Of a stretch of 40,537 nucleotides of DNA, positions 1 through 40,537 are shown piece by piece. The notes below the pieces were generated by a model. It searched no databases, was not told the DNA's origin, and saw only the letters and a list, made by a program, of their open reading frames with translations. A program made the translations under genes and the position numbers. Source of the DNA: Thermoplasmatota archaeon (GTDB lineage Archaea; Thermoplasmatota; E2; DHVEG-1); contig JAFGPP010000040.1 of NCBI GenBank assembly GCA_016936135.1, positions 1 through 40,537 of the forward strand, read 5' to 3'. Every line of letters begins with the position of its first letter. Position 1 is the stretch's first letter.

Positions 1-22
1 AACATAAGTTTCAATTATTATA

Positions 23-94
23 TGCGGAGACCGGGATTCGAACCCGGGTAAGTGGCTTGGGAAGCCACTATCATAACCACTAGATCATATCCGC
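23..94 (-). tRNA. tRNA-Gly (anticodon CCC)
   Basis: Read on the minus strand this folds as a full cloverleaf. The acceptor arms are GCGGATA and TCTCCGC with one T-C mismatch at the sixth pair. A GTGGC/GCCAC anticodon stem encloses TTCCCAA, giving anticodon CCC. The T arm is CCGGG-TTCGAAT-CCCGG, and the discriminator is A at position 23. No 3' CCA is encoded, so CCA would be added by the tRNA nucleotidyltransferase. No intron is seen. Confidence 0.95.
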
Positions 95-236
95 ATTTAT
101 CGGAAAAAATAAAATTAATCTATTAATATTTTTTCTTGTTTTTAGACTGTCTAATAATTAAGGAAATATGTATTATTCTGACAAAATCTTAGATAATGTC
201 TAACCAAACATAAGAAAATTTCAAATGCATCAATTT

Positions 237-1112
237 TTAGATCTCTGCACCCAATGTTGTCTTCACTAGAACACCAATAAGAAATGAAGCTCCTGCAACA
301 CCAAGACTAATACCAGCCATCTCTATGAATCTATTTTTGAAGGAAAAATCCTTAGCTACTGCAACATAAAAATTAAATACGGCGATAATTCCAATAGAGA
401 TAACCAAAGTTAAAATTAAGCTTGCAAAGGGGTCCACAAATACAAGAAACGGAAAAATTAAAAAAATGACTGTCATGATATATGCTATCGCTGTATATCC
501 AGCAGCCCTTACGGGGTTTTTTTGTTCTTCATGTTTTGAAGATAAATATTCGCTCGCACCCATGGATAGAGAGGCCGCAATACCTGTGATAAGTCCTAAA
601 ACACCAATTATTTTTGAATTTTGTAACGCAAATGTAAAACCAGCTAGAGCCCCTGTTAACTCCACCAGTGCATCGTTTAGCCCAAGGACAACTGAGCCAA
701 TATATGTCAATCTTTCCTCATTCAGCATATCAATAAGTTCTAGTTCATGACGTTCTTCATCACGAGTAATTTCTTTTAATTTTGGATAAGACTCTCCAAT
801 TTTTTTATATGCATCCTGAGCTTTTTGTTCAGCTTTTTCTAGAAGCTTCAAGGCAAAGGTAAAACCAAGTAATCTAGCTATAAGAATAAATAGGAAAATT
901 TTAACTTTTGATGGTTTTACCTCCTTTTTAGTATAATTTTTAATTATTTTATAATGCTCCATTTCATCCAAGGCAATGGAAAGAAGGATTTCAGCGTTAT
1001 GCGTATCTTTTGTTTTCGTTGAAAGTTTACTATATATGTAATAAGCATCAATTTCATTATGTTGATCCCGGATTAGTTCTTTTTGTAACAAATCTGGAAT
1101 TTGGTTTTTCAT
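237..1112 (-). CDS. Ferritin-like domain fused to VIT1/CCC1-type metal transporter
   Basis: A 291-residue protein probably moving Fe2+/Mn2+ across the cytoplasmic membrane. The N-terminal half (about 1-130) is a rubrerythrin/erythrin-like helical bundle carrying candidate metal ligands: E20, E50-x-x-H53 and E119-x-x-H122. The C-terminal half (about 135-291) resembles the VIT1/CCC1 family, with the signature GLNDALVELTGALAG near 144-158, a second conserved stretch around GASEYLSSK (185-193) and several hydrophobic segments. Related fusions are known as membrane-bound ferritin-like iron exporters; that the bundle senses or oxidises iron before transport is inferred from the family. It begins with ATG at 1112 without a clear Shine-Dalgarno. 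It is flanked by the tRNA downstream and has no obvious operon partner. Confidence 0.85.
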   Translation of the reverse strand: MKNQIPDLLQKELIRDQHNEIDAYYIYSKLSTKTKDTHNAEILLSIALDEMEHYKIIKNYTKKEVKPSKVKIFLFILIARLLGFTFALKLLEKAEQKAQDAYKKIGESYPKLKEITRDEERHELELIDMLNEERLTYIGSVVLGLNDALVELTGALAGFTFALQNSKIIGVLGLITGIAASLSMGASEYLSSKHEEQKNPVRAAGYTAIAYIMTVIFLIFPFLVFVDPFASLILTLVISIGIIAVFNFYVAVAKDFSFKNRFIEMAGISLGVAGASFLIGVLVKTTLGAEI

Positions 1113-1346
1113 TGTGATTGTAAACAGAAAGCATCCTATTAAAATATGGGGAAATCTGTAACTAAATTTCCAATCATTTTAATTTCATAATCGCCTTTTT
1201 TAGATTTATAAGGCCCATAACGTGCTAAAAATTCATATCTTACGATTATCCTATATTGACTAATTCAGCATACCGAAAATACTCAAAATCTTTTTGTTTT
1301 TACTAAGGGGATAAAACTGCTCTAAGTTAAATACAATACAATAAAC

Positions 1347-1354
1347 TTTATATC
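1347..1354 (+). promoter_or_regulatory. TATA box for the Ig-like secreted protein gene
   Basis: TTTATATC lies about 26 bp before position 1376. That would place the transcript start after the ATG at 1372 and before the Shine-Dalgarno-like AGGGGGTG, supporting translation from the ATG at 1393. Confidence 0.45.
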
Positions 1355-1392
1355 GAAATGAAATATTTAAAATGAAACTTAGGGGGTGTTTA

Positions 1393-2526
1393 ATGGAAAG
1401 AAAATTCTTATGCGCAATATTATCTGCCTCAATATTGTTAAGTATTATTTCAATTGCTGAAGAAGTTACTTTTGTGGAAGATAAACTTGATCAACAACAA
1501 CCTACATGCTCTGGAAATTACTGGGGAACTTGCTATTCCGGAAAACTTGCACAGTCGTTTAAACCAAAATTAAATGTTTTAACAAGGATCGAAGTCTTTG
1601 GTTTTAAAAATGAATCCCCTCCAAATAGCCTCAAAATCTCTATTAGAAGTTCGCTTGAGGGAAATGATATTACTTCAATCGTTATTTCTACTTCAGAAAT
1701 AAAACTTCGACCTGAGGGCGGATGGATTAAGGCAGAATTTCCTGATATTAATGTTATTCCCGGGTCGACATATTTTATTGTTTGGTCCCCAGCATCAGGT
1801 GACGAAATGAAACCTTATTTTTGGTGGGGTTATGATCAGAGAAACCCTGGAGACGACCCATATGATCGAGGTAAACAGTATATTAAAGATCAACCCCGAG
1901 ATTGGGCCGATTTTTGTTTCAAAACTTATGGATATTCAATACCAGCTGTTGATATTACCTCCCCAATAAATGGATATGATGTCAGTGGTATGGTATCAAT
2001 AATTGGAAATGCAAATGATACCGATGGAACTGTGCAAAAAGTTGAAGTCAAAATTGATAATGGAAATTGGTTAACAGCAACAGGTACAACAAATTGGAAT
2101 TATAATTGGGATACAATAACGGTAATCAACGGAATGCACAATATAGAAGCTAGAAGTTATGATGGTGAATTCTATTCAAATATTGCTTCAATTAATTTAT
2201 ACGTAAAAAATTCAGCCCTTGCTATTGAAGGCATAACCGGTGGTTATGAAATTGTAACAGTGAACATAAAAAATAGTGGAGATGAAGACGCAAAAAATGT
2301 TGATTGGGACATAGTTCTAAAAGGAGGTTTTTTCAAATTATTAAATGTTGATACTAGTGGAACTATATCGACTCTTCAGGTTGATAGTGTCTACTCCATT
2401 TCAACCGATGAAAAAATTTTTGGTTTGGGACCTATTGAAATTTCAGTTAGCATGAAAGCTGACAATACAGAAAGTATTTCAAAAGATTTTGAGGGGTTTG
2501 TGTTGGGTCCCTTTGTAATTATTTAA
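1393..2526 (+). CDS. Secreted protein with Ig-like domain, function unknown
   Basis: About 377 residues. An upstream in-frame ATG exists at 1372, but AGGGGGTG sits just before the ATG at 1393 and the TATA box favours a transcript that excludes 1372, so 1393 is chosen. Residues 1-22 form a signal peptide (ERK, then a hydrophobic stretch). Next comes a beta-rich region (about 25-180) with a Cys pair (TCSGNYWGTC), aromatic residues and a WWGYDQRNPGDDPYDRG segment that may hold loops or bind metal. An Ig/Big-type domain begins near VDITSPINGYDVSG (about 187-275), with the usual IDNGNW and WDT turns. A final beta domain (about 276-377) resembles CARDB-like repeats (VNIKNSGDEDAKNV). No catalytic motif is recognised. 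An extracellular binding or adhesive role is inferred. Confidence 0.7.
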   Translation: MERKFLCAILSASILLSIISIAEEVTFVEDKLDQQQPTCSGNYWGTCYSGKLAQSFKPKLNVLTRIEVFGFKNESPPNSLKISIRSSLEGNDITSIVISTSEIKLRPEGGWIKAEFPDINVIPGSTYFIVWSPASGDEMKPYFWWGYDQRNPGDDPYDRGKQYIKDQPRDWADFCFKTYGYSIPAVDITSPINGYDVSGMVSIIGNANDTDGTVQKVEVKIDNGNWLTATGTTNWNYNWDTITVINGMHNIEARSYDGEFYSNIASINLYVKNSALAIEGITGGYEIVTVNIKNSGDEDAKNVDWDIVLKGGFFKLLNVDTSGTISTLQVDSVYSISTDEKIFGLGPIEISVSMKADNTESISKDFEGFVLGPFVII

Positions 2527-2656
2527 GATTAAATTTTGGCATAATTTATTTAAATTAAATACGTTTTTTAAATTAGGACCAATTTATTATCAATTTTAAT
2601 TGAATTTATGTTTTATATTAGCTTCAAAGATTAAAAATTCTTTATCGGACAATTAA

Positions 2657-2666
2657 TTTATATAAG
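2657..2666 (+). promoter_or_regulatory. TATA box for the C25 peptidase gene
   Basis: TTTATATAAG is centred near 2661, predicting transcription from about 2688. The ATG at 2695 would then start an almost leaderless mRNA, while the ATG at 2671 would be left out. Confidence 0.55.
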
Positions 2667-2694
2667 TTATATGATATATTTCAAATTGATTAAA

Positions 2695-5211
2695 ATGAAT
2701 AAAATCTTATCAATCTTGATATTAGGTATGCTAGTGCTTAGTGGATTGACGGTAGTTGCTACAACAAAAGAAACAGCAAATAACCAAAACTTTTCCTTTG
2801 TATCAGAAAAAATGAATGTAAAAATACCATCCCCTAACTGTGCAATCGAAAACAATTATGCAAGGTATTATTTTGAAGATGAGGAACTCTATGTGATGAA
2901 GCCAAATGAACCAATACTTCCCAAAAAGCAAAAAATTTTCGAATTACCTTTTGGCTCAAAAAATATAGATGTCGCAATTGACCCTAAAAATGTAATAACT
3001 CAACCTTTGACTATAAACTTAGAAATATCACCCGCACCCCAACTATTAATCGACACTGACATTCAGATATCAACCCACAATGATAAACAAAAACCAACAT
3101 CGTCACTCTTTCCAGCCTCTTGGTATTCATATAAAATTGGATGTGGACTCAACTCAGATATGAAACACTCAACTCAACTTATTGTTGACTTATTTCCTTT
3201 AAGATATAACTCTATTGAAGACGAAATAATATTTTGTGATGACTTTGATATAGCGATAACATACGACCACCCAACAAGTTACATTACATCTGAAAGCGAA
3301 TATGAGTTGTTAATAATTGCACCCTCAAAATTTTCGCAGGCGCTGCAACCTCTTATAAATCATAAAATTAGTTTTGGGGTTTCAACTGTTCTTAAAACCA
3401 CAGAGGACATTTACAAAGATTTTCAAGGCAGGGATAAACCAGAAAAGATAAAATATTTTATAGCAGAAGCATTCGATGAGTGGAACATAAAATATGTCCT
3501 GCTGGTGGGAGGATTAAATTCCGTTATTTGGGCCACTCCAAAGGACGACGATAACCGGGGCTCAAAAGACTGGAATGTACCAGTAAGATACACAAATGTT
3601 TACGATAACCCAAAATATCCACTGGCATCATCAATTCACGACCCAGGTGTAATAAGTGATCTTTATTATGCAGATATCTGGAAATATGATAGTACTTTAG
3701 GTCGCACTTTTGAAGATTGGGATCCTAATGGCGATGATATCTTCTTTGCATGGAACCGACCCGGAATAGAAAATGACACTGGAATTGACTTACTACCAGA
3801 TGTATCTCTAGGTCGTTTAGCTTGCGTAAATGTAAAGGAAGTTGAAACGGTTGTAAATAAGATAATAAATTACGAAAAAAGCCCTTGTGATCCGTCTTGG
3901 TTTAAGAAGATGATTGTTGTATCAGGGGATGGTTTTCTAGATCAGCAAGATCTAAATATTACATGGGACACCTCTGAATTACCTGAAGGTAGTTACACAA
4001 TTCATGCTCAGAGCACAAATGTAGATCTAATATCTGGTCCTATTGATATAATAAATATTACTATCGATCGATCAGTTCCTACTAATGTTACATTTAATCA
4101 TGATGATAACCTTAAACCTGAGATAAAAAATGGTTATCCTGCACCACCAATTGCTGAAATTGTTACTGTTTCTGAGGGAAATGTTTTGGGAAATACAGAT
4201 TATTTCTTCTGCCCCGGAGAAGGCAAGGCTTATTGTAACGATTTTAACCCATGGGCAAACATGAGTTACATTAATGGTATATTAACCATAAGAGGCAAAT
4301 CATACGATCCTCAACCATATGGTAATATTACAAACATACATGTTTGGATTGATAATGAACTTGGAGAAACAGTATTCTGGGCTTGGAGAAATAATACAGA
4401 AATGTACTATGAGGGAGAGTGGACTACAGGGGAAAAAGAATTACTTGGAAGAGGTGGAGCACTTTACTATATGCCCTCAGATTTCCAAAGGGAGATACTT
4501 TGGGCTTCAAACGGTAATCTAACAGGAGAATCTGACGTTATTAAGGCAGTAAGCCAAGGATGTGGTTTTTTATTTTTATCAGGACATGGAAGTCCGAATG
4601 TTTGGGCTGATCACTTTCCAGGAGTACCTGGAAATAGAGACGGTGCAAGTTTTACAGGATTAAGAGTAACTTCTTTGAATTTTTATCCCAAACCTCCGTT
4701 TTTGAGATTCCCTCTCTTTCCCATGGATCAATTAAAAAATGGGGAAAAATTACCAATCGCAGTTATTGGAGGATGTCATAACAGTCAGTTTAATGTTTCA
4801 ATGATTCCTGCTTTTCTGGATATAATGCCATATATTTTTAAGGGGCTGAATCTACCGAAAAGTTCTCTTTGGACATATGGAGCAGCCGTTCCCGAAACTT
4901 TCAGCTGGTTTTTGATAAGTAGGCCAGATGGCGGAGCAATTGCCACAATGGGAAATACCGGACTGGGATATGGAATGCCAGGAAAGATGTGCACCTCAGG
5001 TGGCGGAGATTCTTGGATTACCATTGAATTCTTCAGACAATACGGGGAAGAGGGAAAAGAAATTTTAGGAGACGCATATACATCGACACTTTCAAGCTAC
5101 ATAAATACTTTTGATATGGGGGACCTTGGTGCAGGCCATCCAAAAACTGTACAGCAATGGGTTCTTCTTGGCGATCCAAGCCTTAGAATCGGTGGAAGAT
5201 TGCCAAATTAG
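2695..5211 (+). CDS. Secreted gingipain-like cysteine peptidase (family C25)
   Basis: 838 residues from ATG 2695; an upstream ATG at 2671 is disfavoured by the TATA position and by the clean signal peptide (MNKILSILILGMLVLSGLTV). Residues of about 30-200 form a beta-rich propeptide-like region. The C25 catalytic region follows with LLVGG, ISDLYYADIW and DVSLGRLACVN. The catalytic pair is visible: His in SGHGSP (H631) and Cys in GGCHNSQ (C694). The end WVLLGDPSLRIGG is typical of the family. An insertion of about 170 residues (roughly 405-580) separates the first and second halves of the catalytic fold and looks like an Ig or carbohydrate-binding module (TWDTSELPEGSYTIHA, then DPQPYGNITNIHVWIDN). 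Activity outside the cell on proteins is inferred from family and signal peptide. Many N-x-S/T sites fit archaeal glycosylation. Confidence 0.88.
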   Translation: MNKILSILILGMLVLSGLTVVATTKETANNQNFSFVSEKMNVKIPSPNCAIENNYARYYFEDEELYVMKPNEPILPKKQKIFELPFGSKNIDVAIDPKNVITQPLTINLEISPAPQLLIDTDIQISTHNDKQKPTSSLFPASWYSYKIGCGLNSDMKHSTQLIVDLFPLRYNSIEDEIIFCDDFDIAITYDHPTSYITSESEYELLIIAPSKFSQALQPLINHKISFGVSTVLKTTEDIYKDFQGRDKPEKIKYFIAEAFDEWNIKYVLLVGGLNSVIWATPKDDDNRGSKDWNVPVRYTNVYDNPKYPLASSIHDPGVISDLYYADIWKYDSTLGRTFEDWDPNGDDIFFAWNRPGIENDTGIDLLPDVSLGRLACVNVKEVETVVNKIINYEKSPCDPSWFKKMIVVSGDGFLDQQDLNITWDTSELPEGSYTIHAQSTNVDLISGPIDIINITIDRSVPTNVTFNHDDNLKPEIKNGYPAPPIAEIVTVSEGNVLGNTDYFFCPGEGKAYCNDFNPWANMSYINGILTIRGKSYDPQPYGNITNIHVWIDNELGETVFWAWRNNTEMYYEGEWTTGEKELLGRGGALYYMPSDFQREILWASNGNLTGESDVIKAVSQGCGFLFLSGHGSPNVWADHFPGVPGNRDGASFTGLRVTSLNFYPKPPFLRFPLFPMDQLKNGEKLPIAVIGGCHNSQFNVSMIPAFLDIMPYIFKGLNLPKSSLWTYGAAVPETFSWFLISRPDGGAIATMGNTGLGYGMPGKMCTSGGGDSWITIEFFRQYGEEGKEILGDAYTSTLSSYINTFDMGDLGAGHPKTVQQWVLLGDPSLRIGGRLPN

Positions 5212-5475
5212 TTTATTTTTTAATTAAATTCGACAGTTTAATTCAAATTAGAAATAAAACATAATGAGAAAAAATCTATCCTGATGCAAATGAGACCCAG
5301 ATATAAAACTCCAAATAACAAAAAATACTTCCACACTAATCCCAAAATTGACAAAAAAGATGTTACGTTTACGAAAAGAAAGAATGAGATAGTGAGGGAA
5401 AAAAATTTTAAGAGATGTTGCCAAGAAAAAAAGAATAATATGTTTTAATTTTCCTTTTTAATTCTCTTTCATTTT

Positions 5476-6225
5476 TTATGCATTATTCCATACCGTAAGA
5501 ATACTCATTCCTGCTGCAATGACATAAGAACCCTCGTATTGTTCTCCAAGTTGGTCCCCGACTTCCGCTTCTAAAATAACTCCTGTAAAACCTATAAGCG
5601 AACCTTTAATATTTGGAAATGGAGGAAATCCATATTTGGTCATATTAAAATCATAAATATATTTAAAACCCAGTGTCCCCAACGTAAAAATAAACCCTTC
5701 TCCAGAATATTGACCAAACACTGAAAACAATGCGGTAATTGTGCTATTTATAAACGGAAACTGATAGACCGGTAAATCTAAGAACGAATTGTCTTTTTGC
5801 CCTTTTAAACCAACTAGCACGCCATTGAAAAAGTTAAACAAATCAAAAAGTGCTCTTGACCTTGGCAAAAATCTTTGACCATTTTCAAAGTTTGGAATTT
5901 TATTTAATAGTCTATTTATGTGGTTTTTAGTACTAGATTCGACCAAACCAATATTTTCTAGAATTTCGAGCTTATTTTTTACGGCATCTCCAAACGAATT
6001 GACTAACTTTTCTTCCGTAACTAGAGAAATAAATGTTTTCATTATCTCAGGAGTAATTTCATGTTCAGTAACTTGACCTTTAACTGTATCCCAAATTTTG
6101 ATTTTTAAAGTAGTATTATTTTCGGTATTTTCTGGGGTTGACATTACAGGTATAATGATTGCCTGCGTTAGCATAATGAATGGAATTATTGCTAGCATCA
6201 TTTTTTTTACAGAATAATTTTTCAT
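5476..6225 (-). CDS. Exported or membrane-anchored protein of unknown function
   Basis: 249 residues. The start is ATG 6225 because a strong GGAGGAG lies at 6232-6238; an in-frame TTG at 6240 sits before that site and is unlikely. Residues 1-30 (KNYSVKKMMLAIIPFIMLTQ and on) look like a signal peptide or anchor. A charged, Asn-rich stretch follows (TPENTENNTTLKIKIW). The C-terminal part is hydrophobic and Gly/Phe-rich (FNFFNGVLVGL, FGQYSGEGFIFTLGTLGF, IKGSLIGFTGVILEAEVGDQ) with at least one potential membrane segment near YVIAAGMSILTVW. No family is recognised. Neighbours are the C25 peptidase, convergent across 264 bp, and pepD on the same strand 209 bp upstream, so it is probably monocistronic. 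Confidence 0.6.
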   Translation of the reverse strand: MKNYSVKKMMLAIIPFIMLTQAIIIPVMSTPENTENNTTLKIKIWDTVKGQVTEHEITPEIMKTFISLVTEEKLVNSFGDAVKNKLEILENIGLVESSTKNHINRLLNKIPNFENGQRFLPRSRALFDLFNFFNGVLVGLKGQKDNSFLDLPVYQFPFINSTITALFSVFGQYSGEGFIFTLGTLGFKYIYDFNMTKYGFPPFPNIKGSLIGFTGVILEAEVGDQLGEQYEGSYVIAAGMSILTVWNNA

Positions 6226-6434
6226 AAGTATCTCCTCCAATAGTTAACTAATGATATGTAATGTCATAGCGCAATTTAAATTTTTCCTTGATTTATTATA
6301 AATATGACCAAATAGGTTAAAGTTATATTATTAATCCATTTTTAATTAAGAAATTCAATAATTTTATAAATTTCGTTACAAAAAATATCTAATCTTAATA
6401 TCGAAATTGAAAGTATAAAAGAAAAAGTAAGAAA

Positions 6435-7883
6435 TTATACAGATTGGAGAATTTTTACAACATAATCAAAAAACTTCTCAACTGTACTAATGTGAACTTG
6501 CTCCTCTGGAGAATGTGGATATTTAATAGTTGGACCAATTGAAATCATATCCATTCCAGGAAATTTTTCACCTATTATTCCACATTCTAGACCCGCGTGA
6601 ATTGCCTCTACAACAGGATCTTTACCATACATTTCCTTGAAAATCTGTTTAGATTTTTTTAGCAATTTAGAATCAAGATTTGGCTTCCATCCAGGGTAAG
6701 GTGTATCTTCATCTACCTTTGCTCCAGACAGCTCTGCAACAGAGCGGATTCTGTCTCGCATATCCTGAAGAGCCGATCCTATCGAGCTTCTTGAACTTAA
6801 GTTCACAAGTGCCTTGTCTTTTTCAATTTTAAGAGTTGCAAGGTTGGTAGATGTATCAACAAGTCGAGAAATGTCATAGTTCATCTTATGAACACCATGA
6901 GGGAGACCATGAATAAGATTCAATAATCTAAGTTGAGACTGCTCATCTAAGACACTTTGTCCAGAGTCGATATCTTTTACATCAACTTTTAAACCTGGAT
7001 CAATAGGTTTTATTTCATCCAAAATAATTTTTGTTTCATCTTTCAGATTTGAAATAAATGATTTTTTGTCTTCTTTTTTTATAAAGACTGTTGCTGTTGA
7101 TTCGCGGGGAATGGCATTGTGCTTATCTCCACCTCTTATATCTGACAATAAAAATGCGTGTTTTTTTGATGTCTTCCACAATATTCGCGCAAGTATTTTT
7201 ATTGCATTACCTCTCTGTTCGTGAATGTCAACGCCCGAGTGCCCGCCACGCAATCCTGAAATCTTGATTTGCAAGTGTAATAAATTTTTGTCGACGGATT
7301 GTTTTTTAAGGGGAAGGGTAATTTTTGATTCTCCGCCGCCTGCACAGCCAACCGTTATTACGCCAAAATCTTCACTATCGATATTTAACATTATTTTTCC
7401 GGTTAGCATATCATTTTCTAACGCAAACGCACCTGTAAGGCCCGTTTCCTCATCTACGGTGAATAGTACCTCAATTGGACCATGCTTGAGTTTACTATTT
7501 TCAAGAATTGCAAGAGTTGTGGCTACACCTATACCATCGTCTGCGCCCAAAGTCGTACCATCTGCTGTAAGAATGTCTCCACTGCGTTTCAATTTTATTG
7601 GATCTTTATTAAAATCATGATCGACATCACTATTTTTTTCACAAACCATATCCATATGACTTTGTAAAACAATCGTCGGTTTATTTTCCATTCCAGGCGA
7701 TGCCGGCTTTGAAATAACTACATTTCCCGACTTGTCAGTTTTTGATTTCAATTTCTCTTGCTTGGCAAAGTCAAGAAGATATTGTCGAATCTTATCTTCG
7801 TGTTTGGAGCATCTTGGTATCTTGCTGATTTCTTCAAACCGTTTCCAAAGAAGTTTGGGTTCCAAATTTTCTAATATAGACAT
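6435..7883 (-). CDS. pepD: Cytosol non-specific dipeptidase, M20C family (PepD)
   Basis: 482 residues from ATG 7883, preceded by GGGGAGG at good spacing; a longer frame begins at 7922 but lacks a site. It is a dinuclear zinc aminoacyl-histidine/Xaa-Xaa dipeptidase of the cytoplasm. Metal and catalytic residues are visible: H76-x-D78 (LQSHMDMVCE), D115 (TLGADDGIGV), E145/E146 (VDEETGLTGA), D169 and a C-terminal His in KYPHSPEEQVHIS. The dimerisation/lid domain lies about 200-370. Length matches bacterial PepD (about 485), so the gene is complete. A TATA-like TTTTATGC near 7925-7932 suggests its own promoter, separating it from the glycerol operon upstream. It was perhaps acquired from bacteria, where the family is commonest; that is inference. 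Confidence 0.93.
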   Translation of the reverse strand: MSILENLEPKLLWKRFEEISKIPRCSKHEDKIRQYLLDFAKQEKLKSKTDKSGNVVISKPASPGMENKPTIVLQSHMDMVCEKNSDVDHDFNKDPIKLKRSGDILTADGTTLGADDGIGVATTLAILENSKLKHGPIEVLFTVDEETGLTGAFALENDMLTGKIMLNIDSEDFGVITVGCAGGGESKITLPLKKQSVDKNLLHLQIKISGLRGGHSGVDIHEQRGNAIKILARILWKTSKKHAFLLSDIRGGDKHNAIPRESTATVFIKKEDKKSFISNLKDETKIILDEIKPIDPGLKVDVKDIDSGQSVLDEQSQLRLLNLIHGLPHGVHKMNYDISRLVDTSTNLATLKIEKDKALVNLSSRSSIGSALQDMRDRIRSVAELSGAKVDEDTPYPGWKPNLDSKLLKKSKQIFKEMYGKDPVVEAIHAGLECGIIGEKFPGMDMISIGPTIKYPHSPEEQVHISTVEKFFDYVVKILQSV

Positions 7884-7940
7884 TTTCTGCCTCCCCAATG
7901 TTTGAATCTGGTAATACAACATTGCATAAAAGATTTGCCC

Positions 7941-7960
7941 GATAAATTAAACAATTTATC
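7941..7960 (-). terminator. Hairpin just after the glycerol operon
   Basis: GATAAATT and AATTTATC form perfect 8-bp arms around a 4-base loop, 4 bp beyond the glycerol kinase stop codon. It could help end or stabilise the long transcript, or be an operator for pepD, whose start lies 58 bp further on. The A/T-only stem makes it a weak hairpin. Confidence 0.3.
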
Positions 7961-7964
7961 AAAA

Positions 7965-9539
7965 TTATTTTTCTTTTCGCCACATCAAAGATCTTCCAAC
8001 AGCATCTTTCCAGACGGAGTAAAGCATTTCACGTTTTTCTTTTTTCATCAAAGGTACGAATGTTTTATCTAGTTTTCTTGTTTTTAAAAGTTCATCAATC
8101 GAATCCCAATATCCTGATCCCAGGCCTGCAAAATATGCAGCGCCTAAGGCAGTTCCATCAAGCATAACGGGTCTTTCGACTTCTACATTTAGCATATCTG
8201 CAATAAACTGTAAAAGAAAATTATTTTTTGATGCTCCACCATCGGCTCTAATTAAGGATATATCCAATCCCGAAGATTTCTCTATCGCCTGAATTACATC
8301 TTTACACCGGAATGCTATCCCTTCTAAAGCAGCCCTTACTATATGTTCTCTAGTAGTTCTTCTGTTTAAACCAATAACTATCCCAGAAGCATGGGGATCC
8401 CAGTAAGGCGAGGAAAGACCAGTGAAAGCTGGTACGAAATAGACTCCGCCAGTATCTTCGACTTTATATGCCATTTTTTCACTATCCTCCTCTCTATCAA
8501 TTATTGAAAGATTTTCTTTTAGCCATTGAACCGCAGCCCCAGTTGTATTCACCATCCCCTCTAGCATAAAAGTTGTACGATTATTCAACCTCCAGGCAAT
8601 TAACGGTATAAGTTTATTAAGGGATGGAGATGGTTTGTAACCTACATTCATATCGATAAAACTCCCTGTTCCATTGGTCAGTTTCACATCACCGGGCTTA
8701 AAACATCCTGCTGCAAATAACGATGATTGTTGATCAGCAACCGAGCATCGAATCGGAATTTCGCAACCAAAGATTGCTTTGCTGGTTACCCCAAAATCGC
8801 CATTGGTTTCAAAAACCTCTGGAAGTATGTCACTATTAACATCAAACAAATCCAGAAAAAAATTACTCCATTGTAACTTGAATGAATCAAACATGCCTGT
8901 GGAGCTAGCATTTGAATAATCTGTTGCGTGGACTTTTCCACCAGTCAGATTCCAAATTAGCCACGTGTCAATTGTTCCATTTAGAAGATTTCCTTTGTTT
9001 TCTAACTCCTTTGATTTATCAATATTATCAAATATCCACTTTGTATGAGCTAATGACGAAGCAGTTGGAAAAGAAAGCGTTGCTGTTGTTATAAGACGCG
9101 CACCGGCAGTTGTTTTTCTGATTCCAGTTGCAACTGAAGATATTGCCTTTGTAAATTTTCCTAATGCGCGAATTGATTTCATTTTGAATGCATTATCTTT
9201 TTCTGCACAGATCTCAGCTGTTCTAGTATCCTGCCAAGTAATTACATTATACACCGGTTTTCCATTTGTTTTGTCCCATAAAAGATTAGAGGAACGTTGA
9301 GAAGAAATACCAATGGCGGATATTTGCTCTGGTTTGATTTTTGAAGATTTTAATACATTTCTAATAACTATTAAGCATTTTTCCCAAATTTCCCTTCCAT
9401 CTTGTTCGCACCAACCTGGATGAGGAAAATATTGGCTTATTTTCTCATAAGACTGGGCAACAATTTCTGCATTTTTATCAAAAATGATTGCCCTAATTCC
9501 AGTCGTTCCTTCATCTACTGCTATAATGTATTTGTTCAT
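7965..9539 (-). CDS. glpK: Glycerol kinase (FGGY family)
   Basis: 524 residues from ATG 9539, preceded by GAGGGTG at the end of the DUF1667 gene (1-nt gap). It phosphorylates glycerol to sn-glycerol 3-phosphate with ATP. Visible motifs: N-terminal phosphate-binding IIAVDEGTTGIRAIIF, WQDTRTAE, ATDYSNASSTGMFD, the second-domain GTGSFIDMNVG, and FTGLSSPYWDPHASGIVIG. The last stretch is close to the GlpK signature, as is the C-terminal RADGGASKN nucleotide-binding loop. The usual DQGTTSSR is DEGTTGIR and an insertion near 135-160 (TTAGARLITTATLSF) adds some length, so a related polyol is not excluded. Context (G3P dehydrogenase genes overlapping upstream) makes glycerol by far the likeliest substrate. 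It is the last gene of the operon. Confidence 0.88.
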   Translation of the reverse strand: MNKYIIAVDEGTTGIRAIIFDKNAEIVAQSYEKISQYFPHPGWCEQDGREIWEKCLIVIRNVLKSSKIKPEQISAIGISSQRSSNLLWDKTNGKPVYNVITWQDTRTAEICAEKDNAFKMKSIRALGKFTKAISSVATGIRKTTAGARLITTATLSFPTASSLAHTKWIFDNIDKSKELENKGNLLNGTIDTWLIWNLTGGKVHATDYSNASSTGMFDSFKLQWSNFFLDLFDVNSDILPEVFETNGDFGVTSKAIFGCEIPIRCSVADQQSSLFAAGCFKPGDVKLTNGTGSFIDMNVGYKPSPSLNKLIPLIAWRLNNRTTFMLEGMVNTTGAAVQWLKENLSIIDREEDSEKMAYKVEDTGGVYFVPAFTGLSSPYWDPHASGIVIGLNRRTTREHIVRAALEGIAFRCKDVIQAIEKSSGLDISLIRADGGASKNNFLLQFIADMLNVEVERPVMLDGTALGAAYFAGLGSGYWDSIDELLKTRKLDKTFVPLMKKEKREMLYSVWKDAVGRSLMWRKEK

Positions 9540-9540
9540 T

Positions 9541-9903
9541 TTACACCCTCTCCATGTCACGGGTTGCGATAATATCAATCCTAGTATCATGTATATTTTT
9601 ATAGACAACGTCTCCACATCTTATCGGTGCTTCGACAACTACTTTTGACAAAATTTTTACGCATTCATTTAAGAGGTTTTTGGGAACCTCGTTTTTACTT
9701 TTTACAGGAAGCATTTTTTGTATACCAAAATTAATTTTTACAGTCGTTGTCAATACTCGTCTCGGGTCTTTTACCTCCTGAATAGCATAATCTTTTCCTC
9801 TTTTACATTGTTCCCCAATCACCTGATAATTATCCCCGTTAATAATCACATTGACACTGCAACCTAGAGGACAGCAAATACACGTGATTTTTTTTGTAAT
9901 CAA
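9541..9903 (-). CDS. DUF1667 protein of the G3P dehydrogenase locus
   Basis: 120 residues. The start is TTG 9903, overlapping the stop of the preceding gene (TTGA) and preceded by GAGGGGGA at 7-8 bp. DUF1667 proteins carry an N-terminal CxCCPxGC cluster, here C8, C10, C11 and C15, and a further Cys in EQCKRG (C33), followed by the conserved DPRRVLTTTV. The cysteines suggest a bound Fe-S cluster or metal. In bacterial genomes the family almost always lies beside GlpA- and GlpB-like flavoproteins, so a third, electron-transferring subunit of the G3P dehydrogenase is the reasonable inference; no direct biochemical role is known to me. Confidence 0.85.
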   Translation of the reverse strand: MITKKITCICCPLGCSVNVIINGDNYQVIGEQCKRGKDYAIQEVKDPRRVLTTTVKINFGIQKMLPVKSKNEVPKNLLNECVKILSKVVVEAPIRCGDVVYKNIHDTRIDIIATRDMERV

Positions 9904-11153
9904 AATAATTCCCCCTCAACACTAACTTCAACACTTTGTTTGATTTTATTTGCTTCCTCAGGTAAAATATCAATTTTCACTATTTCTGGAGGTTTTACAA
10001 TTCGCTCTTTTTTTTGTGCGACTATATAATTTTTTTCAGTTAACTTAATCTCCGCATTCTTCATTATGTTTTTTACCCTAAAATAAAGAGTTACCGAAGA
10101 TTTCAAGTCGCATCTAATGTGCTGTGGAACAACATAAAAAACATTTTTCCCAGGATGTATTGACTTAAGAGCGCCTTCTTTGATTTGATTTTTTACATAT
10201 TCCGCAGCAGCCTTTCCTGCTAATTCTGATGAAATTGTTACATCATCTACTAAATCATGAACATGAACAACATTGCCACAGGCAAAAACACCAGCTTCGG
10301 AAGTCTGCATATTGTTATCAACAACTGGACCCCCTGTGTTTGGACCCATTGAAATATTAACTTGTTTTGACAATTCATTCTCTGGAATTAACCCAACAGC
10401 AATAACCAATGTATCGCAAGGAATAAAAAACTCAGTTCCTTTTTTTGGATTGAAAGTAGACCTATCAATTTCTGCTACCGTTACACCAGTTACACGTTTT
10501 TTTCCGTGTATTTCTGTTATCGTATGACACAGATTCAATGGAATGTCGAAATCTTCCAGGCATTGTACAATATTTCTAGTAAGCCCACCAGGATGCGGAA
10601 GAATCTCAAAAACTCCCTTTACTTCTGCTCCTTCTAAAATGAAACGGCGGGCCATAATCAAACCTACATCCCCTGACCCTAAAATCACAATTTTACTTCC
10701 AAGCATTATTCCATCGACATTTATCAATCTCTGAGTTGTCCCAGCAGTATAAATACCAGCGGGACGTGATCCGGGCAGAAGAATTTGGGAACGGGTTCTT
10801 TCGCGACATCCCATCGCAAGGATAATTGATTTTGTTTTGATTTTAAAAAGGCCATCTTTAGAATTCGTAGCAATGATTTGTTTATCTTTTGTAATTTTCA
10901 AAACAGTTGTATCGGTTTTAATGTGAATTTTCAGTTTTTTGACCAAATCAATGTAATGCTGGGCATATTCAGGGCCCGTAAGCATTTTATTAAATATAAA
11001 ATTTCCAAATCCATTGTGAATACATTGTGGAAGGATTCCACCAAGTTCCCTTGCCCGTTCGAAAATAGTAACATCAACTTGTTGCTGAGATGCAATTGCA
11101 GCCGCTGCCAGACCTGCTGGCCCACCACCAATCACAACAACATCAGTCTCCAT
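9900..11153 (-). CDS. FAD/NAD(P)-dependent oxidoreductase, GlpB-like partner of GlpA
   Basis: 417 residues from ATG 11153, preceded by GGAGGAAACTG; it overlaps the end of the GlpA-like gene by 11 bp. A pyridine-nucleotide-disulfide-reductase-like fold: the first dinucleotide site is VVVIGGGPAGLAAAA (about 6-20), the second is IVILGSGDVGLIMARR (about 155-170), and a terminal FAD site is EAGVFACGNVVHVHDLVDD. A redox-active CxxC is not seen. The C-terminal about 80 residues are specific to the family found beside GlpA and DUF1667. Role: taking electrons from the G3P-oxidising flavoprotein and passing them to NAD(P) or a ferredoxin-like carrier; direction and acceptor are unknown. Confidence 0.85.
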   Translation of the reverse strand: METDVVVIGGGPAGLAAAAIASQQQVDVTIFERARELGGILPQCIHNGFGNFIFNKMLTGPEYAQHYIDLVKKLKIHIKTDTTVLKITKDKQIIATNSKDGLFKIKTKSIILAMGCRERTRSQILLPGSRPAGIYTAGTTQRLINVDGIMLGSKIVILGSGDVGLIMARRFILEGAEVKGVFEILPHPGGLTRNIVQCLEDFDIPLNLCHTITEIHGKKRVTGVTVAEIDRSTFNPKKGTEFFIPCDTLVIAVGLIPENELSKQVNISMGPNTGGPVVDNNMQTSEAGVFACGNVVHVHDLVDDVTISSELAGKAAAEYVKNQIKEGALKSIHPGKNVFYVVPQHIRCDLKSSVTLYFRVKNIMKNAEIKLTEKNYIVAQKKERIVKPPEIVKIDILPEEANKIKQSVEVSVEGELF

Positions 11154-12918
11154 CAGTTTCCTCCAAAAGACACTTTGATTTACCAATAAACAATTGTGAT
11201 TCTTTAGAATTCTTCATTATTTTTTCAATAGGTTTTCCTGTTTCCCTTGAAAGAATCTTTGCAACTCTTGGTAGACAGAAACCTGCCTGGCATCGCCCCA
11301 TCCCCGCTCTGGTTCGTCGCTTAATGGCATCGAGACTTTTTGCAGGAATATTAGAATGAATCGCATCCACTATTTCACCTTCAGTTACCTCTTCGCAACG
11401 ACATACAATTCTTCCGTACAAGGGATTTTTCTCAATTATCTTTTTTCGCTTTTCAAAATCTAGTTCTCTAATAATTAGATGATTTTTACGTAAAGGTTCA
11501 AATTTTGGATTATCAGTTAGAGTTAAACCCTCATTTTTTAAAATGTCTGCTACCATCATTGCTATTGCTGGCGATGCAGCAATGCCGGGTGATTGAATTC
11601 CTGCTACATGGATCAATCCCTTTATTTTTTTTGATGCTTCAATGATAAAATCTTCTGTAAATGTTGCCGAGCGGATACCTGCAAAATAAGCAATTATTGA
11701 TTTTTTACTAAAATTTGGAAGTAATCTTGAATATTTTTCAAATATGTCATAAATCTCATCTTTTGATACGGATAAATCGTCCTTATCTGGAATTTCAATT
11801 GCTGTAGGACCCCACTGGATATTTCCATGGGTAGTTACCATTGCACCTCCTCCCTTCGTATGCTCCTTCATAGGAAATTGGAAGAAAGATAAATTGTGAG
11901 ATATGTAACCGGCATTTGACTTATCAAAAAGTAATGTTGAACCTTTCCGTGGATGGATGGTGTAGAATCTATCTTTAGCCACTTCTGCAATTTCATCTGC
12001 ATTTACTCCAGCAGCATTGATAACCCAACCAGTTCTGATTTTTCCTTCAGTGGTAATTACATTTCTAATTCGATTTTCTTCTAATTCTATTCCAACAACT
12101 TCTGTATTTAATCTTATATCTACTCCATTTTCAACTGCATTCTCTGCAAGGGCGATACAAAATTCATAAGGAGATGTTACTCCATACGTAGGAGATGAAA
12201 TTCCCAAAATTGTTCTATCTGTAAGCTGTGGTTCAATTTCAAGAATTTTCATTCTGGAAATTTTCTCCAATGGAACCTTAATTTTTTTACCTCTCCTTAG
12301 GATTATATAAGGAATTACATACTTAGCAAGAAAATTTGATAAAAATGATGGTAATTTTAAATCCTCTAAAGAGTCTTTTGTAATAACAATTAACATCCCA
12401 CATTGGCGGTATGGTACACTAAGTTGCTTTGAAAGTTTTTCAAAAAGAAAATGCCCTTGTACGCATAATTTCTGTTTGAGTGTTCCCGGCTCCTCTCCAA
12501 TTCCCGAATGAACCATGGCATTATTGGCTTTTGTTGCACCGCAAGAAACATCTTCATCTTTTTCAATAATAACGATTTTAAGCTTGTATTTTGAAAGTTC
12601 GCGAGCAATTGAACATCCTGTTATTCCTCCTCCAACAATTACAACATCAGCTGAACCGATAAACTCATCTTTACCTTTTTTTTTCTGAGTTTTCTTTTTT
12701 TCTGGATAGCTGATGTTATTTACAACACCACGAATAATACTATTTCTACCAGCTAGATGACCCGCAATAATGTATTTCTCATAAGAGTCGATTGTACCTT
12801 CTAAAAATACTATTTTTTCATTTAATTTTATAGAAATATTTTCTAGTCTATGTTTCTTAAAGGATTTGATTAGCTCTCTTTTAATCTTACTGTCTTTCAT
12901 CAGTTTTACATCCGGCAT
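11143..12918 (-). CDS. glpA: GlpA-like glycerol-3-phosphate dehydrogenase with N-terminal BON-like domain
   Basis: 591 residues. Residues of about 10-72 look like a BON domain (a beta-alpha pattern ending GVVNNISYPE), followed by a Lys-rich linker (KKKTQKKKGKDE). The FAD-binding DAO domain begins at 91 (DVVIVGGGITGCSIARELSK) and runs to about 465. A BFD-type [2Fe-2S] domain closes the protein with C506, C508, C543 and C548 (VCRCEEV and GRCQAGFC). The enzyme would oxidise G3P to DHAP, reducing FAD. COG0579-type GlpA proteins normally begin at the FAD domain, so the added N-terminus is unusual. Starts at 12918 or ATG 12900 are both possible; only the latter has a weak GGATG. It overlaps the Fe-S gene upstream. 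Confidence 0.87.
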   Translation of the reverse strand: MPDVKLMKDSKIKRELIKSFKKHRLENISIKLNEKIVFLEGTIDSYEKYIIAGHLAGRNSIIRGVVNNISYPEKKKTQKKKGKDEFIGSADVVIVGGGITGCSIARELSKYKLKIVIIEKDEDVSCGATKANNAMVHSGIGEEPGTLKQKLCVQGHFLFEKLSKQLSVPYRQCGMLIVITKDSLEDLKLPSFLSNFLAKYVIPYIILRRGKKIKVPLEKISRMKILEIEPQLTDRTILGISSPTYGVTSPYEFCIALAENAVENGVDIRLNTEVVGIELEENRIRNVITTEGKIRTGWVINAAGVNADEIAEVAKDRFYTIHPRKGSTLLFDKSNAGYISHNLSFFQFPMKEHTKGGGAMVTTHGNIQWGPTAIEIPDKDDLSVSKDEIYDIFEKYSRLLPNFSKKSIIAYFAGIRSATFTEDFIIEASKKIKGLIHVAGIQSPGIAASPAIAMMVADILKNEGLTLTDNPKFEPLRKNHLIIRELDFEKRKKIIEKNPLYGRIVCRCEEVTEGEIVDAIHSNIPAKSLDAIKRRTRAGMGRCQAGFCLPRVAKILSRETGKPIEKIMKNSKESQLFIGKSKCLLEETDGD

Positions 12919-14086
12919 AGATTAATTCAGAGATATCATAAACTTCTCCTCCAAGATCTGAAAAAGCCGATTTGCAAGTGGGGCACGCTGTTATTATAGA
13001 ATCTGCATATTTGCTGAGCTCTTCAAGACGTTTTTTTGTAATTTTTTCTGAAATACCTGGATGGGTTCTTCCCATGCTTCCACCACGACCACAACACTGA
13101 GTGTCTTTACCATGAAAATATGATTCTTTTAATGTCAATTCTTTGATGTTATTCAAAACATATCTGGGTTGTTCAACAATTCCAAGTTTTCTAACAAGTG
13201 TGCACGGATCATGATAAACATAATTTTTTTCAAATTCTTTAGAAATTTTATATGATTTCTCCGATCTAGCCAGATACTCGGTTGCATGAAGAATTTTTAC
13301 GTTTATATTAAGTTTAAATTTAGGATAAATTTCCTTAAATATGTATGCACATGTTGGGCAGCTACAGATTAGTTCTTTACAACCAGTTTCTCTAATTTTA
13401 TGTAAATTTATTTCAGCAATTTCTACAAAATCATCAATAAAACCAAGGTTGTATAATGGTGCACCGCAACACCACTCATCTTCTAAAATTGCCCATTTTT
13501 CCCCTGCTTTTTCCATTATTTTTGTCATGGCCACTGCAATACTTTCATGCTTGGACATAACGGTGCAACCCATAAAATAAAGTAAATCCCCCTTATGTTT
13601 TCCAACGATATTAAAAGATTTATCGTCGGAAACATGCTTTTTTTCAATTGTATCCCTTAAATCAAAAACCTGTTTTGGCAAATTATTTTCCTCAACCAGA
13701 TCGCGATGAACTCCCTGTAAGATATCCCCGAAGGAAAATTCAAATGGACACCATTGACGACACGCATCGCAGTTACAACAACTATAGAGAGTGTCTGCCA
13801 CAACTTCACCTTCCAAAAACCCCATTTCAAAAAGATACGCAATACGAGCTCGTGCAGAGGGGGAAAGGGTCTCATTTTTTTCTGCTTCAGACACAGGACA
13901 GTCAAAACGACACATATTTGGGCATAAAGAGCATTTGACTATGGATTCAATATCGGCATTAGTATTTTTTTTAGGAAGATATTCCTTTTTACCAGTAAGA
14001 AAATGTTTCATCGCTCTTGCTTTAACAGAAAACGGTGTGTGACTTAAAGAATCCATAATCCAGGCATATTTTTTACTGATATTCAT
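12887..14086 (-). CDS. GlpC/GlcF-like iron-sulfur protein with two CCG domains
   Basis: 399 residues. Two [4Fe-4S] ferredoxin motifs are visible: C52-x2-C55-x3-C59-x3-C63P and C103-x2-C106-x2-C109-x3-C113P. Two cysteine-rich CCG domains follow, one with WCCGAPLYNLG and SCPTC, the other with DPC, QCCGRGG and ACPTC. This is the architecture of GlpC, GlcF and HdrD, soluble or peripheral electron carriers that pair with a flavoprotein and pass electrons to quinone, methanophenazine or a disulfide. The ATG at 14086 lies inside the last codons of the AGPS-like gene (14-bp overlap), implying translational coupling. It could serve the upstream AGPS/GlcD-like flavoprotein, the downstream GlpA, or both. 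Confidence 0.85.
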   Translation of the reverse strand: MNISKKYAWIMDSLSHTPFSVKARAMKHFLTGKKEYLPKKNTNADIESIVKCSLCPNMCRFDCPVSEAEKNETLSPSARARIAYLFEMGFLEGEVVADTLYSCCNCDACRQWCPFEFSFGDILQGVHRDLVEENNLPKQVFDLRDTIEKKHVSDDKSFNIVGKHKGDLLYFMGCTVMSKHESIAVAMTKIMEKAGEKWAILEDEWCCGAPLYNLGFIDDFVEIAEINLHKIRETGCKELICSCPTCAYIFKEIYPKFKLNINVKILHATEYLARSEKSYKISKEFEKNYVYHDPCTLVRKLGIVEQPRYVLNNIKELTLKESYFHGKDTQCCGRGGSMGRTHPGISEKITKKRLEELSKYADSIITACPTCKSAFSDLGGEVYDISELIYAGCKTDERQ

Positions 14087-15527
14087 TATTAATCCCCATT
14101 TTACCCGGATTCATAATATTATTTGGATCTATTGCATGTTTAATTTTTTTTAATAAATTGAAACGATCACCCATCTCTTTAGATAACCATTTGGAACGGA
14201 TAAGTCCTATTCCATGATGATGACTAATAGAACCATGTTGATCAATACAAGTTTTCATCATATTATCCCATACAGATTGATAAAAATTAAATGGCTCAAC
14301 ATTCTTTGGGGGCACACCGCCAAATGTGAAATAAAAGCAAACTCCTTGTGGATAGAAATGTGATGAATGCGCTGATGCCACTACCACTCCTTTTATTTCC
14401 CTCATGGATTCAATCATTTTATTATAAAATTCTAGAGCATATTTCCAACTTACAGATACCTCAACAGTATCAAAAACAAATCCCTTTGGTGTGAAATCTG
14501 ATGATTCCCTGACATTAAAACGGGTTTCCAACCAATGTTTAACAGGTTTTTCTCCACAGGATTTTGCCCCTTTTGATTTACATATATAACTGCTGATATT
14601 ATCCTCAAGTTCCACCAATTTTTCATCGCCTTCCATAAGAAGAATTAACATTACTTTGTCTTTTACGTTTGGAGTATCGTAAAAATGGCGTAAAGTTTCG
14701 TTTTTATCATATACTCTAATTACGGCAGGATATACATTTTTTCTCATAATATTTCTAACAGATTCTAGAGCATCGGAAAGTTCTGAAAATACATAAGATT
14801 CTAAGATTTGTTTTTCTGGATATGGCCAGATTTTAAAAGTTGCTTCGGTGACGATTCCAAATTGCCCTTCTGAACCTAAAAATAATCTTTCTACTGAAGG
14901 TCCTGTAGAAGATCTAGGTACTTTTTTTGACCTAATAACACTTCCATCTGGAAGAACAGCTTCAAGCGCCACCAGGATATCTTCAATTTTTCCATATTTT
15001 GTAGAAAATTGTCCTGCTGCCTTACATGCAATCCAACCACCCAGACTTGAACAATATAGAGATTGGGGAATATGGCCCATGGTATAACTGTGTTGATTGA
15101 GATATCTTTCAAAATTCATACCGTTTATCCCAGTTTGAACAGTTGCCAAAAGACTTGAATCGTCAATTTCTATTACTTTATCCATCTTTTTTAAATCTAA
15201 AATCATGCCTCCTTGCACTGGTATTGATCCGCCTAAAACTCCTGAACCGTCACCATAAGGAATTACAGGAATTTTTTCGTTGTTTGCAATTTTCAATATT
15301 TCAGAAACTTGAGTGGTATTTTCAGGCCAAACTATGCAATCTGGAAGTGCCGGAAGTTTTCCATCTAAAATCCATCTCAAAGTAATTGGCATATAGTCCT
15401 TAGAATAACTAACTCTATCAACTTCTTTGGTTGAAACATTGTTACTGGTTATTTCATTTAACTTCTGAATTATTTTTTTTGGAACCGCGCATTCCCTTTT
15501 TTGATTAAATACTGTTTCATAGGTCAT
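14073..15527 (-). CDS. AGPS-like FAD-linked oxidase/transferase
   Basis: 484 residues from ATG 15527; the TATA-like element at 15551-15560 predicts a start at about 15529, so the message is leaderless and an ATG at 15578 is excluded. FAD_binding_4 domain: PYGDGSGVLGGSIPVQGG, and GGWIACKAAGQFSTKYGKIED (split here as GGWIACKAAG and QFSTKYG). A C-terminal FAD-oxidase domain carries SISHHHGIG and SHFYPQGVCFYFTF. The HHH motif and the Tyr context are typical of alkyl-DHAP synthase (AGPS), whereas D-lactate and glycolate dehydrogenases usually have GEHGIG. Beside a GlcF/GlpC-like Fe-S protein it could still be a 2-hydroxyacid or polyol-phosphate dehydrogenase. Substrate unresolved. First gene of the six-gene operon. 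Confidence 0.8.
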   Translation of the reverse strand: MTYETVFNQKRECAVPKKIIQKLNEITSNNVSTKEVDRVSYSKDYMPITLRWILDGKLPALPDCIVWPENTTQVSEILKIANNEKIPVIPYGDGSGVLGGSIPVQGGMILDLKKMDKVIEIDDSSLLATVQTGINGMNFERYLNQHSYTMGHIPQSLYCSSLGGWIACKAAGQFSTKYGKIEDILVALEAVLPDGSVIRSKKVPRSSTGPSVERLFLGSEGQFGIVTEATFKIWPYPEKQILESYVFSELSDALESVRNIMRKNVYPAVIRVYDKNETLRHFYDTPNVKDKVMLILLMEGDEKLVELEDNISSYICKSKGAKSCGEKPVKHWLETRFNVRESSDFTPKGFVFDTVEVSVSWKYALEFYNKMIESMREIKGVVVASAHSSHFYPQGVCFYFTFGGVPPKNVEPFNFYQSVWDNMMKTCIDQHGSISHHHGIGLIRSKWLSKEMGDRFNLLKKIKHAIDPNNIMNPGKMGINNEYQ

Positions 15528-15550
15528 TGTTTTTTCGAAACAACATTTGT

Positions 15551-15560
15551 CTATAAAAAA
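15551..15560 (-). promoter_or_regulatory. TATA box of the six-gene glycerol operon
   Basis: Minus-strand TTTTTTATAG is centred about 28 bp before the ATG at 15527, giving a leaderless transcript that would cover 15527 down to 7965. It lies in a 119-bp region shared with the divergent aldolase gene. Confidence 0.45.
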
Positions 15561-15598
15561 GCACGGAATACTTACCATTTTTAATTCAGAGAGGATAA

Positions 15599-15607
15599 CA
15601 TATATAA
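15599..15607 (+). promoter_or_regulatory. TATA box of the LsrF-like aldolase gene
   Basis: CATATATAA is centred near 15603 and predicts transcription from about 15629. A GGAGG at 15632-15636 then precedes the ATG at 15647. Divergent with the glycerol operon promoter about 45 bp away, so a shared regulator could act on both. Confidence 0.45.
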
Positions 15608-15646
15608 TAGTGTTTTACTTTCTGACCTTTCGGAGGCTAGTCATTT

Positions 15647-16429
15647 ATGGATTGGGGAATGAAGAACAGACTTTCAAAAATAATTAATCCAAAAGATGGC
15701 CACACAGTAATGCTTGCAGTTGATCATGGATACTTTATGGGTCCGACTACAGGACTTGAGAATATAAAGACAACAACAGAACCTCTAATTAGATATGCTG
15801 ATACATTGATGCTCACAAGAGGTGCATTACGTAATTACATTGATCCTAGTGCAAAAATTCCGATTGTTTTAAGGGTATCCAGTGGTACAAGTATTGTAGG
15901 AAAGGATTTACTTCATGAAGGTACTGCTGTATCAATAGAGGAGGCAATAAGACTCAACGTTGCAGGTGTCGCATATTCAATTCTTGTAGGTGCTCCTTTT
16001 GAAAGGGATACCATTCTTGGAATATCAAAATATATTAACGAGGCGGAAAATTTTGGCATACCTGTTTTGGCAGTGACTGCTGTTGGAAAGGATATGGCAA
16101 AGGATGAACGTTATCTCAGTCTTGCGTCGAGGATGGCAGCAGAGCTTGGAGCACATATAGTTAAAACGTATTTCTGTAAAGATTTTGAAAAAGTAATTGA
16201 AACATGTCCTGTCCCAGTGGTAATTGCCGGTGGGAAAAAGCAGCCTGAAGAAGAAGCGCTTAAAATGGCTTATGATGCACTGCAGGCTGGAGCAATAGGT
16301 GTCGACATGGGAAGAAATGTTTTCCAGAGCACTGATCCTGTTGGAATGATAAGGGCAGTTAATGCAATAGTTCATAGGAAATTTTCTCCCAAAGAGGCGT
16401 ATGATCTGTTTAAATCAAATAAAAATTGA
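15647..16429 (+). CDS. lsrF: LsrF/FbaB-family class I aldolase or thiolase
   Basis: 260 residues, a TIM-barrel of the DeoC/FbaB superfamily. It is strikingly LsrF-like: DWGMKNRLSKIINPKDGHTV and AVDHGYFMGPTTGLENI at the N-terminus, AVGKDMAKDERYLSLASRMA in the middle, and VIAGGKKQPEEEAL, GAIGVDMGRNVFQS near the end. The Schiff-base lysine should be K173 (VKTYF). Bacterial LsrF transfers an acetyl group from 3-hydroxy-5-phosphooxypentane-2,4-dione to CoA in AI-2 breakdown, but no other lsr gene is here. An archaeal role as fructose-bisphosphate or DHAP-dependent aldolase, using DHAP from the adjacent glycerol operon, is inferred from position. The start is fixed by GGAGG 10 bp upstream. Confidence 0.85.
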   Translation: MDWGMKNRLSKIINPKDGHTVMLAVDHGYFMGPTTGLENIKTTTEPLIRYADTLMLTRGALRNYIDPSAKIPIVLRVSSGTSIVGKDLLHEGTAVSIEEAIRLNVAGVAYSILVGAPFERDTILGISKYINEAENFGIPVLAVTAVGKDMAKDERYLSLASRMAAELGAHIVKTYFCKDFEKVIETCPVPVVIAGGKKQPEEEALKMAYDALQAGAIGVDMGRNVFQSTDPVGMIRAVNAIVHRKFSPKEAYDLFKSNKN

Positions 16430-16543
16430 TGAAATCGGAGAATTGCGCCGAATTATAGGGTAAAAACTATACAGTTATACTAGCAGAAGTTTAGACAGCA
16501 TCATTTTATTGTTATGTTATTTTTAAATTAAAAACACGAATAA

Positions 16544-16552
16544 CTTTAAATA
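16544..16552 (+). promoter_or_regulatory. TATA box for lemA-htpX
   Basis: CTTTAAATA is centred about 48 bp before the lemA ATG, predicting transcription from about 16573 and a short leader carrying a GTGAT Shine-Dalgarno-like site. Confidence 0.35.
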
Positions 16553-16595
16553 AAAAATATCATTAACCTACAAAAACTTAGAAGAAAGTGATAAA

Positions 16596-17159
16596 ATGGA
16601 TATAACAATATGGATAATTATAATTGTAGTACTGATACTAGCTGGAATCATTTTATGGATTTTAGGATATTTTAACAAGATTATTAGATTGGAGAATAGG
16701 ATAGATAACTCATGGGCTCAAATTGATGTTCAACTAAAACGAAGAACAGATCTCATACCAAACCTGATGGAAACAGTTAAAGGATACATGAAACACGAGC
16801 GAGAAACCCTTGAAAGTGTGACAAAAGCACGTGCTGGCATAATGAATGCTAAAACACCACAAGATAGCATAAATGCTGATAACATGCTTACAGGTGCACT
16901 TAAAACATTGTTTGCTGTTGCAGAAAGCTATCCTGATCTTAAAGCAAATCAGAATTTCCTTAACCTGCAAGATGAATTAACCCATACTGAGGATAAAATT
17001 GCTTATTCCAGACAACATTACAATGATTCAGTACTATTGTATAATAATACAATAGAGGTCATCCCAGGCAGATGGGTTGCTGGTGGAATGGGTAAGAAGC
17101 CAAAAGACATGCTACAAATCCCAGAAGCATCTAGAGAAGTACCAAAGGTTGCATTTTAA
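16596..17159 (+). CDS. lemA: LemA family membrane protein
   Basis: 187 residues: one N-terminal membrane helix (about 4-25, mostly Ile/Leu) followed by a long helical bundle. The family core is clear: NRIDNSWAQIDVQLKRRTDL, IPNLMETVKGYM, ANQNFLNLQDELTHTEDKIA and YNNTIEVIPGRWVAG. The N-terminus is outside and the bundle lies on one membrane face by family precedent. The molecular function of LemA is not settled, but its gene is often next to htpX, as here (24-bp gap), suggesting a role in membrane-protein quality control. Confidence 0.92.
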   Translation: MDITIWIIIIVVLILAGIILWILGYFNKIIRLENRIDNSWAQIDVQLKRRTDLIPNLMETVKGYMKHERETLESVTKARAGIMNAKTPQDSINADNMLTGALKTLFAVAESYPDLKANQNFLNLQDELTHTEDKIAYSRQHYNDSVLLYNNTIEVIPGRWVAGGMGKKPKDMLQIPEASREVPKVAF

Positions 17160-17183
17160 ATAATATTATTAGCGCTTGATATT

Positions 17184-18095
17184 ATGAAAGAACAAATGCT
17201 TATAGAGGACCACATACACAAAAACAAGAAAGACACTGTTTTAATCTGTATGTTCATGATCTTTCTTTTGTTTGGTATTATATTTGCCATAGGTTATGCT
17301 TTCGGTGCACCACCGATTTTTACTGCACCAATTGCAATAATAATTGCGTTTGCCTACATAATGATTACCTATTCCTTTTCTGTTCAAAGTGTCATTTCCG
17401 CTGCTGGTGCAAGACCCGCTAACCCTCAAAATCAACAAGAAAAAATACTAATGTATAAGGTTGAAGAAATAGCTATCGCTGCTGGGCTTCCAACTCCAAA
17501 AGTCTATGTACAGGATTCAAAAGATATTAATGCTTTTGCAACAGGAAAAAAACCAGAAGAGGCCATAATATGCGCGACAACCGGTGCATTAAAATTGTTA
17601 AACAAAGAAGAACTTGAGGGAGTAATAGGCCATGAAATGAGTCATATTAAAAACCGCGATATACTTGTTATGACCGTCACAGTAGGTGTTGTTGGTGCCA
17701 TTGCACTTCTAGCCGAGATTGCTATTCGTATGCTATTCTGGAGTGGAGGTGGCAGAGGGGGAAGTAGAAAGGGAGGCGATGGCGGAGTAATCATCATAAT
17801 TATTGCTATTATTTTTATAATTCTAGCACCGATCTTTTCAAGATTAACATATCTTGCTATCTCAAGAAAACGAGAATACCTTGCTGATTCAAATGGTGCA
17901 TATCTAACCAGAAATCCTGAAGGTCTGGCAAGGGCACTTGAAAAAATAAAAGGAGACATCATTGATGACCCGAAAGGATCAAAAACAGTTGCACCGCTTT
18001 ACATTGCAAACCCTTTCAAAAGAGCTTTACGAGATTCAATATGGTCAACGCATCCACCACTGGATGAAAGAATCAGAAGACTCAGGTCAATGTAA
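17184..18095 (+). CDS. htpX: HtpX-type M48 membrane zinc metallopeptidase
   Basis: 303 residues. Two N-terminal membrane helices (about 18-40 and 45-66), then the M48 domain with the HExxH zinc site at 150-154 (GHEMSHIKNRDI) and a third ligand in REYLADSNGAYL. A Gly/Arg-rich loop (GGGRGGSRKGGDGG) links two more hydrophobic stretches about 163-220. The end HPPLDERIRRLRS is typical. The active site faces the cytoplasm and degrades damaged membrane proteins by family precedent. It probably forms an operon with lemA. Confidence 0.93.
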   Translation: MKEQMLIEDHIHKNKKDTVLICMFMIFLLFGIIFAIGYAFGAPPIFTAPIAIIIAFAYIMITYSFSVQSVISAAGARPANPQNQQEKILMYKVEEIAIAAGLPTPKVYVQDSKDINAFATGKKPEEAIICATTGALKLLNKEELEGVIGHEMSHIKNRDILVMTVTVGVVGAIALLAEIAIRMLFWSGGGRGGSRKGGDGGVIIIIIAIIFIILAPIFSRLTYLAISRKREYLADSNGAYLTRNPEGLARALEKIKGDIIDDPKGSKTVAPLYIANPFKRALRDSIWSTHPPLDERIRRLRSM

Positions 18096-18103
18096 AACCA
18101 TCC

Positions 18104-18694
18104 ATGCTAGCTAAAAAAATTTTATATGATAAATCACTTCTTTTTCTTGTATTTACTAATATAATCATCATAATAATTGCACTTGTTGAAAACTGGGATT
18201 TTTTTAGAATAATTTTCATCTATTGGTGTCAAAGCATTATAATTGGTTTTTTCAATGTAGTAAAAATTTTAACATAAAATGCAGGTGATGATGGAAGATC
18301 ATATGTTTCTGGAAAAATATTCTCTTCCATATTTTTTATTTTTCACTATGGTATGTTTCATGCAGGTTATCTATTCTTTTTGTATTTCTTATCGGATGGT
18401 AGAATATCAATTTCCTTATTTTTTAATGATTTTTATTTCAGTTCAATGCTGATATTATTATTTATCAATCATTTATTTTCCTTTGTTTATAATAAATACA
18501 TGGTGAAAGAAAAACAAAAAGATATCGGGACAATATTTTTTCAACCCTATGCTCGAATAATCCCAATGCATTTAACAATAATACTCGGGAGCATTTTTTT
18601 ATTGGCAGATATACCACAAATTGCATTAGTAATATTTTTACTATTAAAAACAGCAGTTGATGTAATAATGCATAGTAAGGAACATAAAAAATAA
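18104..18694 (+). pseudogene. DUF6498 membrane protein interrupted by an in-frame TAA
   Basis: Reading straight through from ATG 18104 gives one continuous frame of 197 codons broken only by TAA at 18275-18277 (codon 58). The part before the stop (LVFTNIIIIIIALVENW, then FFRIIFIYWCQSIIIGFFNV) and the part after it (SSIFFIFHYGMFHAGYLFFL, later PYARIIPMHLTIILGS and KTAVDVIMHSKEH) together match the DUF6498 layout, including its conserved FHYGMFHAG and MH motifs. A single base change would explain the stop. Downstream in-frame ATGs (for example 18353) would give only a truncated protein lacking the first helices. The function of DUF6498 is unknown; it is a multi-helix membrane protein. Sequencing error is the main alternative. 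Confidence 0.72.
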
Positions 18695-18707
18695 AAACTT
18701 CTATTTT

Positions 18708-19178
18708 CTATTTAGATATTACAATATCCTGAGATTTTTTAACATCAAGTTTCATAGGAACGTCAAGTTGAGCTTGAACTGACCAATTGATGCAACTTCG
18801 CCCGCCCATCGCAACAGCACTGATAAAAGTACCTGCTGCACCCAGTTTTTCTTCTAGTTGTTCCTGTGATTTTTGCAGCAAATTCCTTTCATTTAATATA
18901 TCTGAAGGTATAGTTATTTCAAAATTGTATTGATCTTGATGATATTCTTGCTCTCCCCCAAGAGGCAAACTAAAGTTATATACATTTTCATAATGAGTTT
19001 CAGTTGCTTTTGATGTATGCCTTGTAGTTTTTCTTTTACCTAACAATGATATCTCAAGTTTTCTTGCAGTTAATGGTTTTTTAAGGTTAAGTTTTAAATT
19101 TCCCGTTATTTTTTCACCTGGCTTGTAGTCATATTTTTCTAGCGTAAAAGTTATTTTTTCTGGCCCAAATAATCCCAT
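18708..19178 (-). CDS. Arrestin-fold / Spo0M-like protein
   Basis: 156 residues beginning at ATG 19178 behind GGGAGAAAA. The pattern ITFTLEKYDYKPGEKITGNL, LKLNLKKPLTARKLEISLLG and YNFSLPLGGEQEY resembles the N-terminal arrestin/Vps26/Spo0M beta-sandwich, with its typical PGE turn and the alternating hydrophobic strands. It ends SVQAQLDVPMKLDVKKSQDI, also typical of the last strands of an arrestin N-domain, and there is only one such domain. No membrane segment or signal peptide is seen, so it is cytoplasmic. Prokaryotic relatives have poorly known roles; a scaffold function is inference. Convergent with the DUF6498 locus (13 bp apart). Confidence 0.65.
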   Translation of the reverse strand: MGLFGPEKITFTLEKYDYKPGEKITGNLKLNLKKPLTARKLEISLLGKRKTTRHTSKATETHYENVYNFSLPLGGEQEYHQDQYNFEITIPSDILNERNLLQKSQEQLEEKLGAAGTFISAVAMGGRSCINWSVQAQLDVPMKLDVKKSQDIVISK

Positions 19179-19290
19179 TTTTCTCCCACTATTAATTCAT
19201 CTGCTAAGATTATATTAAGGTTAATAATAAAAAGTTATTTATTATCTTTGGCAAAAGCTATTAAATGATTATTAATAAAGGTGAAATAAC

Positions 19291-20328
19291 ATGGTAAAAA
19301 TGAAAGTTGCAATGTACTATAATAACAATGACGTTCGAATAGAAGAACAAGAGATTCCTAAAATATCTGATGATGAACTCTTGGTAAAAGTAATTGCTAG
19401 TGGTATTTGTGGCTCTGATGTCATGGAATGGTATCGTGTTAAAAAAGCACCAATAGTATTGGGTCATGAGATATCGGGACTTGTTGAAAAAGTAGGGGAA
19501 AACGTTAATAAATTCAACAAGGGGGATAGGGTCTTTGTAACTCATCATGTACCGTGTAATGTATGCAGATATTGTCTTAACAACGAGCATACACTGTGCA
19601 GAACATTGCATTCCACAAAATTTTATCCGGGCGGGTTTGCAGAATATATCAGAATACCAGCAATTAACGTTGACAGAGGGACATTTCTTCTTCCCGATGA
19701 AATGAGTTTTGATGAGGGGACATTTATTGAGCCGCTTGCATGTGTTGTCCGCGGATTAAGGATTGCCCAATTTAAACCCGCACAAAGTGTACTAGTTTTG
19801 GGAAGTGGTATTGCAGGTTTACTTAACATTAAACTTACTAGAGCACTTGGAGCATCAAAAATATTTGCAACAGATATTAACAATTATAGACTCGAGATAG
19901 CAAGAAAGATGGGAGCAGATATTGCAATTAATGCAAAAGAAAACATCACAAAAATTATCGAAAAGAACAATGATGGCCGATTGGCTGATTTTGTTATTCT
20001 CTGTACCGGAGCTATTAATGCTGTAAAACAGGCAATACAATCCGTTGAACCAGGAGGAACGCTTTTATTTTTCGCACCTACTATGCCAGAAATTGAGATT
20101 CCCTTTACTTTGTTTAATGTCTGGAACAAACAGATTAAAATTTTTTCAACATATGCAGGGGCTGGTAAAGATATCATAGATGCCATTGAATTAATTAGAT
20201 CTAAAAAGTTAATTGTAACAGATATGATAACTCATAAGTTACCCCTTGAAAAGGCTCAGGAAGGTTTTTTTCTAGTGGCTAACGCTGATAAATCCATTAA
20301 GGTAATACTTGAAAATAATGAAAAATAA
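19291..20328 (+). CDS. Zinc-dependent medium-chain alcohol/polyol dehydrogenase
   Basis: 345 residues from ATG 19291, with GGTGA 6 bp upstream. MDR family: catalytic zinc ligands C40 (SGICGSD) and H59-E60 (LGHEISG), a structural zinc lobe C89, C92, C95, C103 (CNVCRYCLNNEHTLC), and a Rossmann site VLVLGSGIAGLLNIKLTRAL near 166-185. E in FIEPLACVVRG is the usual fourth ligand. Nearest types by motif are threonine, sorbitol or glucose dehydrogenases, but the substrate cannot be read from the sequence. The acidic D after the Rossmann site (FATDINNYR) suggests NAD rather than NADP. An Lrp-like regulator gene ends 27 bp away, convergent. Confidence 0.85.
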   Translation: MVKMKVAMYYNNNDVRIEEQEIPKISDDELLVKVIASGICGSDVMEWYRVKKAPIVLGHEISGLVEKVGENVNKFNKGDRVFVTHHVPCNVCRYCLNNEHTLCRTLHSTKFYPGGFAEYIRIPAINVDRGTFLLPDEMSFDEGTFIEPLACVVRGLRIAQFKPAQSVLVLGSGIAGLLNIKLTRALGASKIFATDINNYRLEIARKMGADIAINAKENITKIIEKNNDGRLADFVILCTGAINAVKQAIQSVEPGGTLLFFAPTMPEIEIPFTLFNVWNKQIKIFSTYAGAGKDIIDAIELIRSKKLIVTDMITHKLPLEKAQEGFFLVANADKSIKVILENNEK

Positions 20329-20355
20329 AGTAGCGATATATTTTCGCTGAATTTT

Positions 20356-20880
20356 TTATACAAAATTTTTGATTTGATCTTTGTGAGGATTCACAATTCC
20401 ACATTTAGATATGGGAAAAATATCTTCCATTACATGTACCTCACTTATAACCGAACTATATTCCTTCTCAAGTATATGAGTAAATTTTTTCATTGTTTGA
20501 ATATCTTTAGCAGTGAAAATAATTATCCAGTCATACCTTCCATGAAGATAGCTACTACTTTCTACAGTAACACCTACTTCCTCTCCCCTTCTATGTAAAA
20601 GAAGATTTATAATCTTGCTAATTGCATCATCAATGGGTTCAACAGATCTTTTGATTAACATTATATATCTTTGAACGCCGAGCTTATCATTGTCAACAAC
20701 AGCCCTGTAACCCCATATATCTTTGTTATCTTCTAGTCTTTTAATAATTCTCCAGACTTTCTGTCTAGAAAAGCCGCATTTTTTAGAGATTTCATCTATT
20801 GATTCCCTTGCATTTTTTTGTAGATGAATTAAAATTTTCTTTTCATCTTCCTCGATTTGTTTAAAACTTCTCTTTGCCAT
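20356..20880 (-). CDS. Lrp/AsnC family transcription regulator
   Basis: 174 residues from ATG 20880, with TTGGAGGAA upstream. An N-terminal winged helix-turn-helix (about 8-60: DEKKILIHLQKNARESIDEI, then SRQKVWRIIKRLEDNKDI) is followed by a RAM-like ligand domain (about 70-150: YIMLIKRS, SSSYLHGRYDWIIIFTAKDI). RAM domains usually bind an amino acid and form dimers and octamers. The extra about 20 residues at the C-terminus (FPISKCGIVNPHKDQIKNFV) are not standard. Its target is unknown; palindromes in its own promoter region (see separate entry) and the neighbouring dehydrogenase and ubiA genes are candidates. Confidence 0.9.
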   Translation of the reverse strand: MAKRSFKQIEEDEKKILIHLQKNARESIDEISKKCGFSRQKVWRIIKRLEDNKDIWGYRAVVDNDKLGVQRYIMLIKRSVEPIDDAISKIINLLLHRRGEEVGVTVESSSYLHGRYDWIIIFTAKDIQTMKKFTHILEKEYSSVISEVHVMEDIFPISKCGIVNPHKDQIKNFV

Positions 20881-20996
20881 AGAATTCCTCCAATAAGCTG
20901 ATACTAGATTTAATCATAATATCATTATCAAACATATTTTTCATGATATAAAACAATATAATATAAATCTTATCAATAATGAATTTTTATCAAATA

Positions 20997-21033
20997 GATA
21001 AAACATATTTATCATCTCTATTTTTAAAAATAG
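20997..21033. promoter_or_regulatory. Two dyads in the 328-bp lrp-ubiA intergenic region
   Basis: GATAAA-5-TTTATC (20997-21013) and the perfect 16-bp palindrome CTATTTTTAAAAATAG (21018-21033) lie side by side in the divergent region between the Lrp gene and the prenyltransferase gene. Half-sites TTATC/GATAA also occur nearby (about 20970-20990). Lrp-family operators are AT-rich dyads, so autoregulation is plausible. Apart from these and a TATA-like TTTATAAT near 21178-21185 before ubiA, nothing else is seen in 20881-21208. Confidence 0.4.
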
Positions 21034-21208
21034 CAATTTAGCACATTTATTAATAATAATTTGAAAAAATAATTTTCATTTATTTGTTAATCGATATTTC
21101 CATTTAATATTTCCCCTTCTCTTGATTTAATGTATGGCTGCCAGCTTCAATCTACAGTTTTTTTTAAAAAATTAAAGTTTATAATTGGTAATTTTATATC
21201 TACACAAA

Positions 21209-22090
21209 ATGCGGAAATTAAAAGCAATTTGGGAATTGATGAGACTTGAACATGGTGTAATGATTGCTATTGCAATTATTATTGGAGCATATATTGCCGA
21301 AAAAACTTCTCCAAATTTTGAAAATTTCATACTTACATTTTGTACAGCATTGTTTCTTGAGGCAAGTACATTTGCATTAAATGATTACTATGATTATGAA
21401 ATAGATAAAAAAAATAAAAGAATTGATCGCCCATTGGTAAGAGGGGATTTATCAAAAAATTCAGCCTTATATCTATTTTTGATTTTTTTCCCATTAGGCA
21501 TTCTTAGCTCTTTTTTTGTAAATTTTACGTGTTTTGTAATTGCTCTAATGACTGCAATATTTGCAATTTTTTATGATGCAGTCCTAAAAAAAATAAAATT
21601 CATTGGTAATTTTTTCATAGCTTATGTAATGGCCATTCCTTTTGTTTTTGGGGAAGCCTCAGTACTACAAACAAAAAATTTTACTCTAAGTATATCTCCT
21701 GCAGTTATAACCGTTGCATCAATTGCTTTTCTTTCTGGTGTTGGTAGAGAAATAATGAAAGATGTAATGGACTTTGAGGGAGACAAAACAGCTGGTGTTA
21801 AATCATTTCCAAAATATTTGGGTGAAAGAGTGAGTAATTTTATTTCAGCCGTTTTTTATTTAACTGCAATTTTAATTAGTTTTTTACCCTTTTTTGTAAG
21901 AGAATATGATTTTTACTACAATAATTTTTATTACCTTTTCCTTATTCTTGTAACCGATATTTTGCTATTGTGGACAGCATTAGAACTGATAATAAATAAA
22001 AATCCAAAACTTTCGTTTCACAGAAAATTAACACTATTTGCCTTATTCTTAGGATTGCTTGGTTTTCTTATTGGGGCAATAACCTCCTGA
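21209..22090 (+). CDS. UbiA family prenyltransferase, probable digeranylgeranylglyceryl phosphate synthase
   Basis: 293 residues, eight or nine membrane helices. The start is ATG 21209; an in-frame TTG at 21185 is not convincing. The two Mg2+/prenyl-diphosphate motifs are intact: N58-D59-x2-D62-x3-D66 (NDYYDYEID) and D185-x2-D188-x2-G191-D192 (DVMDFEGD). In Archaea this length and these motifs fit (S)-2,3-di-O-geranylgeranylglyceryl phosphate synthase, which adds the second ether-linked chain during membrane lipid synthesis; a quinone prenyltransferase is the alternative. It starts a run of three genes with very short gaps. Confidence 0.85.
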   Translation: MRKLKAIWELMRLEHGVMIAIAIIIGAYIAEKTSPNFENFILTFCTALFLEASTFALNDYYDYEIDKKNKRIDRPLVRGDLSKNSALYLFLIFFPLGILSSFFVNFTCFVIALMTAIFAIFYDAVLKKIKFIGNFFIAYVMAIPFVFGEASVLQTKNFTLSISPAVITVASIAFLSGVGREIMKDVMDFEGDKTAGVKSFPKYLGERVSNFISAVFYLTAILISFLPFFVREYDFYYNNFYYLFLILVTDILLLWTALELIINKNPKLSFHRKLTLFALFLGLLGFLIGAITS

Positions 22091-22092
22091 AG

Positions 22093-22770
22093 GTGATAAT
22101 AATATTTCAAAATGATATCGTAGGTGTTGTATGCGTTTACGTTTATGTAGCAATTTTACTTATTTTAACAGAAAAAATAAGTTCAAAGAAATATCCAATA
22201 GCAAGTAGAAAAATTTTACACATAATGGTTGGAAACATTGCTTTTCTTTTACCTGTATTTCAAACACGGGAATTAATGGCTTTTTTTGCCGCAGGGCCTT
22301 TTATACTTTTTACCTTTTTAATGAGTCCTTATTCTCCGATTTCAAAATTGAGAGGAAAGACCTCAGAAGCGGGTCATGGTATGGGACTTGTATATTATGC
22401 CATTACTTGGACAATCTTGGCTTACATTTTTTTTGATTATAAAGTAATCATTGCAATTGGAATTCTAGCAATGTCTTATGGAGATGGATTTGCCTCCCTC
22501 ATTGGTATGAAATATGGGGGAAAGAAATACAACATTTTTGGAGATTTAAAAAGCTATATGGGATCTTATTCAATGTTTGTATTTACTTTTTTATTGATAA
22601 TTATTGCAGAATTATTTTATGAAAAATTTTTTCCAGACTTAATACATTTATCCACTATTATTTTTATTTCTTTTCTTTCAACTTTTGTTGAAGGATTGAC
22701 TCCAAAGGGATTAGATAATCTTTCAGTTCCGTTTCTAACAAGCATTTTGTACTATTTTTTACTGGCATAG
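22093..22770 (+). CDS. Dolichol/phytol kinase-like CTP-dependent prenol kinase
   Basis: About 225 residues, six or seven membrane helices. Family marks: SRKILHIMVGN (about 39-48), SYGDGFASLIGMKYGGKKY and KSYMGSYSMF in the middle, and VEGLTPKGLDNLSVPF near the end. These are the conserved stretches of the dolichol/phytol kinase and CDP-diglyceride synthetase-like group. Reaction by family: prenol + CTP to prenyl phosphate. GTG 22093 follows the ubiA stop by 2 bp. AGGTGAT at 22091-22097 would suit a start slightly further on at an ATA (22102) if that were the real initiator. Confidence 0.78.
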   Translation: MIIIFQNDIVGVVCVYVYVAILLILTEKISSKKYPIASRKILHIMVGNIAFLLPVFQTRELMAFFAAGPFILFTFLMSPYSPISKLRGKTSEAGHGMGLVYYAITWTILAYIFFDYKVIIAIGILAMSYGDGFASLIGMKYGGKKYNIFGDLKSYMGSYSMFVFTFLLIIIAELFYEKFFPDLIHLSTIIFISFLSTFVEGLTPKGLDNLSVPFLTSILYYFLLA

Positions 22771-22778
22771 GGAATAAA

Positions 22779-23357
22779 ATGAGATTAGTAATCGTTGACG
22801 GGTTGGATGGGTCAGGTAAAGACACACAAGCACAATTGATAAAGACGAAATATGAGAAAAAAGGTGAAAGGGTATGTATTCGATCACATCCGGAAGATGA
22901 CAATTATTATGGAAAAAAGGCAAAAAAGTCCCTTCTTGAAAAGGGAAAAATCAATAAAATTAAAGCATCAATTTTCTACATGATGGATGTATTGCGTTCT
23001 ATAAGAAAATATTACGATCCTGATAAATATGATACTATAATTATGGTCAGATATCTGGTTGGTACTGCATACCTTCCTAAAAAGTTTGTAAAAGTTGGCT
23101 ATAATTTTTTTAAAAAATTTGTTCCTACCTCGGATTATATGTTTTTTCTGGACACCGCCCCAGAAGTTTTGTTAAAACGTGTTGAAGGTCGAAATAAAAG
23201 GGAAATATTTGAAACATTCGAAGGATTTGTAGATGTAAGAAATAAGGCACTTAGTATTGTTAAAGATTGGCATATAATCGATGCTTCAGTCTCAATCGAA
23301 AATGTTTTTTCAAAAATTGAGGATATACTTGATTCAATGGATTTGAAAACCAATTAA
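22779..23357 (+). CDS. Atypical thymidylate kinase-like P-loop kinase
   Basis: 192 residues from ATG 22779 with GGGAA upstream. P-loop GLDGSGKDT (8-16) and a lid-like GRNKREIFE place it in the TMP-kinase family. The motif normally reading DR(Y/H) is V90-R91-Y92 in the frame MVRYLVGTAYLPKK, and the usual substrate-binding REPGG region reads RSHPEDDNYYG, so dTMP specificity is doubtful. It follows ubiA and a prenol kinase at 8 bp, suggesting a role in lipid precursor phosphorylation (for example prenyl monophosphate to diphosphate) as a guess from context. A plain nucleotide kinase remains possible. Confidence 0.7.
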   Translation: MRLVIVDGLDGSGKDTQAQLIKTKYEKKGERVCIRSHPEDDNYYGKKAKKSLLEKGKINKIKASIFYMMDVLRSIRKYYDPDKYDTIIMVRYLVGTAYLPKKFVKVGYNFFKKFVPTSDYMFFLDTAPEVLLKRVEGRNKREIFETFEGFVDVRNKALSIVKDWHIIDASVSIENVFSKIEDILDSMDLKTN

Positions 23358-23434
23358 CTAAGTATTCAGTTATTTTATAAAAAATCAATAATAATATAAA
23401 AAGTATTATATACTAACAATTTGTTATAAATCAT

Positions 23435-23521
23435 ATGGATGGGGGAGTAACTTATTTTCCCATCTTTCCTCACCACCTTCACGCTTCCCCATCCAAATTA
23501 AATTTGAAGTCTTGCAGTTAG
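23435..23521 (+). other. Possible small transcript: hairpin element and 28-codon leaderless ORF
   Basis: In the 316-bp gap between the kinase and purQ a TATA-like ATTATATAC (23405-23413) points to a start at about 23436. GGATGGGG (23437-23444) can pair with CCCCATCC (23487-23494) over a 42-base loop, or GATGGG with CCCATC (23459-23464) over a 15-base loop, two mutually exclusive stems. The same stretch encodes a short ORF from ATG 23435 to TAG 23521 (MDGGVTYFPIFPHHLHASPS and 8 more residues). Which, if either, is real is not known. No other feature is seen in the gap. Confidence 0.3.
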
Positions 23522-23673
23522 ATAACAGATAATCACAAGTGGCATCCCTGTTCTATTTTCGAGTAAGTGAACTATCCAAAAAAAGAATGTTTTGACACTA
23601 TTTGAATTTTATCATTTAATTAAAATTCCAATTATTATTTTCAATATTTTCCTTTTATAATTTCACGATTTTA

Positions 23674-24510
23674 TTAAAACCTATGGGATATATAGTCAAT
23701 AACTGACTCAAAGATTACTCTGCCATCGCCTTCCAATTCATTTAAACCTTCTCGAGTCCAGTCTGAATGTTGATATCTAAAAAAAGCCCTCTCTGGATGG
23801 GGCATCATACCAAACACATTTCCTGTGCAGTTACAGATACCAGCAATATTAGATATTGATCCATTAGGATTCCAGGGATAGCCTTTTTCATCCCCATCTA
23901 AATCAACGTACCTAAATACTATTTGATCGTTTTCCGCAAGTTTTTTTAAATAATAATCCTGATTTTCCAATGGAAATATCAACTTGCCTTCTGCATGGGC
24001 ACTTGGAATTAAACGAATGTCCCCATTTGGGATTTTATTTGTAAAGATACAATTTCCGTGGTTTTCATGTCTGAGTAATGTTGGTCGGCATTCAAATTTA
24101 TTAGAATCGTTAATATTAAGACACGATTCTGAAACAGAACTTAATAATGATTTCATCCCAGGTAGTAAACCCAACTCAATCAATATTTGAAAACCATTAC
24201 AAATTCCTAGAATAGGATACTCCAAATTAACAAAATCTTTGAGTTGTTTTTGCAGCTTACTTTTAATTCTTGCAGCAAAAATTGCCCCTGCTCTTATATA
24301 ATCGCCTGCTGAAAAACCCCCAGGTATCATTATACATTGATAATCAAAAACATCTCTTTTTTCCGAGTTGTTACAATCTATGTGTAATAGTTGCTTGAGA
24401 TGCACCATTTCTGGATTTGTGTCTAATCTTTTGAAAGCATCATATGACTCCTGTTCACAATTTGTTCCCTCGATGCGCAATATTGCCACTCTGATATCGT
24501 CTATTTTCAC
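23674..24510 (-). CDS. purQ: Phosphoribosylformylglycinamidine synthase, glutamine amidotransferase subunit
   Basis: 278 residues. Class I glutamine amidotransferase that supplies ammonia to PurL in the fourth step of purine synthesis. Nucleophile C104 in GICNGFQ and the His-x-Glu pair H238-P-E240 (MMPHPERA) are present, together with the PGGFSAGDYIRAG oxyanion region. GTG 24510 is the start: AGGTGA lies 5 bp before it, while an overlapping ATG runs straight into TGA. Residues of about 115-205 include an extension typical of the archaeal/bacterial long PurQ form. Neither purL nor purS is in the window. Confidence 0.93.
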   Translation of the reverse strand: MKIDDIRVAILRIEGTNCEQESYDAFKRLDTNPEMVHLKQLLHIDCNNSEKRDVFDYQCIMIPGGFSAGDYIRAGAIFAARIKSKLQKQLKDFVNLEYPILGICNGFQILIELGLLPGMKSLLSSVSESCLNINDSNKFECRPTLLRHENHGNCIFTNKIPNGDIRLIPSAHAEGKLIFPLENQDYYLKKLAENDQIVFRYVDLDGDEKGYPWNPNGSISNIAGICNCTGNVFGMMPHPERAFFRYQHSDWTREGLNELEGDGRVIFESVIDYISHRF

Positions 24511-24606
24511 ATTTTCACCTGATTTTAAAATTTGTAATATAATATTCCATTATTTTCTTTTCCAGTTAAATCTTTATACAATAACACAAACCTTAAATAT
24601 TGTTTT

Positions 24607-24654
24607 TATAATTATATATAATTACATATAATGAAATATAGTTAAATATAATTA
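24607..24654 (+). promoter_or_regulatory. Five 8-bp repeats at 10-bp period upstream of the RHH gene
   Basis: TATAATTA, TATAATTA, TATAATGA, TATAGTTA and TATAATTA begin at 24607, 24617, 24627, 24637 and 24647, each exactly 10 bp from the last, ending at the Shine-Dalgarno AGGTG before ATG 24664. One helical turn per repeat is the spacing at which RHH dimers line up on one face of the DNA. The array probably covers the promoter's TATA region as well, so binding would shut transcription off. Confidence 0.6.
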
Positions 24655-24663
24655 GGTGTTTAA

Positions 24664-24888
24664 ATGAATGAAGAAAAAAAATACACTACGATATCAATTC
24701 CGACTCCACTTGCAGAAAAAATTAAAAAGAGAATAAAAGGCACTGGATTTCACTCTCTTTCATCATATGTAACCTATGTTCTCAGAGAAGTAATTGCAGG
24801 CACAGAAGAAGAAAGAGAAGAAGTTTTTACTAAAGAAGATGAGGAAAAGGTCAAGGAAAGATTACGCGCACTTGGATACTTGGATTAA
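24664..24888 (+). CDS. Ribbon-helix-helix (CopG/MetJ-like) DNA-binding protein
   Basis: 74 residues. The N-terminal strand KYTTISIPTPLAEKIKKRI leads to helices with SSYVTYVLREVI, the RHH_1 layout. The strand would insert into the major groove (T, S, I facing). An acidic helix (TEEEREEVFTKEDEEKVKER) and the ending LRALGYLD complete the protein. It starts with AGGTG 5 bp upstream and lies 9 bp before sat. With the 10-bp repeat array overlapping its promoter it is likely an autorepressor controlling the sulfate cluster; the signal it senses is not evident. Confidence 0.82.
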   Translation: MNEEKKYTTISIPTPLAEKIKKRIKGTGFHSLSSYVTYVLREVIAGTEEEREEVFTKEDEEKVKERLRALGYLD

Positions 24889-24897
24889 GGTGAATAA

Positions 24898-26022
24898 ATG
24901 CCAAGACCCCATGGTGGAAAACTTGTATCCCGACAAGTAACAGATATATCTGATAATTTTGGAAAAAACCAAACTTGCGAGATAACAACAGATCAATCAG
25001 AAGACGTAATTAACATTGCAAATGGGGTATTTTCCCCTTTGCAGGGATTTATCAACCGCAATGAATTAGATAATATTGTTGCTGAAAGACGACTCGAAAA
25101 CGACGTTCCTTGGACTATTCCAATAATACTTGACACGGACAATAAAAATATAAAAGAGGGGGACAGTCTTCTAATTACCAATAAGGAAACAGGGCTTAAA
25201 GCAATAATAGATGTCGAGGACAAATACAAATATGATAAAAAAAACCTTGCCCAAGCAATATTTGGTACGGTTGAAATGGAACACCCCGGTGTCGCTTTGT
25301 ATTGCAAGATGAAAGAATATTTAATCGGTGGTAAAGTAACACTTATTAAAAATAAAACAAGAGAATTTGATCAATACAATCTAACTCCTAAAGAAACTCG
25401 CATACTTTTCAAAGAAAAAGGCTGGAGAGAAATTGTAGCTTTTCAAACTCGAAATCCGCCTCATATTGGACATGAATACGTTCAAAAAACTGCATTGACT
25501 TTTGTCGATGGTATTTTTATTAATCCAATAATAGGGAAGAAAAAACCTGGTGATTTTAAAGACGAAGTTATCCTGAAATCATATGAAACGTTAATGAAAC
25601 ACTACTATCTCAAGGAAAGATCAGTTATGTCAATTTTAAGAACATCTATGAAATATGCAGGTCCCAGTGAGGCGATTCATCATGCTATCATGAGAAAGAA
25701 TTTTGGCTGTACACATATCATTATCGGTAGGGATCACGCAGGAGTTGGAAATTATTATTCCCCTTATGACGCCCACGACATTTTCTCTGAATTTCCTGAT
25801 CTTGGAATTATACCTGTTTTTTTCAGATCTTTTTCAAGATGTACAAAATGTGGAAGTGTAGTTAACGACAAAATCTGTCCTCACGATCCCCAATATCATA
25901 TAAATTTTAGCGGAAAAAAAATTAGAGAGATATTACTAAAGGGCCAGATACCTTCTGAAGACATGATGAGAAAAGAAGTTGCCGAAACCATTCTGACATT
26001 TGAAAAACCGTTTGTCGAATAG
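24898..26022 (+). CDS. sat: Sulfate adenylyltransferase (ATP sulfurylase)
   Basis: 374 residues, monofunctional. It makes adenosine 5'-phosphosulfate (APS) and diphosphate from ATP and sulfate. Visible: QTRNPPHIGH at 183-192 (nucleotide-binding QxRNPxHxxH), GRDHAGVGNYYSPYDAHDIF at 277-296, and a zinc-finger-like C315-x2-C318 with C327-P-H329, a feature of archaeal and some bacterial ATP sulfurylases. ATG 24898 has AAGGTGA just upstream. Beside cysC and an SLC13 permease it works in the assimilatory/activation direction; no APS reductase gene lies in the window, so dissimilatory use is not supported here. Confidence 0.94.
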   Translation: MPRPHGGKLVSRQVTDISDNFGKNQTCEITTDQSEDVINIANGVFSPLQGFINRNELDNIVAERRLENDVPWTIPIILDTDNKNIKEGDSLLITNKETGLKAIIDVEDKYKYDKKNLAQAIFGTVEMEHPGVALYCKMKEYLIGGKVTLIKNKTREFDQYNLTPKETRILFKEKGWREIVAFQTRNPPHIGHEYVQKTALTFVDGIFINPIIGKKKPGDFKDEVILKSYETLMKHYYLKERSVMSILRTSMKYAGPSEAIHHAIMRKNFGCTHIIIGRDHAGVGNYYSPYDAHDIFSEFPDLGIIPVFFRSFSRCTKCGSVVNDKICPHDPQYHINFSGKKIREILLKGQIPSEDMMRKEVAETILTFEKPFVE

Positions 26023-26035
26023 AAAGGTAATTGAA

Positions 26036-27010
26036 ATGTTTGATAGTTTAAACGGAGAAGGTCTTTTAATTCATCACTGGGATACAGATGGCATATGTTC
26101 TGCCTGTCTATTGCTAAGTCATCTTAATGGTAGAAAAATTAAAAACATTACTCCTGAGCTTGGTAACTACTTTCTTACAAACGAGGAATTAGAAAATTGC
26201 AGTATTTTTGACTACATAATAGTTGCAGACATGGCACTTCCAGAGGAACAAATTTTAAAGATATCAAAAAATGCACAGGTATTCATATTTGATCACCACC
26301 TACAAAACGAAATAAAACAAGTTTTCCATCACAATCCAATAATTAAAAGTGATAAACCAAATGATTACCCCTCTGCCAGCTGGATTGTAAATGATTATTT
26401 AAAAAATCCTGTTAATCTTTTTGCAATTCTTGGTATTGTTGGTGATCACGAAAGAAGAATTTTGAAAAACCTCAAATTTAAAGAAATAATCAACAAATTT
26501 TGTGTAAAAAACAATCTAACTTTTGATAATCTTTTAAGAATGGTATATCTTCTTGATTCAAACTATAAGCTTGGTTATAAAAAATCGGTGGAAAATACGC
26601 CCCATATTCTTATTCAAATAGAATCACCGTCAGAAATACTAAATAATGAACTATGGAACAAAAATCTTTCAATTTTAGATAATGAAATTGAATTACAACT
26701 TCGTCAACCTTCAGATGAAAACAGTAAAACCATTTTCAAAAAAATAAGTACCAAATATAATATTATTTCCACAGTTACCAGAAGAATTGCTTGGGAAAGT
26801 GGTAAAAATGCAATTGTGGTAAATACCGGATATTTTTCTGACAAAGATCAAATTTATATGAGATGTGCAAAAAATGCAGAACAAATGATAAGACGGGGAA
26901 AACAACTGGGATTTAAGTGTGGTGGCAAAAAAGAAGTTTTGGGTGCGATTTTACCAAAAGATAAAACCGATGATTTTGTCAAAGAACTAAAAGATTTTTT
27001 AAATAATTAA
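26036..27010 (+). CDS. DHH/DHHA1 family phosphoesterase, candidate pAp phosphatase
   Basis: 324 residues from ATG 26036 (AAGGTAA upstream), 13 bp after sat; an in-frame TTG at 26000 is inside sat and not used. Metal-binding motifs: H13-H14-x-D16-x-D18 (IHHWDTDGICSA), D65 (VADMALPE), D86-H87-H88 (FIFDHHLQNE) and D137 (GIVGDHER). The DHHA1 domain at the end carries CGGKKEVLGA, where the usual GGGH is changed to CGGKK. RecJ-like nuclease and NrnA-like nano-RNase/pAp phosphatase share this fold. Its position between sat and cysC, followed by a sulfotransferase, favours hydrolysis of 3'-phosphoadenosine 5'-phosphate; this is inferred, not shown. Confidence 0.82.
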   Translation: MFDSLNGEGLLIHHWDTDGICSACLLLSHLNGRKIKNITPELGNYFLTNEELENCSIFDYIIVADMALPEEQILKISKNAQVFIFDHHLQNEIKQVFHHNPIIKSDKPNDYPSASWIVNDYLKNPVNLFAILGIVGDHERRILKNLKFKEIINKFCVKNNLTFDNLLRMVYLLDSNYKLGYKKSVENTPHILIQIESPSEILNNELWNKNLSILDNEIELQLRQPSDENSKTIFKKISTKYNIISTVTRRIAWESGKNAIVVNTGYFSDKDQIYMRCAKNAEQMIRRGKQLGFKCGGKKEVLGAILPKDKTDDFVKELKDFLNN

Positions 27011-27028
27011 TAGAATGGTGAAAGAAAT

Positions 27029-27634
27029 ATGAAAGAACAAAAATCAGCAAATGTAACATGGCACGACCATAAAGTTGATAGGAAACAAAGAGAAAATCTC
27101 CTAAAACAGAAAGGTGTGGTTTTGTGGTTTACAGGACTTTCAGGAAGTGGAAAATCTACTATTGCTAATGAGGTTGCATACAAACTTCAAAAAATGGGAA
27201 AAATAACATATGTACTAGATGGAGATAATATCAGACACGGTCTTAATAAAGATCTTGGATTTTCAGAAGAAGATAGAAATGAAAATATCAGGAGGATCTC
27301 TGAAGTTGCTAATCTTTTTGCAGATGCAGGAATTATTACCATCACAGCTTTTATTTCGCCCTATAGAAAATATAGAAACTTCTGTCGAAATTTAGTAGGA
27401 GATAATCGTTTTATTGAGATATACACAAAAGCTTCGTTAAAAACATGTGAAAAACGTGATCCAAAGGGCCTTTACAAAAAGGCAAGAGCGGGAGAAATCA
27501 AACATTTTACAGGTATTGATGATCCTTACGAGGAACCTGAGAAGGCTGAAATCACACTGGATACAGATGTTGTAAATGTCGAAGAGGGAGCAGAAATTGT
27601 TATACAGAAAATACATGAATATGGTATAATTTAA
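27029..27634 (+). CDS. cysC: Adenylylsulfate kinase
   Basis: 201 residues. It phosphorylates APS to PAPS. P-loop GLSGSGKST at 36-44, the [20 protein letters not shown] stretch, FISPYRK, and [20 protein letters not shown], all diagnostic of CysC. The start has GGTGA upstream. Its last base is the first base of the next ATG (TAATG), so it is coupled to the sulfotransferase-like gene. Together with sat it makes the sulfuryl donor PAPS, and no PAPS reductase gene is close by. Confidence 0.94.
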
Positions 27635-28215
27635 TGGAATGCATGACACTTGATTCTTCAATTAATTATATTGTATCGGGTCTAGAGAGATCTGGCACTT
27701 CTATGCTTATGCAAATTCTTGGTGCAGCTGGGATTCCTATTTCTTATGATAAAAGTCGCTTGCCGGATACGGGTAATCCTAGAGGGTATTTTGAACTTGA
27801 TGGTGGTAAAATAATAAATAAACTAATAGATAATAACTTTCCTTTTGATAAATATCGGGGAAAATTTTTGAAAATAACATCCTATGGCCTGAAATTCCTC
27901 CCAAAGGGAAATTATAAAATAATATATTCTGAAAGAAACATTGATGAAATTCTGGATTCAATGGAAAAGATTGCCAGAATAAATGATAAAGATCGCTTTA
28001 GAACCAAAAAAGCCTTCATTAATCTAAACACATACATAAAAGGTCAAATGAGAACAAGAACTGACATTTACTATCTAATTGTCAATTATAATAATTTATT
28101 AGCAAACCCTGAAAAACATTTAAAAAAAATTCAGGAATTTTTACAACTTCCTGAAAAAACAATATTTAAGATGGCTAGTGCAATAGATCCTAAACTTTAC
28201 CGACAGAGAAAGTAG
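27634..28215 (+). CDS. Sulfotransferase-like P-loop protein
   Basis: 193 residues. VSGLERSGTSMLMQILG at 14-30 is the 5'-phosphosulfate loop of sulfotransferases (they lack the Lys-Ser/Thr of kinases), and YSERNIDEILDSM about 97-110 resembles the 3'-phosphate-binding R-x-P-x region. The length is short compared with typical 250-300 residue enzymes. No signal peptide or membrane span, so it acts on a cytoplasmic acceptor, such as a nucleotide sugar or lipid-linked glycan. Acceptor unknown. Start ATG 27634 overlaps the cysC stop; ATG 27643 is an alternative. Confidence 0.7.
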   Translation: MECMTLDSSINYIVSGLERSGTSMLMQILGAAGIPISYDKSRLPDTGNPRGYFELDGGKIINKLIDNNFPFDKYRGKFLKITSYGLKFLPKGNYKIIYSERNIDEILDSMEKIARINDKDRFRTKKAFINLNTYIKGQMRTRTDIYYLIVNYNNLLANPEKHLKKIQEFLQLPEKTIFKMASAIDPKLYRQRK

Positions 28216-28236
28216 AAAATTTGTAAATCAGCAATT

Positions 28237-29664
28237 ATGAATGAAAATATTGATTCATTAAAAGATAAAAATTCTTCAGTTAATTACAAAAATATATTTT
28301 TCATAATTCTTTCGTTCTCAATTATTATTACTTTTTCAACTCTGCCCTTGATACCGGGACTTTCACGTGATGGACAAATAATGATTGGTATCCTTTTAAT
28401 GGCTGCAGTTTTATGGATTACAGAACCTTTACCACTGCCCATAACTGGAATTCTACTAATGATTACACAGTCATTTATTGGCATAGCAACCCCTGCCCAA
28501 ATATTTGCAGCCTTTGGAAATCAGGCAGTTTTTTTTCTTATTGGTGCATTCATTATTGCTGCTGCTGTAAAAAATGTCGGGTTACATAAGCACTTTGCAT
28601 TTACTTTACTTAATTTTTTCAAAAACAATCCAAAACTATTTACTCTTGGAATAATGATTTCATGTGCTGTTCTTTCTTTTTTTATGCCAGAACATGGAGT
28701 AGCAGCACTTTTTTTGCCAATTGTTACCTCGATATTAATTTCAATGAAATTAATTCCTAAACAAAGTAATTTTGGAAAGGTTAGTATGTTGAGCGTTGCC
28801 TATGGTTGCTCAATTGGAAGCCTTGGAACCCTTATTGGAGGAGCAAGAAATCCTTTGACCATTGGCATTCTTGCGGAACAGGGAATAAGTGTTACATTTT
28901 TTGACTGGATGATTTACGCAATGCCAATTGTTATAATCGCATTACCAGTTGTTTGGCTTATATTACAAATTGCTTTCCCTATTGAAATTACCGACATTAC
29001 AGCTGCTAGTAAAGAGATTGCAAACCAGCTGGCAATTACAGGTAAAATTACAAAAAAACAAGTTACAACTTTATCTGTTCTTTGTGTAACTGTGCTTCTT
29101 TGGATATTTTTATCCTCTCATCCTCAACTCGGTCTTGCTGGAATTGCAATACTTGGTGCAGTTCTTATGGTTGTAACTGGATCGATATCTTGGGGAAATA
29201 TTGAAAAAAATGTACCGTGGGGAATAATACTTCTCTACGGCGGGGCAATTACCTTAAGTCACGGTATGCAGACTACAGGGGCAAGCAAATGGATTGCACA
29301 TCAATTATTGACAATTGTAGAAGTCAACCCTTGTTTAATCATCCTTGGATTGATAATTTTTACAATATTTCTAACGGAAGTTATGTCAAATGTAGGCGCA
29401 GTTGCCCTTCTTTTACCAATAGGCTTAGCAATTTCGACCGAAGTAACAGAAATATCTCCTCTTGTCTCTTCATTATTAATAGCGCTTTCAGGTGGTCTTG
29501 CTTTTATGTTAGTGATTGCAACTCCAGGCAATGCAATTACTTATTCGTCTGGATACTTTTCCACTAGAGATTTATCAAAAGCGGGAATATTTGCCAATTT
29601 AATTTGCATTTTAATAATTTTTTTCATTGCAGTTTTTTATTGGATTGGATTTTTAGGATTATGA
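28237..29664 (+). CDS. SLC13/DASS-family anion transporter, likely sulfate importer
   Basis: 475 residues with about twelve hydrophobic segments. Repeated family elements are visible: GILLMAAVLWITEPLPLPIT, LIGGARNPLTIGI, EVMSNVGAVALLLPIG and VIATPGNAITYSSG, the last two carrying SN(V/T) and PGN motifs that bind sodium and anion in the DASS fold. DASS members carry di- and tricarboxylates, sulfate, or phosphate. Sitting right after sulfate-activation genes (21 bp downstream), sulfate is the inferred cargo. Pfam-level identity is firm; substrate is contextual. Confidence 0.85.
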   Translation: MNENIDSLKDKNSSVNYKNIFFIILSFSIIITFSTLPLIPGLSRDGQIMIGILLMAAVLWITEPLPLPITGILLMITQSFIGIATPAQIFAAFGNQAVFFLIGAFIIAAAVKNVGLHKHFAFTLLNFFKNNPKLFTLGIMISCAVLSFFMPEHGVAALFLPIVTSILISMKLIPKQSNFGKVSMLSVAYGCSIGSLGTLIGGARNPLTIGILAEQGISVTFFDWMIYAMPIVIIALPVVWLILQIAFPIEITDITAASKEIANQLAITGKITKKQVTTLSVLCVTVLLWIFLSSHPQLGLAGIAILGAVLMVVTGSISWGNIEKNVPWGIILLYGGAITLSHGMQTTGASKWIAHQLLTIVEVNPCLIILGLIIFTIFLTEVMSNVGAVALLLPIGLAISTEVTEISPLVSSLLIALSGGLAFMLVIATPGNAITYSSGYFSTRDLSKAGIFANLICILIIFFIAVFYWIGFLGL

Positions 29665-29733
29665 AAACTATATAATTATTATCTGCATTGTCAAAAATGA
29701 TTATAATAATTTAAAGACCAAAATTTATATCAT

Positions 29734-30588
29734 ATGTTTGAAAACATCTTAATTCCAATATCATCTGAATTTTATTCAAAAAAGGTTTTAGAGAGAGGGT
29801 AATTTTTAGCTCAAAAATTTAATTGTATATTACATCTTCTATATATCATCGAACATAAAACCATAATTAAGACCGACAAGATATCTAATTCACACTTGAC
29901 CTACTATAGTAAAAAGAGGACAAACAAATATATAATACAAGAAAACAAACTTAAGGCCGATATCATCGTTTTGGATGATGCCAGATACTTACTAAAAAGA
30001 ACAATATTTCTTTCACTGAACGGATAGTTGAAGGAGAATTTAGCCCAATTATTAAGTATGAATTGGAAAATGGCAGCTACGATCTCGTGTTAATAAGTTA
30101 TGAAAAGGGAAGCCTTCTAAATTATCGACTTATAGACGATCTCTCCATTCCTATCTGGGTCGAATCTGAAAAAGAGGGGCGTTCAATATTGGCCGTTTTA
30201 TCGAATCTTTCACCAAATCAAAAGGTACCTAATTTTAGTATAAAATTATCAAAAATTTTTAATTGGAATCTGCATATGACATACATTGTAGATATTGCCG
30301 ATAATGTTCAGGTCGATGAAAACGGTATAAGATCTGAATCTTTGCCAGAACAGGATCCAATATTTAATGCAAAAAGTTTTATAGAGAATATGAAAGAACG
30401 TGGAATTGATATCAAGTTAATAAAGGGAAATTTGGAGAAGGAAATTATTAGGGTAGTAAAAAATATCCAGGCTAATTTAATAGTAATAGGAAGAGAACGA
30501 AAAAAGGAATATTGTAGGATTACCTGTCAAAAGAATAAAGAAAAAGATTATGGAGAGATGCAATTATTCAATTTTATTTTTCAATTAA
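29734..30588 (+). pseudogene. Tandem universal stress protein, three lesions
   Basis: ATG 29734 opens MFENILIPISSEFYSKKVL, a UspA start. It hits an in-frame TAA at 29800-29802, continues in the same frame as FLAQKFNCILHLLYIIEHKT, then needs +1 A in the A5 run at 29994-29998 to continue as KKNNISFTERIVEGEFSPII. A second Usp domain follows (IPIWVESEKEGRSILAVLSN, later ANLIVIGRER). It needs -1 A in the A6 run at 30500-30505 to reach GLPVKRIKKKIMERCNYSIL and the real stop TAA at 30586-30588. Repaired, it would be about 284 residues with two Usp domains. Both indels lie in A runs, so sequencing error is possible; the nonsense codon is not so easily explained. Confidence 0.8.
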
Positions 30589-30640
30589 ATTTAAAAAATA
30601 TAAAATACTTGATTTAAACTTACAATAACAGAGGGTTTTC

Positions 30641-31825
30641 ATGAAAGCAGTAATTCTTGCAGCAGGAGAGGGCACCCGATTAAGACCTTTTACGGAAACG
30701 ATGCCAAAGGTTATGCTTCCAGTTGCTAATAAACCGATAATCCAGTATTTAATAGAGGCAATAATAAATAGCGGAATTGAGGAGATTATTATTGTTGTTG
30801 GTTATAAAAAGGAAATAATCTTGAAATATTTCGAGGATTATGAAGAAGTAAAAATTAATTATGTCGTACAAAAAAACCAACTTGGTACGGCACATGCCCT
30901 AATGCAGGCAAAAGATATGGTAACTGATGATTTTATTGTCCTTGCAGGAGACAATATTGTCGATCATTCCAGTATAAATAAAATTCTTAAAATTGATTCG
31001 GAATACGCAGTTCTGACAAAGGAGCATGGAGATCCTTCAAAATATGGTGCGGTTAGCCTTGATAAAAATTTTTTAAAAGGAATTGTTGAAAAGCCAAATG
31101 TCGAGGATCATTCATTGATTTCAACCGGTGTATACAAATTACCTAAAGGTGTGTTTACAACTATAGAAAAAATCGCCTCAGAAGGGGAATATTCACTTTC
31201 AACATCAATAAATCAACTTATAAAACAAGGTGTAAAAATAGCGGCGGTAAAGGCAGATCTATGGATGGATATTGTATATCCGTGGGACATTATTTATACA
31301 AATGAAACAATATTGGGAAATCAGCCGCATTCTATTGGAGGATACATTGAAAAGGGGGTGACTTTGAGAGGATCTGTGGCAATTGGAAAGGGTTCCAGGA
31401 TATATGGGGGGAGTTATATAGTTGGTCCAGTAAATATTGGAGAAAATTGTGAAATTGGACCCAATTCTTGTATTTACCCTTGTACGACCATAGGAGACAA
31501 TACAAGTATATATTCAAATACCGAGATAAGAAATAGTGTAATAATGAATGATGTACATATTGGTTCAAGTTCCTATATTGAACAATCAATTATTGGACGC
31601 GGGACAATTATTAAGAATAATTTCTCCACGATATCGGGTGAAAATCTGATTAAAATAGAAGAAGACTACAAAAGTATTGACCATATTGGAGCAATGATTG
31701 GACAAGATTGTGATATCGGAAGTCATGTCGTTTTGGGACCAGGAATAATTGTTGGGAGAAAATGTTCTATTGCACCTTTAAATCATATATTTAAAAATCT
31801 TCCAAGTGAAAGCCAAGTGATGTAA
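30641..31825 (+). CDS. Sugar-1-phosphate nucleotidylyltransferase with left-handed beta-helix (GlmU-like, first copy)
   Basis: 394 residues. The nucleotidyltransferase domain (1 to about 225) has AAGEGTRLRPFTETMPKVML, QLGTAHALMQA and AGDNIVDH. A hexapeptide left-handed beta-helix (about 235-394) follows with IGGYIEKGVTLRGSVAIGKG and IGENCEIGPNSCIYPCTTIG. The C-terminal half lacks the acetyl-transfer loop with the GAGTxxxNxR motif seen in the second copy, so it may only transfer nucleotide, perhaps UTP or dTTP onto glucose- or GlcNAc-1-phosphate. The GlmS gene begins one base after its stop. Confidence 0.85.
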   Translation: MKAVILAAGEGTRLRPFTETMPKVMLPVANKPIIQYLIEAIINSGIEEIIIVVGYKKEIILKYFEDYEEVKINYVVQKNQLGTAHALMQAKDMVTDDFIVLAGDNIVDHSSINKILKIDSEYAVLTKEHGDPSKYGAVSLDKNFLKGIVEKPNVEDHSLISTGVYKLPKGVFTTIEKIASEGEYSLSTSINQLIKQGVKIAAVKADLWMDIVYPWDIIYTNETILGNQPHSIGGYIEKGVTLRGSVAIGKGSRIYGGSYIVGPVNIGENCEIGPNSCIYPCTTIGDNTSIYSNTEIRNSVIMNDVHIGSSSYIEQSIIGRGTIIKNNFSTISGENLIKIEEDYKSIDHIGAMIGQDCDIGSHVVLGPGIIVGRKCSIAPLNHIFKNLPSESQVM

Positions 31826-31826
31826 T

Positions 31827-33635
31827 GTGTGTGGAATTATTGGTTATGCAGGTAATAGAGATATCAAAAAATTGCTAGTTGAAAGTTTAAAACGACTGGA
31901 ATATCGGGGTTATGATTCCGTTGGAATTGGAATAATTTCAGATAAATTAAATGTTTTTAAAGAAGTAGGTGATGTTTCAAATTTTGAACGGAAATTACCA
32001 AAATTAAAGGGCAATATTGGTATTGGGCATACAAGATGGGCAACACATGGGGAAGTAAGTAAATTAAATGCACATCCGCAGATTAGCTGCAATAATAAAA
32101 TTGCCGTTGTTCATAATGGAATTGTCGAAAATTTTAAAGAATTGAAAGAAAAATTAAAAGGTCACAAATTTGAATCACAAACTGATACAGAGGTAATCGC
32201 TCATTTAATTGAAGAAAACTATAAAGGAAGTCTATTAGAAGCAGTTTGCCTGGCCATTAAAAAAATTAAGGGTTCATATTCAATTGTGGTTATATCTGAA
32301 GATGAGCCTGATAAAATTGTTGGTGCGAGAAACGAAAGTCCTTTAATAATTGGGCTAGGCGATGGTGAAAATTTTTTAGCTTCTGATATCCCAGCTTTTC
32401 TAAAATACACCAAGAGAGTTGTATATCTAAACGATGAAGAAATTTGCCTTTTGAAAAATGACTCAATAAAAATTTACGATTTAAATGGCAATGAGAAATT
32501 AAAAGAGGAAACAATAATAAATTGGGATATTAAAGATGCTGAAAAATCTGGATTTCCACACTATATGTTAAAGGAGATACATGACCAACAAGATACAATT
32601 CAAAGAGCTTTAATTGGTCGCATATTTGAAATTGAGAGGGAAATTAAATTCGAAGAAATTATTGAATCATTGCTCACAAATAGATACAATAATATTCATA
32701 TAATTGCTTGTGGTACATCTTACTATTCAGGTTTTGTTGGAAAGTATTTAATCGAAAATTTGACAGGAATTCCTGTTTATGTTGACTTAGCATCTGAATA
32801 CAGATTTTATGGAATAAGAGATAATTCATCACTTGTTATCGCAATAAGTCAATCTGGTGAAACCAGTGACACACTTGCGGCATTAAAAGAAGCAAAAAAA
32901 TCAGGCTGCAATACATTAGTAATTACAAATGTTATTGGAAGTTCTGCAACGCGAATTGCCGATGGATTTATTTTGACTCAATCGGGACCAGAGATTGGGG
33001 TTGCTGCCACTAAAACATTTACATCTCAAATAATTGTTTTATTTTTATTAGCACTGAAAATTTCATTCAATTTAAAAAATATTGGAACTCAGCAACTTTA
33101 TGAATTTATTCTTCAATTAAAAGAACTTCCTAGGAAAGCGAGAGCTGCTTTAGATCAAAGTGCTACGATAAGAGAAATATCAAAGGATTTTTTTAAAGAA
33201 AGATCATTTTTATTTATAGGTCGGGGTATAAATTATCCATTAGCTTTAGAAGGTGCTCTAAAGTTAAAAGAAATTTCTTATATACAAGCTGAAGGTTTCG
33301 CCGCAGGAGAACTTAAACACGGGCCTTTTGCTCTTTTAACAAAAAATTTTCCTGTAGTTGTAATAGTTACAAAGGATATTTCATATGATAAAATTCTTGC
33401 AAATATTGGTGAAGCAAAAGCAAGAGGGGCAAAGATTATTGCTATAGCGGATCAAAACGACACAGATATTGAAAAATATGCTGACATTGTAATAAGGTAC
33501 CCGTCTGTATCTAATATGCTTGCATGTATACCGATATCAATTATACTTCAATTACTTGCTTATCATATTGCTGATCTAAGAAATTGTTCAATAGATAAAC
33601 CCCGAAATCTAGCAAAATCTGTAACTGTTGAGTAG
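31827..33635 (+). CDS. glmS: Glutamine-fructose-6-phosphate aminotransferase (isomerising)
   Basis: 602 residues. It makes glucosamine 6-phosphate from fructose 6-phosphate and glutamine. The Ntn amidotransferase domain begins with the nucleophile as residue 2 (C2 in the CGIIGYAGNRD start, exposed after Met removal) and has HTRWATHG and HNGIVENF. Two SIS domains follow (SQSGETSDTLAALKEAKKSG; EGALKLKEISYIQAEGFAAG) and the end SIDKPRNLAKSVTVE is standard. The start is GTG 31827; an ATG two bases earlier is in the wrong frame. It is flanked by two GlmU-like genes. GlmM is not in the window. Confidence 0.96.
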   Translation: MCGIIGYAGNRDIKKLLVESLKRLEYRGYDSVGIGIISDKLNVFKEVGDVSNFERKLPKLKGNIGIGHTRWATHGEVSKLNAHPQISCNNKIAVVHNGIVENFKELKEKLKGHKFESQTDTEVIAHLIEENYKGSLLEAVCLAIKKIKGSYSIVVISEDEPDKIVGARNESPLIIGLGDGENFLASDIPAFLKYTKRVVYLNDEEICLLKNDSIKIYDLNGNEKLKEETIINWDIKDAEKSGFPHYMLKEIHDQQDTIQRALIGRIFEIEREIKFEEIIESLLTNRYNNIHIIACGTSYYSGFVGKYLIENLTGIPVYVDLASEYRFYGIRDNSSLVIAISQSGETSDTLAALKEAKKSGCNTLVITNVIGSSATRIADGFILTQSGPEIGVAATKTFTSQIIVLFLLALKISFNLKNIGTQQLYEFILQLKELPRKARAALDQSATIREISKDFFKERSFLFIGRGINYPLALEGALKLKEISYIQAEGFAAGELKHGPFALLTKNFPVVVIVTKDISYDKILANIGEAKARGAKIIAIADQNDTDIEKYADIVIRYPSVSNMLACIPISIILQLLAYHIADLRNCSIDKPRNLAKSVTVE

Positions 33636-33644
33636 GAATACAAT

Positions 33645-34850
33645 ATGAAATGTATAATGCTTGCCGCTGGTGAAGGAAAAAGAGTTCATCCTTTGACCTT
33701 TACACGTCCAAAAGTAATGCTACCTATTGCAAATAAACCATTACTTGAATACAATATTATAAATACTAAAAAAGCAGGTGTTAGAGATTTTATTTTTATA
33801 GTTGGTTATAAAAGTGAGATGGTTAGAAATTATTTCAAAGATGGGAAAAAATGGAATGTTAAAATAGAATATGTCAACCAAGGAACGCCTCAAGGAACTG
33901 CCCATGCAATAGGATTAGTTGAAAAATTTGTTGATGACTTTGTAGTTATTTCTGGCGATACAATATTTGGTGAAAAGGACATTAAAAAAATTGTTAAGAC
34001 AAAAAACAGCATTGGTATTTTTAAAGTAGAAAATGCCGATGAATACGGTATTGTTGAAACCAAAGGAAAAAGACTTGTAAAAATATACGAAAAAATGCCC
34101 AATCCTTTTATAAACATTATAAACGCAGGTATATACAATTTCAACAGAGAAATTTTTAATTTCATTAAACTAACAAAAAAATCAATTCGTGGCGAATATG
34201 AAATTACCGATGCCATCAATATGATAAATAATAAAAAAACCATAAAAGTAGTTATGTTAAATGAATGGAGAGATGTAGTTTACCCTTGGCATCTTTTAGA
34301 CGCAAATGAAGAAATTTTAGAAAAATTAGAAAAAAAGATAGATGGAAACATTGAGAAAAATGCAACAGTCAAAGGCAAAGTAATAATTGGAAAAAATACA
34401 ATAGTTAAGAGTGGTAGTTATATTGAAGGGCCGGTAATTATTGGTGATAACTGTAAAATTGGTCCAAATTGCTACATTAGACCTTATACTTCAATTGGTA
34501 ATGAGTGTCATATCGGCAATGCTTGCGAAATAAAAAACTCAATAGTTATGGATAATAGCAATATTCCTCATCAAAATTACGTTGGGGATTCTGTTATTGG
34601 ACAGAATTGTAACCTTGGCGCGGGAACTAAAATTGCAAATCTAAGACTTGATAAGAAAAATATTTTTGTTGTTTTAAATGGGAAAAAAATTGACACGAAA
34701 AGAAGGAAGTTTGGTACAATTATTGGAGATAATGTTCAGACAGGAATAAACTCAGTTATTGATGTTGGAAGTATAATCGGAAATAATGTTTTTATCGGAC
34801 CCGGTGCCCAAGTTTTAGGAGAATTGATGCCAAATTCAAGGATATTTTAG
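33645..34850 (+). CDS. glmU: Bifunctional GlmU-like UDP-GlcNAc synthase (second copy)
   Basis: 401 residues. N-terminal nucleotidyltransferase (AAGEGKRVHPLTFTRPKVML; GTAHAIGLVEK; SGDTIFGEKD) and C-terminal left-handed beta-helix (VIIGDNCKIGPNCYIRPYTS). The C-terminal part carries GAGTKIANLRLDKKN, the stretch associated with acetyl-CoA-dependent N-acetylation in archaeal GlmU/ST0452-type enzymes, preceded by NYVGDSVIGQNCNL. It therefore probably turns glucosamine-1-phosphate into UDP-GlcNAc (acetylation then uridylylation). Starts with AGGA 7 bp upstream of ATG 33645, 9 bp after glmS. Confidence 0.88.
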   Translation: MKCIMLAAGEGKRVHPLTFTRPKVMLPIANKPLLEYNIINTKKAGVRDFIFIVGYKSEMVRNYFKDGKKWNVKIEYVNQGTPQGTAHAIGLVEKFVDDFVVISGDTIFGEKDIKKIVKTKNSIGIFKVENADEYGIVETKGKRLVKIYEKMPNPFINIINAGIYNFNREIFNFIKLTKKSIRGEYEITDAINMINNKKTIKVVMLNEWRDVVYPWHLLDANEEILEKLEKKIDGNIEKNATVKGKVIIGKNTIVKSGSYIEGPVIIGDNCKIGPNCYIRPYTSIGNECHIGNACEIKNSIVMDNSNIPHQNYVGDSVIGQNCNLGAGTKIANLRLDKKNIFVVLNGKKIDTKRRKFGTIIGDNVQTGINSVIDVGSIIGNNVFIGPGAQVLGELMPNSRIF

Positions 34851-34908
34851 AAATATTTATTATAACCTGAATTTCGCAGGTGACCGATCTTTTATTGATT
34901 AAAACACA

Positions 34909-35070
34909 TTTCGCACTTCACCATATTTTCCGATTTTCAGTCATCTAAAAAGGCTGAAAAACCTATGATCCCGGTGTTTTTCCACAAAAAACCAGGGTAT
35001 TGATCCAGTCAAAATTGGAAAAACACGGTTTTTCACCCCGTTTTTACCCACAATGATGGTAAGTGCGAAA
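34909..35070. repeat. Imperfect inverted repeat in the 445-bp glmU-wzx gap
   Basis: TTTCGCACTTCACCAT (34909-34924) matches the reverse complement of ATGGTAAGTGCGAAA (35056-35070) but for one missing base. The left arm lies 17 bp past the transposase stop (34941), where an insertion-sequence end is expected; the right arm lies inside the transposase reading frame. It could be a leftover inverted terminal repeat and its internal copy. Confidence 0.35.
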
Positions 35071-35207
35071 TTACTTGGGCTTTGCATGATGAATTTTGTA
35101 GAAACATGACGTAACAGGTCATGCTTGTATCGCAGCATACTTATGACAAGCTGAGCAAGGAACACACCAACAGATGTAGTCAAGAGCGTGTGCAGCCTCG
35201 AACCTAT
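34941..35207 (-). pseudogene. C-terminal remnant of an insertion-sequence transposase
   Basis: 89 codons are open between a TAG at 35208-35210 and TGA 34941-34943, with no start codon of its own beyond an internal TTG. The text RLHTLLTTSVGVFLAQLVIS, then MLRYKHDLLRHVSTKFIMQS and SNFALTIIVGKNGVK, has the look of the last part of DDE transposases common in archaeal genomes (IS4/IS1634-type C-termini), recalled from general knowledge and not checked. The catalytic part is gone, so the element is dead. Base composition is richer in G+C than the neighbours. The rest of the gap (34851-34908, 35214-35262) shows nothing clear. Confidence 0.5.
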
Positions 35208-35262
35208 CTACAAGCATTTGTTTTAATTACTTGCAAAATTTTTCTGGAATGTTATAACTAAC

Positions 35263-35270
35263 ATATAAAT
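35263..35270 (+). promoter_or_regulatory. TATA box for the flippase gene
   Basis: ATATAAAT is centred about 29 bp before the ATG at 35296 and predicts a leaderless or nearly leaderless transcript. It follows directly after the transposase remnant. Confidence 0.45.
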
Positions 35271-35295
35271 ATTTTATTCATATATTGTCAAGCAA

Positions 35296-36870
35296 ATGAT
35301 CGCAAGAAAGTCAATGCTTGTTGTAATATCAACATTTACCGCAAGGATATTAGGTTGGATATATTTCTTTGTGTTGGCGAAACTATGGGGTAATTTTACA
35401 CCTAGAGCAATAGGAGTTATTGGTTTTGCCATTTCATTTATCGAACTTTTTAATATAATCAGCGACTTGGGTTTTAATGCAGCTCATGTTAAGAGAATAT
35501 CAGAGGGTAAGAATATTAGTGAATGCCTAGCCACATTTACAGTTATAAAGATAATTCTCACAAGTTTAATGATAATAATATTTTTATCTATCAAGACAAT
35601 TTTCTCTATTCAATTTTTTGATGCAACAACTGAAAACGCAATTTTTATTCTGCTTATTTATTATATTTTTTTAGATTTTTACCAAATAGCATATTTCACA
35701 TTTGAAGGGACTAGAGAAGTAGTTAAAAGAGAATTAATGACAATAATGCAAAGTGTTAAAACGCCGTTAATTATTATCATAGGTCTTGCAGGTGTAAGTA
35801 GTGAAAATATTAAACCTTTGATCACATGGCCAGAATTTTTAAAACCTTTTCAAACTTACATTTCAATTCACACTTATGGTTCACTAGCAATGGCCTATTT
35901 AATCTCATCAGTTTTTATTTTTATAACAGGATTTTGGCTTCTTAGAAAATATCAGTTTGGAAAACCCAATTGGGGTTTGTTTAAGGGTTACATTAAATTC
36001 GCTTTACCGACTGTATTATTGTCCACGATGCATATTATATCCACCAATGTAGATAAAGTAATGTTAGGTTATTTTTGGACAAGCACAGAGGTGGGATATT
36101 ATTTCTCTGTTCAGCAATTTTTTCAAATAATACTAATTATCTCAGGATCTGTAGGAATTGTTCTTTTCCCATCAATTTCGGAATTTCATTCTAAAAAAGA
36201 TTTTGTTAAAATTGAAAAAACAACACATCTCGCAGAAAGATATATTTCATTATCAATAATGCCAATTGTTGTAGTTGTAGTGGTTTTTTCAAAGCAGATA
36301 ATCAATACAATGTTAAATGATAGCTTTTTACCTGCCTCAACACTCCTTTCATTTCTAACAATTTATGCCTTTATTGCAAGTCTTATGATACCTTATTATT
36401 CATTAATAAAGGGATATGATAAACCAATATTATTAACAATTATTGGATGTATTATGTTTTTAATAAATGTTGTACTTAATTATTTATTAATTCCACAATG
36501 GGGTCTTCTTTCCTCTTTTGGAGTTTACGCCCATACCGGGGCAGGTTTTGCAACTTCAATTTCTGGATTCATAGGGCTAATCGGCTATCTTCTGGCAGCC
36601 AAGAAATATACTGGATTTAAGTTAATGCAAAGATACATGCCTTATCATTTATTTGCTGGAATAATTATGGGGGTGTCAATTTACTTAATTAACAATTTTA
36701 TTTCATTAACAAGATGGTATCATTTAATTATTTTTTCAGTTTTAGGGTTATTGGTATATTTGGTGGTACTTTACATTTTGAAGGAATTTAAAAAAGAAGA
36801 TCTAAACTTTTTCTTGAAAATGTTTCACATTAAAAGTATGGTTTCCTATATAAAATCTGAACTAAAATAA
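35296..36870 (+). CDS. Wzx-type polysaccharide/oligosaccharide flippase (MOP superfamily)
   Basis: 524 residues with twelve to fourteen membrane helices. The N-terminus KSMLVVISTFTARILGWIYF, the conserved acidic/polar loop DLGFNAAHVKRISEG and NVDKVMLGYFWTSTEVGYYF are characteristic of the RfbX/Wzx group, which flips lipid-linked sugar chains to the outer membrane face. The C-terminal quarter is Leu/Ile-rich and ends with a short charged tail (KEFKKEDLNFFLKMF). The gene is transcribed opposite to the glycan genes 36.9-40.5 kb, and its stop is 14 bp from the methyltransferase stop. Confidence 0.88.
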   Translation: MIARKSMLVVISTFTARILGWIYFFVLAKLWGNFTPRAIGVIGFAISFIELFNIISDLGFNAAHVKRISEGKNISECLATFTVIKIILTSLMIIIFLSIKTIFSIQFFDATTENAIFILLIYYIFLDFYQIAYFTFEGTREVVKRELMTIMQSVKTPLIIIIGLAGVSSENIKPLITWPEFLKPFQTYISIHTYGSLAMAYLISSVFIFITGFWLLRKYQFGKPNWGLFKGYIKFALPTVLLSTMHIISTNVDKVMLGYFWTSTEVGYYFSVQQFFQIILIISGSVGIVLFPSISEFHSKKDFVKIEKTTHLAERYISLSIMPIVVVVVVFSKQIINTMLNDSFLPASTLLSFLTIYAFIASLMIPYYSLIKGYDKPILLTIIGCIMFLINVVLNYLLIPQWGLLSSFGVYAHTGAGFATSISGFIGLIGYLLAAKKYTGFKLMQRYMPYHLFAGIIMGVSIYLINNFISLTRWYHLIIFSVLGLLVYLVVLYILKEFKKEDLNFFLKMFHIKSMVSYIKSELK

Positions 36871-36884
36871 AATTAATAAAAATA

Positions 36885-37613
36885 TTATTTAGTAATCTCC
36901 ATTAAACATAAGAATTTGTCTTTAGGCGGTTGTGGATTTTCATTAAAAAATGTTTTCACATCAATTCTCATCTGTTTCCAGGCATGGCCAAAGATTTTTT
37001 TAAAAAAATAAACACAAACTTTTTTCGAATTAAATTTATAATATTCTTCTCCATACAAACTATTATCTATCTCGCAATTGTCTTGGCCAATAGGAAAAGT
37101 AATAATAAATTCTCCGTCCTCTTTTAACAGATTATTGATAACATGATCCATATTTTTAAATGCATATGATGTAAACTTTTCGTCTTTAATAGGCTTATAA
37201 TCCGGATTATTACCACCATCTGAATCCATATGTTCAAATGTTGATATTGAATAGATAAAATCATATTTTTCTTCAGCTATATAATCTTTAATGTCCAAAT
37301 TTATTACATCATAAGCCATTTCAAATTTATCAAGAGTGTCTTTTTTTTTAAAATCTTTAAATTCTTCATAATAATGCTTTGTAACATTACCAATCTCAAG
37401 CACTATATTGTGGGGATATCTAGTTAAATAGAATTTAATAAGTGGTATTTCTATTGCTCTGGGTGTTACACTAAAATTATTATATGAATGGAAAAAATAT
37501 TGCATTTTGGTGTTATTAAATTCAAAGTACTCTCGATATTTCATTTTTATATTTATCAAAGCCTGAATAATTTTCATATCAGGTAAAAATAACTTAATTA
37601 TGTAACCTATCAA
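36885..37613 (-). CDS. SAM-dependent methyltransferase-like protein
   Basis: 242 residues. The start is taken as TTG 37613 because GGAG lies 7 bp ahead inside the last codons of the preceding glycosyltransferase gene; an ATG at 37577 has no site. Class I Rossmann marks: VLEIGN at 71-76 (motif I), INLDI (motif II-like acidic strand) and YDFIYSISTFEHMDSDG (motif IV). The family sits in surface-glycan loci, where it methylates sugars or their lipid carriers; the acceptor is not known. Confidence 0.7.
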   Translation of the reverse strand: MIGYIIKLFLPDMKIIQALINIKMKYREYFEFNNTKMQYFFHSYNNFSVTPRAIEIPLIKFYLTRYPHNIVLEIGNVTKHYYEEFKDFKKKDTLDKFEMAYDVINLDIKDYIAEEKYDFIYSISTFEHMDSDGGNNPDYKPIKDEKFTSYAFKNMDHVINNLLKEDGEFIITFPIGQDNCEIDNSLYGEEYYKFNSKKVCVYFFKKIFGHAWKQMRIDVKTFFNENPQPPKDKFLCLMEITK

Positions 37614-37614
37614 G

Positions 37615-38595
37615 TTATTTCTCCAAATTTACCATCACCCCATTAAACAACTTGACAAATTTTTTTTTAAAAAAGTTGAATGTGTTAAAAATGAAAAATT
37701 TTGCTTTTAATTTTCTGTATTTTTTCTTCTTAAATTTTTGTAATTCATTATACCATTTTATATTTGTATTTTTTATCCAATCTTGATTTAATTTCATTAG
37801 ATTTAGGAAAAGATGATTATCATTATCTAAATCTGGATAAAAGCTGGGGTCAAGATATTTCACTGTTGCCATACAAGTGTTTTCAATCCTTTTTTCCCAA
37901 TTTTTAATGTCTGTAATCTCGACTACAGGAGTATTGAAAATGAGTCTACTGCCTCTTTTTTCCTTATCTGATTCATACATCAGATTTTCAGTTGTATTAT
38001 GAAAATGGTATGTCGTATCAATCTTGCCAAATGTATAACCCGATTTTTCTGCTACCTGTTTAGCTAGAATGTCTACCATCCTCCAGGCATAGTCATCATC
38101 AACATGAAAATTTTTGAAGCATTCTTTTTTTGCAAGCCAAGGCGCACCCATAGGACGTTTAGAGTTGTCTATACTTGTCGGTTCAACTCTGAAAAATTCA
38201 TAACGCATAATTCGCTTGCAGCCAAAAAAATCATATTTTTTTTTGTGTTTAATCATATCATTATACCAACCCTCGGGAAAGGTAATATCAGCATCAAGAA
38301 ATAATATCCATGGAGTTGCAGCACGCCCAAGCATGAATTCATAAGCTTTACCGGTCGTCCTCATATCTGGTCTAATGTGGATTTCCATCCTAGGGTATTT
38401 TTTAATAATTTCAATTGTTTTATCCTTAGATCCGCCGTCCACTACTATAACTCTATTAACAGGAACTTCCCTATATAATGAATCTAAACAATTTTCCAAA
38501 TAAGGTTCTGCATCAAGTGTTGGTAATATTACATCTACTGGTTCAAGACTGGGTTCCTTAATCATTCTATCGGTATTTTCATATTTTCCTAACAT
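37615..38595 (-). CDS. Family 2 glycosyltransferase
   Basis: 326 residues from ATG 38595, where GGGG precedes at 8 bp; a longer frame from TTG 38640 is discarded. GT-A fold: VDVILPTLDAEPYLENCLDS (about 20-39), VVDGGSKDKTIE, and the metal site D101-A-D103 (WILFLDADITFPEGW). A His-rich region (KIDTTYHFHNTTEN) could bind the acceptor. It lies in an operon with the methyltransferase (1-bp gap) and follows a GNAT gene. It probably adds a sugar to a surface glycan; donor unknown. Confidence 0.85.
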   Translation of the reverse strand: MLGKYENTDRMIKEPSLEPVDVILPTLDAEPYLENCLDSLYREVPVNRVIVVDGGSKDKTIEIIKKYPRMEIHIRPDMRTTGKAYEFMLGRAATPWILFLDADITFPEGWYNDMIKHKKKYDFFGCKRIMRYEFFRVEPTSIDNSKRPMGAPWLAKKECFKNFHVDDDYAWRMVDILAKQVAEKSGYTFGKIDTTYHFHNTTENLMYESDKEKRGSRLIFNTPVVEITDIKNWEKRIENTCMATVKYLDPSFYPDLDNDNHLFLNLMKLNQDWIKNTNIKWYNELQKFKKKKYRKLKAKFFIFNTFNFFKKKFVKLFNGVMVNLEK

Positions 38596-38618
38596 TATTA
38601 ATTCCCCAATTATTGATT

Positions 38619-39053
38619 TTATAATGATTTTTCCATCCAAATTTCGTGTTCTGTTAACTTAAAACCGTTTTTTTTGTATAACATAAGTGCTGCCTTATTT
38701 TTCCAATTCACTCTTAATTTGACTTTTTTATATCCAATTTTTTGTGCTTGCTGTAATGTTAATTTTGTGAGAGTATTGCCGAAATTTTTACCTCTATAGG
38801 GTGGAAATATAACTATTCCAAATGTTGGTATTTCAAATTTACCAAATGTACGTAGCATACTATATCCAATAATATCATTATTATCAGGGTTAATTAATAC
38901 AAAATAAAAATCATCCTTTTTATTTTTCATAGTAAAATAATTTTTTGTGAGTTGTTCTTTTTTAAATGGGTGTGGATTGAAATAAAATTTCTCTTTAGAA
39001 TCCAATTTTATCAGTTTTTCAAGTAATTTTGGTATGTGATCCAGTTTCAGCAA
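38619..39053 (-). CDS. GNAT family N-acetyltransferase
   Basis: 144 residues on the conservative start TTG 39053. The acetyl-CoA binding loop reads IFPPYRGKNFGNTLTKLTLQ (motif A; the usual Q/RxxGxG/A becomes YRGKNFG), and the C-terminal strand is LRVNWKNKAALMLYKKNGFK. The family signature F-x-P-H-P-F is present. Upstream of TTG the frame stays open and sensible (IEKNSEFQLLKLDHIPKLLE) with AGGGGGC at 39085-39091, 8 bp before an ATA at 39077, so the true start may lie there, giving 152 residues. It probably acetylates an amino sugar in the surface-glycan pathway. Confidence 0.75.
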   Translation of the reverse strand: MLKLDHIPKLLEKLIKLDSKEKFYFNPHPFKKEQLTKNYFTMKNKKDDFYFVLINPDNNDIIGYSMLRTFGKFEIPTFGIVIFPPYRGKNFGNTLTKLTLQQAQKIGYKKVKLRVNWKNKAALMLYKKNGFKLTEHEIWMEKSL

Positions 39054-39227
39054 TTGGAATTCGGAATTTTTTTCTATATGTATTGCCCCCTGGAAACTGA
39101 AATTTTTATTTTTATAAATTATCTTTTAATTTTAACAATATTAAATTATCTTAATTATTATCTTCACAAATTTCCACACATTACAATTAAATCAATTGTA
39201 TTTTGCATATTAATTATCTATAATTAT

Positions 39228-40280
39228 CTAATATATCACTGATTTTTTTTTTAATTGTTTAACATCAGCCTGTACCATAATCTTTACAAGATCATTAAAA
39301 CCAATTTTTGGTTCCCAACCAAGTTCCTTTCTAGCTTTTGAAGAGTCGCCTAATAGAAAATCAACATCAGCAGGTCTAAAATAATCTGGAGATACTTCAA
39401 CAAGAACTTCTCCCGTTTCTGAATTTACTCCTCTCTCTTCAAATCCTTCTCCAATCCATTCTAAATTTATATCTATCTCCCTAAAAGCCGATTCTGCAAA
39501 ATTTCTTACACTATAAGATTCCCCTGTAGAAATAACATAATCATCAGGTCTTTTTTGCTGAAGCATCAACCACATAGCTTCTACGTAATCGGGGGCATAA
39601 CCCCAATCTCTTTTGGCATCAAGATTTCCTAAATACAATTTATTTTGTTTTCCTCTTAGAATGTTACTAATACTAAGAGTTATTTTTCTTGTAACAAAAT
39701 TCTCTCCTCTTCTTGGGGATTCATGATTAAATAAAATTCCATTGCATGCAAATAAATTGTACGCTTCTCGAAAATTTTTTGTTATATAAAAGGAATATAA
39801 TTTTGCAATTGCATATGGGCTCCTTGGGTTGAATGGTGTTTCTTCATTTTGCGGAATTATTTTTGAATTTCCAAATAGTTCACTTGTTGAGGCGTTATAA
39901 ATTTTTGTGGATTCTTGTAAGTCCAAAAATCTAACCGCCTCTAGAAGCCGAAGTGTACCTAAACCATCGGCATTTGCAGTATATTCTGGAACTTCGAATG
40001 ATATATGAACATGAGATTGAGCGGCTAGATGATATATTTCATGTGGTTGAATTTCTTTAATTATACGAATAAGATTGGAAGAATCAGTCATATCTCCGTA
40101 ATGAAGAATAAGATTTTCTCTTGTTGGATTATCATAGGAGTGTAAATGTTCAATACGTTCTCTATTGAAAGTACTTGCCCTTCTTACGAGTCCATGAACT
40201 TCATAATCTTTCTCTAATAAAAATTCTGCAAGATATGATCCATCCTGTCCTGTGACCCCGGTAATTAATGCCTTTTTTAT
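39228..40280 (-). CDS. gmd: GDP-mannose 4,6-dehydratase
   Basis: About 350 residues if translation starts at the ATA at 40278-40280, where [20 protein letters not shown] provides the expected N-terminus with G8-x2-G11-x2-G14 for NADP. The catalytic Tyr/Lys are in [10 protein letters not shown] (Y156, K160), with Ser in NASTSELFG. The enzyme turns GDP-mannose into GDP-4-keto-6-deoxymannose. The shorter frame from ATG 40091 would lose the cofactor-binding site and is unlikely; no ATG, GTG or TTG lies in frame between. The C-terminus is normal. Confidence 0.87.
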
Positions 40281-40287
40281 ATTATTT

Positions 40288-40294
40288 TCACCTC
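40288..40294 (-). promoter_or_regulatory. Shine-Dalgarno of gmd that fixes its ATA start
   Basis: Minus-strand GAGGTGA is a near-perfect complement of the 16S 3' end and lies 7 bp before ATA 40278-40280, matching spacing of other starts in the window. Confidence 0.55.
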
Positions 40295-40389
40295 TTCTAA
40301 TATTATTGTTAATAACTATTTTTTGTAAATGAATAAATGCATATATTAAGTTAATTACTTTAATTTTTTATATTTTGACAATTTTATAT

Positions 40390-40537
40390 TTATATCATTA
40401 AATCAGTAATTTCTTGACAAATACAATCAATGTTATCATCAGAAAGGGTGGCAAATGAGGGAAAACTAATTACATTTTCAGCAATGTATTCAGCAACGGG
40501 CATATTTGAAGCTTTATAAATAGACATCAAACTGAAA
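40390..40537 (-). CDS. DegT/DnrJ/EryC1-family aminotransferase, C-terminal part
   Basis: Only the last 48 codons are in the window; the frame runs off the right edge. ASNMPVAEYIAENVISFPSF and ATLSDDNIDCICQEI match the C-terminal end of PLP-dependent sugar aminotransferases (usually P-xAExxxxxxxSLPxxxxLxxxxxxxI). Sited just upstream of gmd, it might act on the 4-keto sugar (perosamine synthase-like), which the fragment alone cannot prove. Confidence 0.6.
   Translation of the reverse strand, partial: FSLMSIYKASNMPVAEYIAENVISFPSFATLSDDNIDCICQEITDLMI

Follow-up and report, generated by a model that had tools for sequence, protein, structure and literature searches.

A sulfate-activation operon and the repeats at its promoter

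The window, as we call the whole stretch of DNA analysed here, is a contig of 40,537 nucleotides from a Thermoplasmatota archaeon with an AT-rich genome of 1.7 Mb. Six tightly spaced genes lie on its forward strand. The first (24664-24888) encodes a 74-residue RHH/CopG-like regulator that has a conserved third helix and the C-terminal tail RLRALGYLD. It is followed by sat for ATP sulfurylase (24898-26022; PF01747, 3.7e-85; TIGR00339 above cut-off), a DHH-family phosphatase of 3'-phosphoadenosine 5'-phosphate (PAP) (26036-27010; match to PDB 8a8k, E 3e-39), APS kinase (27029-27634; PF01583, 1.6e-71; TIGR00455), a sulfotransferase (27634-28215; PF13469/PF00685) and a DASS-family sodium/anion symporter (28237-29664; TIGR00785, 3.3e-85) that is possibly a sulfate transporter. 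The enzyme of 8a8k is a Methanothermococcus PAP phosphatase that was shown to remove PAP and is encoded near ATPS and APSK in that organism (PMC10322725). A sequence-only reading of this DNA had placed sulfate genes behind the RHH gene, and that label is right. Judged by gene content, the operon would make PAPS, provide a sulfotransferase able to use it and a phosphatase clearing PAP, and perhaps import the anion; we infer that sulfation is at least as likely a purpose of this operon as assimilation. The divergent neighbour purQ (23674-24510, reverse strand; NF002252) is outside the system.

Between purQ and the start codon of the regulator gene (ATG at 24664), a predicted operator array occupies positions 24607-24654 of the forward strand, and its counterparts are conserved upstream of orthologs. 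Read directly from the sequence, the array has five octamers that start at 24607, 24617, 24627, 24637 and 24647, one per 10 bp. Boxes 1, 2 and 5 are exact copies of TATAATTA, and boxes 3 and 4 read TATAATGA and TATAGTTA, respectively; the TAATTA-like cores fall at 24609-24614, 24619-24624, 24629-24634, 24639-24644 and 24649-24654. The 3' end of the array abuts the Shine-Dalgarno sequence GGTG (24655-24658, forward strand) of the regulator gene. These coordinates confirm what the sequence-only reading had described, five octamers in exact 10-bp phase, three of them identical and two (boxes 3 and 4) changed, ending at the Shine-Dalgarno sequence. Its remark that exact phasing over five copies is unusual also stands: none of 20,000 dinucleotide shuffles of 24511-24663 reproduces five boxes, and the longest 10-bp run among them is three boxes, reached four times. 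When the boxes are ignored, the 10-bp self-match of the array is 33/40, compared with a maximum of 31 in 5,000 shuffles for which the best of all periods from 5 to 20 was taken. No other 10-bp repeat in the window comes close, the runner-up scoring 23. The signal lies in the phasing, since TATAATTA octamers taken singly show no enrichment across the window (10 vs 8.35 expected).

A candidate TATA box, TTAAATAT (24593-24600, forward strand), precedes the first core by 16 bp and is proposed from its sequence and from the position of such boxes at family loci. In all 30 family loci that have a good TATA box outside the array, it is upstream of box 1. The AAACC ahead of TTAAATAT may be a BRE. With TTAAATAT as TATA box, transcription would start near box 2, and the boxes would occupy the stretch between TATA box and start codon, over the putative start site and the 5' UTR. 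A second TATA-like stretch (24603-24610), which overlaps box 1, is an alternative candidate.

Conservation and confinement of the boxes

The regulator is present in 36 of 60 relatives, and 80 loci were taken from named genomes, spanning Thermoplasmatota, Aciduliprofundum/DHVE2, Altiarchaeales, Bathyarchaeota, Asgard lineages, Geothermarchaeum and Desulfurococcales. The sequence-only reading had proposed that orthologous loci with a conserved regulator be searched for 10-bp repeats, and the array is indeed present in most lineages: 46 of 59 non-redundant upstream regions have at least two TAATTA boxes at a distance of exactly 10 bp, no box deviating by more than one mismatch, while shuffles give a mean of 4.3 and a maximum of 8. 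Exact TAATTA pairs occur at spacing 10 in 26 loci, and none of the other spacings between 6 and 22 is seen in more than 4. If one mismatch is permitted, spacing 20 stands out too, as expected for a multiple of 10, and so do spacings 6 (36 loci) and 14 (20 loci); these last two would fit one-mismatch matches to TAATTA in the WTAT spacer. Across 132 boxes the repeat core is TAATTA, 94-99% conserved at five of six positions, and its fuller description is the 10-bp palindromic unit TWTAATTAWA. The number of boxes is mostly 4-6 in the window's family, and two is the commonest number elsewhere.

The canonical pair is absent in 13 of the 59 non-redundant loci. These pairless loci tend to have either a changed DNA-contacting strand (the ribbon) or another box at the same phase, which supports the reading of the array as an operator. 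Ribbons matching TT[IV]SI are found at 44 loci with the pair and 8 without it, and changed ribbons at 3 with and 7 without (p 0.001, a value that ignores phylogeny and applies to a motif chosen after inspection of the data). Against that reading, some pairless loci keep an intact ribbon, namely those of Hermodarchaeota and L069, L091, L093 and L095. Five of them (three from Hermodarchaeota, L069 and L095) have TAATGC/GCATTA or CATTA boxes that are still in 10-bp phase, and a changed box with a kept ribbon points to other contact residues that would alter box preference. In the Hermodarchaeota loci L101, L107 and L110, TAATGC and GCATTA (or TAATGT/ACATTA) alternate at a 10-bp pitch upstream of RHH-sat. 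The regulator and sulfate genes also occur, with the box pair absent, in MAGs labelled Actinomycetota and Dehalococcoidia (L066 and L093), an occurrence that may reflect transfer or misbinning.

The array keeps company with the regulator gene rather than with a particular neighbour. In 71 of 80 loci sat lies at most 60 bp downstream of the regulator, and the two proteins co-occur among the 60 relatives (32 genomes with both, 4 with RHH only, 5 with Sat only and 19 with neither; Fisher p 2e-7). Two of the four RHH-only genomes have cysD, and the other two have a diverged RHH paired with a sulfotransferase. Where an unrelated cysD takes the place of sat (L034, L051 and L068), the array is retained. 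Only 14 of 71 loci have purQ next to the regulator on the upstream side, yet the array stays; it therefore follows the regulator, and an operator for the divergent purQ is rejected. The diverged RHH paralog with a sulfotransferase alone is found at L139:1433-2303 and L140:1364-2213 without a TAATTA array, and the contig of the latter (L081) has just a weak distant TAATTA pair. Outside the window's family, genes for type I phosphodiesterase/nucleotide pyrophosphatase adjoin the regulator at L078:481-1785, L086:2722-4080 and L150:1-1091.

A search of 36 whole relatives (about 58 Mb) for a three-box pattern, allowing up to two mismatches, finds it in 17 genomes at one locus each, and 16 of these 17 loci are the RHH-sat promoter; a reversed control gives 1 match. 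Seventeen genomes from other archaeal lineages, about 32 Mb in total, were searched for the exact two-box pattern, which is present at the RHH gene in 14 of them and at only three further places, compared with 0 matches for the control, in a set that had been picked for holding the regulator and in many cases because promoter boxes had already been seen. The further places are a second RHH-sat-APS kinase copy (L150), the region upstream of a TauE/SafE anion transporter in Jordarchaeum (L148:370; gene 472-1389) and the region upstream of an uncharacterised 94-residue ORF. Since the sites are nearly limited to the RHH-sat promoter, the regulon appears to be a single operon in nearly all genomes examined. 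The one odd three-box match (G005:C121:5103-5128, L121) counts against the operator reading: it is in an AT-rich, gene-poor stretch of a genome in which no RHH gene was found. In L093, a TauE gene lies directly 3' of the RHH gene.

The regulator and its proposed action

The 74-residue protein likely belongs to the RHH superfamily, on the basis of its sequence pattern, its predicted helices and its weak similarity to NikR and PF01402. The RHH strand forms only in a dimer, and the AlphaFold model used here, a monomer, shows TTISIP as an extended stretch followed by helices at residues 14-24 and 32-49. Only one further helix follows the RHH part. Nine of 26 family members match PF01402 (RHH_1), with a best E of 0.018 that is below the cut-off, and the nearest solved relative is the RHH domain of NikR, a weak match at E 0.058-0.063. 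The window protein alone has 0 matches to profile families, and a PDB sequence search with this single protein gives nothing significant. Fold searches with the monomer model give no significant match either, which is expected for an obligate intertwined dimer, yet is not positive support. At the other end of the protein, the C-terminal tail is 64% identical to the last 22 residues of a sulfatase (L147:205-1467; G020:C22), and L(R/K)xLGY is likewise found at the end of APS kinase and CysD at some loci. The LGYL tail was considered as a sulfate-pathway docking motif given these similar ends, an idea that we did not adopt because the shared ends may just reflect a common helix end.

The sequence-only reading had taken the array to be the operator of the RHH gene and its sat operon, and the 46 of 59 loci together with the near-confinement of the sites to that promoter support it. 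More specifically, the array is very probably the self-operator of the 74-residue protein, which would thereby repress the six-gene operon. We have high confidence that the protein binds the array; that its control is repression and not activation is quite likely, and one RHH dimer probably occupies each box. An RHH dimer would sit on each palindromic TAATTA core with its two-stranded ribbon, KYTTISIP, inserted in the major groove, and adjacent dimers, one helical turn apart on the same face of the DNA, would pack cooperatively. The filled array would cover the DNA from just past the TATA box to the ribosome-binding site, an extent in keeping with promoter occlusion, which PMC5569661 reviews as the mode of action of archaeal RHH factors. 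With the promoter covered, RNA polymerase assembly or escape would be blocked and the RHH-sat-PAP phosphatase-APS kinase-sulfotransferase-DASS operon repressed, so that the regulator would determine both how much of itself is present and how much PAPS the cell is able to make and use. The C-terminal helix could be the target of a ligand, for instance PAPS, APS, PAP or a reduced-sulfur signal, which is only a guess and a rather doubtful one.

The array could also be an RHH operator at which the protein activates, toggles or mainly shapes the promoter, and such versatility has precedent in AmrZ, an RHH protein reported to do both activation and repression (PMC3325190). With elemental sulfur, Palaeococcus pacificus up-regulates both its CopG gene PAP_09880 and the neighbouring-numbered sat, PAP_09885 (PMC6981617); by analogy, this joint rise would be consistent with an autoregulated unit, and it fits either sign of control and is silent on which applies. 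We nevertheless consider such a role unlikely, since the boxes are downstream of the TATA box and over the putative start site and 5' UTR, as is typical of repressors, and archaeal RHH factors, as reviewed in PMC5569661, work by occlusion. It is very improbable that a different regulator of the sulfate operon binds the array and that the RHH protein acts elsewhere, because the site stays with the RHH gene from lineage to lineage, even where cysD has replaced sat, is found again at the second RHH-sat copy (L150), and disappears or takes another form where the ribbon is changed.

The remaining explanations dispense with a specific regulator. AT steps phased at 10 bp are a classic signal of curvature and nucleosomes, and the AT-rich region would suit an array that merely bends DNA or positions archaeal histones. 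However, the strict conservation of the TAATTA core at five of six positions, the near uniqueness of the sites to one promoter and the existence of two-box versions too short for nucleosome positioning make this still less probable than binding by another regulator. A chance run, or the decayed duplication of a TATA box, has in its favour a composition of about 31% GC; against the absence of five-box runs in the 20,000 shuffles and the wide conservation of the boxes it is hardly credible, and chance in AT-rich DNA is accordingly rejected.

Taking the array as the operator of its own repressor, the data define a precise and testable, if predicted, regulator-operator pair across several archaeal phyla including Asgard archaea. 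The site pattern can be used to find more sulfate-related genes in uncultured lineages, for example TauE/SafE, and because the number of boxes varies, the loci lend themselves directly to comparing cooperative repression among archaeal promoters. Tentatively, the pair may be an ancient archaeal regulator of a single sulfate-activation operon, extending from Thermoplasmatota to Asgard archaea, Bathyarchaeota and Desulfurococcales, in which the box and its one-turn spacing were kept while box number, the box itself in some lineages (CATTA/TAATGC) and the enzyme (sat to cysDN) changed. If true, this history would provide naturally graded cases of the effect that the length of a cooperative operator has on repression.

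Comparison with known systems

MetJ is an RHH repressor of sulfur-metabolism genes that binds S-adenosylmethionine and whose dimers bind tandem palindromic boxes cooperatively; these Met boxes are AGACGTCT, repeated at an 8-bp pitch. The window array, in contrast, has a TAATTA core and a 10-bp pitch, its 74-residue archaeal protein has no detectable sequence relation to MetJ, and spacing 8 is not enriched in the 59 non-redundant loci. Omega/ParB of pSM19035 is an RHH protein that acts on 7-10 consecutive short repeats overlapping promoters (PMC9499535). Its repeats are non-palindromic WATCACW heptads at a 7-bp pitch that serve plasmid copy control and partition, whereas the window has palindromic TAATTA at a 10-bp pitch; the core differs, and spacing 7 is likewise not enriched in the 59 non-redundant loci. 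NikR of Pyrococcus (PDB 2bj1) is matched weakly over its RHH domain (residues 7-48, E 0.06), but it has 138 residues and a nickel-binding C-terminal domain that is absent in the 74-residue window protein. F55, SvtR and AvtR, archaeal RHH proteins from viruses, act as repressors by occupying the promoters of their own genes, F55 through tandem repeats (PMC5569661). They recognise other motifs (ATAGATAGAGT and others) and have viral targets, whereas the target in the window is metabolic.

In Pyrococcus yayanosii, the CopG-type gene PYCH_17520 at a sulfate cluster is named a potential pathway regulator in the excerpted text of PMC8268124, and it is probably orthologous to the window regulator. 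As laid out in that excerpt, the cluster has copG, ATP sulfurylase, DHH PAP phosphatase and APS kinase in common with the window, where a copG-type gene also heads sat, the DHH phosphatase and APS kinase. The P. yayanosii cluster has a phosphodiesterase in place of the sulfotransferase and DASS transporter of the window operon. The same excerpt describes no operator for P. yayanosii copG, and none of the papers covered by our literature search describes an operator for archaeal sulfate activation. Tandem-box operators of RHH proteins are already known, and the array in the window differs from those of MetJ and Omega in its core and in its pitch of one helical turn.
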